Shown in pieces: positions 1 through 64,000 of a stretch of DNA of 64,000 nucleotides (the first letter of the stretch is position 1; each line of letters opens with the position of its first letter). A model generated the notes under the pieces. The model made no database searches, was not told the origin of the DNA, and was given only the letters and a program-made list of their open reading frames with translations. Made by a program: the position numbers and the translations under genes. The stretch covers positions 90,054 through 154,053 of the forward strand of contig JAMFRO010000057.1 of NCBI GenBank assembly GCA_026224825.1, in the 5' to 3' direction. Source of the DNA: a bacterium. Its GTDB lineage: Bacteria > Pseudomonadota > Alphaproteobacteria > Acetobacterales > Acetobacteraceae.

Positions 1-143
1 AGCATCAGCATCTCACCATGCGCCATGTTGATGACGCGCATGAGGCCGAAGCTGAGCGCCAGGCCCAGAGCCGCCAGCACGAACAGCGAGGCAACGGAGA
101 CACCGTTGAAGACCTGGCCTAGAAGAAATGCGGATTCCTGCAT
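1..143 (-). CDS. urtB: Urea/branched-chain-type ABC transporter permease, N-terminal part (UrtB-like)
   Basis: Only the first 47 residues are in the window; the gene runs off the left edge on the minus strand. The visible part is a hydrophobic helix ([20 protein letters not shown]) followed by [18 protein letters not shown], the signature start of LivH/UrtB permeases. UrtB forms the inner-membrane channel of the urea importer with UrtC. It lies directly downstream of urtA in the same direction, which supports UrtB over a generic LivH. A terminator-like hairpin separates the two genes. Identity as urea rather than amide or amino-acid permease rests on the neighbour. Confidence 0.75.
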
Positions 144-155
144 CACACCCTCGGG

Positions 156-190
156 AAAAAAAAGCCGGGAACGCGGCGCGCTCCCGGCTT
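156..190 (-). terminator. Intrinsic terminator/attenuator between urtA and urtB
   Basis: On the minus strand, a 9-bp stem (AAGCCGGGA / TCCCGGCTT) with an 11-nt GC-rich loop is followed by a run of eight T. It sits just after the urtA stop and 13 nt before the urtB start, so it probably lowers permease expression relative to the binding protein. Confidence 0.8.
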
Positions 191-196
191 AAAACA

Positions 197-1402
197 TTAG
201 AATGCCGTGTGCGCCACGCAGCTCTTGCCCGGGAAGGTCAGCGCATCATACGGCTGCGGGGTTATCGGGCCGGGTGAGGTCCAGATGATCTTGAACTGGC
301 CATCGGGCTGTAGCTCGCCGATATAGCCGGTCTGCACCATCGAGAGGTTCGGGGCGAACTTCACGCTGCCGAGCGGGCTGTCTTCAAAGCCCAGAGCCAC
401 GGCGGCATTGCGCACCGCTTTCGGGTCGAACGTGCCGGCCTTGGTCACCGCGGCGGCCCATTCCTCTACGTCCACATAACCATGCACCATCGGGTCATCC
501 ACCACGGAATCCGCACCGTATTTGGCTTTATAGGCAGCCACGAAATCCGCATTGGTCTGGCCGGGCAGGCTCTGGTAATAGTTCCAGCTTGTGTACGAAC
601 CAGCCAGTAGGCTCGGGCCCATGGCTTTGGCTTCCGGCTCGGCGATGGAGAAGCTCATCACCGGCAGTTTGTCCGGCGTCAGCCCGGCGGCGGCCATCTG
701 CTTGAAGAAGGAGACGTTGCTGTCACCATTCAGCGTGTTGATGATGATGTCAGGCCCGGCCTTCTGAATCTCCGCCACGATGGAGGAGAAGTCCGTACCA
801 CCCAGCGGCACATATTCCTCGCCTGAGAGCGTCAGCCCATCATGCGCGATGTGCTTTTTCAAAATCAAATTGGCCGTGCGCGGATACACATAATCCGAAC
901 CGATGAGGAAGATCTTCTTATAGCCCTTCTGCTCGGCCCAGGTGAGCGCGGGGAGCGCCTGCTGGTTCGGCTGGGCGCCGGAATACATGATGTTGGGCGA
1001 GCATTCATTGCCCTCGAACTGCACAGGGTACCACAGCAGCCCGTGCAGGCGCTGGAACACCGGCAGCATGGCTTTGCGGGAGGAGGACGTCCAGCCGCCG
1101 AACACGGTGACGACCTTGTCCTCCTGCAGCAGCTTGGTGGCTTTCTGCGCGAAGGTGGAGGGATCGGACGCGCCGTCCTCCTCCACCGGCACGATCTGCT
1201 TGCCGAGCACGCCGCCCTTGGCGTTGAGCTGCGAAATCGCCAGCAGCTCCGCATCTTCCAGCGGCACTTCGGAAATCGCCATGGTGCCGCTCAAGGATTG
1301 CAGCACGCCGACTTTTACGGTGCCATCCGCCCGTGCCGGGACCGTGCCCAGCATGGTGGAGGCCAGTAATGCGGCAGCCAAACCTATATGTTTCAACGCC
1401 AT
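197..1402 (-). CDS. urtA: Urea (or short-chain amide) ABC transporter substrate-binding protein UrtA
   Basis: 401-aa periplasmic binding protein of the branched-chain amino-acid/urea type. An N-terminal signal peptide (about residues 1-25, ending near VPARA) precedes a Peripla_BP fold. Family-typical stretches include VGVLQSLSGTMAISE near the start, then FGGWTSSSRKAMLPVF and LLWYPVQFEGNECSPN, which are characteristic of UrtA and the related amide-binding FmdD proteins. The length is normal for the family. The ATG at 1400-1402 follows a purine-rich GGGAGACTAAGGG. It precedes urtB in the same direction. Sequence alone does not separate urea from formamide/acetamide; urease or amidase genes are not in view. 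Confidence 0.88.
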   Translation of the reverse strand: MALKHIGLAAALLASTMLGTVPARADGTVKVGVLQSLSGTMAISEVPLEDAELLAISQLNAKGGVLGKQIVPVEEDGASDPSTFAQKATKLLQEDKVVTVFGGWTSSSRKAMLPVFQRLHGLLWYPVQFEGNECSPNIMYSGAQPNQQALPALTWAEQKGYKKIFLIGSDYVYPRTANLILKKHIAHDGLTLSGEEYVPLGGTDFSSIVAEIQKAGPDIIINTLNGDSNVSFFKQMAAAGLTPDKLPVMSFSIAEPEAKAMGPSLLAGSYTSWNYYQSLPGQTNADFVAAYKAKYGADSVVDDPMVHGYVDVEEWAAAVTKAGTFDPKAVRNAAVALGFEDSPLGSVKFAPNLSMVQTGYIGELQPDGQFKIIWTSPGPITPQPYDALTFPGKSCVAHTAF

Positions 1403-1421
1403 CCCTTAGTCTCCCAGCTAT

Positions 1422-1437
1422 GGCGGCACATGCCGCC
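1422..1437. promoter_or_regulatory. Inverted repeat upstream of urtA
   Basis: GGCGGCA-CA-TGCCGCC, a perfect 7-bp inverted repeat with a 2-nt centre, lies 20 bp upstream of the urtA start in the divergent region shared with the acyl-CoA dehydrogenase gene. It could be an operator or a leader hairpin; no regulator is adjacent. Confidence 0.35.
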
Positions 1438-1591
1438 GGTTTATGATTTGTTAGACTAGGTCCCGCCTGCTGCAACGCACCATGGGGCGTTTGACGTAGT
1501 GGGCAATCGCCACTGCGATACCTTGGAGCGCCGCTGGCCCGTGCCCTGCCGTTGCGGGATAGTTTCAGGAACAAGCCAAAAGGACCGTCCG

Positions 1592-3799
1592 ATGCTGCTC
1601 AGCCTGCCCCAAGATAGCCAGCCCGTTCAGGAGATGTTCGAGCGCTTCTTCGCCACGGAATCCACCACCGCCCGCGTGCGCGCGGCCGAGCCGGTGGGGT
1701 TTGATCCGGCCTTGTGGAAAGGACTGGTGGCGCTGGATGCGCCCTTCATGCGCCTGAGCGAGGAAGCCGGCGGCGGCGGCATGAGCCTGTTCGATGCCAC
1801 GGTGATGATGGAGCAAGCCGGGCGCCGCCTGGCCGCAGCCCCACTCGCGGAATCACTCGTGGCACTGCGCATTCTGGGTGAGGTGGGCGGCGAGACCGCG
1901 CGCGAATGGATCAACAAGGTGCGCGACGGTGAGACCGTGCTCACCCTCGCCCTCAAACCCGTAACAGACGGCAAAACCCAGCTCGTGCCTGGTGGCGCCG
2001 TGGCCACCGCCGTGCTGGTGCTGGATGGCGACCAACTCGCCATCGAACTACCCGCCGCACCGCTGGAGGCCCCCTCCAGCCTTGGCGGCAACGCGCTCGG
2101 CCAGTTCACCCCCGGCCAGGGCACACGCCTGCCGCTGGCCAGCAATGCCGATGCCGCAGCCATCTACGGCGCCGGCATCGAGGAATGGAAACTGCTCACC
2201 GCCGCCGCCCTGGGCGGGCTGGCCGATGAAGCCGTGAAAATGGCCTCGGCCTATGCCACCGAGCGCGAAGCCTTCGGCCAACCCATCGGCACCTACCAGG
2301 GCATCTCGCACCCGCTGGCCAATGACATTATCGATGTGGACGGCGTGAAACTGCTGGTCTGGAGCGCGCTGCGCGATCTGGCGGACGGTACCGAGACCGC
2401 CGGCGCCACCGTGTCCGAAGCCTTCTGGTGGGCCGCCAAAACCGCCACCAATTCAGTCGCCCACGCGCTGCACACCTTCGGCGGCTACGGCCTCACCAAC
2501 GAGTACGACATCCAGCTCTACCACCGCCGCGCCAAATCCTGGGCCCAGGCTTTGGGCAACCCGGAGTCCGAGCTGGTGCGCGCCGGCCGCCGGCTGTACC
2601 TGGGCGAGGCCGCGCATCTGCCCGACCCCGGCCTGGTGGAAATAAGCTTCGAGACCCCGGACACCGGCCGCGAGCTGGCCGATGAAACCCGCGCCGTACT
2701 CACCGCCGTGATCGACCCCGCCCGCCACCATTTGCACGACCATAGTTTTGAGGCCTTCAGTTGGGACGTGCACCATGCTTTGGGCAAAGCCGGGCTCATC
2801 TTCCCGCACTGGCCGGAAAAATGGGGCGGGCGCGGGGCGGATGCGGACTCAACCCGCGCCAGCTACGCCGAATGGAGCAAAATCGGCTGGGCCGGCCTGC
2901 CCCGCGGCACCACCGGCCTCGGCGGCAATATGATCCAGAAATTCGGCAGCCCCGCGCTGCAGGACGAAGTGCTGCTGCGCATGGGCCGTGGCGAGATCAC
3001 CTCCTGCCTCGGCTACACCGAACCCTCCGGCGGCTCCGACGTGTTCGCCGCTAAAACCCGCGCCGTGCGCGATGGCGATGACTGGATCATCAACGGCCAG
3101 AAAATGTTCACCTCCGGCGCGGAATGGGCCGGCTACGTGCTGCTCCTCACCCGCACCGACCCGGACCTGCCCAAGCACAAAGGCCTCACCATGTTCCTGG
3201 TGCCGCTCAACCTGCCCGGCATCGAAATCCACCCCGTCCACACCTTCATGGACGAACGCACCAACGCCACTTTCTACGCCGATGTGCGCGTGCCCGACCT
3301 GTACCGCATTGGTGAGGTCAACGGCGGGCTGAAATGCATGGCCTCGGCGCTGAGCGAAGAACAAGGCGGCGCCCATTACCACTACCAGCTCCACGACATG
3401 CTCAATGCCATAACGGAATGGGCCAAAGACGAAGAACGCGACGGAATGCCCTTCCTCGAACACCCCGGCACCCTCGCAACACTCGCCCGCACCCACGCCC
3501 ACGCCCGCATCAGCGAAGGCCTCTCCGCCCGCGCCCTGTGGACCAGCATCGCCAAAGAACCAGACCTGGCCTACGGCCCCGCCTCCAAAATCTTCTCCAC
3601 CCAAGCCTTCATAGACCTCTCCGCAGAACTCCTGGACCTGGCCTCCCCAGGCACCCTGCTACGAGGCACAACCGGCCTAAGCGTCGTGGAAAAAGGCTAC
3701 CGCCACTCCACCGCCACCTCCATCTACGGCGGCTCCAGCGAAGTCCTGCGCAGCATGATCGCCGAACGCCGCCTCGGCATGCCGCGTAGCCGGGGGTGA
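1592..3799 (+). CDS. Fused two-domain acyl-CoA dehydrogenase
   Basis: 735-aa protein made of two acyl-CoA dehydrogenase modules in tandem, about twice the usual 380 aa. The N-terminal module (about 1-360) has degenerate helical and C-terminal parts, including HALHTFGGYGLTNEYDIQLYHRR. The C-terminal module (about 370-735) is complete: the flavin-binding segment LGYTEPSGGSD, the beta-domain stretch DDWIINGQKMFTSGA, and a C-terminal IYGGSSEVLRSMIAERRLG. Such fused proteins oxidise acyl-CoA thioesters with FAD and pass electrons to ETF. The chosen ATG has AAAAGGA about 8 nt upstream; a GTG-type start at 1499 would add 31 poorly conserved residues. It is divergent from urtA and monocistronic. The substrate cannot be told. 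Confidence 0.85.
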   Translation: MLLSLPQDSQPVQEMFERFFATESTTARVRAAEPVGFDPALWKGLVALDAPFMRLSEEAGGGGMSLFDATVMMEQAGRRLAAAPLAESLVALRILGEVGGETAREWINKVRDGETVLTLALKPVTDGKTQLVPGGAVATAVLVLDGDQLAIELPAAPLEAPSSLGGNALGQFTPGQGTRLPLASNADAAAIYGAGIEEWKLLTAAALGGLADEAVKMASAYATEREAFGQPIGTYQGISHPLANDIIDVDGVKLLVWSALRDLADGTETAGATVSEAFWWAAKTATNSVAHALHTFGGYGLTNEYDIQLYHRRAKSWAQALGNPESELVRAGRRLYLGEAAHLPDPGLVEISFETPDTGRELADETRAVLTAVIDPARHHLHDHSFEAFSWDVHHALGKAGLIFPHWPEKWGGRGADADSTRASYAEWSKIGWAGLPRGTTGLGGNMIQKFGSPALQDEVLLRMGRGEITSCLGYTEPSGGSDVFAAKTRAVRDGDDWIINGQKMFTSGAEWAGYVLLLTRTDPDLPKHKGLTMFLVPLNLPGIEIHPVHTFMDERTNATFYADVRVPDLYRIGEVNGGLKCMASALSEEQGGAHYHYQLHDMLNAITEWAKDEERDGMPFLEHPGTLATLARTHAHARISEGLSARALWTSIAKEPDLAYGPASKIFSTQAFIDLSAELLDLASPGTLLRGTTGLSVVEKGYRHSTATSIYGGSSEVLRSMIAERRLGMPRSRG

Positions 3800-3801
3800 G
3801 A

Positions 3802-3913
3802 CGAAAAAGGCGAGGGCTCCGCCCCTCGACCCCCACTGGGCCTGAGGCCCAGTGGGGGTCGTCACGCCGGAGGCGTGCTTCGCACGACGGGGCGAAGCCC
3901 CTCGCCTTTTCCG
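3802..3913. repeat. Composite palindromic element (terminator-like) between convergent genes
   Basis: The outer arms (GAAAAAGGCGAGGGCTCCGC and GGGGCGAAGCCCCTCGCC...TTTTCCG) pair across the whole element. Inside are a palindrome at 3828-3860 with 16-bp arms around one centre base and a second hairpin at 3861-3889 (ACGCC GGA GGCGT nested within CGTC...GACG). Bases 3856-3890 recur identically at 43643-43677. It lies between two convergent genes and probably terminates both transcripts. Confidence 0.8.
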
Positions 3914-3927
3914 TCCCAACTCCCCGA

Positions 3928-4680
3928 TTACGCGGACGTGTCGATGGTTGGGCGTACGGAGATCAGGTCTATGTTGACCCGTTGGGGGAGGCTGACGATG
4001 AAGGTGATGGTGTCGGCGATTTCGCTGGCGGCTACCGCGCCGTCTTTGCTGGTGTGGCTTTGGATGGCGGCGCGGAAGTTGGGGTTGGAGATGCTGGTGT
4101 GCACTTCGGTTGTGGTGGCGCCGGGCATGAGGACGCAGACGCGAATGCCGAAGCCGCCGACTTCCTGGCGGAGGGAGTCTGAGAAGGCGTTTAGGGCGTG
4201 TTTGGAGGCTGCGTAGGCGCCGACCATGGGGCCGGTTTTACGGCCGGCCTGGGAGGAGATGTTGATGATATCGCCGTGGCCTTGGGCTTTCATGGGGGCG
4301 ATGGCGGCTTTGCAGGTGTAAACGGTGCCGAGCAGATTTACGTCCATCACGCGGCGGAATTCGGCGAGGTCTGTGTCTTCGGTGGTGCCCATGTGCATGA
4401 TGCCGGCGGAGTTGATGAGGATGTCGATCTTGCCGAAATGGGCAACGGTTTTTTCAACGGCTTCGGTTGCGGCCTTCTCGTCCACCACATCGCCGGGCAG
4501 CGCCAGGACTTTCACGCCCAGCGCTTCAAGCTTCGTTTTCAGCGCTTCCAGCCGGTCGGCGCGGCGGGCGGAGAGGGCGACATCCGCGCCTGCTTCGGCC
4601 AGGCCGATGGCGGCGGCTTCGCCGATGCCCGATGATGCGCCGGTGACGAGGGCTACGCGCCCGGCCAATGGTTTCGTCAT
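3928..4680 (-). CDS. SDR family oxidoreductase (classical short-chain dehydrogenase)
   Basis: 250-aa classical SDR. The Rossmann motif TGASSGIG is at residues 13-20, the NSAG motif at 90-93, and the catalytic set is Ser142/143, Tyr156 and Lys160 in YAASK. The residues after the first beta-strand (SARRADRL, with adjacent arginines) suggest NADP preference. Family members with this pattern (YdfG/clavaldehyde-dehydrogenase-like) reduce small carbonyls or oxidise hydroxy-acids. It is monocistronic, convergent with the upstream acyl-CoA dehydrogenase, and divergent from selC just 40 bp away. The substrate is unknown. Confidence 0.88.
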   Translation of the reverse strand: MTKPLAGRVALVTGASSGIGEAAAIGLAEAGADVALSARRADRLEALKTKLEALGVKVLALPGDVVDEKAATEAVEKTVAHFGKIDILINSAGIMHMGTTEDTDLAEFRRVMDVNLLGTVYTCKAAIAPMKAQGHGDIINISSQAGRKTGPMVGAYAASKHALNAFSDSLRQEVGGFGIRVCVLMPGATTTEVHTSISNPNFRAAIQSHTSKDGAVAASEIADTITFIVSLPQRVNIDLISVRPTIDTSA

Positions 4681-4720
4681 ATTTTTGCTCTCTCCTGCTA
4701 CATCGTCTATAAATGGTTAT

Positions 4721-4813
4721 GGAAGCGATTGAAGTCTGGTGGCTTCCTTGGTCTTCAAAACCAATGGCCCGCGAATAGCGGGCGGTGGGTTCGATTCCCA
4801 TCCGCTTCCGCCA
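4721..4813 (+). tRNA. selC: tRNA-Sec (anticodon UCA)
   Basis: The 93-nt sequence folds as a selenocysteine tRNA. The 8-position acceptor arm is GGAAGCGA against CCGCTTCC with a mismatch at the eighth pair. The D-stem is extended to 6 bp (GAAGTC / GGCTTC) with a tiny TGGT loop. The anticodon stem TTGGT/ACCAA carries loop CTTCAAA, so the anticodon TCA is at 4755-4757. A long variable arm GCCCGC-GAATA-GCGGGC and a T-arm with TTCGATT follow, then discriminator G and encoded CCA at 4811-4813. A UCA anticodon reads UGA. It ends 3 bp from the convergent selenoprotein gene and shares the locus with selA, selB and selD. Confidence 0.96.
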
Positions 4814-4816
4814 CTC

Positions 4817-6544
4817 TTATTTTTTCTTGATGCGTTCCTCCCAATCCGCCGGCAGCACGATTTTCTTGGCTGTGGGAAAGCCGAGATAGCCGTTATGCGC
4901 GAAGGTATAGGCGTTGGTGCGCAACGGATCGCCCGAGACCAGCACCATGAAGTCATCCTTGTCGAACACGATCGGCACCATGCGTTGCGGATCGTCGGAT
5001 ACCGCGAAGTCCTTCGGCAATTTGCCGAGATTGACCTGATGCTTCAGCGAGCCGATCGGGAAATCCGCCCATGTTTCCGTATAGGTTTCCACGCGCTCTG
5101 CTGTCATGCGCGCATGGTCGTACAGATATTGTTTCACATCATCCTTGGTCCAGCCTGCGCGCGCGATGGTCTGTGCCAGGATGGGGGTGAGCACGAGTGC
5201 GGGGCGTAAAGTGCCATAGGTGATGCCGCCCACCGTAAAGATGATCTCCCAGCGTGTGCAGGAGGCCACCGCATCGGCGAGATATGGCATGATCTCCTCC
5301 GGTGTGCTGCCGGTGACGGAGACGATGACATTGCCGCTGGTCATGCGCGAGATGGTAACGGTGTTGTCGCCCGTCTCGAACCCCATGTCCGCCGCATTGG
5401 ACGGCCAGCCGGCGGTGGCCAGCGCGTCCTCGTTTTCCGCCAGCACCACACGGAAGGTGTTGCCGAAGCAGCCCTTATCCGTTTTGTGCAAGAGGAAGCC
5501 CGCCATATTGCGCAGGCCCAGGCGCCAGAAGCGGCCGATGGCCGTGTTCGGCTTGAAGCCGTCACGCAGCACGCCCTGCTCGTAGTTAAACTTCAGCTCC
5601 TTGATGATGGGGCCATTCAACACGATGAGCGTCTCCGCCCCAGGCGTATTGCCGCTGTGTTCCACACCATATCCAGGGTCCACCATGGCTTCCGCCAGAG
5701 CGATGAGGATCGGCATGTACTCAGGCTTGCAGCCCGCCATCACGCCATTCACAGCGGTGGCCCAGATGGTGACCGCCCGGCTCGCCGGCAGCACCACACC
5801 GAGGATCTCGTTGGGGTCGCGCGTGGTGTAGCTCAGGAACTGGTTGATCTTCTCGACCGTGGGCGGCACGATGGGCAACCCATCGCTCCACTCGCGCTCG
5901 TAGAAATAATCATTCACCTCCTCGAAACTGCCGCTGAACACGATGTCGCGCGACGCCGGCTCCTCGTCATATTCGATGGTCTCAGGCTGGGTCATCAGAT
6001 TATCGATCACCTGCTTCGCCGTCACGGCGATGACATGGCCGCGCAACTCCTCACTGCTCTGCGCACCGGGATGTCCCATGATCATCGCCAAAGGCAGGTT
6101 CGGCATGCCGAGCCCGACGGAAGTCGCGGCGGCTTGTCCCATGAAACCCTCGCAGGTTAGAGAAGAGGTCGGATAACCGGCTTTTTCACACGCTTCACTG
6201 GCCCGCAGCACGGCGGGCGTACAAGAGCCTCAACAGGCCATGCAGGAGATGGCGGCGTCGACTCCTAATTCTTTGAACCGTTGCGGCAGAGAGGCGAGCA
6301 ACTCGCGCTCATTCACGGTGTGCGTGTTGCCGAACTCGCGCCAGCTCACCCATTTCATGCCCGGATAGATTTTTTTAATCTCTTCTTCCAGCGTGGCGTA
6401 AACCTCGTCGCCCATGAAGAGATAATCCCAGAGCTGGGCAATGGTTTTACCGTTCAGCGTGTCGAGCCGCTTGGCCAGAGGCTGGATTTTCTGGCGCCGC
6501 TCACCGCTGGGCCAGACAACGTCATATTGGGTTTCGCTTGCCAT
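4817..6544 (-). CDS. UGSC-family selenoprotein with in-frame UGA (Sec105)
   Basis: Read through a single UGA at 6230-6232, this minus-strand frame encodes 575 aa without other stops. Residues 98-108 read AAISCMAC-U-GSC, so Sec105 sits in a cysteine-rich C101-xx-C104-U105-GS-C108 motif, the hallmark of the UGSC (seleno)protein family. The part before UGA is 104 aa; the 470 aa after it is in the same frame and would otherwise lack a proper start and ribosome site. An 18-nt hairpin begins 11 nt after the UGA. The start has AGGAGAA about 8 nt upstream, 12 bp after the flavoprotein gene. The N-terminal 190 residues hold the redox motif. The C-terminal part (190-575) I cannot assign; it contains GVEHSGNTPGAETLIVLNGP and FGNTFRVVLAENED. 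Selenium-dependent redox chemistry is inferred; the reaction is unknown. A standard gene caller would report two separate proteins. Confidence 0.92.
6201..6218 (-). promoter_or_regulatory. Candidate bacterial SECIS hairpin downstream of the UGA codon
   Basis: On the minus strand, starting 11 nt after UGA, GCCCGC-CGTGCT-GCGGGC forms a perfect 6-bp stem with a 6-nt apical loop containing GU. Spacing and a GU-bearing apical loop fit the bacterial SECIS bound by the SelB C-terminus. The element lies in coding sequence, as bacterial SECIS elements do. Confidence 0.75.
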
Positions 6545-6556
6545 GAAGAAATTCTC

Positions 6557-7492
6557 CTAGACTGTAAGCTGATCGACTGTAAGCTGACGGAACGCGGCCT
6601 CGGCGGCGCCAACGCCCTCCGCCATGGCCTGAACGATATTACCACCATAGCCGGCACGCACGGCACCAGCCGCAAAAATGCGCGGATGGGATGTGGTGAG
6701 CCCCTCGCCGGTTTTGATATGGCCCGAGGCCTCAAGCATGGAAGCCGGCAGAAAGCCGGTATTGGGGGTAACGCCGATGAAGGGAAACAGCCCGGCGCAA
6801 TCGATATCCGTGCTCTCGCCGGTCTTTACATTGCGCAGGCGCAAACCCTCAACGCCATTCTCACCGAGAATTTCAGTGATCTCGCTATCCCAGATGAAGG
6901 TCACATTATCCCGCGAGGCGATCTTCTCAATATAATCGCGCTTGGCCTTCAGCGGCCCACGGCAGACCATGATGACGCGCTTGCAGATCTTCGCCAGCAC
7001 CAAAGCTTCCTCAACCGCCGCATCGCCACTGCCGGTCACCGCGACATCCTGCCCACGGAAAAACCCGCCATCGCAAGTGGCGCAGCGCGACACGCCACGC
7101 CCGGTAAACTCTTCCTCGCCCGGCACACCGAGTTTTTTCAAGGACGCACCGGAGGCGATGATAATCACCTCAGGCTTGTGCACATGGCCTTCGCCATCGG
7201 TAATGCGGAGCACGGCACCGGTCTCAATCGTCTCAATGCCCGCCTCGATGATCTGCACGGCAGCCTTGCGCGCATCCTCCAGCAGATGGATGGCCAGATC
7301 CTGCCCGGAGAATTTGCCCGGGAGCGGCAGGCCATGCACCTCATCCACCGTGGCGACGAGCCCGCCGAACATATAGCTGCTCTCAAACAGCGTCACGAGC
7401 CGGCCAAGCCGTGCCATATGGCAAGCAGCGGCGAGCCCAGCCAGGCCGCCGCCGATCACCGCCACTTCACAACTATTGCGCAACGGCCGCAT
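6557..7492 (-). CDS. Thioredoxin-reductase-like FAD/NAD(P)-disulfide oxidoreductase
   Basis: 311-aa flavoprotein of the low-molecular-weight thioredoxin reductase (TrxB) fold and length. The FAD-binding VIGGGLAGLAAA is near the N-terminus. The redox-active C-A-T-C pair lies in SRCATCDGGFF (about residues 134-144). The NAD(P)-binding VTGSGDAAVEEA follows, and FAAGAVRAGYGG marks the C-terminal FAD motif. The housekeeping TrxB motif is usually CATCDG with GGGNSA; here it is GSGDAA, a common variant. It sits 2 bp after the TauD-like gene and 12 bp before the selenoprotein gene, so it is the obvious electron donor to Sec105 (inference). The last nine residues QLTVDQLTV come from a 15-nt tandem duplication. 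Confidence 0.88.
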   Translation of the reverse strand: MRPLRNSCEVAVIGGGLAGLAAACHMARLGRLVTLFESSYMFGGLVATVDEVHGLPLPGKFSGQDLAIHLLEDARKAAVQIIEAGIETIETGAVLRITDGEGHVHKPEVIIIASGASLKKLGVPGEEEFTGRGVSRCATCDGGFFRGQDVAVTGSGDAAVEEALVLAKICKRVIMVCRGPLKAKRDYIEKIASRDNVTFIWDSEITEILGENGVEGLRLRNVKTGESTDIDCAGLFPFIGVTPNTGFLPASMLEASGHIKTGEGLTTSHPRIFAAGAVRAGYGGNIVQAMAEGVGAAEAAFRQLTVDQLTV

Positions 7493-7494
7493 CT

Positions 7495-8343
7495 CTAGTT
7501 CGTCGGCTCCAGCCCGGCGATAGAGGTGCGGTGCATGGTACGCCCGCTATCCGCCGGGTAAGGGATCACGCGGTGCAGCGCGCCGCCATTGTCCCAGATG
7601 GCGAGATCGCCCTCTTTCCAGTCATGGCTGTAGCAGAAGCGCGGCTGTGCCGCCCATTCCAGCAGCCGGGCCAGCAAAGCGCGCCCCTCCGCCTTGGACA
7701 TGCCGACGATGTAGTCAGCCGAATAGCCGATCATCAGCGATTTGCGGCCATTCTTGCGCGTCCACACCAGCGGCTGCTCCTGCGCCGCACCGCGCTTCAT
7801 CGGCTCGAGCTGGTCCGGCGATGCCACCTCGCGCACGGCGGCGACAACGCTATGCACCACGCGCAGGTTTTCAATCGCCTTCTTCTCGTCCTCGGGCAAA
7901 GCCTCATAGGCGGCATAGGTATTGCTGAACTGCGTCTGCCCGCCGGTGGGCGAGGTTTTGCGGCTGGACAGCACGGAGGCTTTCGGCACCGGAATGTTGA
8001 TGGTCGCACCATCCATATGCCAGAAGAAGGTGCCGAGCACATATTCCGGCTCCGGATTCTTATCCTTGTCCAGCGTGATCTTATACACATCGCGCGTATC
8101 GGCATCGCCGCCCGGCACGGTGGTGGTAAAGTTTACCCGGGCACCCAGAGCATCGGTAAACGCGAGCTGCTCCTTGTCGCTCAGATTGATCTGCGGGAAG
8201 ATCAGCGCATCATGGATTTCCAGCAGCTCCATGATCCGCTGCGCCACGGCCGGCTCAAAGATCGCATTGCGGTCCACATGCACAACGGCGCCGATCTCCG
8301 GCTTGATAACGTCCACGCGAACGGTGTCGATATTGATATCCAT
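7495..8343 (-). CDS. TauD/TfdA-like Fe(II)/2-oxoglutarate dioxygenase
   Basis: 282 aa. The facial-triad HxD is in FFWHMDGA, the distal His in ALHRVIPY, and an Arg in SGRTMHRTS fits 2-oxoglutarate binding. The usual reaction is hydroxylation of a small substrate with release of succinate and CO2. The ATG at 8341-8343 has AAGGGGAA upstream; a longer reading frame extends into the TetR gene but lacks homology. It lies 2 bp before the flavoprotein gene in the selenoprotein operon. A paralogue at 21979-22806 shares NTYAAY, PLVWT and the same HxD context, so both belong to one TauD subfamily. Substrate unknown. Confidence 0.82.
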   Translation of the reverse strand: MDINIDTVRVDVIKPEIGAVVHVDRNAIFEPAVAQRIMELLEIHDALIFPQINLSDKEQLAFTDALGARVNFTTTVPGGDADTRDVYKITLDKDKNPEPEYVLGTFFWHMDGATINIPVPKASVLSSRKTSPTGGQTQFSNTYAAYEALPEDEKKAIENLRVVHSVVAAVREVASPDQLEPMKRGAAQEQPLVWTRKNGRKSLMIGYSADYIVGMSKAEGRALLARLLEWAAQPRFCYSHDWKEGDLAIWDNGGALHRVIPYPADSGRTMHRTSIAGLEPTN

Positions 8344-8431
8344 GGCGTTCCCCTTTTTTGCTCCGGCTGGCGCGTTGCGGGCCGGCCCGATTGATGCTGA
8401 ACAGTTCATTAGCATCACCGCGCGGCAAAGG

Positions 8432-9022
8432 TCAACCTGGTTCTTGAAACAACTGCAGCGCGTCCTCGACGATGGTGAGCGCTTCCGTATGGCCATCGGT
8501 AAGGCCCAGTGCGGATTCGGAGACGATCATACGCGCCAGCGCCACCGCGATCATCACAATCCCCGCCGCGGCCTTCTGGCTGCCGGCCCGGTGTGCCAGC
8601 AGTCCCGACACAGCCTCGATCTGTAAGGCACGAAACTGCTCGGCGGAGCTGACGATCTCGGCGCGGATGGTTTCGCGATGCGTGGCAATCGCGCTCAGCT
8701 CGCTGGCCACGGCCGCACCTGAGGGATCGCTGTTAAGTTGCCACAGGGCACGCAGGGGCTCAGGCGAGGCCAGCGCCTCCGCGAACCGCGCCATGCGGTT
8801 CTCGTTCACACGCCGCACCAGGGCCAGGATCAGGTCATCCATGGTGCGGAAGTAATAGTACAGGAGCTGCGTCTTAAGCCCGGCCTTCGCCGCCACCTGG
8901 CGGGCGGTGAGTGCGGGCAGGCCTTCATCACGCAGCACCGCCTCGGCCGCGTCTATAAAACGGGCGCGCGTCTGCGAATTCTCCAACCCCAATCTGCGCG
9001 TCTGCGCCACTTCTGTATCCAT
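8432..9022 (-). CDS. TetR family transcriptional regulator
   Basis: 196 aa. The N-terminal TetR helix-turn-helix (about residues 18-65) reads RARFIDAAEAVLRDEGLPAL...VAAKAGLKTQLLYYYF, the classical TetR_N pattern. The ligand domain is unassigned. It is the first gene of the minus-strand string regulator, dioxygenase, flavoprotein, selenoprotein, lying 46 bp after selB and 88 bp before the dioxygenase. It therefore probably controls the selenoprotein operon, which would make selenoprotein synthesis inducible by some substrate (inference). Confidence 0.85.
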   Translation of the reverse strand: MDTEVAQTRRLGLENSQTRARFIDAAEAVLRDEGLPALTARQVAAKAGLKTQLLYYYFRTMDDLILALVRRVNENRMARFAEALASPEPLRALWQLNSDPSGAAVASELSAIATHRETIRAEIVSSAEQFRALQIEAVSGLLAHRAGSQKAAAGIVMIAVALARMIVSESALGLTDGHTEALTIVEDALQLFQEPG

Positions 9023-9068
9023 CTCGCACCTCTGGCACCGGACTCCGGCGCGTTATCCAAACGAACCC

Positions 9069-10973
9069 TTAACCATTTTGCGCCGGGGGCAATAGTGCCG
9101 AAACCGCCGCGCTGCCACGGATGCGCCGGTCCGCGATGCGGCGGGTGAAGCGTATGGCGTCCAGATGGTCCAGCAGCGGCATGGAATATTTGCGCGAGAT
9201 GCCCAAAGCCGCCCCTACGTCCGTTGCCAGCAGGCCGGGTGCGCGCTCCAGCAACGGGCTGAGCAGGCGGATGGCGTGCTCCACGGACTCCTGGTGGAAG
9301 AGAATTTCCTTGTCTTTTGCGCGGTCTACGGCGCGGACCAACACGCCTTCACGCAGCAGCCGGTCCACCGCGCGTGAGGCTGCCAGGCTGGTGATGATGC
9401 TCTTGGGGTCGGGCGGGGAGAGCCCCGCGGCGCGGAGCTGGGCGGCGATCTGGGCGGCCAGCCCGGCTTCATCCTGGGCGCGGGCCTGGTCGGCCTCGGC
9501 ACGGGGGAGCAGAATTTTACTCCCGCGCCGGGCGATGCTGTTACGCGCGAGGAGGATCAAAATAGCTTCGTCAAGCACATTTGCGCCGGTGCCGGGCAAG
9601 CAAGCCAGCAATTGCACGCTGGTCAGGCCGTCGGCATGCGGGGCGAGTAGAGGGGGGAGCCGCGCCGCCAGAGCCTGCAAATCCGCTTGGGCGGCCACCA
9701 GCCCGGCGCTGGTGACCAACACCGGATGGGGTTTCAGCAATGCGGCGATATGGGCGGGGGCCAGAGCGGAGAGTTGCGAGAGATGTGTCAGGCTTGTGCC
9801 GGCAGCCCCCTGCGCTTCCACCTCGGCCAGGACCAGCGCTTCGGGCTCCAGCCGGGAGAGGCGCGAGAGACGCTGCAACAGCGGCGCGGAATGGCGGCGC
9901 TGGCGGCGGGTGACGGGCGCGATGATGCGCCCCCCGGCCACGGTCTGCGCCGGGGAGGCCAGGCGCAGGATTAAAAACTCACGGGCGGGGAAGGCGGCCG
10001 CCTCCGCGCAATGCAGTTGGGCAAAACCGGTCTCGCCGGGTTCCAGCACATCGCGGTCGAGCAGGCGCAGCCTCGCGTCGAACTCATCCGTGCCGAGCAG
10101 CGCGCGCAGGCGCATGCCGTTCTTCAAGGGCGGGGCGCTGGAAACGGCGCGGAGCGAGATTGTCAGCCAGTCCGAAGGGGTGAGGCCGGGGGCGGCGAGC
10201 GCCATGCCACGGTGCAGATCGGCGATGTCGATGTCGCGCAGGTTCAGAGCCACGCGCTGGCCGGGGGCGGCTGCCTCCACGCGCTGCCCGTGGATCTGCA
10301 CCGCCCGCACCCGTACCTGTTTGCGGGCGGGGAAAAGCTCAAGCGTGTCTCCAGCGCTGACAGCAGCGCCGCGCAAGGTGCCGGTGACCACCGGACCATG
10401 CCCGGCGATGGAGAAGGCGCGGTCGATGGGCAGGAACGGCAGGCCGAAGCTGGGGCGGGGTTCCTGGCTGCCGGCCAGGCTGGCGAGGGCATGGCGCAAT
10501 TCCTCAATGCCCTGCGCGCGCAATGCCGAGGTGAACACCGGCGGCAGGGGCAAAAAACCGGCTTTTGTGAGCAGCTCCATGGCCTCATCCGCGACCATCT
10601 GCGCCTCTTCGGGCGGCACCAGATCGGCCTTGCTTATGGCCACCACGGCACGGCGCAGGCCGAGCAAGCCGGCGATGTCGATATGCTCGATGGTTTGCGG
10701 TTTTATCCCCTCATTGGCGGCCAGCACCAGCAGCACGGCATCAATGCCGGTGGCCCCGGCGATCATGGTGCGGATAAAACGCTCATGGCCGGGCATGTCG
10801 ATGAGGTCGATTTCGGCGGTTGGGGTATGCAGCTTGGCGAAGCCCAGGGCGATGGAGATTCCACGCGCTTTTTCCTCGGCCAGCCGGTCGGTCTCCTCCC
10901 CCGTGAGGGCGCGGACCAGCGCGGTCTTACCATGGTCGACATGGCCGATGACGCCGACGACCAGGTTTTTCAC
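9069..10973 (-). CDS. selB: Selenocysteine-specific translation elongation factor SelB
   Basis: 634-aa translational GTPase, the normal SelB length. G1 is GHVDHGKTALVRAL, G3 is DMPGHERFI, and G4 appears as SKADL. Domains II-III follow (VTGTLRGAAVSAGD). The C-terminal third holds winged-helix repeats, ending with AALGISRKYSMPLLDHLD, the RNA-binding winged helix that recognises SECIS. SelB delivers Sec-tRNA-Sec to UGA. The GTG start overlaps the selA stop (GTGA), giving translational coupling. Confidence 0.95.
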   Translation of the reverse strand: MKNLVVGVIGHVDHGKTALVRALTGEETDRLAEEKARGISIALGFAKLHTPTAEIDLIDMPGHERFIRTMIAGATGIDAVLLVLAANEGIKPQTIEHIDIAGLLGLRRAVVAISKADLVPPEEAQMVADEAMELLTKAGFLPLPPVFTSALRAQGIEELRHALASLAGSQEPRPSFGLPFLPIDRAFSIAGHGPVVTGTLRGAAVSAGDTLELFPARKQVRVRAVQIHGQRVEAAAPGQRVALNLRDIDIADLHRGMALAAPGLTPSDWLTISLRAVSSAPPLKNGMRLRALLGTDEFDARLRLLDRDVLEPGETGFAQLHCAEAAAFPAREFLILRLASPAQTVAGGRIIAPVTRRQRRHSAPLLQRLSRLSRLEPEALVLAEVEAQGAAGTSLTHLSQLSALAPAHIAALLKPHPVLVTSAGLVAAQADLQALAARLPPLLAPHADGLTSVQLLACLPGTGANVLDEAILILLARNSIARRGSKILLPRAEADQARAQDEAGLAAQIAAQLRAAGLSPPDPKSIITSLAASRAVDRLLREGVLVRAVDRAKDKEILFHQESVEHAIRLLSPLLERAPGLLATDVGAALGISRKYSMPLLDHLDAIRFTRRIADRRIRGSAAVSALLPPAQNG

Positions 10974-12325
10974 CCCAGCGCCGCCTTCAGCGCTTCGGCC
11001 AACACGGGAAGTTCGGCATCGGTGACGGCCAGCATGTCGAGCAGCAAACGGCCCTCGCTGATACGGCCGATGACGGCGGGGGTTTGCGCGCGCAAGGCGG
11101 CGGCCAGATGATCCGCCCCGCCGGGCAGCTTTAGGGCAACGGCCCAGCTTTCGATCCGCTCCTCAGGCAAAGAGCCGCCACCCGCGAAGGCTTCCGTGCG
11201 CTCCAACGCGCCAATGCCGAGGAGGGTGAGCAGAGATTCGGCGCGGCGTTGTAAGGTGCCGCTGCTCTGCCGCAGCATGGCGTACACAGGCACGCGCTCG
11301 GGCGTGTCCCGATGCAGCAGCAACGTCGCTTCCAGGGCGGCGAGGGACATTTTATCCAGCCGCACGGCGCGCAGCAGCGGGTGGGTGCGGATGCGGTCGA
11401 GGGCGGATTCTTTGCCCAATATGAGCCCGGCCTGCGGGCCGCCTAAAAGCTTGTCGCCACTGCAGGTGACGAGATCCGCCCCCGCCGCGAGGGCCTGGGA
11501 CAAGGTTGGTTCGGGGCTTCCCGGGGTTTCATGCAGCAGGCCGCTGCCGAGATCTGCCACCACCAGCAGGTTTTTGCTCCGGGCAAGCTGGGCAAGTTCC
11601 CCGATGGGGGTTTCCGCCGTGAAGCCGATGGTCCGGAAGTTACTCTGGTGCACTTTCAGCAATACGCGGGTCTCGGGGGTGATGGCGGCGCGGTAATCGG
11701 CCAGGCGGGTTTTGTTGGTGGCACCCACCTCCACCAGTTTTGCCCCGCCCTGGCGGATGACATCGGGCACACGGAAACCGCCGCCGATTTCCACCAGTTC
11801 GCCGCGCGAGACGATGACTTCGCCTCCATCGCTGAGCGCGCTCAGGGCCAGGAGGATGGCGGCGGCACCATTGTTCACGGCCAAAGCGGCTTCGGCGCCG
11901 GTCAGTTCGCGGAGCAAATTCTCCAGGGAATGAGTGCGCGAGCCGCGTTTGCCGGTGGAGAGGTCGAATTCGAGGTTGCAATAGCCGCGCGCGACATCCT
12001 CGACGGCTGCGATGGCCTCGGCGGCCAGCGGGGCGCGGCCGAGATTGGTGTGCAGCACGATGCCGGTGGCGTTAATGGCGCGGCGCAGGCCAAGCCGGCT
12101 GCGGAGGGATAATTTTGCGCCGGCACGGGCCAGGAGGGACTGCCTATCGGGGATTTCAGTCAGGCTACCGGCGGTGATCTGCGTGCGTAATGCGGCGAGA
12201 TCGTCACGCAGGACATTGATGAGGCAAGTGCGGCCATATTCCGTGCAGAGTGCATCGGCTTCGGATGATTCAAGGAGCTTCTGCACCTGCGGCAGGTCGC
12301 GGAGCAGGTTTTTGCTCATCGGCAT
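10970..12325 (-). CDS. selA: L-seryl-tRNA(Sec) selenium transferase SelA
   Basis: 451-aa PLP enzyme converting Ser-tRNA-Sec to Sec-tRNA-Sec with selenophosphate. Diagnostic stretches are RRAINATGIVLHTNLGRAPL, YCNLEFDLSTGKRGSR, NNGAAAILLALSAL and the PLP-lysine segment SGDKLLGGPQAG. The ATG at 12323-12325 follows GGGGAGG about 7 nt upstream; an upstream extension to 12391 would reach into the direct-repeat region and is unlikely. It is first in the selA-selB operon and divergent from selD. Confidence 0.95.
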   Translation of the reverse strand: MPMSKNLLRDLPQVQKLLESSEADALCTEYGRTCLINVLRDDLAALRTQITAGSLTEIPDRQSLLARAGAKLSLRSRLGLRRAINATGIVLHTNLGRAPLAAEAIAAVEDVARGYCNLEFDLSTGKRGSRTHSLENLLRELTGAEAALAVNNGAAAILLALSALSDGGEVIVSRGELVEIGGGFRVPDVIRQGGAKLVEVGATNKTRLADYRAAITPETRVLLKVHQSNFRTIGFTAETPIGELAQLARSKNLLVVADLGSGLLHETPGSPEPTLSQALAAGADLVTCSGDKLLGGPQAGLILGKESALDRIRTHPLLRAVRLDKMSLAALEATLLLHRDTPERVPVYAMLRQSSGTLQRRAESLLTLLGIGALERTEAFAGGGSLPEERIESWAVALKLPGGADHLAAALRAQTPAVIGRISEGRLLLDMLAVTDAELPVLAEALKAALG

Positions 12326-12370
12326 ATATCGGCCTCCCCTACGGCAAACTTGTTGGTTCTTTTCGTGTGA

Positions 12371-12415
12371 TGCTAGGGATGCGTACAGCATCCAATGCTA
12401 AGGATGCGTACAGCA
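12371..12415. repeat. Tandem 20-bp direct repeats in the selA/selD divergent promoter region
   Basis: TGCTAGGGATGCGTACAGCA (12371-12390) and TGCTAAGGATGCGTACAGCA (12396-12415) differ at one base and are spaced by 5 bp. They lie midway between the divergent selA and selD starts. They may be paired regulator sites or a simple duplication. A GGATGC-GTACA-GCATCC hairpin (12377-12393) is embedded. Confidence 0.7.
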
Positions 12416-12445
12416 AGAGCATAAAACGCCCGGAGGAGCAAAACT

Positions 12446-13504
12446 ATGGCGGATCAGGACGTCAGGCTGACATCATTAGCGCATGGCGGCGGCTGCGGCT
12501 GCAAGCTCTCGCCCGCCGTACTGCGCGAGCTACTGTCCGGCATGCCGGCGGCGGCGGCGTTTCCGGATCTGCTGGTGGGCATCGAGACCGGGGATGACGC
12601 GGCGGTGTACCGGATCAACGATACCCAGGCGGTGGTGGCGACCACGGATTTCTTCATGCCGATCGTCGATGACCCGTATGATTTCGGGCGGATCGCGGCG
12701 GCGAACGCGCTCTCGGATGTGTATGCCATGGGCGGCAAGCCGATTCTGGCACTGGCGATTCTGGGCATGCCTTTGGGCAAGATCAGCAATGAGACCGTGC
12801 GCGCCATATTGGCGGGCGGCGCCTCGATATGCGCCGAGGCGGGCATCCCCGTGGCGGGCGGGCACTCCATTGATGCGCCGGAGCCGATTTACGGGCTTGC
12901 GGTGATCGGGCTGGTGAACCCGGACCGGGTGCTGCGCAATACCGGGGCGCAACCAGGCGATGCTCTTATTCTAAGCAAAGGGCTGGGGGTTGGGGTGATC
13001 AGCGCGGCGTTGAAAAAGGCCGAGCTGCCGCCGGAACAGGACCGCGCGCTATACGCGACGCTGGTTGATTCCACGACGCGGCTGAATGCCGTGGGGCATA
13101 CGCTGGCGGCGATCCCGGAGGTGCATGCGGTGACGGATGTGACCGGGTTTGGCCTGCTGGGGCATGGATTAGAAATGTGCCGGGGCTCGGGGCTGACGGC
13201 GCGGATAAAATTTGCCGATCTGCCGTTGCTGGAGGGCGTGGCCGCGTTGGCGCAGGTGCCCTACCGCACCGGGGCAGCGGTGCGGAACTGGGAGAGCTAT
13301 GGCCATGAGGTGGTGCTGGGCGCTGCCGTGCAAGAGTGGCAGCGCGATGTGCTGGCGGACCCGCAAACCAGCGGCGGGCTGCTTATTGCCGTGGCGCCGG
13401 CGGGGGTTGAGGCGGTTCTGGCGCAATTGCGCGATGCTGGTTTTGCAGCCGCGGCGGTCGTCGGCGGCATGGAAGAGGGACCGCCGCAAATGCACGTTAG
13501 CTGA
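12446..13504 (+). CDS. selD: Selenide, water dikinase SelD (selenophosphate synthetase)
   Basis: 352 aa. It makes selenophosphate from selenide and ATP, the selenium donor for SelA. The N-terminal catalytic loop reads [14 protein letters not shown], with Cys at the position that is Sec in some SelD proteins, then the catalytic Lys. Downstream signatures are [35 protein letters not shown] and [13 protein letters not shown]. The start has GGAGGAGCAAAACT upstream. It is divergent from selA, and its 3' end overlaps the convergent esterase gene by 8 bp. Confidence 0.95.
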
Positions 13505-14405
13505 GCTGGGCTTTCAGCCAGGCGCCGCAGGTCTCAATCGCCTCTTTGCCCAGCGGCACGGGGAAACTCAGAAAGCCGTGGATCGCACCTTCATAGTTGA
13601 GCAGCTCGGTCGGCACGCCCTCTTCCGCCAGGCGCTTGGCATAGGCCAGGCCCTGGTCGCGCAGCGGGTCGTATTCCGCCACCAGCACCAAAGCCGGCGG
13701 CAGATCGGCCAGGGATGGCGCGCGTAAAGGTGAGATATACGGGCTGCCGGGATCGGCCTTGGCGACATAGCTGGCGTGGTAGAAATCCAAGATTTCGTGG
13801 TCCAGGTAGAACCCCTCGCCAGTCTCGGCCATCGAGCCCTCGCGCGGGGCGGCGAGGTCGGTGCCGGGATAGATGAGCAATTGCGCGGCGAGTTCGGGGC
13901 CGCCTTCGTCACGCACATGCAAAGCGGTGACAGCGGCGAGATTGCCGCCGGCGCTGTCGCCAGCCACGGCCAGGCGCGTGGCGTCGGCGCCGAACTCCTC
14001 GGCATGGGCGACGGCCCAGTTCAGGGCGGCGAGGCAGTCCTGCAGCGCTGCCGGGTAAGGGTGCGCGGGGGCAAGGCGGTAGGTGACGGAGACGATCACG
14101 CAATCCGCCGCCAGAGCGAGCTGGCGGGTGATCTCGTCATGCGTGTTCACATCGCCCGAGACGAAGCCGCCGCCGTGGAAGAACAGCACCAGAGGCCGGG
14201 CGGCATTCTGGCGCGGGGCATAGATGCGGACCGGGACGAGGCCTGCGGGGGTGGGTAATACGCGGTCCTCGACATAGGCGACCGGGGTTACCGGACCGGG
14301 CGGCAGGGCCATGGGCGGCAGCCTGCCCTCGGCGATGGCCCGGGACATGGCGATGGCCTCTGGGAGACGCGGCAGGATTTGCGCGAATTGCGGATTGACG
14401 GGCAT
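13497..14405 (-). CDS. Alpha/beta hydrolase, hormone-sensitive-lipase-type esterase
   Basis: 302 aa. The oxyanion-hole motif HGGGF, the nucleophile elbow GDSAGG, the acid in [10 protein letters not shown] and the final His in AIHGFLSF form the HSL-family (bacterial family IV) carboxylesterase set. Cytosolic: no signal peptide. The ATG at 14403-14405 has GGAGGAATAAA just upstream, so the longer frame to 14522 is rejected. It is convergent with selD with overlapping stop regions. Substrate unknown; family members cleave short-chain esters and lactones. Confidence 0.87.
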
Positions 14406-14576
14406 TTTATTCCTCCCAGTTTTTGCCACCCTGTTTTTGCCGAAGCCGTGGCCGGGTACGAGGCAGGGTAGATCACATTTTCGTGATGATCCAGCCCCGG
14501 CATTTATGGGCTGAAAATACATAAATAATACTTGTGATTTTTTAAATAATGATCGATTTTATTTATGGATTAAATC

Positions 14577-14620
14577 GAGCCTGTTTAGCGGACCCTGCTT
14601 AGCGAACCCTGCTTAGCGAA
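14577..14620. repeat. Three 14-bp tandem repeats carrying successive stop codons
   Basis: On the minus strand CGCTAAGCAGGGTT, CGCTAAGCAGGGTC and CGCTAAACAGGCTC follow one another at the end of the CaiB gene. The first contains its TAA stop; each later copy repeats a TAA. This looks like replication-slippage duplication of the gene end. Confidence 0.75.
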
Positions 14621-15827
14621 CGATGGCACTGGCCTTCAGGCGGTTCAGTTCGGCATCCTGGATGCCGAGGCTTTGCAGGATCTCATCCGTGTGCTCGCCG
14701 AGATGGGGGGCGCGGCGCGGGTCCAGCGGGGCGAACTGGCCGTCGAAACCGACGGGGCCGGAGGCTAGTTTTATGCGGGTGCCATCTTCCACTTCCACCT
14801 CGAAGATCTGGCCGTTGGCGAGGGCCTGCGGGTCGGTGGCGACTTCGTGGATGGTTTTGACCAGCTCCCAGGGGGCGTCCCAGATTTCGAACAAAGGCTG
14901 CCAATGGGACCAGGGTTTTGCGCCGATGGCGGATGAGAATTCGGCGACGAGGGCGGCACCATGCTCGGTGCGGCCGGCGACGTCCTGGAAGCGGGGGTCG
15001 GCGGCCAGGTCTTCGCGGGCCAGCATGCGGCAGAGGGTGGGCCAGTAGCGCTCGGGGTCCAGCAGCATGAGCTGGATATAGCGGCCGTCGGACGTGCGGT
15101 AGGCGCTCGTCATGGGGAAGCGGGCGGCGGCGGTGGTGGCGGCCATCTGCTCGGGGGCCTGGGTCTGGCTCAGCACGATGTCCGCTGAGAGAATCCACAT
15201 GGCGGAGGCGAGGAGGGAGATGTCCACCACCGATGGCTCGCCGGTTTGCGCGCGTTTGAACAAAGCGCCGGCAATGCCGTAGGCGACGGCGACGGAGGAG
15301 GCGTGATCGCCCAGAGCCGGGCGGGGGCGCAGGGGCTCGTCGTAACCAGGCGGGCGCAGGACGTTGGCGAAACCGCCACGGGCCCAGAAGGCGGAGGCGT
15401 CGTAGCCGGCCTTGTTGGTTTCAGCACCTTTGAAGCCGAGGCCGTTGCCGCGGACGTAGATGAGCTTGGGGTTGCGGGCGCGCAGGTCTTCGACGTCGAG
15501 TTGCAGCGCCGTGATGGCTTTGGGGCGCAGGCTGGTGAGGAAGACATCGGCGGTTTCGATGAGGCGGAGAAAAATCTCGCGGCCCTCGGCGGATTTGAGG
15601 TCGATGCTGACGCTCTTCTTGCCGCGGTTGTTCAGCTCCATGGAGAGGTTGGCGGATTTGGTGACGCGGCCGTCGGCGATTTTGAGGGTGCGGTAGGGGT
15701 CGCCGCTGCCGGGCAGCTCGACATGGATAACCTCCGCCCCCTGGTCCGCGAGCAAAGCCCCGGCGGCGGGGACGAAGACGAATTGCGCCAGCTCGATAAC
15801 CCTGACGCCCGCGAATGTCCCTGGCAT
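14613..15827 (-). CDS. CaiB/BaiF family CoA-transferase
   Basis: 404 aa, the normal length for family III CoA-transferases. The N-terminal GVRVIELAQFVFVPAAGALLADQGAEVIHVE, NNRGKKSVSIDLKS and ADVFLTSLRPKAI are typical, as is the C-terminal PHLGEHTDEIL. The Asp that becomes acylated is expected near YDASAFWARGG. These enzymes move CoA between organic acids. The ATG at 15825-15827 has GAGAGG upstream. A perfect CAAG-N2-CTTG palindrome lies 22 bp upstream, and a TetR gene is divergent, suggesting direct repression. The gene ends in tandem repeats that duplicate its stop codon. Confidence 0.88.
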   Translation of the reverse strand: MPGTFAGVRVIELAQFVFVPAAGALLADQGAEVIHVELPGSGDPYRTLKIADGRVTKSANLSMELNNRGKKSVSIDLKSAEGREIFLRLIETADVFLTSLRPKAITALQLDVEDLRARNPKLIYVRGNGLGFKGAETNKAGYDASAFWARGGFANVLRPPGYDEPLRPRPALGDHASSVAVAYGIAGALFKRAQTGEPSVVDISLLASAMWILSADIVLSQTQAPEQMAATTAAARFPMTSAYRTSDGRYIQLMLLDPERYWPTLCRMLAREDLAADPRFQDVAGRTEHGAALVAEFSSAIGAKPWSHWQPLFEIWDAPWELVKTIHEVATDPQALANGQIFEVEVEDGTRIKLASGPVGFDGQFAPLDPRRAPHLGEHTDEILQSLGIQDAELNRLKASAIVR

Positions 15828-15848
15828 GTTCAACCTCTCATGTTTTTT

Positions 15849-15862
15849 AGCAAGCGCTTGCT
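15849..15862. promoter_or_regulatory. Operator AGCAAGCGCTTGCT upstream of the CaiB-type gene
   Basis: A perfect 14-bp palindrome of form AnCAAGnnCTTGnT lies between the CaiB gene and the divergent TetR gene. The same core (AGCAAGCGCTTGGT) occurs at 20102-20115 before the thiolase operon. The pattern matches sites reported for KstR2-type acyl-CoA-responsive TetR repressors. Confidence 0.75.
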
Positions 15863-15996
15863 TGATAGCCTGGGCGGGGTGTAGGGTCAAGCTGGCGGTT
15901 TGGCTCGCAACGGGCTGAATTGCTTGCTAGATGGTGAAGATGCTGGGCCGAATCGGGGGTCTGGCCCTGTATGTTGCGCCCAGAGGGTAAAGCGAG

Positions 15997-16746
15997 ATGA
16001 GTGTGAAGCCGACCAACGCGAAGCCAGGAGAGACGACGGCCAAGGCACGGCCGCTGGTGGTGCGCGCGGCACCGGCGAAGCCCGCCCTGGCGGACCGGCG
16101 AGGCAAAATACTGCAGACCGCCACACAGCGCTTCGCTGAACACGGGTTTGAAGCCACCACCGTGCGGCAGATCGCCGATGATGTGAGTATCCTCTCCGGC
16201 AGCCTGTACCATCACTTCGCCAGCAAGGAGGCGATGCTGCATGATATCGTGCGGGAGACGGTGGAGAAAATGCGCGATAATGTGGTGCGGATTTCCCAGG
16301 CCCCGGTGGATGCCGAGCACCGGCTGACCGCGCTGATATTGCTGGAACTTGGCGAAATGACGCGTAACCAGCAAGTGCACGCCATCCTCTCCAATGAACG
16401 GAAATTCTTCCGCAACAGGGAGGAATTCGCCTATGTGGTGAAAGCCAAACGCGAGGCCTATCACGCCTGGTGCGCGACGTTGCAGGATGGCATCGATTCC
16501 AAACTATTCAAGTCGAGCGTCGATTTCTACCTCACCATCAGCACCATCATCCGCATGCTCAGCGCCGCCGCGGATTGGTATAAAAACGAAGAGACCTATA
16601 TGTCTCGCCCTTTCGGCCCTTACACGCTGGATGGCGTTATCGATTTCCACCTCGAATTCGTTCTGAGCGCAGTCCGCCTGCCCGAACGCACCGCCGCCCC
16701 GATCCCACGCCAGGCCTGCGAGGAACTGGCGCTGTTCATCGGCTAG
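15997..16746 (+). CDS. TetR family regulator (probable acyl-CoA-responsive repressor)
   Basis: 249 aa. An unusual 33-residue basic, low-complexity N-terminal tail precedes the TetR HTH at about residues 35-85 (RRGKILQTATQRFAEHGFEATTVRQIADDVSILSGSLYHHF). The C-terminal domain contains RKFFRNREEFAYVVKAKREAY, resembling regulators such as KstR2 and FadR-like TetR proteins. It is divergent from the CaiB gene, with a matching palindrome between them and a second before the thiolase operon at 20051, so it probably governs both. The TAG stop lies in the first base pairs of a 107-bp repeat. Confidence 0.85.
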   Translation: MSVKPTNAKPGETTAKARPLVVRAAPAKPALADRRGKILQTATQRFAEHGFEATTVRQIADDVSILSGSLYHHFASKEAMLHDIVRETVEKMRDNVVRISQAPVDAEHRLTALILLELGEMTRNQQVHAILSNERKFFRNREEFAYVVKAKREAYHAWCATLQDGIDSKLFKSSVDFYLTISTIIRMLSAAADWYKNEETYMSRPFGPYTLDGVIDFHLEFVLSAVRLPERTAAPIPRQACEELALFIG

Positions 16747-16850
16747 AGCGCGATCGGTTGAGGTCCGCTCATCTTGAGCGGCCGAAACCGTGAATCGCCC
16801 TCTAAAAAATACCTGGAGCAGGATCGCACTTGAAGCGATCATGCTCCAGG
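16744..16850. repeat. 107-bp intergenic repeat, copy 1
   Basis: TAGAGCGCGATCGGTTGAGG...GATCATGCTCCAGG, nearly identical in direct orientation to 17527-17632. The repeat has near-palindromic ends (AGAGCGCGATCG / CGATCATGCTCC) and an internal hairpin CCGCTCATCTTGAGCGG. It resembles the interspersed palindromes common in Alphaproteobacteria. The TetR stop codon is its first triplet. Confidence 0.85.
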
Positions 16851-16875
16851 TTTGGGTGTGCCAAGAACCTGGTGA

Positions 16876-16897
16876 TCAAAATCACACGCTTGGTACC
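16876..16897. repeat. Inverted repeat, left arm
   Basis: TCAAAATCACACGCTTGGTACC matches the reverse complement of 17500-17522 with one base insertion. The two arms enclose the small SDR-like gene. Confidence 0.75.
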
Positions 16898-16960
16898 CGC
16901 CAGCGGTATGGCGAAAACCGAGCCATTGCTGACGCCGCACCCGAGGTGCAGTGTCGGAAG

Positions 16961-17452
16961 ATGATCCCGTTCAAAGCGTCGCTCGTCGTCGGCGGCACCG
17001 GCATGCTGACCCTTGCGACGCGGTGGTTGCTGGTCCGTTCCGAAACGACCGTCGTTGTCGCGCGGCGCGCCAGCTCCTTTGGGCGGGGCTCTGGCCTCAT
17101 TTCCATTGATGCAGATTGGACCAGTCCGTCGTTTTCGAGCGTCGTTGGCGCGGCGCTCGAACACTCACCTCCGTTGGACGCGGCTCTCGTCTGGCTTCAT
17201 GACCCCGCCCTGCACCTTCCGGGGCTCTTGCCGTGGCTGTCGGGAGCTCGGGTGGTTCTCGTTCTCGGGAGCATGGATGGGCATCCTGAAGTCCCCGCCG
17301 GGGCCAGCCAAATCGCCACCTTGCGCCTTGGAAGTATACCGACGGCCCGAGGGCGTCGTTGGCTGACGCACGAGGAGATCAGCGCTGGCGCGATCGCTTC
17401 TCTCGAGGATGGCCACAGCCGTATCGTTGGCGAGCTGACGGCTACGGGCTGA
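16961..17452 (+). CDS. Small SDR-like NAD(P)-binding protein
   Basis: 163 aa from the ATG at 16961, which has a purine-rich GTCGGAAG upstream. The frame is open back to 16790, but that part is the repeat. The N-terminus FKASLVVGGTGMLTLATRWLL carries a GGTGML nucleotide-binding loop, and VVVARRAS follows the second strand. The protein then shortens: no YxxxK catalytic motif is visible, and the C-terminus RRWLTHEEISAGAIASLE is the ending of small short-chain-dehydrogenase-like proteins. It probably binds NAD(P) without classical SDR catalysis. It is enclosed by inverted and direct repeats, so may have moved as a unit. Confidence 0.65.
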   Translation: MIPFKASLVVGGTGMLTLATRWLLVRSETTVVVARRASSFGRGSGLISIDADWTSPSFSSVVGAALEHSPPLDAALVWLHDPALHLPGLLPWLSGARVVLVLGSMDGHPEVPAGASQIATLRLGSIPTARGRRWLTHEEISAGAIASLEDGHSRIVGELTATG

Positions 17453-17499
17453 AGGGCCCCTTTCCGCCCGACCTAGTCGTTCCCGATCATTCGCACACC

Positions 17500-17522
17500 G
17501 GTACCAAGGCGTGTGATTTTGA
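17500..17522. repeat. Inverted repeat, right arm
   Basis: GGTACCAAGGCGTGTGATTTTGA is the reverse complement of 16876-16897 apart from one extra base. It lies between the SDR-like gene and the second direct-repeat copy. Confidence 0.75.
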
Positions 17523-17526
17523 CCGC

Positions 17527-17632
17527 TAGAGCGCGATCGGTTGAGGTCCGCTCATCTTGAGCGGCCGAAACCGTGAATCGCCCTCTCAAAAATAGCTGGA
17601 GCAGGATCGCACTTGAAGCAATCACGCTCTAG
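17527..17632. repeat. 106-bp intergenic repeat, copy 2
   Basis: Direct copy of the element at 16744-16850, with differences concentrated near the right end (AGCAATCACGCTCTAG). Its last bases supply the TAG stop of the convergent FAH-family gene. The ends form the inverted pair CTAGAGCGCGAT / ATCACGCTCTAG. Confidence 0.85.
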
Positions 17633-18474
17633 CGAGCAAGCCGCGAGATCGTTACCGGCACGTCCATGCGGCCTATACGCGGGATGTCGATTGTCATGAC
17701 ATCGCCCGCGACAACCGGGCCTACGTCGGCTGTGCCGGACATTATGATGTCGCCGGGGTAGAGGGTCATGGAGGTGGAGGCGTAGGCTACGAGTTGGGCG
17801 GGGCTGCCGGTGAGGTCTGAGAAGTTGCGGGCGCCGCGCAGTTCGTTGTTTATACGGAATGTGAAGCTGAGGGTGGAGGGGTCGGGGATTTCGTCGGCGG
17901 TGACGAGGCAGGGGCCGAGCATGCCGTAGGTGTCGAAAGATTTGCAGAAGGAGAAGAATTCTTTTTCTTCTTTCATGGTCATGTCCAGGGCGCAGGTGTA
18001 GCCGGCGACGTAGTTCAGCGCTTCGGCTTCGGTGACGTTGGTGCAGGTTTTTCCTATGACGATGGCGAGTTCGGGTTCGTGCAACGTGGTGCGGTCGGGC
18101 CAGCGGAGTTGCACGCCGTCGCCTTCACCGGCGGCAGCACTTGTGACTTTGAGGAGGAAGCCTAGCATTCCCAGCGGGGCTTTGTGGATGTTCCAGTTGC
18201 CGACGCCGCAGATGAATTTGCCGGGGTTGGCGACGGGGGAGAGCAGGCTCACATCAGCACGCGCGATGAGGGGGGCGGAGATGGAGAGGGCTTCCAGTTG
18301 CGGGCGTAGTTTTGGGAGGTGGTTGAGAAAATGATCGCCGGGGGGGACGGGCCAGTGCAGCGGGGGCAAGGAGGTGGCGACTGTTGTGACATCGCGGATG
18401 CCGTCCTCCTGCAGCAGGCCGAGGCGGGGTTGTTTTGTGTCGTCGCTTTTGAGCGTGAAGCGGCAGAGGCGCAT
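17629..18474 (-). CDS. Fumarylacetoacetate hydrolase (FAH) family protein
   Basis: 281 aa. The C-terminal FAH domain shows the metal-ligand pattern with EPELAIVIG, CALDMTMKEE and the conserved GDIIMSGTADVGPV. FAH proteins cleave or decarboxylate 2-oxo-4-ene or acylpyruvate compounds in aromatic and ring catabolism. It is third in a minus-strand operon after the thiolase-like and DUF35 genes (12-bp gap), which suggests a late hydrolytic step on a ring-cleavage or beta-diketone product. The stop codon is contributed by an intergenic repeat. Substrate unknown. Confidence 0.85.
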   Translation of the reverse strand: MRLCRFTLKSDDTKQPRLGLLQEDGIRDVTTVATSLPPLHWPVPPGDHFLNHLPKLRPQLEALSISAPLIARADVSLLSPVANPGKFICGVGNWNIHKAPLGMLGFLLKVTSAAAGEGDGVQLRWPDRTTLHEPELAIVIGKTCTNVTEAEALNYVAGYTCALDMTMKEEKEFFSFCKSFDTYGMLGPCLVTADEIPDPSTLSFTFRINNELRGARNFSDLTGSPAQLVAYASTSMTLYPGDIIMSGTADVGPVVAGDVMTIDIPRIGRMDVPVTISRLAR

Positions 18475-18486
18475 GATTTTCTCCCT

Positions 18487-18891
18487 TTATATCGTGAAGA
18501 CTGGGACGTTGGTGTCGCCCGCTTTGGCCCAGTTTTGTTTTACTTTTGCACCTATGACGATGGCATCGAGCGATGTGTCAACGATGGCGGCGATGAGGCG
18601 GATATTGCCGGCTTCGGGGAATTCTATGAGGGCCGGCACGGTGGGTGGCTGGTCTTTGGCGCGGATGATGGTGAAGGAATAGATGAGCCCCTGCCCTGCT
18701 GGTTGCCATTGCGTGTGCTGCGAGCGGCAGGCGGGGCAGAACGGGCCGGGTGGCCAGCGGAAGGTGTGGCAGGCGCCGCATTGGGGGAGTAAAAGCCTGC
18801 CCTCGGCGGTGGCGTCCCAGAAGGGTTTGGTCCAGGCATCCGTGGGGATTTCGAGGGTGCTGAGGTCGCGGCGGGCGCTGATCTCGGTCAT
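18487..18891 (-). CDS. DUF35/OB-fold zinc-ribbon protein (thiolase partner)
   Basis: 134 aa. The N-terminal rubredoxin-like zinc ribbon has C38-xx-C41 and C52-xx-C55 in QCGACHTFRWPPGPFCPAC. An OB-fold follows (GLIYSFTIIRAKDQPPTVPALIEF). DUF35 proteins bind thiolase-like enzymes and supply an acyl-CoA binding module; in steroid side-chain degradation they form complexes with the Ltp2 aldolase. The start overlaps the stop of the upstream thiolase-like gene by 4 bp, consistent with an obligate complex. Confidence 0.87.
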   Translation of the reverse strand: MTEISARRDLSTLEIPTDAWTKPFWDATAEGRLLLPQCGACHTFRWPPGPFCPACRSQHTQWQPAGQGLIYSFTIIRAKDQPPTVPALIEFPEAGNIRLIAAIVDTSLDAIVIGAKVKQNWAKAGDTNVPVFTI

Positions 18892-20051
18892 GCCGCACTC
18901 CTGAGGATGGCGCCGCTGAGGGGGATGGGGGCTGGGCCGCCGCTGACCAAAGCGTATTTTGCATTGGGTATCTGGTTTATGGCGGTGCCGCGGAGTTGCT
19001 CCACGGCTTCGCGGATATGGGTCATGCCTATGACATAGGCCTCTGAGAGATGGCCGCCGTGCGGGTTTACCGGGATGCTGCCACCCAAGCGGATGGCGCC
19101 TGATTCCACGAAGGGACCGCCTTCGCCGCGCGGACAAAAACCGTAGTCTTCAAGTTGCATGAGGACCAATGGAGAAAAATGGTCGTAGAGCAAAGCTACG
19201 TCTATGTCCTGCGGGGTGATGCCGGCTTGCGCATAAAGGCGGCGGGCGGTGTGGGCGCTGCCGGTGGAGGCGAAATCCTCGTCCGGCATATTGAGCCAGA
19301 AGAAGGCGCGGCCCCAGTTGCGCGCGCCACCATGGGCGGAGGCGGCGATGTGCACGGGTTTTTGGCGGAGGTCGCGGGCACGTTCGGCGCTGGTGACGAT
19401 GAAGGCCAGAGCGCCATCGGTTTCCAGACAGAAATCCAGCCGGCAGAGCGGGTCCGACAGCATGGGGGCTGCCAGGTACTCGTCCATGCTGAGGGGTTTG
19501 CGGCGGATGGCTGTAGGGCGTGTGCTTGCGGCCTGGCGGGAGGCGATGACGATCTCGCCGAAGGCCTCGCGGCGCGTGCCGTAGAGATGCATGTGACGGC
19601 GGGTGAGCAGCGCCATGGTCTGGCCGGGGCCTTGGAGCCCGGCGGCGCTGGCCCACACATTGTCCGGCGTGGCGGCCATGTTGGCGAAGGTGACGCCGTA
19701 GCGGTTGGTGGATTGCTGGCAGGCGCCGAGGCACAGCACGGTGTGCGCACGGCCGGTTTGGATGGCCAGCGCCGCGAGGTCCAGCACACCGGCGGAGCCG
19801 CCACCCTGGGCGGCGATGAGGGCGGCGAAGTTGAGTTCGGGCAGCCCGAGCATTTCCGTGAGCTGGCCGGGCTCGATGACACCTGAGGCGTAGCCGGCGA
19901 TGCCGTCTATGGCGGTGATGGGGAGACCGGCGTCATCGGCGGCGGCGATGACGGCTTTGCCGATGAGCTCGTGTTTGGTTTGGGGGAGGGATTCGCCGCG
20001 AAAATAGTACGGGGTGGCGCCGATGCCGACGATGGCGGGTTCTTGGTTCAT
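18888..20051 (-). CDS. Thiolase-like acyl-CoA enzyme (SCP-x/Ltp2-type)
   Basis: 387 aa of the nondecarboxylating thiolase superfamily. The start PAIVGIGATPYYFRG, the mid-region AAQGGGSAGVLDLAALAIQTG and the C-terminal GGSIPVNPHGGHLSEAYVIGM (HGG with His) fit the SCP-2-thiolase/lipid-transfer group. The nucleophilic Cys of true thiolases, usually near residue 85-95, is not evident (GGGSAGV there), as in the retro-aldolase Ltp2. It is followed by a DUF35 partner with overlapping codons and preceded by an AGCAAGCGCTTGGT operator. Carbon-carbon cleavage of a beta-hydroxyacyl-CoA is the likeliest role (inference). Confidence 0.82.
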   Translation of the reverse strand: MNQEPAIVGIGATPYYFRGESLPQTKHELIGKAVIAAADDAGLPITAIDGIAGYASGVIEPGQLTEMLGLPELNFAALIAAQGGGSAGVLDLAALAIQTGRAHTVLCLGACQQSTNRYGVTFANMAATPDNVWASAAGLQGPGQTMALLTRRHMHLYGTRREAFGEIVIASRQAASTRPTAIRRKPLSMDEYLAAPMLSDPLCRLDFCLETDGALAFIVTSAERARDLRQKPVHIAASAHGGARNWGRAFFWLNMPDEDFASTGSAHTARRLYAQAGITPQDIDVALLYDHFSPLVLMQLEDYGFCPRGEGGPFVESGAIRLGGSIPVNPHGGHLSEAYVIGMTHIREAVEQLRGTAINQIPNAKYALVSGGPAPIPLSGAILRSAA

Positions 20052-20101
20052 TTGCTCCTCCCCCTTTCTTGGGGATGAGGGTACATCACGCGGGTTTTTG
20101 T

Positions 20102-20115
20102 AGCAAGCGCTTGGT
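20102..20115. promoter_or_regulatory. Operator AGCAAGCGCTTGGT upstream of the thiolase-DUF35-FAH operon
   Basis: Matches AnCAAGnnCTTGnT, the same pattern as 15849-15862. It lies 51 bp upstream of the thiolase-like gene start, just past the stop of the upstream alcohol dehydrogenase gene. Confidence 0.7.
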
Positions 20116-20119
20116 TTAT

Positions 20120-21136
20120 CTATTCCACTTTGAGGACGACGCGGAAACGGGCTTTGCCGCTCATCATGTGGTCATAGGCGGCTTGGGCTTGATCAAGCGG
20201 GAAAATCTCGTTCATCGAGGTGATGTTGTTTAGCTCGCTGAAATTGAGCGTGTCTTCGGAATCCGCCGCGGTGCCGGAGTACCAGCCGCGCACGGCGGCG
20301 GATTTCATCAGCAGGTCCAAAGAGTTGATGGTGATGGGGCCGACGGCGCCGATGACCATCATGACGCCGTTGGGGCCGAGGCCGCCGATGATGGCTTCCA
20401 TGGCCTGGGGGTTGGTGACGGTGGCGATGATGGCTTTGGCACCACCTTTGGCGAGCAAAGCGGCGGCGGGATCTTCGGCGGCGCTGTCGATGTAGTCATG
20501 CGCGCCGAGGGAGCGGGCGAGCGCTTCTTTGCCGCGCCCACGGTTGACGGCGATGGTGCGGAAACCCTGGTGGGCGGCGAATTGGATGGCCAGGTGGCCG
20601 AGGCCGCCGATGCCGTGGATGGCGACGAGATCGCCGGGCCTGGCACCGCTGTTGCGCAGCGCGTTGAAAGTGGTGATGCCGGCGCAGAGCAGCGGGGCGG
20701 CTTCCACTGAATCCAATGTGTCCGGCACGCGGGCCAGAGCGGAGCTGAGGGCCAGCATGTGGGTGGCGTAACCGCCGTCGCGGGAAACGCCGGTGGCGCC
20801 GTGCACGTTCTCGCAGGCGAAGGCCATGTTGCGGCGGCAGTTGCCGCAATAGCCGCAATTGCCGCCATGCCAGCCCACGCCGACACGCTGGCCCGGTTCC
20901 CAGCCCTGAACGTCCGGGCCGAGGGCGTCGATGATGCCGATGACCTCATGGCCGGGGATGCGCGGGTAGGCAATGTTGGGGAACAGGCCTTGCACGGTTA
21001 CGGAATCACTATGGCAGACGCCGCAGGCCTGGACGCGGATACGGACCTCATGCGGGCCGGGGGCGGGCAGATCTCGCTCCTCCAGACGGAAGGGGGCGTT
21101 GACTTCGGGAACTACCATTGCGCGCATTTTGGACAT
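20120..21136 (-). CDS. Zinc-dependent alcohol dehydrogenase (AdhP-like MDR)
   Basis: 338 aa. Catalytic zinc ligands are in CGVCHSDS and PGHEVIG. The structural zinc loop has four cysteines in GNCGYCGNCRRNMAFACENV. The Rossmann motif is HGIGGLGHLAIQFA. It belongs to the medium-chain dehydrogenases oxidising primary alcohols with NAD(P). It is in the same direction as the thiolase operon but separated by the operator, so may be transcribed separately from a promoter shared with the divergent GST gene. Confidence 0.9.
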   Translation of the reverse strand: MSKMRAMVVPEVNAPFRLEERDLPAPGPHEVRIRVQACGVCHSDSVTVQGLFPNIAYPRIPGHEVIGIIDALGPDVQGWEPGQRVGVGWHGGNCGYCGNCRRNMAFACENVHGATGVSRDGGYATHMLALSSALARVPDTLDSVEAAPLLCAGITTFNALRNSGARPGDLVAIHGIGGLGHLAIQFAAHQGFRTIAVNRGRGKEALARSLGAHDYIDSAAEDPAAALLAKGGAKAIIATVTNPQAMEAIIGGLGPNGVMMVIGAVGPITINSLDLLMKSAAVRGWYSGTAADSEDTLNFSELNNITSMNEIFPLDQAQAAYDHMMSGKARFRVVLKVE

Positions 21137-21191
21137 GCCGGCCTCCGTTGCGGGGTTTCTGCTCCGGGGTATCTTGGGATTAAACTTCGAT

Positions 21192-21222
21192 AATCAATGT
21201 GCATGCGAAAACGCCATTGATT
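21192..21222. promoter_or_regulatory. Inverted repeat between divergent ADH and GST genes
   Basis: AATCAATG (21192-21199) and CATTGATT (21215-21222) form a perfect 8-bp inverted repeat with a 15-nt spacer. A TTGACA -35-like hexamer overlaps the right arm for rightward transcription. A plausible regulator site. Confidence 0.5.
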
Positions 21223-21266
21223 GACATGGTGGCGCGCGGGGTTAGCGTGGTGGAAAATCAGGAGAA

Positions 21267-21905
21267 ATGCCCATGATTAAGATCCACCATCTGCTCGTTT
21301 CGCAATCGGAGCGGGTGATCTGGCTGATGGAGGAGTTGGGGCTGCCTTACGAGCTGCAATCCTATCCGCGCCAGCCGAATTATATGGCGGCACCGGAATT
21401 TCTGGCGCTGAATCCGGTGGGCCAGGCGCCGGTGATTGAGGATGGGGATGTGGTGCTGGCGGAATCGCTGGCGATTGTGACGTATATTCTGGAGCTATAT
21501 GGCCAGGGGCGCTTGCGTATTGCACCCGGTGAGAAGGGTTATGCGGATTATGTGTATTGGATGGCCTATTCGATTGGCGGGCTGGCGCCGCAGGCGATGC
21601 AATATATGACGGCGTTGCGCATGGGCACCGAGAGCGGGCCGTTTGCCGATATGGCGCGGGAGCGGCGGGGCCGGCATCTGGGCATGATTGATAAAAGGCT
21701 GGCGGGGAATGAGTGGCTGGCGGGTGACAAATTCACGGGCGCGGAGATCATGTGCCATTTTCCCTTTGGCGCCACCATGCGCAAATTTGGGGCGATGGAT
21801 ATTTCGGACTACCCGAACATCCAGCGCTGGCTGCAGCGGATAAATGAGCGGCCGACTTTTCAGCGGGCGATGAAGATTGCGGGGAATGAGGGGCCGGCTG
21901 GATAA
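21267..21905 (+). CDS. Glutathione S-transferase family protein
   Basis: 212 aa. The N-terminal thioredoxin-like domain (residues 1-80) has SQSERVIWLMEELGLPYE and the glutathione-binding NPVGQAPVIEDGDVVLAESLAI, with cis-Pro and ES. An all-helical C-terminal domain follows. The Ser after LLV is the probable activating residue. It conjugates or isomerises small electrophiles. ATG at 21267 or 21273 is possible; GGAGAAATGCCC precedes the first. Divergent from the ADH gene, 73 bp before a TauD-like gene. Confidence 0.88.
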   Translation: MPMIKIHHLLVSQSERVIWLMEELGLPYELQSYPRQPNYMAAPEFLALNPVGQAPVIEDGDVVLAESLAIVTYILELYGQGRLRIAPGEKGYADYVYWMAYSIGGLAPQAMQYMTALRMGTESGPFADMARERRGRHLGMIDKRLAGNEWLAGDKFTGAEIMCHFPFGATMRKFGAMDISDYPNIQRWLQRINERPTFQRAMKIAGNEGPAG

Positions 21906-21978
21906 TTCCATGCACTTGAGGAAGATTTCGCGGATGCTATGATGATGTTCAGGCCGGGGTAACTGGCCATGGAGGAAC

Positions 21979-22806
21979 ATGATGGATAGCACGTTGGAAT
22001 ACCGCAAGATCAAACCGCTGATCGGGACCGAGATTTTGGCCGATAAGGCGGGGCTGCTGAGCGGCGTGCATGCCGGGGAAATACGGCGGCTGCTGGAGGA
22101 GACCGGCGTGCTGGTGTTTCCGAAAATCGATTTTACGGATGCGGAGCAGATCGCTTTTACCACCACGCTGGGCAAGTTTGCGAAAGAGCTGAAGGGCGAG
22201 GAAATTTATAAGGTCTCGTTGGATAAGGGGCAGAATGCCACTGCGGAATATCTGAAGGGGGCGTTTTTCTGGCATATCGATGGGACGATGTCGCCGATGC
22301 CGATTCTGGCCTCGCTGCTGGCCAGCAAGGTGCGCGCACCTGAGGGTGGGGATACGGATTTCTGCAATACCTATGCGGCTTATGATGCGCTCTCCGATGA
22401 CGATAAGACGCTGCTCGCGGGCAAACGGGCGGTACATACCTTGGCGTCGTCGCAGCTTGAGGTGGACCCGCAGCCGAGCCTGGCGAAATACCGGGAATGG
22501 CGCGCTTACGGCAAGAATGAACTGCCGCTGGTGTGGACGCATCGCTCCGGGCGCAGATCGCTGGTGATCGGCAATACGGCGCATCATGTGGTGGGGATGG
22601 ACCCGCTGGAGAGCGAGGAATTGCTGATACGTTTGCGCGACCACGCGACGCAGCCGGAATTTTACTACCGGCACGTGTGGGCGGATGGCGATGCGGTGAT
22701 GTGGGATAATACCGGGACGATGCATCGGGCTACGCCTTATGCGCTGGATTGCGGGCGGATGCTGCATAGGACCAAGCTGGAGGGCGAGGAACCGTTTGCG
22801 GCGTGA
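21979..22806 (+). CDS. TauD/TfdA-like Fe(II)/2-oxoglutarate dioxygenase
   Basis: 275 aa. The HxD motif is in FFWHIDGT, the distal His in TMHRATPY, and Arg in DCGRMLHRTK. It belongs to the same subfamily as the dioxygenase in the selenoprotein operon (shared NTYAAY, PLVWT, GM context) but lacks its 7-residue central insert. A second ATG follows at 21982; GGAGGAAC precedes them. It sits between a GST gene and a DUF1330 gene on the same strand. Substrate unknown. Confidence 0.83.
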   Translation: MMDSTLEYRKIKPLIGTEILADKAGLLSGVHAGEIRRLLEETGVLVFPKIDFTDAEQIAFTTTLGKFAKELKGEEIYKVSLDKGQNATAEYLKGAFFWHIDGTMSPMPILASLLASKVRAPEGGDTDFCNTYAAYDALSDDDKTLLAGKRAVHTLASSQLEVDPQPSLAKYREWRAYGKNELPLVWTHRSGRRSLVIGNTAHHVVGMDPLESEELLIRLRDHATQPEFYYRHVWADGDAVMWDNTGTMHRATPYALDCGRMLHRTKLEGEEPFAA

Positions 22807-22833
22807 AAAACTTCTGATTTTGGAGATAGGTTG

Positions 22834-23136
22834 ATGACTGCTTATATGATTGCGACGCGGCTGGGGGCGGTGCGTGATGCCGCATCTCTGGCTGAATACA
22901 GCCGGTTGAACCGGGAAAATGCCGCGGTTTTTCGGGCGCAGTATAATGTGACGCCGCTGGTGGTCTATGGTGCGCTGGAAGCGGCCGAGGGGCCGGCGCC
23001 GGATGGGATTATAATATTGCAATTCCCCAGCATGGCGGATGCCAGAGCCTGGTATGACAGCCCCGGCTATCAGCAGGCTTTGCCGTACCGGCAGAAGGCC
23101 GCTGATTATAATGTGGTGTTCGTCGAGGGGCTGTAG
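22834..23136 (+). CDS. DUF1330 domain protein
   Basis: 100-aa ferredoxin-like alpha/beta-barrel dimer protein. Typical DUF1330 features are a short N-terminal strand (AYMIATRL), PLVVYGALEAAEG, and IILQFPSMADARAWYDSPGYQQALPYRQKAA. Function is unestablished; members often accompany degradative operons. ATG at 22834 is preferred over the TTG 3 bp upstream, with GGAGATAGG ahead. It lies 27 bp after the dioxygenase gene, so probably one transcript. Confidence 0.85.
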   Translation: MTAYMIATRLGAVRDAASLAEYSRLNRENAAVFRAQYNVTPLVVYGALEAAEGPAPDGIIILQFPSMADARAWYDSPGYQQALPYRQKAADYNVVFVEGL

Positions 23137-23173
23137 GGCCATTTCGCGATCACACGAACCATGAACAGCCTAT

Positions 23174-23218
23174 AATTTGCCTGTATTTGATTATATTTTA
23201 ATCCAATACAGGTAAATT
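23174..23218. promoter_or_regulatory. Long AT-rich inverted repeat (candidate activator site) upstream of tmoP
   Basis: The arms AATTTGCCTGTATTTGATTA and TAATCCAATACAGGTAAATT are inverted with two mismatches around a TATTT centre. It lies about 58-100 bp upstream of the candidate sigma-54 promoter, a suitable place for an enhancer-binding protein. Confidence 0.65.
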
Positions 23219-23275
23219 AACGACCACCACCCTCGTCGTCCGTGAGTCTTTGCCTCAATTTTGATGTTTATTAAG

Positions 23276-23291
23276 TGGCATTATTTTTGCT
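23276..23291 (+). promoter_or_regulatory. Candidate sigma-54 promoter for the tmoP permease
   Basis: TGGCATTATTTTTGCT matches TGGCAC-N5-TTGCW with one mismatch. The invariant GG (-24) and GC (-12) are separated by exactly 10 nt. Transcription would start about 23302, leaving a 60-nt leader before tmoP. Confidence 0.65.
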
Positions 23292-23322
23292 TGACGGTTA
23301 AATCATGAGTCCAAACCGTCAA
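23291..23322. promoter_or_regulatory. Inverted repeat at the tmoP transcription start region
   Basis: TTGACGGTT and AACCGTCAA form a perfect 9-bp inverted repeat with a 14-nt spacer, overlapping the -12 edge and start site of the sigma-54 promoter. It could be a repressor operator or a leader hairpin. Confidence 0.5.
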
Positions 23323-23360
23323 AGCGTGCCCTTTTTCATCATCGGATCTGAGGAGTTGTT

Positions 23361-24977
23361 ATGAGCGACGTGATATTGCCCATAGGTGGATCGACAACGG
23401 AATCGGGCTCGCTGAAGCGCGCCATCGACTGGAAGGGCGCGTTCTGGGTGGCGAGCGGCGTGCCGGCGCTGGTGCTGTTCTCCATCGGCGGGATTTCCGG
23501 CATGGTCGGGAATCTGGCGTTTCTCATCTGGACCGCTTCGATTTTCATGGGGTTTGTGCAGTCATTTACCTATGCTGAGATTGCCGGGCTGTTTCCGAAT
23601 AAGTCAGGTGGGGCCTCGGTTTATGGTGCGGCCGCCTGGGTGCGGTATAGCAAATTCATCGCGCCCCTTTCGGTATGGTGCAACTGGCTGGCGTGGACGC
23701 CGGTGCTCTCGCTGGGCTGCTCGATTGCCGCTTCGTATATTCTCAATGCCATCGGCTCCACAAAGCTGACCAACTGGACGCTGTTTGCGCATACGCTGGG
23801 GCCGGTGAGTTTTTCCCTTGGCTCCACCTTTTTCATTGGTGCAATCATCATGCTGGTGGTGTTCTCCATTCAGCATCGCGGCATTCTCGGTACCGCCAGC
23901 GTGCAGAAATATGTAGGGCTGCTGGTCATCATTCCGATGGCGATCGTCGGCGTGATCCCGCTGTTCAACGGGCATGTGCATTTTGCCACGGCGTTTGCAC
24001 CGCTCGTGCCGCTGGCCAGCGCTGGCGCGCCGGGGCTGGGGAGTTGGAATATTCCTGGCTGGACGATGGTGCTGGGGGCGATGTTTATCGCCGCCTGGTC
24101 GTCCTATGGGTTTGAAACAGCCGTGTGTTATACGTCGGAATTCCGCAATCCAGGGACTGATACGTTCAAGGCGATTTTCTACTCCGGCCTGCTGTGCATC
24201 GCACTGTATGTTCTGGTGCCGTTTACATTCCAGGGCGCGCTGGGGCTGACCGGTATGCTGGATCCTTCAATTGCCGCCGGCTCGGGCGTTGCCAAGGCGA
24301 TGGCCGATATGGTGGGTGGGAATAATACCATCAACGCCATTATGCAGATGTTGATGATCCTGGCGCTGATTCTCTCGATCATGACCGCCATGGCTGGATC
24401 TTCGCGCACTTTGTATCAGGGCTCGGTGGATGGCTGGTTGCCGAAGTATCTGACCTTTGTGAACGACCATGGCGCGCCGACGCGGGCGATGTGGACGGAT
24501 CTCGTGTTCAATCTTTTTCTCCTTGCTGTAGCCTCGGCCGATGCAACGAGCTTCTTCTTTATTCTCGCAATTTCCAATGTCGGTTATATTATCTTCAACT
24601 TTCTTAACCTGAACGCCGGCTGGATCCACCGGATAGACTCAGGCTCGACCAACCGCCCCTATAAAGCGCCAACCTGGCTGCTGGGGCTGGGGGCCGTGTT
24701 CGCTTTCGTCAATGCCACCTTCATGGGGGCGGGAGCAAAGACGTGGAACCCGTTGGCACTATGGGCCGGGCTGATTGTTGCGGCGCTGATTTTGCCGGTG
24801 TTCTGCTACCGCCATTATTATCAGGACAAGGGCAAATTCCCTGAACAGATGTTGGAAGATCTGCATGTGGGCGGCTCTGGCGATACCACAACGAAACGCG
24901 CGGGGGTGTTGCCTTATCTTACGCTCGCTGGCGGTGTGGTTGTGGTGCTGCTGTCGAACTGGTTCTTCCATCTGTGA
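23361..24977 (+). CDS. tmoP: APC-superfamily permease, TmoP-like (probable TMA/TMAO transporter)
   Basis: 538 aa, amino acid/polyamine/organocation transporter with about twelve hydrophobic segments. The first begins near residue 28 (FWVASGVPALVLFSIGGISGMVGN), with the conserved TYAEIAGLFPNKSGGASVYGA, and another conserved stretch is AAWSSYGFETAVCYTSEFRNP. In Methylocella a permease of this group (TmoP) neighbours tdm and tmm. The ATG follows AGGAG by 5 nt. It is expressed from a candidate sigma-54 promoter and ends in an intrinsic terminator, so it is separate from tdm. The substrate assignment is by context. Confidence 0.75.
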   Translation: MSDVILPIGGSTTESGSLKRAIDWKGAFWVASGVPALVLFSIGGISGMVGNLAFLIWTASIFMGFVQSFTYAEIAGLFPNKSGGASVYGAAAWVRYSKFIAPLSVWCNWLAWTPVLSLGCSIAASYILNAIGSTKLTNWTLFAHTLGPVSFSLGSTFFIGAIIMLVVFSIQHRGILGTASVQKYVGLLVIIPMAIVGVIPLFNGHVHFATAFAPLVPLASAGAPGLGSWNIPGWTMVLGAMFIAAWSSYGFETAVCYTSEFRNPGTDTFKAIFYSGLLCIALYVLVPFTFQGALGLTGMLDPSIAAGSGVAKAMADMVGGNNTINAIMQMLMILALILSIMTAMAGSSRTLYQGSVDGWLPKYLTFVNDHGAPTRAMWTDLVFNLFLLAVASADATSFFFILAISNVGYIIFNFLNLNAGWIHRIDSGSTNRPYKAPTWLLGLGAVFAFVNATFMGAGAKTWNPLALWAGLIVAALILPVFCYRHYYQDKGKFPEQMLEDLHVGGSGDTTTKRAGVLPYLTLAGGVVVVLLSNWFFHL

Positions 24978-25001
24978 CGCTGGGGGGATGAGATGATTTT
25001 G

Positions 25002-25034
25002 AGGAAGCCGGGATGATCTCCCGGCTTCCTTTTT
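25002..25034 (+). terminator. Intrinsic terminator after tmoP
   Basis: AGGAAGCCGGGA-TGATC-TCCCGGCTTCCT is a perfect 12-bp stem with 5-nt loop followed by T5, 25 bp after the tmoP stop. Confidence 0.9.
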
Positions 25035-25045
25035 GGGCGGCAGGT

Positions 25046-25073
25046 TTGACAGAGAAGGGTTCCTATGTATAAC
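25046..25073 (+). promoter_or_regulatory. Sigma-70-type promoter for tdm
   Basis: TTGACA (25046-25051), a 16-nt spacer and TATAAC (25068-25073), immediately after the tmoP terminator. A start site near 25080 would exclude the ATG at 25076 and favours translation from 25094-25109. Confidence 0.65.
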
Positions 25074-25099
25074 TTATGTTTATCAATAGGAACATGTTG

Positions 25100-27235
25100 A
25101 TGGAGTCCATGGTGCAGCCGGGCGATGATATGCAGGCGCGAAAACGCCCTGAGATCGTTTATCTGCGCGGTGGTGAGTCGCTGGTGTTGCAGTTGCAGGC
25201 TGGCGATTATGTGAGCATTGTTGATGAGCAGGGTGGCCAGGCTTGCGATGTGGCGCTGGCGGGTGAGGCCGCTGTGCGGGTGCTTGGCGAAACTGCTGCT
25301 CCTGGCAGTGTGTTTGGTTTTGTTGCGAAGGCGGATGGCGGTGTGAGCGTTGCCGCACCTGGCACGCCGATGGAGCCGCACGAGCAGAATCCGCCGACGG
25401 ATTTGCGGTTGGAAATTACGCGGAAGGTTGCGGCCTATCCGGCCCCGTTGGGGCGCGTGAAAGCCGAGATTCTGGTGCGGGCTGCTACGGCGGAATCTTA
25501 TACCGTGGCGGCAGGGGATTATATTCAGATCATCGACCTCGATGGTCAGCAATGTTCGGATTTTCTGGCGTTTGATGCGTGCGCACCGCTGCATGGGCTT
25601 GATGCAACGGCGACGCGGACTTTAGGCGGACGAATTTATCCTGGGCCTGGGTTGCATGCAAAATTTTTTGATGATCGGATGCTGCCGTTTGTTGAGGTGA
25701 TACGCGATACATGTGGGCGGCATGATATGTTTGCTTTTGCCTGCAGTGCGAAGTCTTATGATGATGCCGGGTATCCGGGGCATGCGAATTGTTCTGATAA
25801 TTTCAATGAGGTTTTGCAGCCGCATGGGATTTTTCCGCGTGTGGCTTGGCCGGCGGTTAATTTTTTCTATAATACGCAGGTGGCGGCTTGCGGCACGATT
25901 ACGGCGGATGAATCCTGGTCGCGGCCTGGGGATTATGTGCTGCTGCGGGCGATGCGGGATTTGATTTGTGCCAATTCCTCCTGCGCTGATGATGTATTTA
26001 CGACGAATGGCTATAATCCGACTGATATTCTGGTGCGAGTTTATGATGTGAACGAAAACTTCTCGAAAGGGATGGCGCAGCGCATGACGGCCGATGCTGA
26101 ACCGCGACTGACGAGGGAGAGCGGGTTTCACCCTGCGACCTCTGCACTCACCCGGCATTTTGTGGAGAGCAACGGGTTCTGGCTGCCGAAGGTTTTTACC
26201 GATGGCGGGGCGGTGGCGGAATATACGGCGTGCCGTGAGGATGTGGCACTTATCGATCTTTCCCTGCTGCGTAAGTTTGAGGTGACGGGGCCGGATGCGG
26301 AGAATCTGCTGGCGCTGGCGCTGACACGTAATGTTCGAAAGTTGAGTGTGGGCCAGGTGGTTTATACCGCAGTTTGCTATGAGCATGGCGGGATGATCGA
26401 TGACGGCACGGTGATGCGGTTGGGGGCGAATAATTTCCGTTTCATATGTGGGGCTGATTATACCGGGGTGTGGCTGCGTGAGCTGGCCGCCAAGCTTGGG
26501 TTGCGGGCGTTTGTGCGCAGCTCCACGGACCAGTTGCATAATGTGTCTCTGCAGGGGCCGCGTTCGCGTGAGGTGTTGGCACCGCTGATTTTTACGCCGC
26601 CGGCGCAGGCGCGGGTTGATGAGCTGAAATGGTTTCGGTTTACGATTGCGAGGCTTGGCGGGCCGGAGGGGATTCCGCTTGTGATCTCGCGCACCGGTTA
26701 TACAGGAGAGCTGGGGTATGAGATTTGGGTACACCCGAGCAATGCTGTGAGACTGTGGATGGCGCTGACGGAGGCAGGGGCGCAGCCGATGGGGTTGGCG
26801 GCTTTGGATATGCTGCGGATTGAGGCGGGGTTGATTCTGGCGGGACGTGAATTTTCCGATGAGACTGATCCGTATGAGGCCGGCATTGGGTTTGCCGTGG
26901 CGGATCGGGATGAGGATTTTATCGGGCGCGACGCGCTGCGCCGGCGGGCGACGAATCCATTGCGTAAATTGGTTGGATTGGTGATTGATGCCGGTGAGGC
27001 CGTGCATCATGGCGATTGCGTGCATATCGGGCGGGCGCAGATTGGGGTTGTAACCAGCGCGGTGCGTTCGCCGGTACTGCATCAATCCATCGCTCTGGCG
27101 CGTATCGACGCGCATTATGCGGCGATTGATACCGCGGTGGAGATTGGCAAGCTTGATGGCCAGCAGCGGCGGTTGCCAGCGCGCGTTGTGCGGTTTCCGC
27201 ATTATGACCCGGAGAAAACCAGGGTGCGGGGGTGA
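25100..27235 (+). CDS. tdm: Trimethylamine N-oxide demethylase (DUF1989-GcvT fusion)
   Basis: 711 aa from the ATG at 25100 (AGGA 8 nt upstream; the frame is open to an ATG at 25076, but a consensus promoter overlaps that). The N-terminal half (about 1-320) is DUF1989 with a duplicated core (EIVYLRGGESLVLQLQAGDY, then YTVAAGDYIQIIDLDGQQCSDF). Its cysteines, candidate zinc ligands, are in TCGRHDMFAFACSAKS, HANCSDNF and ICANSSCADD. The C-terminal half (about 335-711) is a GcvT-type folate-binding fold with ISRTGYTGELGYEIWVH. This two-domain architecture is that of Tdm, which splits TMAO to dimethylamine and formaldehyde, the GcvT half handling formaldehyde with tetrahydrofolate. First gene of the tdm-dmm run. 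Confidence 0.88.
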   Translation: MESMVQPGDDMQARKRPEIVYLRGGESLVLQLQAGDYVSIVDEQGGQACDVALAGEAAVRVLGETAAPGSVFGFVAKADGGVSVAAPGTPMEPHEQNPPTDLRLEITRKVAAYPAPLGRVKAEILVRAATAESYTVAAGDYIQIIDLDGQQCSDFLAFDACAPLHGLDATATRTLGGRIYPGPGLHAKFFDDRMLPFVEVIRDTCGRHDMFAFACSAKSYDDAGYPGHANCSDNFNEVLQPHGIFPRVAWPAVNFFYNTQVAACGTITADESWSRPGDYVLLRAMRDLICANSSCADDVFTTNGYNPTDILVRVYDVNENFSKGMAQRMTADAEPRLTRESGFHPATSALTRHFVESNGFWLPKVFTDGGAVAEYTACREDVALIDLSLLRKFEVTGPDAENLLALALTRNVRKLSVGQVVYTAVCYEHGGMIDDGTVMRLGANNFRFICGADYTGVWLRELAAKLGLRAFVRSSTDQLHNVSLQGPRSREVLAPLIFTPPAQARVDELKWFRFTIARLGGPEGIPLVISRTGYTGELGYEIWVHPSNAVRLWMALTEAGAQPMGLAALDMLRIEAGLILAGREFSDETDPYEAGIGFAVADRDEDFIGRDALRRRATNPLRKLVGLVIDAGEAVHHGDCVHIGRAQIGVVTSAVRSPVLHQSIALARIDAHYAAIDTAVEIGKLDGQQRRLPARVVRFPHYDPEKTRVRG

Positions 27236-27292
27236 TGGCATCCCTGCCCCGCGAAGATTCAGAATTTCTCTACAAATGATGAAAGATAAAGC

Positions 27293-28414
27293 ATGACCCG
27301 CTCCTGGCGCCACGCCGTACTTGCCTCCCGCCACCGCGCTCTTGGATCCAATTTGGAAGACTGGAACGGTATGCCGACGGCGTGGTCTTATGCCTCTGAT
27401 TTGCAGGGCGACCATGTGGCGATCCGCACCAAGGCGGGGTTGATGGATGTGTCGGGCTTGAAGAAAGTGCATCTGCATGGGCCGCATGCATCGGGGGTTC
27501 TGGATTATTTGACGACGCGGGATGTGGCAAAAATCACGCCGGGGAAATCGGCCTATGCGTGTTTTTTGAATGAGGCCGGAAAGTTTATAGATGATGGGAT
27601 TTTATACCGCACCGGGCCGAATTCATGGTTTGTGGTGCATGGTTCGGGGGCGGGGCATCAGGCGCTGACGAGTGCGGCTTACGGGCGCAATGTGGCGATG
27701 TTGTTTGACGATGATCTGCTTGATCTCTCGCTCCAGGGGCCGCTGGCGGTGGATTATCTGGCCAAACATGTGCCGGGGATTCGCGAGCTTAAGTATTTTC
27801 ATCACATGGGCACTACGCTTTTTGGAAAGCCTGTGACGATTTCGCGCACGGGGTATACGGGTGAGCGCGGGTATGAGATTTTCTGCAAGGCGGAAGATGC
27901 GGCGTTGATCTGGGATACGATTCTGGATGAGGGCAAGGAGATGGGGATTATTCCTTGTGCGTTTACAGCACTGGATTTGTTGCGGACGGAGAGTTATCTG
28001 CTGTTTTATCCTTACGATAATTCAGAGATGTATCCGTTTGAGCATGAAGGGCCGGGGGATACTTTGTGGGAGCTGGGGCTCGATTTTACGGTGAGCCCGG
28101 GTAAGACCGGGTTCCGTGGGGCCGAAGAACATTACCGGTTAAAGGGTAAGGAGCGTTTTAAAATCTTTGGGGTTTTGCTCGATGGTTCTGAATCGGCGGC
28201 GCCGGGGGATAGATTGATCGCTGATGGTACGGAGGTCGGCGTCATCACTTGCCCGATGGTTTCGACGCTGACGGGTAAATCCATGGCGATTGCGCGGGTG
28301 GATGTGGCTTATGCGGTGCATGGGACGCCACTCAGCGTGGCGGGTGTGCCGGCCATTGCGCATACACTACCATTTGATGATCCGAAGAAACTGAAACGCA
28401 TCGCGGTGGGTTGA
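27293..28414 (+). CDS. dmmD: GcvT-like aminomethyltransferase family protein, DmmD-like
   Basis: 373-aa stand-alone GcvT-fold protein. Characteristic stretches are HVAIRTKAGLMDVSGLKKVHLHG, ISRTGYTGERGYEIFC and the C-terminal PMVSTLTGKSMAIARVD. No gcvH or gcvP is nearby, so it is not the glycine cleavage T protein. In marine alphaproteobacteria a GcvT-like gene, dmmD, precedes dmmABC exactly as here, and is thought to channel DMA-derived formaldehyde to folate. Its stop overlaps the dmmA region. The exact reaction is inferred. Confidence 0.83.
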   Translation: MTRSWRHAVLASRHRALGSNLEDWNGMPTAWSYASDLQGDHVAIRTKAGLMDVSGLKKVHLHGPHASGVLDYLTTRDVAKITPGKSAYACFLNEAGKFIDDGILYRTGPNSWFVVHGSGAGHQALTSAAYGRNVAMLFDDDLLDLSLQGPLAVDYLAKHVPGIRELKYFHHMGTTLFGKPVTISRTGYTGERGYEIFCKAEDAALIWDTILDEGKEMGIIPCAFTALDLLRTESYLLFYPYDNSEMYPFEHEGPGDTLWELGLDFTVSPGKTGFRGAEEHYRLKGKERFKIFGVLLDGSESAAPGDRLIADGTEVGVITCPMVSTLTGKSMAIARVDVAYAVHGTPLSVAGVPAIAHTLPFDDPKKLKRIAVG

Positions 28415-28416
28415 GG

Positions 28417-28974
28417 ATGACGATTAAGAGCCGGCCGATTTATGCGCCGTTTAAATTGGATGTGACCGGGAGGGTGCATCTGGTCGTGACCAATCTTGCT
28501 GAGGCGCCGGTGGAGGTTGAGGAGGCGGTGGGCGATGTTTTGGTATGGACCGTGAAAACGGTGGCGCCCGGCGTGCCGGCGCCGGCGGCGCGGAACCTGC
28601 GGCCATTTCGTTCGGTGGCGGAGTTGTTGCCGCAACTGGCGGTGAGGCTGGCGCAAGCGACGGTAGGGCTGCGGATTTACGCGGTTGGGTCCGAGGCGTT
28701 TATCTGGGACGCCTATAATGTGGCTATGGGTGCCGGGTTGGATGGAGCAGAAGTGTTTACGCATCATGCTGGGCCGTTTGTGCGGCGGGTGTATTGCACG
28801 CATTGCCGTACGATGATTGAGGATGTGGCGGTCACTATCATCCCCTGCCCTGTTTGCGGCGCGCATCTGTTTGTGCGCGATCATTTTTCGCGCCGGCTGG
28901 CGGCGTTTATGGGTGTGATTGTTGATGCGGAGGTTCCGGGTGAGATTCCGGCGGCGGAGGCGTTGATTTCATGA
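28417..28974 (+). CDS. dmmA: Dimethylamine monooxygenase subunit DmmA
   Basis: 185 aa, mostly beta-rich, with a C-terminal zinc ribbon: C-xx-C in VYCTHCRTMI and C-xx-C in IPCPVCGAH. This and the gene order match DmmA of the three-subunit dimethylamine monooxygenase. The start is either TTG at 28411, overlapping the dmmD stop, or ATG at 28417; GGTGGGTTGAGG supplies the ribosome site. It overlaps dmmB by 4 bp (ATGA). Its molecular job in the complex is not clear from the sequence. Confidence 0.82.
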   Translation: MTIKSRPIYAPFKLDVTGRVHLVVTNLAEAPVEVEEAVGDVLVWTVKTVAPGVPAPAARNLRPFRSVAELLPQLAVRLAQATVGLRIYAVGSEAFIWDAYNVAMGAGLDGAEVFTHHAGPFVRRVYCTHCRTMIEDVAVTIIPCPVCGAHLFVRDHFSRRLAAFMGVIVDAEVPGEIPAAEALIS

Positions 28975-29876
28975 GACTGGTACTTGGTAAAATTGATGTA
29001 CTGGGGCCAAGTATTCGGCGTTTTACGTTGAGCCCTGTATCCGGCGTGTTGCCTGTGGCGGGGGCCGGGGCGCATGTGGTGCTGGAAATTCCGGGGCCAG
29101 GGCGGGTGTGGAAGAATGCTTATTCCATTGTCTCCACGCCGTCTTCTGCCTCTTACGAAATTATTGTGCGGCGGGTGGAGCATTCGCGGGGCGGTTCAGC
29201 CTGGTTGCATGACCATGCACGCGTGGGCGATGTGCTTGAGGTGCAGGCGCCGCAGAATCTGTTTCCGCCATCACGTACCTCGCGCCGGCATTTGCTGCTC
29301 TCGGCGGGAATTGGGATTACGCCGTTTCTCTCCTATTTGCATGTGCCGGGGTTGAGTTTTGAGTGGCACCATTGCGGTAAGGCTGAGGATGCAGCGGCGT
29401 TCGCGGCGTTGCTTCCGGAGACGGTGACTCTGCATACGGGGCGCAATACATTGAATTTGGCGGCCTTGCTGGCGGCGCAGAAGCTCGATACGCATCTTTC
29501 GCTGTGCGGGCCTGAGAGTTTTATGGATTTCGCATTGGCTGCGGCGGAACATGCGGGCTGGCCGGGGCAAAAAATCCATAAGGAGAGTTTTGGCGGGGCG
29601 ACGGGTGGGGCGCCGTTTATTGTGCATCTACGACGCTCTGGGCAGAGCATTCATGTGGGAGCTGAGGAGTCACTCCTTGATGCGATGGAGGCGGCCGGGC
29701 TGGTACCACCTTGTTTGTGCCGTGGCGGGGCCTGCGGGGAATGTAAATTGCCGGTGCTGGAGGGGGTGGTGGAGCATCATGACCATTATCTCTCAAGCTC
29801 TGAACGTGCGGCTAATGATGCGATCATGACCTGCGTTTCGCGGGCGCGGACAACTGAAATTACGTTGGATTTTTAA
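28971..29876 (+). CDS. dmmB: Dimethylamine monooxygenase reductase subunit DmmB
   Basis: 301-aa reductase of the phthalate-dioxygenase-reductase type. The flavin-binding domain shows NAYSIVS (RxYS-like), the NAD domain SAGIGITPFLSYL and SLCGPESFMDFAL, and the C-terminal plant-type [2Fe-2S] ferredoxin domain has C-x-C-xxxx-C-xx-C in PPCLCRGGACGECKLPV plus a distal Cys in IMTCVSRA. It passes NAD(P)H electrons to the DmmC oxygenase. It is translationally coupled to dmmA and 3 bp ahead of dmmC. Confidence 0.88.
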   Translation: MRLVLGKIDVLGPSIRRFTLSPVSGVLPVAGAGAHVVLEIPGPGRVWKNAYSIVSTPSSASYEIIVRRVEHSRGGSAWLHDHARVGDVLEVQAPQNLFPPSRTSRRHLLLSAGIGITPFLSYLHVPGLSFEWHHCGKAEDAAAFAALLPETVTLHTGRNTLNLAALLAAQKLDTHLSLCGPESFMDFALAAAEHAGWPGQKIHKESFGGATGGAPFIVHLRRSGQSIHVGAEESLLDAMEAAGLVPPCLCRGGACGECKLPVLEGVVEHHDHYLSSSERAANDAIMTCVSRARTTEITLDF

Positions 29877-29879
29877 GCC

Positions 29880-30935
29880 ATGACCCTGATCTTGAAGCCG
29901 GCTGAGACGTTCCGTGGGGATTATACCTATCGGAATTCGGATGAGGCGATTTTGCGTTTCCCCTTCCCTTTCCCCGAAAATATTTACATGTATGCGGTAA
30001 ATGTGGAGCCGCATGTGCGCGGCGGGCCGACCGCTGCCTATGATGCGGTGTTCGATATCGATGAGCATTATGTGGGAGATATGGCGGACAGGGCCATTAC
30101 ACTGGCGGAAGATCCGTTGCGGTGTCAGGTGTTGCCGCATATGGCGGAGGCCGAGTGGGATACTCTGGAATTGCTGATGGAGAGTTTGAGCAGCGATTAC
30201 CCTGAGCATTTTACGCTGACGAAAAATGGCGATGAATGGCATTGGGTGAATCGGCCGCTCGGGATTGATGAGCATTTTACCTTTGGGCGTCGGGAGACGC
30301 TGCCCTATGGGCCATTTGAATATATCACGCGCCAGGTGCAGGGGGATTTTTCCATACAGGACCAGCGGGACGGCACGCTGTATATGGATGGCGGGATGGT
30401 CACATCGCAGGCTGATTGGTCGTTGAATTTTGATATTGGCATGAATTTTCATGAATGGCATGGGCCGGTGCCTTTGGCGCATGAGGCTGGGGTGTTTGAC
30501 CGGGCCTTGCAATATTTGTTGCGTCTTCAGCATGGCAAGCCGGTGCGGCGGTTGAACTGGACACTGACGGCAAATCCGCGGCTGGATACATCGCCTGAGA
30601 ATTATCCGATGTGGGGGGCTGAGAAAGCTGAAATCTCGCCGGAGAATGTGGGGCACCGTATGTGCTTGCGGGTTGAGGTGCAGACGCTGACGCGGCTGCC
30701 GCGCTCGAATGCGATTTTGTTTGGGATACGCGGCTATCTTATCCGGCTGGAGGAGCTGGCACGGGTGAAGAAATGGGCTTTGCGGATGCATCGTGTTATC
30801 CGCGATCTGCATCCGTTGATTATTGAATATAAGGGGATGCCACGGTATCGGCAGTTTATCATCGATTATCTGGCGTCGTTTGATGATGGAACGGTGTTGA
30901 ATTCGGGAACCGCTCCTGAGCAGGATAGTCTCTAA
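29880..30935 (+). CDS. dmmC: Dimethylamine monooxygenase catalytic subunit DmmC (heme-dependent oxidative N-demethylase family)
   Basis: 351 aa of the DUF3445/HODM family. Recognisable stretches are RNSDEAILRFPFPFPENIYM, QVQGDFSIQDQRDGTLYMDGG, SLNFDIGMNFHEWHGPVP and RLNWTLTANPRLDTSPENYP; the C-terminus has a trailing RLPRSNAILFGIRGYLI typical of the family. It oxidises dimethylamine to monomethylamine and formaldehyde with O2 and NADPH. Last gene of the operon, followed immediately by a strong terminator. Confidence 0.9.
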   Translation: MTLILKPAETFRGDYTYRNSDEAILRFPFPFPENIYMYAVNVEPHVRGGPTAAYDAVFDIDEHYVGDMADRAITLAEDPLRCQVLPHMAEAEWDTLELLMESLSSDYPEHFTLTKNGDEWHWVNRPLGIDEHFTFGRRETLPYGPFEYITRQVQGDFSIQDQRDGTLYMDGGMVTSQADWSLNFDIGMNFHEWHGPVPLAHEAGVFDRALQYLLRLQHGKPVRRLNWTLTANPRLDTSPENYPMWGAEKAEISPENVGHRMCLRVEVQTLTRLPRSNAILFGIRGYLIRLEELARVKKWALRMHRVIRDLHPLIIEYKGMPRYRQFIIDYLASFDDGTVLNSGTAPEQDSL

Positions 30936-30968
30936 AAAAAAGCCCCGGTAGAACCGGGGCTTTTTTTT
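30934..30968. terminator. Bidirectional intrinsic terminator between dmmC and tmm
   Basis: A8-GCCCCGGT-AGA-ACCGGGGC-T8: a perfect 8-bp GC stem with A and T runs on both sides. It overlaps the dmmC stop and abuts the tmm stop and would terminate in both directions. Confidence 0.95.
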
Positions 30969-32301
30969 ACTTGTTTTTCAGGAAGGCTTCCAGACTGTCG
31001 TCCAGCGCTTCCATCCATGGCGTGTGGTGGATGGGAGCGGTATTGCCGGTGATGACCGAGGGGAAGGCGTGGTCTCGGTAGGAGAGGACGTTTTCTTCCT
31101 TGTGGTGTTTCCACTCTTTGAATTGCTCGGCCATGATTTCGTGTTTGAAATCGGGGTAGTCGGTGAGGGTGAGGAGGTCGCGGATGTAGGCGCATTGGTA
31201 GTCTATGTCGTAGGATGCGCCGTCGCTGGCTTCTTCTTTTTCGCGCCAGGATTGGGAGTCGGCTTGCATTTCTTCCAGTGATGGTATGGGGGTTTTTCCC
31301 ATGATGACGTCACGGGCGTACCAGGCCTGGGCGTCGAACATGTTGAAGGTGTAATATTGATCCTGCATGCCGAGGTAGAGGAGTTGCGGGTTTTGCTCCC
31401 AGACCACGCCTTTGTAGAGACCGAGCGGCCAGAGGCGGTTTTTGGTTTTCAGGCGCAGATCGTCCGGCAGAAAGGGGAAATGGTGCTGGTAGCCGGTACA
31501 GAGGATGATGGCGTCGATCTCGCGCTGGGTGCCGTCTTTGAAGCTCGCGAGTTTGCCTTCAACTTTTAGGAGGAGGGGCAGTTCGGAGAAAGCATCCGGC
31601 AGCTCGAAACCCATGGGGCTGGTGCGGTAGGAGAAGATGACTTCACTCGCGCCGTATTTATAGCATTGGATGCCGATGTCTTCCGAGGAATAGGAGCTGC
31701 CGACGCAGAGGACGCGCTTGCCGGCAAATTCGGCGGCGTCGCGGAAATCATGGCTGTGCAGGATTCGGCCGGGGAATTTTTCGAGACCGGGGAAATAGGG
31801 GACGTTGGGGACGGAGAAATGGCCGGAGGCGACCACGACGTAATCGAAGACCTCGCAATAGGTGTGGTCGTTGGCGAGATCGCAGACTGTGACTGTGAAT
31901 TTTCCATCCGCATAGGTGACCTCGCGGACCGGGGTGCTGAAGCGGATGTGGCGGCGCAGGTTGGCTTTGCTCACGCGGCCGACGATGTAGTCCCATAGCA
32001 CCGCGCGGGGCGGGTAGGAGGGGATGGGGCGGCCGAAATGTTCCTCGAAGGAGTAATCGGCGAATTCCAGGGCTTCCTTGGGGCCGTTGGACCAGAGGTA
32101 GCGGTACATGGAGCCGTGCACGGGCTCGCCATACTCATCCAGGCCAGTGCGCCAGGTGTAGTTCCAGATTCCGCCCCAATCTTCCTGTTTTTCGAAGCAG
32201 ACGATCTCGGGAATCTCTTCGCCCTTGCGCGCGGCTGAGTCGAAGGCGCGGAGTTGGGCGAGGCCGCTGGGGCCGGCGCCGATGATCGCGATACGTGTCA
32301 T
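30967..32301 (-). CDS. tmm: Trimethylamine monooxygenase (flavin-containing monooxygenase)
   Basis: 444-aa flavin-containing monooxygenase. The FAD motif is [15 protein letters not shown] near the N-terminus, the FMO fingerprint [17 protein letters not shown], and the NADPH motif [50 protein letters not shown] is typical of bacterial Tmm. It oxidises TMA to TMAO, the substrate of Tdm encoded on the other strand. AAGGTGG precedes the ATG. A perfect 25-bp palindrome lies just upstream. Convergent with dmmC. Confidence 0.93.
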
Positions 32302-32322
32302 GAGGCCACCTTAAATCTGTCC

Positions 32323-32347
32323 TTATAAGAAACTTTGTTTCTTATAA
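32323..32347. promoter_or_regulatory. Perfect palindromic operator upstream of tmm
   Basis: TTATAAGAAAC-TTT-GTTTCTTATAA, with 11-bp perfect arms, 22-46 bp upstream of the tmm start. A TTGACA hexamer for leftward transcription (complement of 32355-32360) lies directly upstream, so binding would cover the promoter core. Confidence 0.75.
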
Positions 32348-32387
32348 ATTGATCTGTCAAGCGGCTCTGGCGGGGGCGACGTGGCAT

Positions 32388-32421
32388 AAAAAAGCCCCGG
32401 GCGATGTCTCGCCCGGGGCTT
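32388..32421 (-). terminator. Intrinsic terminator after the TPP-enzyme gene
   Basis: On the minus strand, AAGCCCCGGGCGA-GACA-TCGCCCGGGGCTT with a run of six T, 16 bp after the stop of the TPP enzyme gene. Confidence 0.9.
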
Positions 32422-32437
32422 GGTTCAGTACGGAGCC

Positions 32438-34171
32438 TTACTGCTGGCCTTCCGCGTACCAGGTGCGGAATTCGGCGTATTTCGGCATTTCTTCCGAATT
32501 GGCTTTCGGGTCGATGACGACATGCACGACGCCGACCTTGCCGGAAGCATAGGCGCGGGCGATGGCGGGCTGGATGTCTTCGGCCTTGGTGACGTATTCG
32601 CCGTGGCAGCCGAAGCCTTCACCGATCTTGTCGAAACGGACGTCCTTGCTCCAATGCGTGCCGGTCTCTTCCGTGCCGTGGCCGATATTGCGCTTGTAGA
32701 CGCCGACTTCCAGGCCCCATTGATTATCGACGCCGACGACGCAGACCAGCGGCAGCTTGCAGCGCACCGCGGTTTCCAATTCGCCGATGTGGAACAGGAA
32801 GGAAGAATCGCTGGTCAGCAGCATGCCGGGGCGAGAAACGCCCGTGGCAGCGCGGTCGGCCAGCATGGCGCCGGTGGCATAGGGCAGGCCCGTGCCGATA
32901 TGGCCGAAATTCTGGTTCCAGATCACGTCATGCGGTTTGGCCTGCGAATAGGTCCAGGTGAACACCACGGTGGCGCCGCCATCACGGATCATGATGCCAT
33001 CGCCGGGGAAGGCTTTGGTGGCCTCGACGACGAAGCGCGAGGTGTGGATGGCCACATCGCCATGACCGTCGGTATGGGTGAGCGACTCCTCGCCCCAATG
33101 ATCGAGCTCGGCCTGGCCGTCCTTCATGAATTTGGCGAGGCCCGGGGCCGGGGCGCGCGGGGTGTCTTTGAGTGCTGCGATCAATTGCGGGATGACGCCG
33201 CGAAGGTCACCGACCAGTGGCACGTCGATGGGGCGGTTGACGCCGATGGCGGAGGCATCCTGCTCGACATAGAGCCACTTGCGGATGGCTTCGTTCTTCT
33301 CCCAATAGCGCCAGCGGCCGAAATGCACGGGCTCGCCGAGCTCGGTGCCGATGGCCAGGCAGAGATCGGATTCGGTGACCGCCTCGATCGAGGCGTTGGA
33401 GAAGACGTATTGGAAGGTGCGGTCTTCCAGCCCCTTGATGTAGGAGGTGCCGCCGGAGGTCTGGATGACCGGGCAGTTCATCAGCAGGGCGAGCTCCTTG
33501 AGGGCTTCGCCGGAGCGGGTGGTGTGGACGGCGTGGCCGACCAGCAGAATCGGGTTTTTCGCGGCGCGGATGAGGGCGGCGGCTTCGGCCACGCGGTCCA
33601 CATCGGCACCCTGGTTGACCAGGCGGTAGCGCGCGGGGGGGAGCGGCGCCGGCACGTCGAGCTCTTCCTGAATGATATGTGAGGGGAATTCGATATAGAC
33701 CGGGCCGGGGCGGCCGCTGACGGCCTTGCGGATGCCTTCGCGGATGATCTCATCGGTCTGTTCGGCAAATTCGATGGAAGCCGAGTATTTTACCGAGTTC
33801 TGGAACAGCGGCGTCTGCTGCACGAACTGGATGCGGCCGCGGCGGACGCGCTGTTCCGTGATGCGGGCGCGCTGGCCGGAGAGGAAGATGACGGGGGAGT
33901 TTTCAACCAGGCAGCACTGGATGGCGGGGGCGGCGTTGGCGATGCCCGGCCCGAGCGTGCCGATGGCGACGGCGGCCTTGCCGGTCATACGCGAGGCGGC
34001 TTCGGCCATGAAGCCGGCAGCGGCTTCGTGATGCGGGGCGACGACGGTCCAGCCGCGGCGCTCGGCGGCCAGGAACATGTGGACGAAGTTCGGGTCAGGA
34101 ATGCCGAACAATGTGTTGATGCCCTCGGCCTCGAAGAGCTGCAGAATACGTTCATAGACGGGAACCGTCAT
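32438..34171 (-). CDS. Thiamine-diphosphate-dependent enzyme (acetolactate synthase/2-hydroxyacid lyase-like)
   Basis: 577 aa, three-domain TPP enzyme. The PYR domain (about 1-180) carries the catalytic Glu in PHHEAAAGFMAEAASRMTG; a central TPP_enzyme_M domain follows; the PP domain (about 370-560) reads LLTSDSSFLFHIGELETAVR with VVGVDNQWG, where the usual GDGxF is SDSSF. The length and layout fit acetolactate-synthase relatives, but there is no adjacent small subunit and no ilv context. Carboligase, decarboxylase and sulfoacetaldehyde-type lyase activities are all possible. The ATG at 34169-34171 has AAGGAG upstream. Divergent from the molybdenum operon. Confidence 0.8.
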   Translation of the reverse strand: MTVPVYERILQLFEAEGINTLFGIPDPNFVHMFLAAERRGWTVVAPHHEAAAGFMAEAASRMTGKAAVAIGTLGPGIANAAPAIQCCLVENSPVIFLSGQRARITEQRVRRGRIQFVQQTPLFQNSVKYSASIEFAEQTDEIIREGIRKAVSGRPGPVYIEFPSHIIQEELDVPAPLPPARYRLVNQGADVDRVAEAAALIRAAKNPILLVGHAVHTTRSGEALKELALLMNCPVIQTSGGTSYIKGLEDRTFQYVFSNASIEAVTESDLCLAIGTELGEPVHFGRWRYWEKNEAIRKWLYVEQDASAIGVNRPIDVPLVGDLRGVIPQLIAALKDTPRAPAPGLAKFMKDGQAELDHWGEESLTHTDGHGDVAIHTSRFVVEATKAFPGDGIMIRDGGATVVFTWTYSQAKPHDVIWNQNFGHIGTGLPYATGAMLADRAATGVSRPGMLLTSDSSFLFHIGELETAVRCKLPLVCVVGVDNQWGLEVGVYKRNIGHGTEETGTHWSKDVRFDKIGEGFGCHGEYVTKAEDIQPAIARAYASGKVGVVHVVIDPKANSEEMPKYAEFRTWYAEGQQ

Positions 34172-34586
34172 GGTTAACTCCTTGTTGTACGTTGCTTTGA
34201 TCTTGCACCCGCCGGCAGTGGCGGGGCTGTGAGCCTCCAGGCTTGGTTTGGTACGTAAAGCCCTGTGCGTGAACAGCCCTTCCCCTTGAAACCCCGGTTT
34301 GTTGCCGGGAGCGTGTGACGATCCTTGAGCCCCCCGATTGGAGCCGGAAGGCAATTTGTCAGGACATTTTCCCGACGCGGGGCAAGCTATAGCGTCAGTT
34401 TTCGCTCTGGTCGAGGTGTTGAACGCGGCGATAGCACGGAATATATGCGGTAAATATGCCGCAGCGCAGCATGATGCGACAGGCTGGCGCACAGTCGGCC
34501 AGGCTGCGGATTGGGGCGGCGGCGCCTCTTGAAATGGCGGGGCGGGCGTGAAATCTATGGGTAAATGCCTGATGGAGGATACCGCA
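34172..34586. other. Divergent intergenic region, no gene seen
   Basis: 415 bp between the TPP enzyme and the molybdopterin oxidoreductase gene. Short open frames here look like noise. A GCGGTAAATATGCCGC imperfect palindrome (34447-34462) is the only notable element. No molybdenum-cofactor riboswitch fold is obvious by eye. Confidence 0.5.
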
Positions 34587-36845
34587 ATGCCATCTAAACG
34601 CAGCGTACCAGGCGTAAAACCTTATAATAGCGCCGCCGGCGGCTGGGGGGCGTTGCGGGCCACGGCCATTGCCGTGCGCGAGCAGATGGAGCTGAGCGAG
34701 GCGCCGCTGCTGCTGTACCGGACCAATAAGCCGGCGGGGTTCGACTGCCCGGGCTGCGCCTGGCCGGATAAGGCACATACATCGACCTTTCAGTTTTGCG
34801 AGAATGGCGCCAAGGCGGTGACCTGGGAGGCGACCAAGAAGCGGGTGACGCCGGAATTTTTTGGCCGCCATACGGTGGCGGAGCTGCTGGGCTGGACGGA
34901 CCATGATCTGGAGGACGAGGGGCGGCTGACGCACCCCATGGCCTATGATGCAGCCAGCGACACTTACCAGCCGGTGGAATGGGATGAGGCGTTTGCGCGG
35001 ATAGGGGCGGTGCTGCGCGCGCTCCCCAGTGCGAATGCGGCGGAATTTTATACCTCGGGCCGGGCCTCCAATGAGGCGGCGTTTTTATACCAGTTGTTTG
35101 CGCGGGAATATGGGACCAATAATTTTCCCGATTGCTCGAACATGTGCCATGAGGCAACCAGTCAGGGACTGCCGAAATCCATCGGGATTGGCAAAGGCAC
35201 TGTGTCTCTCGATGATTTTGACCATTGCGAGATGATCATCGCGATTGGGCATAATCCGGGGACCAACCATCCGCGCATGATGGGGACGCTGCATGAGGTG
35301 TCCAGGCGGGGGGTACCGATTATCGTGTTCAACCCGCTGAAGGAGCGGGCGCTGGAGCGGTTTACCGACCCGCAGAACCCCGTGGAGATGGCGAGCATGG
35401 GCTCGACGCCGATTGCTTCGTCCTACTACCAGGTGAAGGTGGGCGGGGATGCGGCGGCGCTGAAGGGGATATGTAAGGCGCTGCTGGCGCTGAATGCGCT
35501 GGACCATGGGTTTATCGCTGAGCATACCAATGGGTTTGCGGCATTTGCGGCGGATCTGGCGGCGACGGGTTGGGCGGAGATTGAGGCGGCCAGCGGGCTG
35601 GGCCGGGCCGCACTTGAGAGTGTTGCGGCGGCTTACGCGAAGTCCAATGCCACCATCGTGAGCTATGGCATGGGGGTGACGCAACACAGCAAGGGCACGG
35701 CGACGGTGCAGCAGATTGCAAACCTGCTGCTGCTGCGCGGGAATTTCGGGAAACCGGGGGCGGGGATTTGCCCCCTGCGCGGGCATTCCAATGTGCAGGG
35801 CGACCGTACAGTGGGGATTAACGAGAAGCCGGGCGATGCGCTGCTGGAGGGGATTGAGAAGCGCTTTGGCTTTGCCCCGCCCCGGGCGCATGGGCATGAT
35901 GCGGTGGCGGCGATGCAGGCGATTGTGGCGGGAGAATCCAAGGTGCTGGTGGCGCTGGGCGGGAACCTGGCCGTGGCGATGCCGGACCCGGAACAATGTT
36001 TCGCGGCAATGCGCAAGCTGGATCTGGCGGTGCATATCGCCACGAAATTGAACAGGTCGCATTTGCTGATCGGCAAGGAGTCGATTTTGCTGCCGTGTTT
36101 GGGGCGGACGGAGCTGGATGTGCAGGCTACCGGTGTGCAATCCATTACGGTTGAAGATTCCATGACGATGGTTCATGCCTCGGCGGGGAAATTGCCGCCG
36201 GCGTCTGAACATCTGCGCTCCGAGCCGGCGATTGTGGCGGGGATGGCGAAGGCGACGCTGCCGGGCAGCAAGGTTGATTGGGCGGGGCTGGTGGCGGATT
36301 ATGATTTGATCCGCAATGACATCGAGGCGGTGTTCCCGGATTTCAAGGATTATAATGAGCGTATCCGTGTGCCCGGCGGGTTCCGGCTGCCGCTGCCCCC
36401 GACGGAGCGGGTGTGGAAGACGGATTCGGGCAAGGCTGAGTTTCTGGTGCTGGCGGGGGTGGAGATCGATCCGCCGGTGAGTGCGGCAGCACCTTTCCGG
36501 CTGACGACAATTCGCAGCCATGACCAGTATAATACCACGATTTATGGGCTGGACGACCGGTATCGCGGTGTGTTCGGCAGGCGGGATGTGGTGTTCATGA
36601 ACCGGGATGATCTGGCGGCGCAGGGGCTGGAGCATGGCGATGTCGTGGATATAGAGGCGGTGCTGCCACAGACGGCGCGGCGGCTGAGCGGGTTTACCGT
36701 GATTGCCTATGATATCGCAGCCGGTTCCGTGGCGGCTTATTATCCGGAGGCGAATGTGCTGGTGCCGCTGGATTATTTTGATGCGCAGAGTGGGACGCCT
36801 TCGTATAAATCCGTGCCGGTGAAAATATCCCGGGCGGCGGCGTGA
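34587..36845 (+). CDS. FdhF/YdeP-family molybdopterin oxidoreductase
   Basis: 752 aa. The N-terminus has FDCPGCAWPD (two Cys), not the four-Cys [4Fe-4S] ligand set of true formate dehydrogenase H. The molybdenum-ligand region is NFPDCSNMCHEATSQGLPK, with Cys where FdhF carries Sec, so it is not a selenoprotein. The MGD-binding stretches AIGHNPGTNHPRMM and ALGGNLAVAMPDP and the C-terminal molydop-binding domain (HDQYNTTIYGLDDRYRG) place it in the YdeP group, whose substrate is unsettled. The ATG at 34587 has GGAGGAT 9 nt upstream. First gene of an operon with mobB, mobA and fdhD. Confidence 0.87.
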   Translation: MPSKRSVPGVKPYNSAAGGWGALRATAIAVREQMELSEAPLLLYRTNKPAGFDCPGCAWPDKAHTSTFQFCENGAKAVTWEATKKRVTPEFFGRHTVAELLGWTDHDLEDEGRLTHPMAYDAASDTYQPVEWDEAFARIGAVLRALPSANAAEFYTSGRASNEAAFLYQLFAREYGTNNFPDCSNMCHEATSQGLPKSIGIGKGTVSLDDFDHCEMIIAIGHNPGTNHPRMMGTLHEVSRRGVPIIVFNPLKERALERFTDPQNPVEMASMGSTPIASSYYQVKVGGDAAALKGICKALLALNALDHGFIAEHTNGFAAFAADLAATGWAEIEAASGLGRAALESVAAAYAKSNATIVSYGMGVTQHSKGTATVQQIANLLLLRGNFGKPGAGICPLRGHSNVQGDRTVGINEKPGDALLEGIEKRFGFAPPRAHGHDAVAAMQAIVAGESKVLVALGGNLAVAMPDPEQCFAAMRKLDLAVHIATKLNRSHLLIGKESILLPCLGRTELDVQATGVQSITVEDSMTMVHASAGKLPPASEHLRSEPAIVAGMAKATLPGSKVDWAGLVADYDLIRNDIEAVFPDFKDYNERIRVPGGFRLPLPPTERVWKTDSGKAEFLVLAGVEIDPPVSAAAPFRLTTIRSHDQYNTTIYGLDDRYRGVFGRRDVVFMNRDDLAAQGLEHGDVVDIEAVLPQTARRLSGFTVIAYDIAAGSVAAYYPEANVLVPLDYFDAQSGTPSYKSVPVKISRAAA

Positions 36846-37327
36846 AACTACTGGGGTTTATCGGCAGTAGCGGCAGCGGCAAGACGACGCTGGTGGAGAA
36901 GATATTGCCGCTGTTGCGGGGGCATGGGCTGCGGGTTTCCGCGATCAAGCATACGCATCATGGGTTTGATGTTGATAGGCCGGGTAAGGATAGTTTCCGT
37001 TACCGCGAGGCTGGGGCGGAAGAGGTGATGCTGGTGGCTGATGGACGCTGGGCACTGCTGCGCGAGGAACGGCAAGAGGTATCGCTGGAAGCGCTGGCGG
37101 GGCGGATGGCGCCGGTGGATATTGTGCTGGTGGAGGGGTTCAAGCTGGCGGCGATCCCGAAAATTGAGGTGTTTCGGCCGAGTTTGGGGAAGCCGCCGTT
37201 TTTTACCAATGATGTGGGGATTGTGGCGGTGGCGTGTGATGCCCCGCTCGATGCCGGCGGGCGGGTGGTTTTGCCGTTGAATGAGCCGGCGGTTGTGGTG
37301 GAATTCATATTGTCGTTGTCGTTATGA
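36842..37327 (+). CDS. mobB: Molybdopterin-guanine dinucleotide biosynthesis protein MobB
   Basis: 161-aa P-loop GTPase. Walker A is GFIGSSGSGKTTLVEKIL at the N-terminus, followed by AIKHTHHGFDVDRPGKDSFR, a MobB signature, and DIVLVEGFK. It assists MobA in adding GMP to molybdopterin. The GTG start overlaps the oxidoreductase stop by 4 bp and the stop overlaps the mobA start by 4 bp. Confidence 0.93.
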   Translation: MKLLGFIGSSGSGKTTLVEKILPLLRGHGLRVSAIKHTHHGFDVDRPGKDSFRYREAGAEEVMLVADGRWALLREERQEVSLEALAGRMAPVDIVLVEGFKLAAIPKIEVFRPSLGKPPFFTNDVGIVAVACDAPLDAGGRVVLPLNEPAVVVEFILSLSL

Positions 37328-37908
37328 TTCCGGGGGTTATTCTGGCCGGCGGGCGCTCGCAGCGCTTAGGCGGGGGGGATAAATGCCTGCTGGCTTTTGG
37401 GGATGGCACGATCCTCGATCATGTCATTGGCGCGGTGGGGGGGCAGGTGAACGGGCTTGCCATCAACAGCAATAGCGCCCCTGCCCTGTTCGCGCATACC
37501 GGGCTTACGATGTTGGCCGATGTGCTGCCGGGGCGGCTGGGGCCGCTGGCGGGGATCCATACCGCAATGCTGTGGGCGCGGGCGCGTGGGGCGGATGCGG
37601 TTGTGACTGTGCCTGCGGATACGCCGTTTTTGCCGCGTGACCTTGTGGTGCGGCTGGATGCGGGGCGCGAGGCTGGGCAAGCTTCCGTTGCTGTGAGTGG
37701 CGGGGAGCTGCATCCGGTTGTCGGGCTGTGGCCGAGTGCGCTGGCGGAGCAGTTGGAGGCGTTTCTGGCGAAGGGTGTGTACCGGGTGCGGGGCTGGCTG
37801 GGGCAGATTTCGTTTCGAAATGTTGAATTTGAGACTGGCGCCATCGATCCGTTCTGGAACATCAATACGCCTGAGGATTTGGCGTTGGCCCGGGCGGCAG
37901 TGGCATGA
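37324..37908 (+). CDS. mobA: Molybdenum cofactor guanylyltransferase MobA
   Basis: 194 aa. The nucleotidyltransferase signature VILAGGRSQRLGGGDKCLL is at residues 4-22, then ADVLPGRLGPLAGIHTAM and TVPADTPFLPRDLV. It forms MGD or the bis-MGD cofactor needed by the upstream oxidoreductase. ATGA overlaps couple it to mobB and fdhD. Confidence 0.94.
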   Translation: MIPGVILAGGRSQRLGGGDKCLLAFGDGTILDHVIGAVGGQVNGLAINSNSAPALFAHTGLTMLADVLPGRLGPLAGIHTAMLWARARGADAVVTVPADTPFLPRDLVVRLDAGREAGQASVAVSGGELHPVVGLWPSALAEQLEAFLAKGVYRVRGWLGQISFRNVEFETGAIDPFWNINTPEDLALARAAVA

Positions 37909-38696
37909 TGGCGATTGCGCAGGTTGGTACCAGCGTGTGGCGCGGCGATGTGCGGGCGGGCGAGCGGGCGGTGCCGGAAGAGGTGGCGGTGGCGTTGAGC
38001 TATGACCGCGAGACCTTTGCCGTGATGATGGCCAGCCCGGTGGATCTGCAGGATTTTGCGGTTGGGTTTTCGCTCTCTGAGGGGATTGTCGGCAGCCCCG
38101 CGGATATTGTTGAGTTCGAAACGATTACCGTGGATGAGGGGATTGAATGCCGCATGACGCTGGCGCCGCAATTGCGGGAGGCGCTCCAGGCCAGGCGGCG
38201 GCGCATCGCCGGGCCGGTGGGGTGCGGGTTGTGCGGGTTGGATAGTTTGAAGGAGGTAGCCAGGGTTTTACCGAAGGTTACGGCGGACCTGAGGCTGCCG
38301 GCGGCGGCCATTGCCGGAGCGTTTAGGAATATGTCTCGGTTGCAGGCGCTGAACCATGCGACTCATGCAGTGCATGCCGCCGCCTTTTTTGATCCGTCGC
38401 GCGAGGGGCTGCTGCTGCGCGAGGATATCGGGCGGCATAATGCGTTGGACAAGTTGATAGGTGCGGCGGCACGGGGTGGGCTGGCGGCGGAGGCCGGGGC
38501 GCTGTTGCTGACCAGCCGGGTTTCGCTGGATCTGATCCAGAAGGCGGCGGTGTTTGGGACCGGTATTCTGGCCGCGATTTCAGTGCCCACCGCGCGCGCG
38601 GTGCGCGAGGCGGAAGCGGCCGGGATCACGCTGATTGCCGTGGCGCGCGATGACGGGTTTGAAGTGTTTACCCATGCCGAGCGCGTCGTTTTTTAG
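37905..38696 (+). CDS. fdhD: Formate dehydrogenase accessory sulfurtransferase FdhD
   Basis: 263 aa. Conserved stretches are DLQDFAVGFSLSEGIV, then the active C107-xx-C110 in GPVGCGLCG and REDIGRHNALDKLIGAA. FdhD transfers sulfur from IscS to the bis-MGD cofactor, which activates FdhF-type enzymes. Its presence in the operon indicates that the YdeP-like enzyme needs a sulfurated cofactor. The stop overlaps the convergent DUF2252 gene by 4 bp. Confidence 0.94.
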   Translation: MMAIAQVGTSVWRGDVRAGERAVPEEVAVALSYDRETFAVMMASPVDLQDFAVGFSLSEGIVGSPADIVEFETITVDEGIECRMTLAPQLREALQARRRRIAGPVGCGLCGLDSLKEVARVLPKVTADLRLPAAAIAGAFRNMSRLQALNHATHAVHAAAFFDPSREGLLLREDIGRHNALDKLIGAAARGGLAAEAGALLLTSRVSLDLIQKAAVFGTGILAAISVPTARAVREAEAAGITLIAVARDDGFEVFTHAERVVF

Positions 38697-40126
38697 AGGG
38701 ACGCAACAAAGGCGGCGTGGTCCAGTTCCGTCTGGTCGCCATAGGCCTCGGCCCAATCCGCCAGTGCCTCATCCAGCACAGCCGACTTGCCGCAATAGCC
38801 GCCGATGACGGAGGCATCGCCCACCCTTGCATGGGCGCGGGCCAGAAGCATGCCATAGCTCCAGACGAAGAAGTTGAAGGGCTCACCTGAGAGCCATTCC
38901 GTGGGGATGGCGCCCTTCATGTTTTTCATCTGGCGCACGTAATAGGGGCGGCCTTCCATCGTGGTCCAGCCCAGTAGCGGGTCGCCAGCGGCCTGCAATA
39001 GCCGCTGGCCGTACACCACGCGCTGGCCGCCGTGTTTATACGCATCCGGCAGAACGGGCAGGTATTTCTCATGCGCGGGCACGCCGGCTTCCTTCATCTG
39101 CAGGAACAGCGCGTCATCCTCGCCATTGCCGACCAGCAGAATGAGATAGGCCCGCAAGCCGACGCTGCCGACACCCACCACGCGATGCACGATGTCCACG
39201 ATACAGTAACGCCGGACCATGTACTGGCGCTCCGGGGACAAAGTTCCGATATAATCATGCAGAGCTTCAGTGATTTTGACCTTCAGCGCTTCGCTGACCG
39301 CTGTGGTAACGGGCGGGTCCAGCCGCAGGCGGCGCCTTCCATCGCTACGCCGTTCCGTGATCGTTTTGAGCAGTGCGGCGTTGTTGCTCTCGCGCGCCTT
39401 GCGTACGGCCTTGCGCACCAACGCCACGGATTTGCTATCCACCTTAACTGGCCGTTGCATGCGCTCCGGCGTGGTCGCACGATTCCATAACTCCAGAATG
39501 CCGAGGCTTTTCAGCTCATTTAACCCGCTGCGATAGCCTTCCACACAACCCGTAACCGCCCGCCGGCGCTCTGCCTTTGAAAAACCATTGTCGCGCCCTG
39601 CCAGATTCACGCTCGCGGTGAGGCGCTTGATATCCCATTCCCAGGGTGCGATCATCGCCTCATCGAAATCATTCAGATCGAAAACGATATCATTTTGCGG
39701 TGTGCCGAACAGGCCGAAATTATTCACATGGCAATCGCCGTCGATCACCACGTTCAACCCGGTTGAGGGCCCATGCGCGAGATCCCAGGCCATGACCGTG
39801 GCGGCACCACGCAGGAAGGCGAAGGGAGAGGCTGCCATGCGCTCCATGCGGAGTGGAATCAGATCTTCCTCGCGCCCGGCATTACCGGCTTTGACGAGAG
39901 CCACGGGGTCGGGCCGGTTTGGCGCCGGTTTCCAGGCCCCGTGCAGTTCACGCGGCACAGTCTTGCGCAGTTGCTTGCCGATTTCAACACGGGCCGTCCA
40001 GGGCTCGGCCGGTGTCGTCAGCGTGCTGACTTCAGAATCCCTGGGTGCGAAGATCTTGGCATGTTCCAGGCTCTCAATCAGAAACGCGGGCGCGCCTTGC
40101 AGCTTGGCAGCCTCCGCCGCGTTCAT
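38693..40126 (-). CDS. DUF2252 family protein
   Basis: 477 aa, kinase-like fold family of unknown function. Family features are FLRGAATVMAWDLA, VVIDGDCHVNNFGLFGTPQNDI followed by FDLNDFDEAMIAPWEWDIKRL (resembling catalytic HxN and metal DxD motifs of protein-kinase-like phosphotransferases), and YYVRQMKNMKG. An in-frame TTG at 40159 would add 11 residues. Monocistronic between convergent fdhD and the upstream secreted-protein gene. A phosphotransferase role is only suggested by the motifs. Confidence 0.85.
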   Translation of the reverse strand: MNAAEAAKLQGAPAFLIESLEHAKIFAPRDSEVSTLTTPAEPWTARVEIGKQLRKTVPRELHGAWKPAPNRPDPVALVKAGNAGREEDLIPLRMERMAASPFAFLRGAATVMAWDLAHGPSTGLNVVIDGDCHVNNFGLFGTPQNDIVFDLNDFDEAMIAPWEWDIKRLTASVNLAGRDNGFSKAERRRAVTGCVEGYRSGLNELKSLGILELWNRATTPERMQRPVKVDSKSVALVRKAVRKARESNNAALLKTITERRSDGRRRLRLDPPVTTAVSEALKVKITEALHDYIGTLSPERQYMVRRYCIVDIVHRVVGVGSVGLRAYLILLVGNGEDDALFLQMKEAGVPAHEKYLPVLPDAYKHGGQRVVYGQRLLQAAGDPLLGWTTMEGRPYYVRQMKNMKGAIPTEWLSGEPFNFFVWSYGMLLARAHARVGDASVIGGYCGKSAVLDEALADWAEAYGDQTELDHAAFVASL

Positions 40127-40172
40127 GTCATGATGTCCGGCCGGTGTCTTTTTTCCCAAGGGATTTGCCCCC

Positions 40173-40754
40173 TTATGTGCCGGTTTTCTGGACCGTGATT
40201 GTCACGGCCTGCAGATATTGCAGCTCGACGGTATCACCCGGTTTCAAACCCGCGGCGAATTTCCGCAGGGATGGGTTCTGCACCTGAATCGTTCCGGCGC
40301 TGCCATCCGCGCGGGTAAAACTGACCGTGTTGGTTTTTTTATCGACCGTGGTGATACGCGCATGCAGATCGACCACCGCATAGGCCGCACCTGCCGGTAA
40401 TTCACCCTTGGCAGCCCTGACCGCAACGGCGACAGCCGCCGGGCCGGGCAGCGGTTGGCCCGGCGGGGTGAGCTGTACGGCGATGGCCTGACTAAAGGTG
40501 AGGACGACATGATCGCCGGCTGCGACACGGTCAAGATTTCTGACCTGCGGGCCGGCCACCACGGTTTCCAGATTGCCCGATGAATCGCTCAGCAAAACCT
40601 GGCGGGTAGCGTGATCAACCGATTCCACAACGGCAACGGATGTTTCAGTTTTTTGAATGGAAGTTGGTGCCGGCTGGGCCTTTGCCGGCATGGCAAACGC
40701 GCCGGCGCAAAGGGCAAGTACCGATAGGTTGAGGAATATGCTTGATTTCTTCAT
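40173..40754 (-). CDS. Secreted/periplasmic protein of unknown function
   Basis: 193 aa. A classical signal peptide (MKKSS, hydrophobic core, cleavage near PAKA-QP) is followed by about 170 residues of beta-rich sequence. Two similar strand patterns appear, VAVVESVDHATRQVLLSDSSG and ARITTVDKKTNTVSFTRADG, suggesting a duplicated small beta domain. I do not recognise a named family. AGGAAGGATAAG precedes the ATG. It shares a divergent 342-bp region with the DUF3300 gene. Confidence 0.75.
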   Translation of the reverse strand: MKKSSIFLNLSVLALCAGAFAMPAKAQPAPTSIQKTETSVAVVESVDHATRQVLLSDSSGNLETVVAGPQVRNLDRVAAGDHVVLTFSQAIAVQLTPPGQPLPGPAAVAVAVRAAKGELPAGAAYAVVDLHARITTVDKKTNTVSFTRADGSAGTIQVQNPSLRKFAAGLKPGDTVELQYLQAVTITVQKTGT

Positions 40755-41096
40755 TTGGCTTATCCTTCCTGATCAAGATTTGTCACGACGGCGACATCTT
40801 TGAGGACGGCCGTATTCCTGGGCATGGCTTTTCCTGGGTATTGCTTGGGCAATTCAGGTGGCGTGTCTAAGCGTAGAACGACATTATATCTTTTTTTGTA
40901 GGCCTACGTTGTATGGCCATGGCTGTAAAGAGTTGAAATATTCCGGCCCGGCGGCTTTGCGGGCAGGCCGCGCGAGGGTGGCGCGCACGAGGGAGGTTGA
41001 GGATATTTTGCTTGCGGCATCGAATGGCCGGCGCTACCGTTATGAGTAACAGGTAACCGAGATAAACCTCGGCACAACGGCTCCGGGAGATACAAC
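40755..41096. other. Divergent intergenic region, no gene seen
   Basis: 342 bp between the secreted-protein gene and the DUF3300 gene. It holds a GTAGGCCTAC palindrome (40900-40909) and a small hairpin CCGAG-ATAAAC-CTCGG (41057-41072) ahead of the DUF3300 start. Short frames present are not convincing genes. Confidence 0.5.
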
Positions 41097-42461
41097 TTGC
41101 AAGCGCAAAGCAACACGGCTGTCGCAAAAAAGAGCGGCGCACGCCGGCATCGACGGATGGGGATGCAGCTTATTTCCGGCACCATGTGCGTGGCATTGCT
41201 GGTCAGCAGCCTGCCGCAGCCGGTGCGGGCGCAGGCCAGCCCCCCTGCCTCCGCCACGAGCCCCGCCACGGACCAGAATTATTCGAGCGAGCAGTTGGAT
41301 GCGCTGCTCGCGCCGATCGCGCTATATCCGGACCAGTTGCTGACACAGGTGCTGATGGCGTCGTCCTATGCCGATGAGGTGAAGGCGGCCGATGCCTGGG
41401 TAAAGGATCCGGCGCATAAAAATCTGACAGGCGATGCGCTGGACAAGGCGCTGGCGGCGGAAAACTGGGATCCGTCGGTGAAATCGCTGGTGCCGTTTCC
41501 GCAGGTGCTCGGGCAGTTGAGCGATAATGCGGATTGGACCAACCAGCTCGGCTACGCGATGAGCGTGCAGCAGAGCGATGTTATGGCCTCGGTGCAACGC
41601 CTGCGCCAGCAGGCGCAGACGGCAGGATATTTGCAGTCTTCCGCGCAACAGATTGTCAGCGCTCAGGGCGCCACGATCATTATCGCGCCGGCGCAGCCGA
41701 GCGTTGTTTATGTGCCGGTCTATAATCCGACGGTTGTTTATGGCACCTGGCCTTACGCGTCCTATCCGCCGGTGTATTACCCGCCGCCGCCGGCCTATGG
41801 CATGGGCAATGCGTTGCTGCACGGCATGGCCTTTGGCGCCGGGGTGGCGATCAGCGCCAGCCTGTGGGGCTGGGCAAGCCCCAACTGGGGGCATGGCAAT
41901 GGCAACGTCAACGTCAACGTCAACCGCTACAATAATATCAATGTGCACCGGCCGCCGATAAACAATGGCAACTGGCAGGCCAACCGGCCGAATGGTGGGC
42001 GGCGCCCGCCCTCCGGTGGGCCTGTGGGCAAGCCGCGGCCAGGACAAGGCCTGCCGGCGAACGGCTTCGGGCGGCCCAGTGTTTCCGTGCCGGGCAATAT
42101 CGCCCGGCCGCCCGCCGGCATGGGGCCGGGGCACCAGCCGGGCGCGGGGGGCAACAAGCCCGTGGCCGGGCAGGGCGGCAATAGGCCGCCGGTGGGGCAA
42201 GGCGGGAATAAGCCGCCCGGCGGCCAGGGCGGAAACAAGCCGGCCTTCTCCAAACCGGCTGGCAATCCGCAGATCGGCCAGGGCAACACGCCGGGCACAC
42301 GACCGGCTGCTGGGACTCACGCTGGCGGGGCGTTCAGCGGCATGGGGGACGGCAGGTCGGCCTCGCAATTTGGCAACCGCGGGGCGCAGAGCCAGCATTT
42401 TAGTGGCGGTGGTGGTGCGCAGGCTGGCGGCGGCGGCCGGGCTGGCGGGAGGCACAAGTGA
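41097..42461 (+). CDS. DUF3300 domain envelope protein with Gly/Pro-rich tail
   Basis: 454 aa from TTG at 41097 (GGGAGA 7 nt upstream). An arginine-rich N-terminus and hydrophobic stretch (LISGTMCVALLVSSLPQPVRA-QA) form a signal peptide. The DUF3300 domain (about 60-220) begins LDALLAPIALYPDQLLTQVLMASSY and ends with the PSVVYVPVYNPTVVYG repeats. The C-terminal 200 residues are low complexity with repeated GQGGNxPP units and a Gly-rich end. Its stop overlaps the DUF2950 start (ATGA). DUF3300-DUF2950 pairs are recurrent in Proteobacteria; function unknown, probably in the envelope. Confidence 0.88.
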   Translation: MQAQSNTAVAKKSGARRHRRMGMQLISGTMCVALLVSSLPQPVRAQASPPASATSPATDQNYSSEQLDALLAPIALYPDQLLTQVLMASSYADEVKAADAWVKDPAHKNLTGDALDKALAAENWDPSVKSLVPFPQVLGQLSDNADWTNQLGYAMSVQQSDVMASVQRLRQQAQTAGYLQSSAQQIVSAQGATIIIAPAQPSVVYVPVYNPTVVYGTWPYASYPPVYYPPPPAYGMGNALLHGMAFGAGVAISASLWGWASPNWGHGNGNVNVNVNRYNNINVHRPPINNGNWQANRPNGGRRPPSGGPVGKPRPGQGLPANGFGRPSVSVPGNIARPPAGMGPGHQPGAGGNKPVAGQGGNRPPVGQGGNKPPGGQGGNKPAFSKPAGNPQIGQGNTPGTRPAAGTHAGGAFSGMGDGRSASQFGNRGAQSQHFSGGGGAQAGGGGRAGGRHK

Positions 42462-43450
42462 TGAGACAGACACGGATTTTTTTACGCCTGCGGGCGGTGC
42501 TGCTGAGTCAGGTGGCGGTTCTTGGGCTGGGTATTGGCCAGGCGATGGCGGCGGTCGCACAGACCCCGGCTACCGCTTCGGCCCCCTCACCTGCCGCCCA
42601 GCAGAATTTTGCCAGCGCGGGGGATGCGGTCGACGCTTTGGTCAAGGCGCTGCAGGCGAACGACCAGAAAGCGTTGCTGGGAATTTTCGGGCCTGGGGCT
42701 AAGAAGCTCGTGGGCTCGGGGGATCCGGTGGCGGACGCCGCGGCGCGGCAGAAATTTCTGGCGCTCTATGCTGAAAGCCATGTGCTGACGCCGCAGTCCG
42801 ATGGCAGCGTGACGCTCGTGGTGGGCAATAACAACTGGCCGCTGCCCATTCCCATCGTGCAGGCCGGAGGGCATTGGCAGTTCGATGCCACCACGGGTGC
42901 GCAGGATATTGTGGACCGGCGGATTGGGCGCAACGAGCTGCTGACGATCCAGGCATTGCTCTCCGCCGTGGCCGCCGAACAGGATTATTTTGAGCGTGTG
43001 AAGGAGGCCAATGGCACCGGTGTTTACGCGCAGCGCCTGTACAGCACGCCCGGCCAGCATGACGGGCTGTATTGGGATGCAGCACCGGGCGAGCCGGATA
43101 GCCCGATGGGGCCGTTCATCGAACAAGCGGAGGATGGAGGCTACCCTGGTGCGGCGCAGAAGGGCGTGCAGACGCCGTATCATGGCTATTATTTTCATCT
43201 GCTGAAATACCAGGGGCCGGATGCGCCGGAAGGGTTCCTCAATTATATTCAGAACGGCAAAATGACCGGCGGCTTCGCCTTCATGGCCTGGCCCGTGACC
43301 TATGGCAGCGGCGGCATCATGACCTTCATCGTCAACCAGGATGGCATCGTGTTCCAAAAAGACCTCGGGCCCGATACCCTCAAAGCCGTGGCAAACATCA
43401 CCGCCTTCGACCCCGACCTGAGCTGGGCCCGGATCGACGTCAGCAATTAG
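42458..43450 (+). CDS. DUF2950 domain secreted protein
   Basis: 330 aa. An N-terminal signal sequence ends near GQAMAAVAQT. The DUF2950 body runs from FASAGDAVDALVKALQANDQ through DIVDRRIGRNELLTIQAL, then YHGYYFHLLKYQGPDAPEG and the C-terminal MAWPVTYGSGGIMTFIVNQDG. Length is as expected. It is coupled to the DUF3300 gene by a 4-bp overlap. Its stop codon lies in the left arm of the large palindromic element. Confidence 0.9.
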   Translation: MMRQTRIFLRLRAVLLSQVAVLGLGIGQAMAAVAQTPATASAPSPAAQQNFASAGDAVDALVKALQANDQKALLGIFGPGAKKLVGSGDPVADAAARQKFLALYAESHVLTPQSDGSVTLVVGNNNWPLPIPIVQAGGHWQFDATTGAQDIVDRRIGRNELLTIQALLSAVAAEQDYFERVKEANGTGVYAQRLYSTPGQHDGLYWDAAPGEPDSPMGPFIEQAEDGGYPGAAQKGVQTPYHGYYFHLLKYQGPDAPEGFLNYIQNGKMTGGFAFMAWPVTYGSGGIMTFIVNQDGIVFQKDLGPDTLKAVANITAFDPDLSWARIDVSN

Positions 43451-43725
43451 GTTCTGAGGGCGGGGGTGTTCCACGAAAAAAGGCCGGGGCTCTGCCCTGG
43501 ACCCGCTGGGGCCTGAGGCCCCAGACCCCCATTAGCTTTTAAGGGTTTGAAAGGGGCCTGCCTCTGTCGTTTGTGGCGACTAGGTGGCAGGCCCCTTTCA
43601 AACCCTTAAGTTATGGGATCCAAGGGCCCTTCGGCCCTTGGCGGGTCGTCACGCCGGAGGCGTGCTTCGCACGACGGCAGAGCCCTGGCCTTTTTTCGTG
43701 GAACACCCCCGCCCTCAGAACCTAA
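43447..43725. repeat. 279-bp palindromic mosaic element between convergent genes
   Basis: The outer arms 43447-43494 and 43678-43725 are inverted with 47 of 48 bases matching; each begins with the stop codon region of its flanking gene (TTAG...CTAA). Inside are a GGGGCCTGAGGCCCC hairpin, a perfect 22-bp inverted repeat (43541-43562 and 43586-43607), a CCAAGGGCC-CTTC-GGCCCTTGG hairpin, and the 35-bp module 43643-43677 identical to 3856-3890. The arms contain the GAAAAAAGGCC terminator stem seen again at 61341-61375 and 63869 onward. Confidence 0.9.
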
Positions 43726-44348
43726 ATTCTGATCAGCGCCGGGCCTTGGGCGATGTCGCACAAGCTGGCGATGTCTTGGGCTACTTGTTTGTCGCCGCGG
43801 GCTTGGGAGGCGTAGAAGATGCCGTCGAGCTGGAGGCTGAAGGCGCGGGCGGTGCGGGCGACATCGAGCGGGCGGAAGAGGTTTTGGGCTATACCGCGGG
43901 TGAGGCAGTCTTCCAGGAAGTTTTGTTCGGCGGCGTAGAAGGCGCGGATGAGTTCGTCGGTTTTTTCGTCCCGGAGGCTGGAGACGGCGTAGTCGGCCAT
44001 GATTTTCGCCATACGAATGAGCATGGGGGCGATGGGTATGTGCATTTGCAGCCAGGCGGTGAGCTCCTGGGCGGGGTTGAGCTGCTGGCGCTGGCCGATG
44101 TCGTAGCCCATGTGCAGCTCGGCCACGGCGTGGCTGAGGGCGCGGCGGAGGAGTTCGTCTTTATTTTCGTAATAATAATAGATCAACCCGGCGTTGATAC
44201 CGCAGGCTTCGGCGATGTCGCGCATGGAGACGGCGTTGTAGTTGCGCTCGGCGAAGAGCTGGAGGGCGATGGTGAGGATGTGTTCGGAGCGCACCGCGGG
44301 GTCTAGCCGTTTGCGTTTGGGTTGCTCTTTTGCGACGGCTCTCGCCAT
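43722..44348 (-). CDS. TetR family transcriptional regulator
   Basis: 208 aa. The TetR HTH (about 16-62) reads RSEHILTIALQLFAERNYNAVSMRDIAEACGINAGLIYYYY. The C-terminal domain is helical with no assignable ligand. It is divergent from the LLM monooxygenase and ABC transporter genes, which it probably controls. Its stop codon is embedded in the long palindrome that also holds the convergent DUF2950 stop. Confidence 0.87.
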   Translation of the reverse strand: MARAVAKEQPKRKRLDPAVRSEHILTIALQLFAERNYNAVSMRDIAEACGINAGLIYYYYENKDELLRRALSHAVAELHMGYDIGQRQQLNPAQELTAWLQMHIPIAPMLIRMAKIMADYAVSSLRDEKTDELIRAFYAAEQNFLEDCLTRGIAQNLFRPLDVARTARAFSLQLDGIFYASQARGDKQVAQDIASLCDIAQGPALIRI

Positions 44349-44466
44349 TTTGCTTCTCCGATTCCACTTGCTCAGATAATTTGCAGAGTGCTGCCTATTT
44401 AAAATTCAGATGGCCAAATTCAAAACATATCATACAAAATCCGCTCATTTTATCTGCGCGTTTCGC

Positions 44467-44496
44467 TTGACGGGCATAATTGAACTACCGTTTAAT
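44467..44496 (+). promoter_or_regulatory. Candidate sigma-70 promoter for the LLM monooxygenase gene
   Basis: TTGACG (44467-44472), an 18-nt spacer and TTTAAT (44491-44496), about 95 bp before the monooxygenase start, in the region divergent from the TetR gene. Confidence 0.4.
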
Positions 44497-44590
44497 AAGA
44501 GGCAAGGCGGGATTTTGCTCCGCCGACGGATTACATCCGCCCGCATGGCGGAGGGGTATTTGTGGCTCAAACGCGATCGGAAGCATAGCG

Positions 44591-45904
44591 ATGTCCGGCA
44601 AAAAATTTCATCTTGGCTGGTTCATGAATTTTACGCCCGATGAGTGGCGCGAGCCTTTCGGCCAGGGCGGGCAGCCTTGGGATGGGCAGTTTTATATCGA
44701 GATGGCGAAAGCGCTTGAGCGGGCCTGTTTCGATTACATCATGATCGAGGACAAGTTGATGGTGTCCGAGACCTATGGCGGCTCGCGTGAGGCTGGTTTG
44801 CGCAGCGGCATGATGGCGCCGAAGCACGACCCCGTGCCGCTGGCGGTGGCGATGGGCATGGCGACGTCCAGGCTGGGCGTGATCGCCACCATGTCCACGC
44901 TGGGGTATCCGCCGTTTCTTCTGGCGCGGCTGGCCTCGACTGTGGATAGCCTGACCAAGGGGCGGTTTGGCTGGAATGTGGTGACGAGTGCCGAGGATCT
45001 TGCCGCGCAGAATTTCGGGCTGGAGAAACTGCCCTCGCGCGAGCAGCGCTACGCGATGGCGGAAGAATATATGGAGGTTGTAGGCAAGCTCTTTAACTCC
45101 TGGGATGCGGATGCGGTAGTGCTGGACCGCGAGGCGGGGGTTTATGCCGACCATAGCAAGGTGCATCCGATCAACCATAAGGGCGAATTTTTCAGTGTGC
45201 GCGGGCCGCTGAATACGGTGCGCTCGCCGCAGGGGCGGCCGATTTATGTGCAGGCCGGGGCCTCGCCGCGCGGGCGGGATTTTGCCGCAAGGCATGCGGA
45301 TTCCATCGTGTCCGTGGCCAATGGCGTGGCCAGCATGAAGGAATTCCGCGACGATATACGCGCGCGCGCCGTGGCGGCAGGGCGCGACCCGGATGGGATA
45401 AAAATTCTGTTCTGCGTGACGCCGACAGTGGCGGAGACGGAGGCGCTGGCGCGGGAGAAGCATGCGCGGATGCTGAATGCGCCGCATTTCATCGATGATA
45501 TGCTGGCGTCTGTTTCGGCGATTACCGATATCGACTTTGCTCAATATGAGCTCGACCAACCCTTGCCGGAACGGCTGATAACGAATGGCGAGCAGGGCTC
45601 GCTTGATAAGTTTCAGCAATATGGCAGCGGAAAAACCCTGCGCCAATTGGTGGTGGATGGAGCCGGGGGAATTGTTTCATCCGTCGAGCTGATCGGCACG
45701 CCGGAGTCCGTGGCCGCGCGTATGGGCGAGGTGATGGCCGAAGTGGGTGGGGATGGGTTTCTCATCACCACACCGGTGCTGCGCGTGAGCCGGCGCTATG
45801 TAACGGATATTACCGATGGGCTGATCCCCGAGCTGCAGCGGCGCGGGCTGACGCGCACATCCTACGAGCATGAGAAATTGCGCGACAACCTCCTCTCTTT
45901 CTAA
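44591..45904 (+). CDS. LLM-class flavin-dependent monooxygenase (NtaA/SnaA/DszA family)
   Basis: 437 aa, FMNH2-dependent monooxygenase. Family markers are FHLGWFMNFTPDEWREPFGQ at the start, FDYIMIEDKLMVSE, the GRFGWNVVTSAEDLAAQNFG segment and GRPIYVQAGASPRGRDFAARHAD. The ATG at 44591 fits the family start; the frame is open further up without homology. These enzymes oxidise nitrilotriacetate, dibenzothiophene sulfone and similar compounds, using FMNH2 from a separate reductase, which is not adjacent. It is followed by an ABC importer, suggesting uptake and cleavage of one organic S or N compound. Confidence 0.87.
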   Translation: MSGKKFHLGWFMNFTPDEWREPFGQGGQPWDGQFYIEMAKALERACFDYIMIEDKLMVSETYGGSREAGLRSGMMAPKHDPVPLAVAMGMATSRLGVIATMSTLGYPPFLLARLASTVDSLTKGRFGWNVVTSAEDLAAQNFGLEKLPSREQRYAMAEEYMEVVGKLFNSWDADAVVLDREAGVYADHSKVHPINHKGEFFSVRGPLNTVRSPQGRPIYVQAGASPRGRDFAARHADSIVSVANGVASMKEFRDDIRARAVAAGRDPDGIKILFCVTPTVAETEALAREKHARMLNAPHFIDDMLASVSAITDIDFAQYELDQPLPERLITNGEQGSLDKFQQYGSGKTLRQLVVDGAGGIVSSVELIGTPESVAARMGEVMAEVGGDGFLITTPVLRVSRRYVTDITDGLIPELQRRGLTRTSYEHEKLRDNLLSF

Positions 45905-45962
45905 CTTCCTCCCTGGCACTCTTCTTGCTTCACAATCAACCGCACAATCGAGGTTTTACATC

Positions 45963-46955
45963 GTGAAAATCGCACTCAAGAAAATATCCCGTGTTGCTCT
46001 GGCGCTGGCCATTGCCGTTTCCGCCGGCATCGGCACGCAGGCCAAGGCTGAGACGCCTTTGCGCATCGGCTTCAGTGACTGGCCCGGCTGGACCCCGTGG
46101 CAGATCGCCATCGACAAGGGCTGGTTCAAAGAGGCCGGGGTTGATGTGAATCTTCAATGGTTCGATTATTCGGCCTCGCTCGATGCGTTTTCCGCCGGCA
46201 AGCTCGATGGCGATTTCATCGCCAATGGCGATGGGCTGGCGATCGGTGCCGGAGGTGCGAAGAATGTGCTGATCCTGCTCACGGATTATTCCAGCGGCAA
46301 TGATCAGGTGATCGGCAAGCCGGGGATTACCAGCATCAAGCAGCTCGCCGGGCAGAAGGTGGGCGTTGAGGTCGGGCTGGTGGATCATCTGCTGCTGGAA
46401 CACGCGCTGACCAGCAATGGCATACCGATAAGTGCAGTGACATTGGTGAATACGCCGACCAACAACACGCCGCAGGTGCTGGCCTCCGGCTCCGTTGCCG
46501 CCATTGCCGCCTGGCAGCCGATTTCCGGCCAGGCGGAGATGCAATTGCCGGGGTCGCGGCCGATCTATACCTCCGCGCAGGCACCGGGGCTGATTTTCGA
46601 CGGGCTGGCGGTGTCGCCGGAAAGCCTGAAGGAGCGGCCGCAGGATTGGGCGAAAGTGGTGAAAGTCTGGTACCGGGTTCTGGCCTATGTGAATGATCCG
46701 AAGACGCATGCGGATGCGTTGAAGATCATGGCCGCGCGCGATGGCGTGTCGCCGGCGGTTTACGTGCATTATGTGAAGGGCACGCATCTCCTGAGCCGCG
46801 AAGAGGCGGAGAAGGCGTTTGTGAAGAGCGATGCGATTTCCTCGATCTATGGCTCGGATGCGAATGCCGATGCGTTCAATGTGCGCAATGGGGTGTATAA
46901 GTCGCCGCAGACGATTTCCGATTATATCGATGCCTCGCTGCTGGCGAGTAACTAA
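45963..46955 (+). CDS. NitT/TauT/SsuA-type ABC transporter substrate-binding protein
   Basis: 330 aa from GTG at 45963 (GAGG upstream). The signal peptide ends near GTQAKA-ET. The mature part starts LRIGFSDWPGWTPWQIAIDKGWFKEAGV and continues with DAFSAGKLDGDFIANGD and QKVGVEVGLVDHLLLEHAL, typical of COG0715 binding proteins; this subgroup often accompanies urea-carboxylase or sulfonate systems. It is 58 bp after the monooxygenase and abuts the permease gene. Confidence 0.87.
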   Translation: MKIALKKISRVALALAIAVSAGIGTQAKAETPLRIGFSDWPGWTPWQIAIDKGWFKEAGVDVNLQWFDYSASLDAFSAGKLDGDFIANGDGLAIGAGGAKNVLILLTDYSSGNDQVIGKPGITSIKQLAGQKVGVEVGLVDHLLLEHALTSNGIPISAVTLVNTPTNNTPQVLASGSVAAIAAWQPISGQAEMQLPGSRPIYTSAQAPGLIFDGLAVSPESLKERPQDWAKVVKVWYRVLAYVNDPKTHADALKIMAARDGVSPAVYVHYVKGTHLLSREEAEKAFVKSDAISSIYGSDANADAFNVRNGVYKSPQTISDYIDASLLASN

Positions 46956-47975
46956 GTGCTGAGCGTTTCGGACGCAGCGATACGGCCGGTATCCGAGGGA
47001 GAGACTGGCCAGGCAGTGCCTGGCCAGTGGTTTCGTGTGCGCGCGCGCTTAAGCCGGCGCGCGCGTATTTTGCTGGCCTTTGCTTCCATTTTGCTGCCGC
47101 TAGGGCTGTGGTCCACGGTGAGCTATGTGCCGTTTATCTGGCATCCGGACGTGCTGATCAGCGATCCTGGCGATGTTGATTATTTCCAGCCCGGCATGCG
47201 CGTGGAGAAGGCGATGTTCGCCTCCGAGACTGCGAATGCCAAGGTGAATGCTACCGCGCCCCCTGTGGGCACACTGGCCAACCCTGTGTATCTGCCCTCC
47301 CCCGGCGATGTGCTGATGGCGTTTTACACCTCCTTCACCACCCCGCCGATGGATCAGAACGGGCTGTGGCTGCATCAGAGCCTGTGGCAGAGTATACAGA
47401 CGATTTTCTTTGGGTTTGTGATTTCCTCGATCATCGGCGTGCCGCTGGGGATTCTGTGCGGGGCGCATAGCGGCATGGCACGGCTGGTGGAGCCGTTCGT
47501 GGAGTTTTTCCGGTATCTGCCGGCGCCGGCTTTCAGCACGCTTTGCGTGGCGGTGCTGGGGATTTATGCGGGGCCGAAGATTGCGATCATCGTGATTGGG
47601 ACGTTGTTCCAGCAGATACTGATCATTGCGAATACGACGCGAAAGGCGGATTTCTCGCTGGTTGAGGCGGCGCTGACGTTGGGGACGAAGAATTTGCGGC
47701 TGCTGACGAAAGTGGTGATCCCGAGCGTGCTGCCGGATCTGTACCGCGACCAGCGTGTGTTGCTGGGCTGGGCCTGGACCTATCTGATCGTGGCTGAGCT
47801 TGTCGGGGCTACCTCTGGGATTTCACTCTTCATCACACAGCAATCGCGCTACCAGCATTTTGCCAATGTGTACGCCGCCATCGCCATGATCGGGATCCTG
47901 GGGCTTGGGATGGATCTCATTCTGGCCGCACTTGGGCGTAAACTATTTCCCTGGGACCGCGCCGCGGCGGAATGA
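46956..47975 (+). CDS. ABC transporter permease (TauC/SsuC-type)
   Basis: 339 aa. An N-terminal helix ([23 protein letters not shown]) precedes a periplasmic segment and the BPD_transp_1 domain. The cytoplasmic EAA loop is near [28 protein letters not shown], and [20 protein letters not shown] follows, as in TauC/SsuC. The GTG start directly follows the stop of the binding-protein gene, and its stop overlaps the ATPase start (ATGA). The family is sure, the substrate is not. Confidence 0.9.
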
Positions 47976-48874
47976 CAATGGCTGATATGCAATATCTCGA
48001 TCAATCCGATGCCGTGCGGGAGCGGCTGGACCGGCTGAAATCGCGCGATGTGATTTTGCGCGTGAATAAGCTCACCAAAAAATTCTCTGCGGGCAAGGCG
48101 CAGGTGACGGCGCTGGATGAAATATCGTTCCAGACGCATCGGCGGGAGTTTCTGTGCATCATCGGGCCTTCGGGCTGCGGCAAGTCCACGCTCATCCGCA
48201 TTCTCGCCGGACTGGAAACATTGAGCGATGGCCAGGTGCTCTTGGATAATTGCCCGGTGAATGGGCCAGGGCGCGAGCGGGGGATGGTGTTTCAGGGGTA
48301 TACTTTGTTTCCCTGGCTTACCGTACGCAAGAATGTGATGTTCGGGCTGCGCATGAATAATGTCAGCCGGTTTGACGCGGAGAAACAGGCGGATGAATGG
48401 CTGTATCTGATCGGGCTGGAGAAATTCGCCGATTATTATCCGCATCAGCTTTCGGGCGGGATGAAGCAGCGTGTGGCGATTATCCGGGCGCTGGTGAACA
48501 AGCCGCGCATTCTGCTGATGGATGAGCCGTTCAGCGCGCTGGATGCGCAGACGCGGGCGCGGATGCAGGCGTATCTGCTGGAGATATGGAAAAAGATCGA
48601 TATTACGGTGATTTTCATCACGCATGATCTCGATGAGGCAATTTTTCTGGCGGACCGGATTCTGGTGCTGTCGGCCCATCCGGGGCGGGTGCAGGAGATG
48701 ATCGAGGTGCCGCTGGAGCGGCCGCGCCGGGCTGAGCATTTTGGCTCTGCGGAATTTGCGGCGACCAAGGCGCGGCTGGAGGCGTTAATCCATCCGCCCA
48801 AAGGCGAGGCCGATGAGGAGGAGGCCTATCCCTCGGTACCGCTGCTCACGGATGTGCGGGATAGTGTTGAGTAG
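47972..48874 (+). CDS. ABC transporter ATP-binding protein (TauB/SsuB-type)
   Basis: 300 aa. Walker A is [12 protein letters not shown], the Q-loop is near [11 protein letters not shown], the signature LSGGMKQR, Walker [13 protein letters not shown] and the H-loop [16 protein letters not shown]. An extra N-terminal 35 residues and an acidic C-terminal tail are typical of this subgroup. It energises the permease just upstream; the ATG overlaps the permease stop. Confidence 0.93.
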
Positions 48875-48877
48875 GGT

Positions 48878-50635
48878 TTAATCACTCTGATCGGCTTCGA
48901 ATAGATCGCGCAGTTCGTCTTTGGCTTCGTTCGCGGTCTGGACCATCTTGCGGTCGTCATTGGCAATGGCGTAGGTTTCCGTCAGCAGGGTTTCATCGTG
49001 CTGACGGAATAACTCTATCGCACGCTGGGCCTGGGCTTCGGGTATGTCGAGTTTTTCCAGCAGTAATTCCGTCATGCGCAGAGCCGAGAAGAAGGTTTCG
49101 CGGATGATGGTGTCGATGCCGGCACCCATGAGCAGATGCACATGACGGCGGTTGCGGGCGCGGGCCACCACCTTCAGGTGAGGGAATGTGCGGCGGACCA
49201 TCTGCGCCACGGCCAGGGCCGCGGCGATGTCGTCCAGGGCGATGACCAGCACTACAGCAGATTCCGCACCCGCCGCGCGCATCACCTCTTCACGCGTCGG
49301 GTCGCCGTAGAAGACTTTAACGCCGAGGCGGCGGACCACGTCCACCTGCTCCTGGCTTTTATCCAAAGCGACGAATTTGATGCGTTGCATTGTGAGCAGG
49401 CGGCCGACGATCTGGCCCATGCGGCCGAAGCCGCAGATGATGACCGGGGCTGGCTGGGTTTCGATCTTATCGAAAGCAGGCGCGGCGCGGCGCTCCAGGC
49501 GGGGCATGATGAAACGCTCCGACCCGGCGAAGATTATGGGGGCGGCCATCATCGAGAGGGCGACGACGAGTGTGGCTTCCGCTGCCAGGGTCTGGTTGAG
49601 CGCGCCGGCGGCGACGGCGGCGGCGAAGAGGACGAAGCTGAATTCGCTGCCCTCGGGGAGCGCCAAGGCGAAACGCAATGCGGGGCCGAGCAGGCGGCGG
49701 CGTAGAAAACTAACGGCAAAGGCGATGCTGGATTTTATCGCCAGCAGGGCCAGGACCAGGGCCAGGATTTCCGCCGGCTTGTGCAGCAGGAGGGCGAGAT
49801 CGGCGGACATGCCGACGGACATGAAGAAGAAGCCGAGCAGCAGGCCTTCGAAGGGCTCGATATCGGCCTGGATCTCGTGGCGGTATTCGGAATCCGAGAC
49901 CATGACACCGGCCATGAAGGCGCCGAGCGAGGCGGAGAGGCCGGCCCAGTTGGCCAGGGCCGCCGTGCCCACCACCAGCAGCAGAGCCGTGGCGGTGAAG
50001 AGCTCGGGGGATTTGGCGTAGCCGACCATGCGGAACAAGGGGCGTACCAGCAGCACGCCACCGATGAGAATACCCGCCACGACCGACGCACCGCGAGCGA
50101 CGGCCAGCCAGGAGACGTGCCCCGCTATATCGCCACCGGCCAGTACCGGCAGGAACGCCAGCAAGGGGATGGCGGCCATGTCCTGGAACAGCAGCACGGC
50201 GAAACTGTCGCGCCCGGCGATGGAGGGGAGGAGATTGCGCTCGCCCAACATCGGCAGGACGATGGCGGTGGAAGATAGAGCCAGGCCGATGCCCAGTACT
50301 ACGGCATCCGCCACGGGCACGCCCACGGCATAGGCGAGCAGGCCGATGATGAGGGCGGTGGGGAGCATCTGCCCGGCGCCCATGCCGAATACGGCTTTGC
50401 GCAAAATCCACAGGCGGTGCGGGCGCAGCTCCAGCCCGATGAGGAAGAGCAGCATGGTGACGCCGAGCTCGGAGACATTGCCGATCTCCGCGACGTTGGT
50501 GACGAGCCCCAGGCCCGAGGGCCCGATGGCGACCCCGGCGAGGAGGTAGCCCAGGATACTCCCGAGCCCGGCGTAGCGGGTGAGCGGTACCATGACGACG
50601 ATGGCGGCGAGCAGGATCAGCAGGGTCTCGAACAT
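48878..50635 (-). CDS. Monovalent cation:proton antiporter-2 (CPA2/Kef-type) with TrkA-N domain
   Basis: 585 aa from ATG 50633-50635 (AAGGAG upstream). The membrane domain (about 1-380, about twelve helices) has GSILGYLLAGVAIGPSGLG, FLIGLELRPHRLW and ALALSSTAIVLPML, typical of KefB/KefC/YbaL. The cytoplasmic TrkA-N domain (about 400-520) starts VIICGFGRMGQIVGRLL with a dinucleotide-binding GxGxxG. It expels K+ or Na+ for H+. Monocistronic, convergent with the ABC transporter operon (3-bp gap). Confidence 0.92.
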   Translation of the reverse strand: MFETLLILLAAIVVMVPLTRYAGLGSILGYLLAGVAIGPSGLGLVTNVAEIGNVSELGVTMLLFLIGLELRPHRLWILRKAVFGMGAGQMLPTALIIGLLAYAVGVPVADAVVLGIGLALSSTAIVLPMLGERNLLPSIAGRDSFAVLLFQDMAAIPLLAFLPVLAGGDIAGHVSWLAVARGASVVAGILIGGVLLVRPLFRMVGYAKSPELFTATALLLVVGTAALANWAGLSASLGAFMAGVMVSDSEYRHEIQADIEPFEGLLLGFFFMSVGMSADLALLLHKPAEILALVLALLAIKSSIAFAVSFLRRRLLGPALRFALALPEGSEFSFVLFAAAVAAGALNQTLAAEATLVVALSMMAAPIIFAGSERFIMPRLERRAAPAFDKIETQPAPVIICGFGRMGQIVGRLLTMQRIKFVALDKSQEQVDVVRRLGVKVFYGDPTREEVMRAAGAESAVVLVIALDDIAAALAVAQMVRRTFPHLKVVARARNRRHVHLLMGAGIDTIIRETFFSALRMTELLLEKLDIPEAQAQRAIELFRQHDETLLTETYAIANDDRKMVQTANEAKDELRDLFEADQSD

Positions 50636-50772
50636 GCCTCTCCTTAGCCCAGATTTTTGCGCCGGCGGCGCATTTGCGGGGCTTTCCAAATATTTATCTT
50701 TGGGTAGGCGCCCCTTCCCTTGGGCGCGCGGCCGGGCTTATGCTGGCCCCAACAAAAGCAGGAGGATTGACC

Positions 50773-51570
50773 ATGCCGCGCGGATTATTTGATCTGACAG
50801 GGAAGGTCGTGCTGGCGACCGGCGCCAATAGCGGGATCGGGCTGGGGTTTCTGCAGGGCTGCGCCAAGCAGGGGGCCGACGTGGTGGTGTGGGGCCGCCG
50901 CGCGGACCGCAATGCCCAGGCGGTGGCGGCGCTGCTCGCGCTGGGGGCGCCGCGTGCCCATGCCGAGGAGGTGGATGTGTCTGACGAGGCCGCTGTGGAT
51001 GCGGCCTTTGCCGCGACTCTGAAGGCCATGGGGCGGGTGGATTGCGTGTTCGCCAATGCCGGGCTGTCCTCGCGCGCATCTTCCTTCGCCGAGATGACGA
51101 GCGAGACCTATCATCAGTTGATCAACGTCAACCAGCACGGTGCCTTCTACACGCTGCGGGCGGCGGCACGGCACATGACGGAACGGGCCAAGGCCGGTGA
51201 TCCGGGCGGCTCGATCGTGGCTTGCGGGAGCTTGTCGATCTTCCACGGTCTACCCGCGATGGAGCATTATGCCGCCGCCAAGGGGGCGGTTGCCGCGATG
51301 ATCAAGAGCATTGCCGCCGAGCTGGGGCCGATTGGGGTGCGGGCGAATATGATCGCGCCGGGCTTCTTCATCAGCGGTTTGATGGAAGGGGCGCCGGAAG
51401 AGGTGAAGGCGGGGGTCATCAAGCATTTCGCCAGCCAGACGCCGATGGGCCGCGTGGGGGACATCAGCGATATCGAGGGTCCGGCGGCGTATCTGGCTTC
51501 CGATGCGTCCAAATTCCATAGCGGCGATATTCTCATCATCGATGGCGCCTGCACGGTGCGGGCGCCATGA
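50773..51570 (+). CDS. SDR family oxidoreductase
   Basis: 265 aa. TGANSGIG Rossmann motif at residues 14-21, NAGL, catalytic Ser in ACGSLSIFHG, and Tyr-Lys in YAAAK. Coenzyme segment WGRRADR suggests NADP. AGGAGG lies 8 nt before the ATG; the longer frame has no support. The stop overlaps the start of the following small secreted-protein gene (ATGA). Substrate unknown. Confidence 0.88.
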   Translation: MPRGLFDLTGKVVLATGANSGIGLGFLQGCAKQGADVVVWGRRADRNAQAVAALLALGAPRAHAEEVDVSDEAAVDAAFAATLKAMGRVDCVFANAGLSSRASSFAEMTSETYHQLINVNQHGAFYTLRAAARHMTERAKAGDPGGSIVACGSLSIFHGLPAMEHYAAAKGAVAAMIKSIAAELGPIGVRANMIAPGFFISGLMEGAPEEVKAGVIKHFASQTPMGRVGDISDIEGPAAYLASDASKFHSGDILIIDGACTVRAP

Positions 51571-51953
51571 GGTTTTTTTTCTCCAGCCTGGTGCTGGTCT
51601 CGATGCTTCTGGGCGCAGCACCCGCGGCGGCGCAGGTGGCGGGCAACTGGCATGTGAACGGCAAGATCGACGACAAGGCGTTTGTGCTCGATTGCCGGTT
51701 TGACCCCAATGACAGCGGTTTCGGCGGTGTTTGCATCGAAGTGCCGGGGGGTAACGCGGGCACGCATCCGGGCAAGCAGCATGTTCTGACGAAGGGGAGC
51801 GTGGCCGGGACGCAGATCGGCTGGAGCTATCCGACGAGTTTTATGTTCATGAGTTTCAGTGTGAATTTTGCCGGGACGCTGAGCGGTGACAGCATTACCG
51901 GGATTGTGACCGCGAGCGGGCATTCGGGGCCGTTCACGGCGGTACAAAAGTGA
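51567..51953 (+). CDS. Small secreted protein, unknown function
   Basis: 128 aa. A clear signal peptide (RFFFSSLVLVSMLLGAAPAAA-QV) precedes a compact beta-rich region containing NWHVNGKIDDKAFVLDCRFD. Two Cys (in DCRF and GVCIE) could form a disulfide. I do not recognise the family. It is sandwiched between two SDR genes with overlaps at both ends, so it is co-translated with them. Confidence 0.75.
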   Translation: MRFFFSSLVLVSMLLGAAPAAAQVAGNWHVNGKIDDKAFVLDCRFDPNDSGFGGVCIEVPGGNAGTHPGKQHVLTKGSVAGTQIGWSYPTSFMFMSFSVNFAGTLSGDSITGIVTASGHSGPFTAVQK

Positions 51954-52744
51954 CGCCGCAAATGACGGGGGATTTCCGGGAGCTCTATGGGCCGGTAGCA
52001 CTTGTTACCGGTGCGTCTTCCGGCATCGGCCAGGCGTTTGCCGAGGCGCTGGCGGCCAAGGGGTTTAACCTGGTGGTGGTGGCCCGGCGGGTAGACCGGC
52101 TGGAGGCGCTGGCCGCGCGGTTGGCGCAGGCGCATAAGGTAAACGTGAACGCCGTTCAAATTGATCTGGCGGCGCCCGATGCGGCGCGGCGGATGCTGGA
52201 GGCCTGCGCCGGGCTTGATGTCGGGCTGGTGGTCAGCAATGCCGGGTTTGGGCTGAAGGGCGCGTTTGCCGACAGCGATGCCGGTGCCATGGCCGATATG
52301 CTGATGGTGAACTGCAATGTGCCGATCCAGTTGGCGCATGGGTTTATCCCCCGGCTGCAGGCCCGCGGCAGAGGCGGGATAATTTTCACCAGCTCCATCG
52401 AGGGGTTGATGGGCATGCCGTATTCGGCGGCCTATGCGGCGAGCAAGGCACTGGTGAATGCGCTGGGCGAGGCGCTGTGGGCGGAATTGCGGGGAGATGG
52501 CATCGATGTGCTCACACTTTGCCCCGGGGCCACTCAATCCGAGGCGGCTGGGCTGCAGGGGATCGATATTTCCACGTTGCAACATGTGATGCCGGCGGCC
52601 GAGGTGGTGGCCGCGACGCTGGACAACATCCAGAACGGGCCGTTGTTTTTCAGCAGCGAATATTATCGCGCCAGCCTCGAAAAACTCACTTCGCTGCCGC
52701 GGCGCGATGCGTTGATGATGATCATGCAGAGCATGAAGAGATAG
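51950..52744 (+). CDS. SDR family oxidoreductase (YqjQ/DltE-like)
   Basis: 264 aa. VALVTGASSGIGQAFAEALA, VVARRVDRL, VVSNAGFG and the catalytic YAASK with Ser in IIFTSSIEG. The C-terminus differs from typical sugar or acyl SDRs and resembles YqjQ/DltE-like proteins. The GTG start overlaps the secreted-protein stop (GTGA); an ATG follows at 51962. Third gene of a three-gene operon. Substrate unknown. Confidence 0.86.
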   Translation: MTPQMTGDFRELYGPVALVTGASSGIGQAFAEALAAKGFNLVVVARRVDRLEALAARLAQAHKVNVNAVQIDLAAPDAARRMLEACAGLDVGLVVSNAGFGLKGAFADSDAGAMADMLMVNCNVPIQLAHGFIPRLQARGRGGIIFTSSIEGLMGMPYSAAYAASKALVNALGEALWAELRGDGIDVLTLCPGATQSEAAGLQGIDISTLQHVMPAAEVVAATLDNIQNGPLFFSSEYYRASLEKLTSLPRRDALMMIMQSMKR

Positions 52745-52819
52745 GCAATAATATCGCTTTGCATTGTTGCTGAAACAGACTAATCTGCGCCCGATAATAA
52801 AAAACCGGGGAGAGCAACA

Positions 52820-54304
52820 ATGCAAACGATCATGATGACGAGGCGCGCGGCAATCGGCTCGATGGCTATCGGCTCCGTGGCCGCCTTTGCACTGGCGGGC
52901 ACGGCCAATGCGGCGGTGCCGGCGGTGCAGCCTCTGCCGGGTGTGCCCGCATTGTCGCTCGGCGCGTTCGATGCCACGGCCGCCGGCTATGTTGTCGAGG
53001 AATATATCGTGTCCGGCACGGCGTCATCTTACAAGGCGTCCGGCGCGGCAGCGGTGCCGGGGGGCACGGCACCTTATGTCACGCGCATTGTCGTTATCCG
53101 CCCGGCCGATGTGGCGAAAAGCAATGGCACGGTGCTGGTGGAATGGCTGAATGTGAGCGGCGGGATTGATTACGGCCCGGTATGGGGCATGGCGCGGCGC
53201 GCGATCATCCGCAGTGGCGCCACCTATGTCGCGGTTTCGGCGCAGGCCATCGGCATCGAGGGCGGCGTCACCCATTTCGGCAATACCACGCCGGGGCTGA
53301 AGAAAAGCGATCCGCAGCGTTATGGCAAATTGAGCCATCCGGGGGATGCCTATTCCTATGATATATTCTCGCAGGCAGGGGCGCTGCTGAAAAGCCCTGG
53401 TGCGGGCGGTGTGCTGGGCAAATTCGTGCCGCGCCGGGTGATCGGCCTGGGCGAGTCGCAATCGGCCTTCTATCTCACGACCTATGTGAATGAGATCGAC
53501 CCGCTGGCGCATGTGTATGACGGGTTTCTCATCTACTCGCGCTTTGGCGGGGCCGCGGATGTGGATGGCGGCTGGATGAGGAAGCCGGCACCGGGGGCCT
53601 CACCTTTTGTGAAAATGCGGGATAATCTGCGTGTGCCGACGCTGATTTTCGAGACCGAGACGGATGTGGTCGGGCCGGGGGCGCCTGGGTATTATGGGGC
53701 ACGCCAGCCGGATAATGCGCATCTGCGAGTCTGGGAGGTGGCCGGGACATCGCATGCCGATGTGTATCTGTTCAAGGTCGGCCCGATTGATTCGGGAAGT
53801 ACCTCCTATGCCGCGCTCGCCGCTGCCTATGCGCCGACGAATGTGGTTTATGGTGCCAAGCTCGATAAATCCGTCAATAACGCGCCGCAGCATCATTACG
53901 TTGTGGAGTCTGCCATCGTGCATCTGGAGCGCTGGGTGGCAACAGGCCAGGCGCCGCCGCATGGCCTGCCGATAACATTGGCGGGCTCCGGGAAACCCGG
54001 CGACCCCATCCATGCGGTGGTGGATGAAAATGGCAATGCTCTGGGCGGTATCCGCTCGCCATGGCTGGATGTGCCCGTGGAGCAGTTGTCCGGAGCGGGG
54101 AATTCGGGCTCGCCGCTGGCGATGCTGTCGGGATCGGCAGTGCCGTTTGACGCGGCCGAGCTGGCGAAGCTGTATCCGGGCGGCAAGGCTGAGTATCTGA
54201 AGCGGTTTGGGGCCTCGCTCAACAGCGCCATTCAGGCCGGGTTTATTCTGCCGGATGATAAGCAAGAAATTCTGGGTGTGGCGGCGCTGTCGTATCCGGG
54301 GTGA
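52820..54304 (+). CDS. Secreted alpha/beta hydrolase (Abhydrolase_10 type)
   Basis: 494 aa. A TAT-like leader (MTRRAAIGSMAIGSVAAFALAG-TANA) starts it. The body fits the large alpha/beta-hydrolase-domain family: VLVEWLNVSGGIDYGPVWG, the nucleophile motif GLGESQSAFYL (GxSxS), and LRVWEVAGTSHADVYLF with the candidate catalytic His. These are uncharacterised secreted esterase-like proteins. GGGGAGAGC precedes the ATG. It is 75 bp after the SDR operon. Confidence 0.83.
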   Translation: MQTIMMTRRAAIGSMAIGSVAAFALAGTANAAVPAVQPLPGVPALSLGAFDATAAGYVVEEYIVSGTASSYKASGAAAVPGGTAPYVTRIVVIRPADVAKSNGTVLVEWLNVSGGIDYGPVWGMARRAIIRSGATYVAVSAQAIGIEGGVTHFGNTTPGLKKSDPQRYGKLSHPGDAYSYDIFSQAGALLKSPGAGGVLGKFVPRRVIGLGESQSAFYLTTYVNEIDPLAHVYDGFLIYSRFGGAADVDGGWMRKPAPGASPFVKMRDNLRVPTLIFETETDVVGPGAPGYYGARQPDNAHLRVWEVAGTSHADVYLFKVGPIDSGSTSYAALAAAYAPTNVVYGAKLDKSVNNAPQHHYVVESAIVHLERWVATGQAPPHGLPITLAGSGKPGDPIHAVVDENGNALGGIRSPWLDVPVEQLSGAGNSGSPLAMLSGSAVPFDAAELAKLYPGGKAEYLKRFGASLNSAIQAGFILPDDKQEILGVAALSYPG

Positions 54305-54358
54305 CATCCATGTCCGAAAACCGCGAGACATCGCGCGTGGGATGACCATAATGGCGGC

Positions 54359-55816
54359 ATGCAATTGGACCATGCCGCCTGTTACCGGGCCATCCAGGCG
54401 CGCGATGCGCGTTTTGATGGGCAGATTTTTACCGGGGTAAAGACGACCGGGATTTACTGCCGCCCGGTGTGTCCGGCGCGTACGCCGCATGTGGAGAATG
54501 TTGTGTTTTACCCTTCGGCCGCGGCGGCGCAGGCGGCGGGGTTGCGGCCTTGCTTGCGCTGCCGGCCCGAGGCATCGCCGGATTTCGCGGCGTGGCGGGG
54601 GACATCCAATACCGTATCGCGCGCACTGGCGCTGATTGAGACCGGGGCGCTGGATGCGGCGGATGTGGGCGGGCTGGCGGAGAGGCTGGGGATGGGGGAG
54701 CGGCAGTTGCGGCGGTTGTTCCGCCAGCATCTGGGGGCCTCGCCGGTTGCCGTGGCGCAGACCCGGCGCGTGCTGCTGGCCAAGCAATTGTTGCACGAGA
54801 CGCGGCTGCCGATGGCGGAGGTGGCGCTGGCTGCGGGGTTTGGCAGTATCCGGCGGTTCAACGAGACGTTCCAGGCGTTGTATGGCCGGCCGCCGGGGGC
54901 GCTGCGGGGGGATAGCACACAGGTTTCCACGGGGAACGGGGGTTTGTCGCTCCGGCTGGCTTACCGGCCGCCTTATGACTGGGAGGCGATGATCGGGTTT
55001 TTGCGGCTGCGCGCCATTCCGGGCGTGGAGAGCGTTGAGGCTGGGCGTTATGCGCGGAGCATTGCCATTGGGCCGGAGCGGGGGGTGCTGGTGGTGCGGC
55101 CGGCGGCGGGCAATTTTCTGGCGGTGGATATTCATTTTCCGCGCCTGCCGGCTTTGCCTGCGATTATCGCGCGGGTGCGGCGGTTGTTTGATCTCGCGGC
55201 TGATCCATTGGCCATCGCTGCCCAGCTTGGGCAGGATTCTGCTCTGGCGCCGCTGGTGGCCGCAAGGCCGGGGTTGCGGGTGCCGGGGGCTTGGGATGGG
55301 TTTGAGCTGGCGGTTCGCGCGATACTTGGGCAGCAGATCAGCGTGACGGCAGCGACGGTTTTAGCCGGGAAAATTGCCGCCGCTTATGGCGAGGCTCTGC
55401 CCGCCGACATGCAGGGGCTGGCTGCGGGGGTGACGCATGTGTTTCCGCAACCGGCGGTGCTGGCGGGGGTGGAGTTGGGCGGTATGCCGCGCAAGCGGGC
55501 GGCGGCGCTGGCATCGCTGGCGGGCGCGGTGCTGGCGGACCCGCTGGTGTTGAGCGGGCGGCGCTCTCTGGATGAGGCGATTGCGAAGTTGAAGGCGCTG
55601 CCGGGCATTGGTGAGTGGACGGCGCAGTATATCGCGATGCGCGCGCTACGCGAGCCGGATGCGTTTCCGCATGGCGATATCGGGCTGATGCGCGCACTTG
55701 CGGATGCGGATGGGCGGCGGCCGAGTGCTACCGAATTACTGGCGCGGGCGGAGGCATGGCGGCCGTGGCGGGCTTATGCGGCGCTGCATCTATGGACGGC
55801 TGACGGAGAAGAATGA
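54359..55816 (+). CDS. alkA: Ada-AlkA fusion: methyl-sensing regulator/3-methyladenine DNA glycosylase II
   Basis: 485 aa, three modules. An Ada-type zinc domain (1-75) has Cys34, Cys38, Cys65 and Cys68 (GIYCRPVCPAR, PCLRCRPE). An AraC HTH (about 85-185) reads LAERLGMGERQLRRLFRQHLG and EVALAAGFGSIRRFNETFQALYG. An AlkA-type domain (200-485) has the HhH element LKALPGIGEWTAQYIAMRAL and the catalytic Asp in FPHGDIGLMRAL. It would repair alkylated purines and act as a methyl-responsive activator. It overlaps ogt, with which it forms a two-gene alkylation-repair operon. Confidence 0.94.
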   Translation: MQLDHAACYRAIQARDARFDGQIFTGVKTTGIYCRPVCPARTPHVENVVFYPSAAAAQAAGLRPCLRCRPEASPDFAAWRGTSNTVSRALALIETGALDAADVGGLAERLGMGERQLRRLFRQHLGASPVAVAQTRRVLLAKQLLHETRLPMAEVALAAGFGSIRRFNETFQALYGRPPGALRGDSTQVSTGNGGLSLRLAYRPPYDWEAMIGFLRLRAIPGVESVEAGRYARSIAIGPERGVLVVRPAAGNFLAVDIHFPRLPALPAIIARVRRLFDLAADPLAIAAQLGQDSALAPLVAARPGLRVPGAWDGFELAVRAILGQQISVTAATVLAGKIAAAYGEALPADMQGLAAGVTHVFPQPAVLAGVELGGMPRKRAAALASLAGAVLADPLVLSGRRSLDEAIAKLKALPGIGEWTAQYIAMRALREPDAFPHGDIGLMRALADADGRRPSATELLARAEAWRPWRAYAALHLWTADGEE

Positions 55817-56328
55817 TGGATGAGTTTTATCTGGACCGGGTGGCGACGCCGCTTGGGTTGACCTTTCTTGTTTTCGATACGGCGGGGGCCGTGCGGGCTT
55901 TCGAGTTTGAGGATTATGAGGCGCGGCTGATGCGCCTGCTCAGGCTGCATTATGGCGCGGTGGAACTGCGGACGGCGGCGGCACCCAAGAGCATTAGAGA
56001 TAGCATCGCGCAGTATTTCGATGGCGAATTGAATGCTCTGGATGGCTTGCCTTGCGCCACTGGCGGCACGGAATTTCAGCGCAAAATCTGGGCCGCGTTA
56101 CGGAAAATCCCTGCGGGTACCACCATAAATTACGGAACGCTGGCCCAGCGCATCGGCAAGCCAAGCGCCTCACGCGCAGTTGGCATGGCAAACGGCGCCA
56201 ACCCGATCAGCGTAATCGTGCCCTGCCACCGCGTAATCGGCGCCAATGGCGCCCTAACCGGCTACGGCGGCGGCCTGCCGCGCAAGCAATGGCTGCTGGC
56301 CCATGAGAGCGGTATTATGCTGGTATAA
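55813..56328 (+). CDS. ogt: Methylated-DNA--[protein]-cysteine S-methyltransferase
   Basis: 171 aa. The methyl-acceptor Cys138 is in VIVPCHRVIG, followed by YGGGLPRKQWLLAHE; FQRKIWAALRKIPAGTTINYGTLA and SRAVGMANGANP complete the C-terminal domain. It removes O6-methylguanine by suicide transfer. It overlaps the Ada-AlkA gene by 4 bp (ATGA). Confidence 0.95.
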   Translation: MMDEFYLDRVATPLGLTFLVFDTAGAVRAFEFEDYEARLMRLLRLHYGAVELRTAAAPKSIRDSIAQYFDGELNALDGLPCATGGTEFQRKIWAALRKIPAGTTINYGTLAQRIGKPSASRAVGMANGANPISVIVPCHRVIGANGALTGYGGGLPRKQWLLAHESGIMLV

Positions 56329-56363
56329 GGGTAGTTTTTATACCAGGAGAAGACGACGCCCCC

Positions 56364-56510
56364 TCAGAGACTGTTTGAAAAGCCATTCTGGTGAGTCGTA
56401 TAGCGGTGATTTTTGAGCACCGGAGCGGAGCGTACTTAAGTACGTGAGCACCGGAGCGCAGAAAATCGCCGCTAGACGGCCGCCAGAATGGCTTTGCAAA
56501 CGGTCTCTCA
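56364..56510. repeat. 147-bp palindromic repeat with central TACTTAAGTA
   Basis: The outer arms (CTCAGAGACTGTTTGAAAAG / TTTGCAAACGGTCTCTCA, about 30 bp, few mismatches) enclose GAGCACCGGAGCG in two direct copies (56415-56427 and 56446-56458) flanking a perfect palindrome ACGTACTTAAGTACGT-like centre. It lies between ogt and the MATE gene and carries the MATE TGA stop in its right end. A REP-like intergenic element. Confidence 0.85.
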
Positions 56511-57926
56511 GCCCTCGGTCAGCATCCGTGCTTGGCGCCAGTTGCCGTAGCGGTAGTAGGCGAAGGTCATTACCAGCGAGGCGAGGGAGCCTGCGGGGAA
56601 GCCCCAGAGGATGCCATCTACCCCGCTGTGGGACAGGAAGGCTGCGGCGGGGATGCGGATGCCCCAGATGGCGACGATGAGGATGAGCAGCGGGGTGAGC
56701 ACGGCACCGGTGGCGCGCACGATGCTGGCCAGAACGAAGCCGACGCCGAAGAGGATGAAGGACCAGGAGGCGATGAGGTGCATGTGTTTGGCGATGGCGA
56801 TGGCTGCGGTGTTGCCGCCGAGGAAGAGGGAGAAGGCGGCGTTGTCTGACAAAGTGACGGCGCCGATGAGGGCTGATGTGAGCAGTATGCTGTAGATGAC
56901 ACCGGCGATGGCGATGCGGTTGACGCGGTCCCAGCGCCCTGCCCCGACATTTTGTGCTGCCATTGAGGATACGGCGCTGCCGATGGCGAAGGCCGGCATC
57001 TGGATGTAGTTCCAGAGTTGGAAGCAAGCGCCGTAGGCCGCGACGGAGAGCGAGCCGAAACGATTGACCAGGCTGATCATGAGAATCATGGAGGTTGAGA
57101 CGACCACGACCTGCAGCCCCATGGGTACGCCCTTGGTGAGCAGGCTGCGCAGTACCGGGCCATCGATGCGGAAATATTTGGCCTCGTTGCGGCCGAGGCA
57201 AAGGATGTGTTTGCGTTTGTACAACCAGGCAACCAGCAGGACGAGCGCAGACCATTGCGCGATGGTGGTGGCCCAGGCCGAGCCCGCGATGCCCAGTGCC
57301 GGTACGGGGCCGAGCCCGCGGATGAGCAAGGGGTTGAGTGCGACATCCAGGACCGCCGAGATGAGCATGAAGTAGAACGGCGTGCGGGAGTCGCCGGCAC
57401 CGCGCAGGGCCATCACCATGAAATTGAGGAGGAAGATGGCCGGGACGCCGATGAAGATGATGCGCAGGTAGGCGGAGGCGAGCGGTTCGGCATCCGCCGG
57501 GGTGCGGATGGCCTGGAGGATATGCGGCGCCACCGCAAAGCCGAATATGGCGATGAGCACCGAGAAGATGCCGAAGAACATGATTGAGGTGCCCATGATG
57601 CGCTTGGTGCGCTCCATGTCCCGCGCACCCAGGCTTTGGCCGACGAGGATGGTGGCCGCCATGCTGAGGCCGAAGCTGATGCTGAGCAGGAAGAACAGCA
57701 GCGTGCTGGCATTGGCGCTGGCGGTGAGGGCGCGGGGCCCGAGGAGATGGCCGATCCAGGCGGCGTTGATGGAGGCGTTGAGCGATTGCAATACGCTGGT
57801 CCCCAGAATCGGCAGAGAGAACAGCACCAGGGTACGGGCGATCGGCCCCTCGGTGAGGTTGGCCCGTGCGGGTTTTTTCGCGCGTTCATCCGCCACGGGG
57901 GCATTATTGTCCAAGGTCGTTTCCAT
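56508..57926 (-). CDS. MATE family efflux transporter
   Basis: 472 aa, twelve predicted helices in two MatE halves. PIARTLVLFSLPILGTSVLQSL starts helix 1, ATILVGQSLGARDMERTKRIM and GVPMGLQVVVVSTSMILMISL are typical, and the second half repeats MAAQNVGAGRWDRVNRIA. It exports organic cations or drugs in exchange for Na+ or H+. The stop is provided by an intergenic palindrome. Confidence 0.9.
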   Translation of the reverse strand: METTLDNNAPVADERAKKPARANLTEGPIARTLVLFSLPILGTSVLQSLNASINAAWIGHLLGPRALTASANASTLLFFLLSISFGLSMAATILVGQSLGARDMERTKRIMGTSIMFFGIFSVLIAIFGFAVAPHILQAIRTPADAEPLASAYLRIIFIGVPAIFLLNFMVMALRGAGDSRTPFYFMLISAVLDVALNPLLIRGLGPVPALGIAGSAWATTIAQWSALVLLVAWLYKRKHILCLGRNEAKYFRIDGPVLRSLLTKGVPMGLQVVVVSTSMILMISLVNRFGSLSVAAYGACFQLWNYIQMPAFAIGSAVSSMAAQNVGAGRWDRVNRIAIAGVIYSILLTSALIGAVTLSDNAAFSLFLGGNTAAIAIAKHMHLIASWSFILFGVGFVLASIVRATGAVLTPLLILIVAIWGIRIPAAAFLSHSGVDGILWGFPAGSLASLVMTFAYYRYGNWRQARMLTEG

Positions 57927-58009
57927 CCGCGATTATGATTTGCCGATTTTGATTTGACGGGCCCGTCATACGCCGCATTCCGGGGGGCGGCTAGTTCGGT
58001 GCGGTTACC

Positions 58010-58612
58010 TCAGCCCTTCCGGAACATCAAGACGAGGTTGTTGGCCGGCATGGCGATGCGCTCGGCCAGGGTGAGGCCATGCTGGGCGGCCAGAGCCGAT
58101 ACATCGTCGAGATGGCGGATGCCCCAGGCCGGGTTGCGGGATTTCAGGCTGTGGTCGAAGGCGAGGTTGGAGGGGGCAGTGGGGATGCCGTGCTCGATAT
58201 AGGGGCCGTAGAGGAAGAGGTTGGCGCCGGGTGGCAGCAGCCGGGCGGCACCGCGCATGAGCCCCTCGGCGGCGGCCCAGGGGGAGATGTGGAGCATGTT
58301 GATGTTGAGGATGGCATCGGCTTTGGCGAGCGGCCATGTGTTCGCGGCGGCATCGAGCTGCAGCGGGGGAAGCAGGTTGGGCAGGGCTGCGTGGGCGCGC
58401 CAGGCGGCGATGCTTACCAAGGCCGCCGGGTCTGGGTCGGTGGGCTGCCATTGCAGGTAGGGTAGAGCGGCGGCGTTGTGGGCGGCATGCTCCCCTGCCC
58501 CGGCGGCGATTTCCAGGACCAGGCCCTGGGCCGGCAGGCGGGGGTGCAGCACGGCCAGAATAGGGTCGCGGTTGCGTGCGGTGGCGGGGGAGGTTCGGCG
58601 GAGATCGTTCAT
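58010..58612 (-). CDS. DUF938 family SAM-dependent methyltransferase-like protein
   Basis: 200 aa from ATG 58610-58612. DUF938 stretches are RNRDPILAVL, VLEIAAGAGEHAAHNA (SAM motif I), WQPTDPDP, ILNINMLHISPWAAAEGLM and the C-terminal RNPAWGIRHLDDV. The methyl acceptor is unknown. Gap to the convergent MATE gene is on the left; the right side opens on a 291-bp spacer. Confidence 0.85.
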   Translation of the reverse strand: MNDLRRTSPATARNRDPILAVLHPRLPAQGLVLEIAAGAGEHAAHNAAALPYLQWQPTDPDPAALVSIAAWRAHAALPNLLPPLQLDAAANTWPLAKADAILNINMLHISPWAAAEGLMRGAARLLPPGANLFLYGPYIEHGIPTAPSNLAFDHSLKSRNPAWGIRHLDDVSALAAQHGLTLAERIAMPANNLVLMFRKG

Positions 58613-58903
58613 CCACGCCAGCATAGCCGCACCAGCCGCTTGCCGGCAAAGCGAGGCTAAGGATTTAAGAGAGCGTCTTCCATTGGCCGAACGGGTTCAC
58701 CATCCGCGCATGGGCGGCGGTGGCATGAGATAGGATATGAAATGTTCATAATCAATTCGGGCCGCCTGGGCGCTTTTTGCGGTGAAGATGAAGGTTTATT
58801 TATAAACATACGCTATTGAAATTGACTATTTTTCTTGTAACCGGGCGCAAAAACAATTCATCTTTAAAAACCATACCATGCTGAACAGGGAAAGGCGCTC
58901 CAG
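58613..58903. promoter_or_regulatory. Divergent spacer with two small AT-rich palindromes
   Basis: The region between the DUF938 gene and ansP holds TATGAA-ATG-TTCATA (58735-58749) and GTTTAT-TT-ATAAAC (58795-58808). Both are plausible regulator sites for the permease gene. No other gene is seen. Confidence 0.4.
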
Positions 58904-60376
58904 ATGGACGACACCAACACCCAAGCAACCGCCGCCGAAAAACGCGCCTGGCTGGATTCGCATGAGGAAGGATATGACAAAGGGCTGAAACCGCGCCAGG
59001 TGCAGATGATCGCCATTGGCGGGGCCATCGGTACGGGGTTGTTTCTCGGGGCCGGGGCCAGGTTGGAGCATGCGGGGCCGTCGCTGGCGATTGTTTATCT
59101 CGTTTGCGGTATTTTCTCTTTTCTCATTCTGCGGGCCTTGGGCGAGCTGGTGATGCACCGGCCGACATCGGGGAGTTTTGTCTCATACGCGCGGGAGTTT
59201 CTGGGCGAGCGCGCGTCTTTTGTTGCGGGGTGGATGTATTATCTGAACTGGGCGACGACGGGCATTGTGGATACCACCGCCGCGGCACTTTACATGAAAT
59301 ATTGGAATGTGTTTTCCGGTGTGCCGCAATGGGTGTTCGCCTTCATCGCCATGATTCTTGTGGGTGCCATGAACATGGTGGCGGTGGGCTGGTTCGGCGA
59401 GATGGAGTTCTGGTTCTCGCTGGTAAAGGTTGGCGCGCTGGTGCTGTTTCTCATCATCGGCGTGGTCATGCTGATCTCCGGGCATCATATCGCGGGGCAT
59501 GCCACCGGCTTGCATCTGATCGCGGATAATGGCGGGATTTTCCCGCATGGCGTGCTGCCGGCCATCGTGCTCGTGCAGGGGGTGGTGTTTGCCTATGCAG
59601 GGATTGAGCTGGTGGGCACCGCGGCGGGCGAGGCGCAGAATGTGAAGACGGTGCTGCCGCGTGCCATCAACAGTGTGATGTGGCGGATTGCGTTGTTCTA
59701 TGTGGGGTCGGTGGTGCTGTTGGTGCTGTTGCTGCCCTGGACCGCTTATAAGGCCGGGACCAGCCCGTTCGTGACATTCTTCAGCTCGCTCGGCGTGCCG
59801 GGTATTGGCTCGATCATGAACATCGTGGTGCTGACGGCGGCTTTGTCATCGCTCAATTCCGGGCTGTATTCCACAGGAAGGGTGCTGCGCTCGCTGGCCA
59901 TGGGCGGGTCGGCGCCGGGTTTTGTTTCGAAGATGAATAAAGCGAAAGTGCCTTATGGCGGGATATTGGTGACGCTTATCGTGTATTTCTTCGGTGTGAT
60001 TTTGAATTATCTGGTGCCGAGCCAGGTGTTCGAGATTGTGCTTAACGTGGCGTCGCTGGGGATTATCAGTACATGGGCGTTTATCGTGGTGTGCCAGATG
60101 GCGTTCCGCCGGGCGGTGCGGCGCGGGGAGTTGCAGCCGGTTGCGTTCCGCATGCCGTTTGCGCCGTTTTCCTCCTGGGCCACTCTGGTGTTCCTGCTGG
60201 GGGTGCTGGTGCTGATGGGGTTCGATTACCCGGATGGAACTTTCACCGTTGCCTTGCTGCCGTTGGTGGCCATCGCTCTGGCGGCAGGGTGGTTCGTGCT
60301 GAAGCGCAGCGCGTTGTTCAGCCCGACCGCGCCGTCGCTTCTGTTGACCCTGCTTACGGATAAAGACCCGGAATAG
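58904..60376 (+). CDS. ansP: L-asparagine (AAT-family) permease
   Basis: 490 aa, about twelve helices. The family signature AIGGAIGTGLFLGAGARLEHAGPS is at residues 38-61, followed by LGELVMHRPTSGSFVSYAREFLG and FAYAGIELVGTAAGEAQN. AAT-family permeases include GabP, AnsP, PheP and others. The neighbouring asparaginase, sharing one base with its stop, favours asparagine as substrate (context). Confidence 0.86.
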   Translation: MDDTNTQATAAEKRAWLDSHEEGYDKGLKPRQVQMIAIGGAIGTGLFLGAGARLEHAGPSLAIVYLVCGIFSFLILRALGELVMHRPTSGSFVSYAREFLGERASFVAGWMYYLNWATTGIVDTTAAALYMKYWNVFSGVPQWVFAFIAMILVGAMNMVAVGWFGEMEFWFSLVKVGALVLFLIIGVVMLISGHHIAGHATGLHLIADNGGIFPHGVLPAIVLVQGVVFAYAGIELVGTAAGEAQNVKTVLPRAINSVMWRIALFYVGSVVLLVLLLPWTAYKAGTSPFVTFFSSLGVPGIGSIMNIVVLTAALSSLNSGLYSTGRVLRSLAMGGSAPGFVSKMNKAKVPYGGILVTLIVYFFGVILNYLVPSQVFEIVLNVASLGIISTWAFIVVCQMAFRRAVRRGELQPVAFRMPFAPFSSWATLVFLLGVLVLMGFDYPDGTFTVALLPLVAIALAAGWFVLKRSALFSPTAPSLLLTLLTDKDPE

Positions 60377-61332
60377 TGCCGGCACTGGCGATTCATGCAC
60401 TGGCGATTCATGGCGGCGCCGGGACCATCCCGGTGGCGGGGCTGGATGGTGAGACGGCTGATGCGTTTCATGCCGGGCTGGGTGCTGCGTTGCGGGCGGG
60501 GTGGCTTGTGCTCTGCGGTGGGGGAACGGCGCTGGATGCGGTGACTGAAGCGGTGAAGGTGCTGGAGGATGATCCGCTGTTCAATGCCGGGCATGGGGCT
60601 GTGTTCACCACGGCCGAGACCATGGAGATGGATGCCGCCATCATGCGCGGCAGCGACCATGCCGCCGGGGCGGTGGCCGGGATTTGCGGGCCGCGCCATC
60701 CGGTGGAGGCGGCAAGGCTGATCATGGAGCGGTCGGGCCATGTGTTCATGGCCGGAGCTGGGGCGGAGGCTTATTTACGCGATGCCGGGCTGGAATTCAT
60801 GCCGCCGGAATATTTCGCGACCGCATGGCGGCGTGAGGCTTTGCACCAGGAGCTGGCGCGGCGGGCAAGCGGGGCTGCGGATACGCGCTCCGATGCCGAC
60901 CGGCATGGCACTGTGGGGGCGGTGGCGCGTGATGCAAGCGGTTCGCTGGCGGCGGCGACCTCGACCGGGGGTTATACCGCCAAGCGGCCGGGGCGGATTG
61001 GGGATGCGCCGGTGATAGGTGCTGGCACTTATGCGGATGATGCGAGCTGCGCTGTTTCCACGACAGGCAATGGTGAGGTGTTTATACGCTTTACCGCGGC
61101 GGCGGAGATTGCCGCGCGGATACGGCTGGCCGGACAAAGCCTGGAGCGCGCTGCGGCGGATGTGATTGCCGCGTTGGCGAACCATGGCGGGGATGGCGGG
61201 CTGGTGGCGGTGCCGGCAGAGGGGCCGCCGGTGCTGGTGTTCAATACCAGCGGCATGTATCGCGGTTTTGTGGCGGATGGGATGGTTTGCACGGCGATCC
61301 ACCAGGAACCCTACCGGCGGACGCGGCTCTAG
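60376..61332 (+). CDS. iaaA: Isoaspartyl peptidase/L-asparaginase (plant-type, Ntn hydrolase)
   Basis: 318 aa. The autoproteolytic nucleophile Thr179 lies in RHGTVGAVARD; GAGTYADDASCAVSTTGNGE follows in the beta-subunit. The alpha part holds NAGHGAVFTTAETMEMDAAIM. It self-cleaves before Thr179 and hydrolyses L-asparagine and isoaspartyl dipeptides. GTG start at 60376; the first codons contain a 15-nt tandem duplication (ALAIH twice), so the functional start may be flexible. Pairs with the asparagine permease. Confidence 0.91.
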   Translation: MPALAIHALAIHGGAGTIPVAGLDGETADAFHAGLGAALRAGWLVLCGGGTALDAVTEAVKVLEDDPLFNAGHGAVFTTAETMEMDAAIMRGSDHAAGAVAGICGPRHPVEAARLIMERSGHVFMAGAGAEAYLRDAGLEFMPPEYFATAWRREALHQELARRASGAADTRSDADRHGTVGAVARDASGSLAAATSTGGYTAKRPGRIGDAPVIGAGTYADDASCAVSTTGNGEVFIRFTAAAEIAARIRLAGQSLERAAADVIAALANHGGDGGLVAVPAEGPPVLVFNTSGMYRGFVADGMVCTAIHQEPYRRTRL

Positions 61333-61340
61333 GGGGGGCA

Positions 61341-61375
61341 CGAAAAAAGGCCAGGGCTCTGCCCTGGCCTTTTTC
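61341..61375. terminator. Minimal GGCCAGGGC-type hairpin terminator
   Basis: GAAAAAAGGCCAGGGC-TCT-GCCCTGGCCTTTTTC is a perfect 15-bp stem with A and T runs, between convergent asparaginase and PEP-mutase-like genes. It is the minimal form of the terminator module seen in the large palindromes at 43447 and 63856. Confidence 0.92.
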
Positions 61376-61386
61376 ATGAAACACCC

Positions 61387-62238
61387 CTACCGGGTTTTGC
61401 GGCCGGTTTTGGTGGCCCATTCGGCGATTAGGTCGTCGTAGAAGGCTTGGTCGATGAATTCGGGCTTGCGGGGGAACATGGTGCCCATGGTGACTTTGCC
61501 CGTGTCCATCAGCTCAGTGGCGCGGTCCAGATGCAGTTGGGCGGCGCCCATCCAGCCCCAGCCGGTGTGTAGAGCGAAGGCGGTGCCGGGGACGACCGGG
61601 CCGAGGACGCAGACGGGGATGGGCAGGGCTGCGATCAGTGTGGCGTTATCGGCCGGGGTGGTGCCGGGGTAGACGATGACATCCGCGCCGGCTTCGGCAT
61701 AGGCTTTGCCACGGGCGATGGCTTGTTCCATCGAACCGCCGCCGCCGCCGCGGGCTTTGCTGGTGTAGAGCTCGTCGCAGCGGGCGATGATGACCAGGGC
61801 GTCACCGCCCCGGCCACGGGCGGTGGCTTCCAGGCGAAATTGCATGTCGGCTGTGGAGCACAGGCCATTCTCAAAAGTGGAGTGTTTTGGGTTGACTTCG
61901 TCCTCGACATGGATGCCGGCGACACCGGCGCGGGTATAGCGGCGCGCGAAATGATAGGCATCGGCCACGGTCTCGCCCAAAGTATCGGCATCGGCGATGA
62001 GGGGGATGTCTATGGCGGCGGCGATGCGGCCGGCTTGCTCGATCTGCTCGACCTGGGAGAAGATGCCGTTATCGGGCACGGCGTAATGGAAGGCGCTGCA
62101 GGCATGGCCGCCGAGATAGGCCGCCTTGAAGCCCACCTTCTCGACGATGCGGGCTGTCAGGGCGCTATAGGCATCAGCGGCGATGAAATGCTCTTTGGCA
62201 TCGATCAAGGCGCGCAGTTTCTGGGCGGGACTCGTCAT
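61387..62238 (-). CDS. Isocitrate lyase/PEP mutase superfamily protein
   Basis: 283 aa TIM-barrel. Superfamily features are GFKAAYLGGHACSA, PLIADADTLGE (metal-binding DxD) and GVAGIHVEDEVNPK. The KKCGH catalytic loop of isocitrate and methylisocitrate lyases, expected after the EDxxxPK motif, is replaced by STFENGLCSTAD, so lyase activity of that type is unlikely. Oxaloacetate decarboxylase or phosphonate-type chemistry is possible, and no phosphonate genes are nearby. GAGAGAAAC precedes the ATG. Confidence 0.8.
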   Translation of the reverse strand: MTSPAQKLRALIDAKEHFIAADAYSALTARIVEKVGFKAAYLGGHACSAFHYAVPDNGIFSQVEQIEQAGRIAAAIDIPLIADADTLGETVADAYHFARRYTRAGVAGIHVEDEVNPKHSTFENGLCSTADMQFRLEATARGRGGDALVIIARCDELYTSKARGGGGGSMEQAIARGKAYAEAGADVIVYPGTTPADNATLIAALPIPVCVLGPVVPGTAFALHTGWGWMGAAQLHLDRATELMDTGKVTMGTMFPRKPEFIDQAFYDDLIAEWATKTGRKTR

Positions 62239-62356
62239 GTTTCTCTCTCCGTTTTTTATCGCTGAATAGGGTCTTAACGTATTCCACCATAGCCTCGCTA
62301 GTCAGGCGCTCGACGGGTTGATAGACCGGTCTGCTGATGGGGGCTGCGAGTCGGGC

Positions 62357-63856
62357 ATGACGGTTGCGATCGAGATGGGGCGGACGGCGGCAGGGGGGGC
62401 GGCAACGCTCGACCTGGAGGAGCTGCTGGCGACCCGGCTGCTGGTGCAGGGCAATTCGGGCTCCGGCAAATCGCATCTGCTGCGCCGGCTGCTGGAGCAG
62501 AGCGCGCCCTGGGTGCAGCAGAGCATCATCGACCCTGAGGGTGATTTTGTGACCCTGGCTGAGAGGTTTGGGCATCTGGTGATCGATGCCGAGGCGCATA
62601 CCGAGCAGGGGCTGCAACTGGCCGGAGAGCGGGCGCGGGTGCATCGGGTCTCTACCGTGCTGAACCTTGAGGGGTTGGATGCCGAGGGGCAGTTGCGGCG
62701 GGCAGCGGCGTTTCTGGGCGGGCTGTTCGAGGTGGACCGCGCCCATTGGTATCCGATGCTGGTGGTGGTGGATGAGGCGCAGTTGTTTGCCCCGGCCATT
62801 GCGGGGGAGGTGTCCGATGAGGCGCGCAAGCTCTCGCTGGGGGCGATGACGAATTTGATGTGCCGGGGGCGCAAGCGCGGGCTGGCGGGGGTTATCGCGA
62901 CGCAGCGCCTGGCTAAGCTGGCCAAGAATGTGGCGGCGGAGGCTTCCAATTTTCTCATGGGGCGGACGTTTCTGGATATCGATATGGCGCGGGCAGCGGA
63001 TTTGCTGGGGATGGAGCGGCGCCAGGCGGAGGCTTTTCGCGATTTAGAGCGCGGGCATTTCATGGCGCTGGGCCCTGCCCTCTCGCGCCGGCCTTTGAGC
63101 TTACGCGTAGGGGACACGGAGACACATGCGCGTACGGCGATACCGAGGCTGACGCCGCTGCCAGGTGCCATGCTGGAGGATGCGCATGCGGTGATTCTGG
63201 CGGCACCGCCGCCGGAAGCCGCAAGGCCGCAGCGCCGCGCGCCGCCGCCGCCGCCGCCGGATTTGTTGAGCCAGTTGATGGCGGCCTCGCCCACCACGGC
63301 CGAGAGCCGGGCCGAGGCGCTGGAGGCACTGCCGAGCCCCGAGGAGCTGGCGCATAGGCGGGCGCGGCTGGACCGGATTTTAAGCGCACTTCTGGCGGAC
63401 CCAGAGGCGGGATTCCGGGCCATTGGTGTGCTTTATCAGGATTTTCTGGTGCGCTGCCGGATAGAAGGGCTGGGGAGCGGGGCGCCGGATTTGAATGCGT
63501 TTCGGCGGATGCTGACGCGGGCGCGGGCCGGCATAAGCGCCGAAATGGCGGGAGAAGACATCTGGCAGGATGTGGCGGCCCGCAGCGCCGTGCTGCCGGA
63601 GGATATGCAGGGGATTTTCATGATGATCGCAGGAGCTGCGCGGGCAGGACTGCCCTGCCCCAGCGATACAGCCATTGCCCGAGCCTATGGCACGCGCTCG
63701 GCGGGCCGGGCACGGCGGGTACTGAGCTACATAGAGGAACAAGGGCTGATCGTATGCCAGCTAGACGGCACCGGGCGGCGGATTGTGACACTGGTAGAGC
63801 TGGCCTGGGCCACCGCACCAGGCGACCCGAATGCCGAATCGGAGGTTAGGGCTTAG
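62357..63856 (+). CDS. HerA-like P-loop ATPase (DUF87/DUF853-type)
   Basis: 499 aa. Walker A is VQGNSGSGKSHLLRRLLE near residue 35, IIDPEGDFVTLAERFG follows, Walker B is MLVVVDEAQLFAP, and GVIATQRLAKLAKNVAAEASNFLMGRT is the sensor region typical of HerA/DUF853 proteins. A proline-rich linker (APPPPPPDLL) separates the ATPase from a helical C-terminal domain of 190 residues. HerA-like proteins form hexameric DNA translocases, but no nurA or Sir2 partner is adjacent. ATG at 62357 is preferred over an upstream TTG. Confidence 0.84.
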   Translation: MTVAIEMGRTAAGGAATLDLEELLATRLLVQGNSGSGKSHLLRRLLEQSAPWVQQSIIDPEGDFVTLAERFGHLVIDAEAHTEQGLQLAGERARVHRVSTVLNLEGLDAEGQLRRAAAFLGGLFEVDRAHWYPMLVVVDEAQLFAPAIAGEVSDEARKLSLGAMTNLMCRGRKRGLAGVIATQRLAKLAKNVAAEASNFLMGRTFLDIDMARAADLLGMERRQAEAFRDLERGHFMALGPALSRRPLSLRVGDTETHARTAIPRLTPLPGAMLEDAHAVILAAPPPEAARPQRRAPPPPPPDLLSQLMAASPTTAESRAEALEALPSPEELAHRRARLDRILSALLADPEAGFRAIGVLYQDFLVRCRIEGLGSGAPDLNAFRRMLTRARAGISAEMAGEDIWQDVAARSAVLPEDMQGIFMMIAGAARAGLPCPSDTAIARAYGTRSAGRARRVLSYIEEQGLIVCQLDGTGRRIVTLVELAWATAPGDPNAESEVRA

Positions 63857-64000
63857 GGCGCGGTGTTGCACGGAAAAGGCCAGGGCTCTGCCCTGGACCC
63901 GCCAAGGGCCGAAGGGCCCTTGGATCCCACCCGGGTCTTTGAAGAGGATGCCCTCCACAGCATACTTGTGGAAAGCCCGTGCAGGGCATCCTCTTCAAAG
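63856..64000. repeat. Partial palindromic mosaic element at the window edge
   Basis: It starts with a GAAAAGGCCAGGGCTCTGCC stem, then GGACCCGCCAAGGGCCGAAG with the CCAAGGGC hairpin, then a 22-bp inverted repeat CTTTGAAGAGGATGCCCTCC...GGGCATCCTCTTCAAAG (63940 to the end). The modules are those of 43447-43725 in reversed order; the core sequence is different. The other outer arm lies beyond the window. Confidence 0.82.

What the first reader, a model, noticed from the sequence alone, without database searches (positions are those of the whole stretch)
4817..6544. Selenoprotein hidden by an in-frame UGA: a 575-aa UGSC-family protein split into two ORFs
A 104-aa and a 464-aa frame lie in the same phase, joined by UGA at 6230-6232 and seven codons. 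The junction reads C-M-A-C-U-G-S-C, the UGSC motif, and a GC stem-loop starts 11 nt after UGA. The second half has no ribosome site of its own. selA, selB, selC and selD all sit within 9 kb.
Basis: partly seen in the sequence, partly recalled or inferred. Interest (0 to 1): 0.93.

Follow-up and report, generated by a model that had tools for sequence, protein, structure and literature searches.

The report
Selenoprotein gene misread as two genes
Two adjacent reading frames are one gene split by a UGA codon that is predicted to be read as selenocysteine, because the same UGA stands at the same place in all 103 gene copies examined, its own included; the enzyme is likely a reductase that would take electrons from the thioredoxin-reductase-like protein encoded beside it, and its substrate is unknown.

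Summary
On the minus strand a 104-codon frame, UGA (6232-6230), six codons and a 464-codon frame form one 575-residue frame. Pfam UGSC (PF24696, E=1.1e-24) spans the UGA. The UGA is kept in 103 of 103 matched stretches; all 11 full-length homologues among 120 listed have Cys there. Synonymous variation is lowest exactly over the predicted bSECIS (85 genes). selA, selB, selC and selD lie within 9 kb. UGSC selenoproteins, and a UGSC fusion to an unknown domain, are in print since 2008 (PMC2398784), so this is a new member of a known kind. Added here: a profile link to D-proline/glycine-reductase B proteins (E=4.4e-6), a linked TrxR-like flavoprotein (22 of 79 loci), Sec-associated cysteines, and the cause of the usual misannotation: 109 of the 120 nearest database proteins start at codon 112, a GTG in the bSECIS loop. 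The reductase role is inferred; Sec insertion, substrate and electron flow are untested.

The parts
4817..6544 (-). UGSC-fusion selenoprotein gene, 575 residues, ATG 6544-6542, stop TAA 4819-4817
6230..6232 (-). in-frame UGA, predicted selenocysteine codon, residue 105
   Evidence: TGA in 103 of 103 matched stretches; Cys in 11 of 11 full-length stop-free homologues
6192..6225 (-). predicted bSECIS: upper stem 6218-6213 with 6206-6201, loop 6212-6207, weaker lower stem 6225-6219 with 6198-6192
   Evidence: codons 109-116 have the lowest synonymous entropy of the gene; pair counts; folding energy not unusual; no Rfam family other than tRNA-Sec reached its cut-off in the window
5996..6523 (-). 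UGSC domain (residues 8-183), predicted parallel alpha/beta fold, Sec at the end of a strand before helix 108-121
   Evidence: PF24696 87.9 bits, cut-off 25; model m16750bd1b226 pLDDT 89.7; VIA matches
4820..5965 (-). C-terminal domain (residues 194-575), no Pfam match, with near-invariant Cys272
5729..5731 (-). Cys272 codon of the C-terminal domain
   Evidence: Cys in 85 of 85 Sec genes and 49 of 49 rows of A2; Ala in stand-alone relative L028
6233..6235 (-). Cys104, next to Sec
   Evidence: Cys in 81 of 85 Sec genes, in 1 of 11 Cys-coded homologues
6221..6223 (-). Cys108, last residue of the UxxC motif
   Evidence: 85 of 85 Sec genes and 11 of 11 Cys-coded homologues
6152..6154 (-). Cys131
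   Evidence: Cys in 70 of 85 Sec genes, in 1 of 11 Cys-coded homologues
6557..7492 (-). thioredoxin-reductase-like flavoprotein with CATC motif, directly upstream, same strand, 12 bp gap
   Evidence: TIGR01292 E=2.2e-70 but 236.8 of 343.45 bits; linked in 22 of 79 loci
4721..4813 (+). selC, tRNA-Sec (UCA), convergent, ends 3 bp from the UGSC gene's stop
9069..10973 (-). selB
   Evidence: TIGR00475 301.9 bits, cut-off 242.25
10970..12391 (-). selA
   Evidence: TIGR00474 518.2 bits, cut-off 267.9
12446..13504 (+). selD
   Evidence: TIGR00476 422.7 bits, cut-off 125

Best explanation
One gene encodes a 575-residue UGSC-family protein whose UGA at residue 105 is predicted to be read as selenocysteine, and the protein is likely a reductase of the proline/glycine-reductase B type that would be re-reduced by the thioredoxin-reductase-like flavoprotein encoded directly upstream. 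Predicted decoding: SelA, SelD and tRNA-Sec would make Sec-tRNA, and SelB would bind the hairpin 11 nt after the UGA and insert Sec. Inferred chemistry: the selenolate at the start of a helix would attack a small organic substrate, one of the neighbouring cysteines (104, 108, 131) would resolve the selenium adduct, and the flavoprotein would restore the selenol with electrons from a pyridine nucleotide. The C-terminal domain, with its near-invariant Cys272, is inferred to hold the substrate or relay electrons; its relatives are joined either to UGSC or, in many stand-alone cases, to a thioredoxin-like region. Shown by sequence: the joined frame, its conservation, the codon freeze, the neighbours. 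Not shown: Sec insertion, substrate, electron flow.
For: PF24696 spans the UGA. TGA in 103 of 103 matched stretches, in 92 of the 109 loci then held (own copy and one likely duplicate pair, L002/L049, included; the other 17 loci hold only the C-terminal domain). The 79 named loci were found through C-terminal peptide patterns, so the UGA was not selected for. Cys at 105 in 11 of 11 full-length stop-free homologues. In 85 aligned Sec genes and 445 scored codons, codons 109-116 are the least variable synonymous window (0.32 of background entropy, median window 0.89; GCC111, GTG112 and CGG114 in 85 of 85). Complete sel gene set. UGSC versus PrdB/GrdB-like profile: hhalign E=4.4e-6, probability 86.7, UxxC on UxxC; one control family, an SDR alignment, gave E=0.45 and 0.033. 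The PrdB/GrdB-like set matches PrdB (TIGR04483, E 1.8e-26 to 1.9e-36 in 4 of 4 scanned, all below that model's cut-off). TrxR-like gene in 22 of 79 loci: upstream on the same strand in 15 of 15 nearest loci (gap -4 to 688 bp), downstream in six others.
Against: No wet evidence. The UGSC pieces reach no GRDB match in Pfam even at E<=10 (4 of 4 pieces; one of them has a sub-threshold Gly_reductase row, E=0.087), so the PrdB/GrdB link rests on one profile comparison of 95 columns with small alignments. The hairpin folds no better than shuffles (z=-0.13), and covariation is weak. The flavoprotein is below the thioredoxin reductase cut-off and was not detected in 57 of 79 loci (some contigs are short). 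The C-terminal fold was not identified. One related copy, L011, has a TAA besides the TGA. The Cys104/Cys131 contrast may be shared ancestry, because the Cys-coded set is small and no tree was built.
Confidence: 0.6

Rival explanations
1. It is a selenoprotein, but a general thiol/peroxide oxidoreductase for oxidative stress rather than a reductive-cleavage enzyme of PrdB/GrdB type.
For: The 2008 paper supposes a Trx-like fold for UGSC (PMC2398784); TrxR-like partner; many C-terminal-domain relatives carry a Trx-like CxxC region.
Confidence: 0.25
2. UGA is a real stop: two proteins are made, a short N-terminal UGSC half and a 464-residue protein starting at GTG 6211.
For: 109 of the 120 nearest database proteins start there; stand-alone C-terminal domains exist.
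Against: The GTG lies in the conserved hairpin loop with no ribosome site at normal spacing (by eye). Cys-coded homologues are continuous across the site in 11 of 11. The UGSC Pfam domain lies on both sides of the UGA.
Confidence: 0.02
3. A pseudogene or a sequencing error made the stop.
For: A single in-frame stop in one assembly would look like this; one related copy (L011) does have an extra TAA.
Against: Same codon at the same place in 103 of 103 matched stretches from many assemblies, with frozen synonymous codons behind it.
Confidence: 0.01

Closest known systems
UGSC-containing selenoprotein family (Zhang and Gladyshev 2008, PMC2398784, author names recalled; Pfam PF24696)
   Same: UGSC motif, UGA at its first position, Cys homologues, Pfam gathering score passed; the paper's table lists 255 Sec and 21 Cys forms
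   Different: Scores only 33.9 bits against the 125-bit cut-off of NCBIfam NF041046; predicted fold is parallel alpha/beta, not the Trx-like fold the paper supposed
UGSC/Unknown_1 fusion of the 2008 GOS paper (Figure S1A)
   Same: UGSC joined to a domain of unknown function; the paper notes conserved Cys residues in such fused domains
   Different: The figure was not read, so identity of the second domain is likely but untested
D-proline reductase PrdB and glycine reductase selenoprotein B (TIGR04483, PF07355)
   Same: UxxC in the same place of an alignable segment, followed by a similar E-x-x-G-x-P-T stretch
   Different: No Pfam GRDB match; extra 380-residue C-terminal domain; no PF07355 match in the own genome
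Thioredoxin reductase (TIGR01292), for the neighbour gene
   Same: Pyr_redox_2 match, CATC motif; the 44 solved sequences matched at E<=1e-20 are named thioredoxin reductase or AhpF
   Different: Below the equivalog cut-off; encoded next to the UGSC fusion

Membership tests
UGSC family (Pfam PF24696) | domain score over the gathering cut-off | tested here: met
   87.9 bits, cut-off 25, residues 8-183
UGSC family (seleno)protein, NCBIfam NF041046 | whole-protein score over 125 bits | tested here: not met
   33.9 bits; the fusion is therefore filed under PF24696 only
bacterial selenoprotein | in-frame UGA with conserved sequence on both sides | tested here: met
   103 of 103 matched stretches, alignment A2
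bacterial selenoprotein | Cys-coded homologues at the Sec position | tested here: met
   11 of 11 full-length stop-free proteins
bacterial selenoprotein | bSECIS hairpin just downstream of UGA | tested here: met
   hairpin 11 nt after UGA with frozen synonymous codons; but energy z=-0.13, weak covariation, and no dedicated bSECIS program was available
bacterial selenoprotein | selA, selB, selC, selD in the genome | tested here: met
bacterial selenoprotein | selenium in the purified protein | not testable with these tools
   needs 75Se labelling or mass spectrometry
PrdB/GrdB (PF07355, TIGR04483) | family score over cut-off | tested here: not met
   no PF07355 row at E<=10 for 4 of 4 UGSC pieces; no PrdB or GrdB model row for P0001 at E<=0.01
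PrdB/GrdB (PF07355, TIGR04483) | distant homology around UxxC | tested here: met
   hhalign E=4.4e-6, probability 86.7; SDR control negative
PrdB/GrdB (PF07355, TIGR04483) | partner subunit PrdA, or GrdE with GrdA and protein C | not tested
   partner genes were not searched for
Thioredoxin-like fold (as supposed in 2008) | Trx fold with the Sec motif after the first strand | tested here: inconclusive
   model shows parallel alpha/beta; no Trx chain among the 50 rows shown, which does not exclude it
thioredoxin reductase (TIGR01292), gene 6557-7492 | equivalog cut-off 343.45 bits | tested here: not met
   236.8 bits

The most novel reading that the evidence does not exclude
The region is a transferable, nearly self-sufficient selenocysteine cassette (selD, selA, selB, TrxR-like flavoprotein, UGSC fusion, selC) kept in this genome for a single client: a one-chain reductase of the PrdB/GrdB class outside the clostridia, fed by its own flavoprotein and acting on a substrate class not yet known.
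Probability: 0.3. Interest if true: 0.75.

Novelty: new member of a known kind. Interest (0 to 1): 0.45.

Why it matters
[quoted passage not shown] A link to proline/glycine reductase B and to a neighbouring TrxR-like flavoprotein gives a concrete hypothesis to test. The finding also explains a systematic database error: 109 of the 120 nearest records start at codon 112, in the bSECIS loop, and lose the selenium half.

Full report
What is there. On the minus strand, ATG 6544 opens a 104-codon frame that ends at UGA 6232-6230. Six codons later, in the same phase, GTG 6211 opens a 464-codon frame ending at TAA 4819-4817. Read through, this is one 575-residue frame with a single UGA at residue 105 in C-M-A-C-U-G-S-C. 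Pfam UGSC (PF24696) matches residues 8-183, across the UGA, at 87.9 bits against a cut-off of 25. selC (4721-4813, plus strand), selB, selA and selD lie within 8.8 kb.

Is the UGA read? Four lines say so. First, 103 of 103 matched stretches of the UGSC half carry TGA at this codon, the window's own copy and one likely duplicate pair (L002/L049) included; they lie in 92 of the 109 loci then held, and the other 17 hold only the C-terminal domain. One copy (L011) has a TAA as well. Second, of the 120 homologues listed for the Cys form P0017 (5093 matched), 11 are full length, and 11 of 11 have Cys at residue 105. Third, in 85 aligned Sec genes and 445 scored codons, the window of codons 109-116 has the lowest synonymous variation of the gene (0.32 of background entropy against a median of 0.89); GCC111, GTG112 and CGG114 are invariant in 85 of 85 although other codons would give the same residues. 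That is the upper stem and loop of the hairpin 11 nt after the UGA, where a bacterial SECIS is expected (established knowledge). Fourth, the machinery is present. Against this, the hairpin's energy is ordinary (z=-0.13), and covariation adds little because the stem hardly varies.

Why records miss it. Of the 120 nearest database proteins, 109 begin at codon 112, 10 begin further in, and one is a full-length Cys form. Codon 112 is GTG, in the hairpin loop, in 85 of 85 Sec genes.

Partners. The gene directly upstream encodes a TrxR-like flavoprotein. A relative is found in 22 of 79 named loci: upstream on the same strand in 15 of 15 of the nearest (L031-L045, gap -4 to 688 bp), downstream in six others (L046, L052, L057, L073 within 41 bp; L049, L091 at 1.3-1.4 kb), and in L085, whose position was not computed. 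Keeping the pair in two orders suggests a functional tie (inference). selB is found in 15 of 79 (eight at 59-69% identity, seven at 31-33%), selA in 7, selD in 5, and tRNA-Sec in 5 of the 60 loci scanned. Neighbours within about 4.5 kb of the 79 copies are TctC-type receptors (45), SDRs (27), stand-alone relatives of the C-terminal domain (20) and family III CoA-transferases (16); no enrichment test was made, and TctC receptors are common in some of these lineages (recalled).

Cysteines. Cys108 and Cys272 are in 85 of 85 Sec genes and 11 of 11 Cys-coded homologues. Cys104 is in 81 of 85 and Cys131 in 70 of 85 Sec genes, but each in only 1 of 11 Cys-coded homologues. This fits a role in resolving a selenium intermediate, but shared ancestry is not excluded. 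The C-terminal domain has no Pfam match and no clear fold match. Of the 17 stand-alone relatives extracted, 13 carry a CPTC, CATC or CHTC region before the domain (motif by eye); in the eight scanned, thioredoxin-family scores are weak and below cut-offs. Cys272 is kept in the stand-alone relatives aligned, except L028.

Is this the only client? In the own genome, the UGSC family has one match, with one TGA. Matches to Fdh-alpha (6 stretches), Prx (9) and CMD (12) have no stop inside, and GRDB has none. Other selenoprotein families were not searched. In the family, 3 of 120 genomes (own included) carry the fusion and 40 of 120 have SelA, all three among them; the one other species of the same genus in the sample has neither. 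Gain by transfer is plausible but untested.

Novelty. UGSC selenoproteins and a UGSC/Unknown_1 fusion are in print since 2008 (PMC2398784, passages read; the supplementary figure was not read). Reviews of 2022 and 2026 list the family (PMC9312934, PMC13188914; passages read), and the passages read give no function. Searches: UGSC with selenoprotein listed 8 papers, none with UGSC enzymology in its title; UGSC family listed none; UGSC with PrdB listed three, the 2008 paper and the two reviews. I read UGSC passages in all three and PrdB passages in the 2026 review, and none of those passages links the two families. Substrate breadth of GrdB-like enzymes is suggested by fluoroacetate reduction (PMC10838667, abstract read). 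Verdict: a true selenoprotein by sequence, a new member of a known kind, with a testable mechanism.

Noticed in passing
window 6207-6212: The GTG in the bSECIS loop coincides with the start of 109 of the 120 nearest database proteins, so gene callers seem to use it as a start codon.
   Followed up: yes
window 4721-4819: selC (+) and the UGSC fusion gene (-) converge with a 3-bp gap; tRNA-Sec also lies just behind the fusion gene, convergent, in L031, L032 and L033.
   Followed up: partly
L110-L124: Of 15 PrdB/GrdB-like loci from other genomes of the class, 12 stop at TGA in their UxxC motif and two have Cys there, so these too are likely unrecognised selenoproteins.
   Followed up: partly
L012-L028: 13 of 17 extracted stand-alone relatives of the C-terminal domain carry an N-terminal region with a CPTC, CATC or CHTC motif.
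   Followed up: partly
L072, L075, L081, L090: A second, single-domain UGSC gene with TGA lies just downstream of the fusion gene, together with a standalone C-terminal-domain relative; a distant selB follows in L075, L081 and L090.
   Followed up: partly
window 34911-36827: A formate-dehydrogenase-alpha-like match without an in-frame stop, below the family cut-off.
   Followed up: no
L061, L065, L067 and others: Several public metagenome bins that carry this gene are titled Bordetella parapertussis; the names look doubtful.
   Followed up: no
window 7495-9022: A TauD-family dioxygenase gene and a TetR regulator sit between the TrxR-like gene and selB; relatives of both recur in L031 and L041, role unknown.
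   Followed up: no
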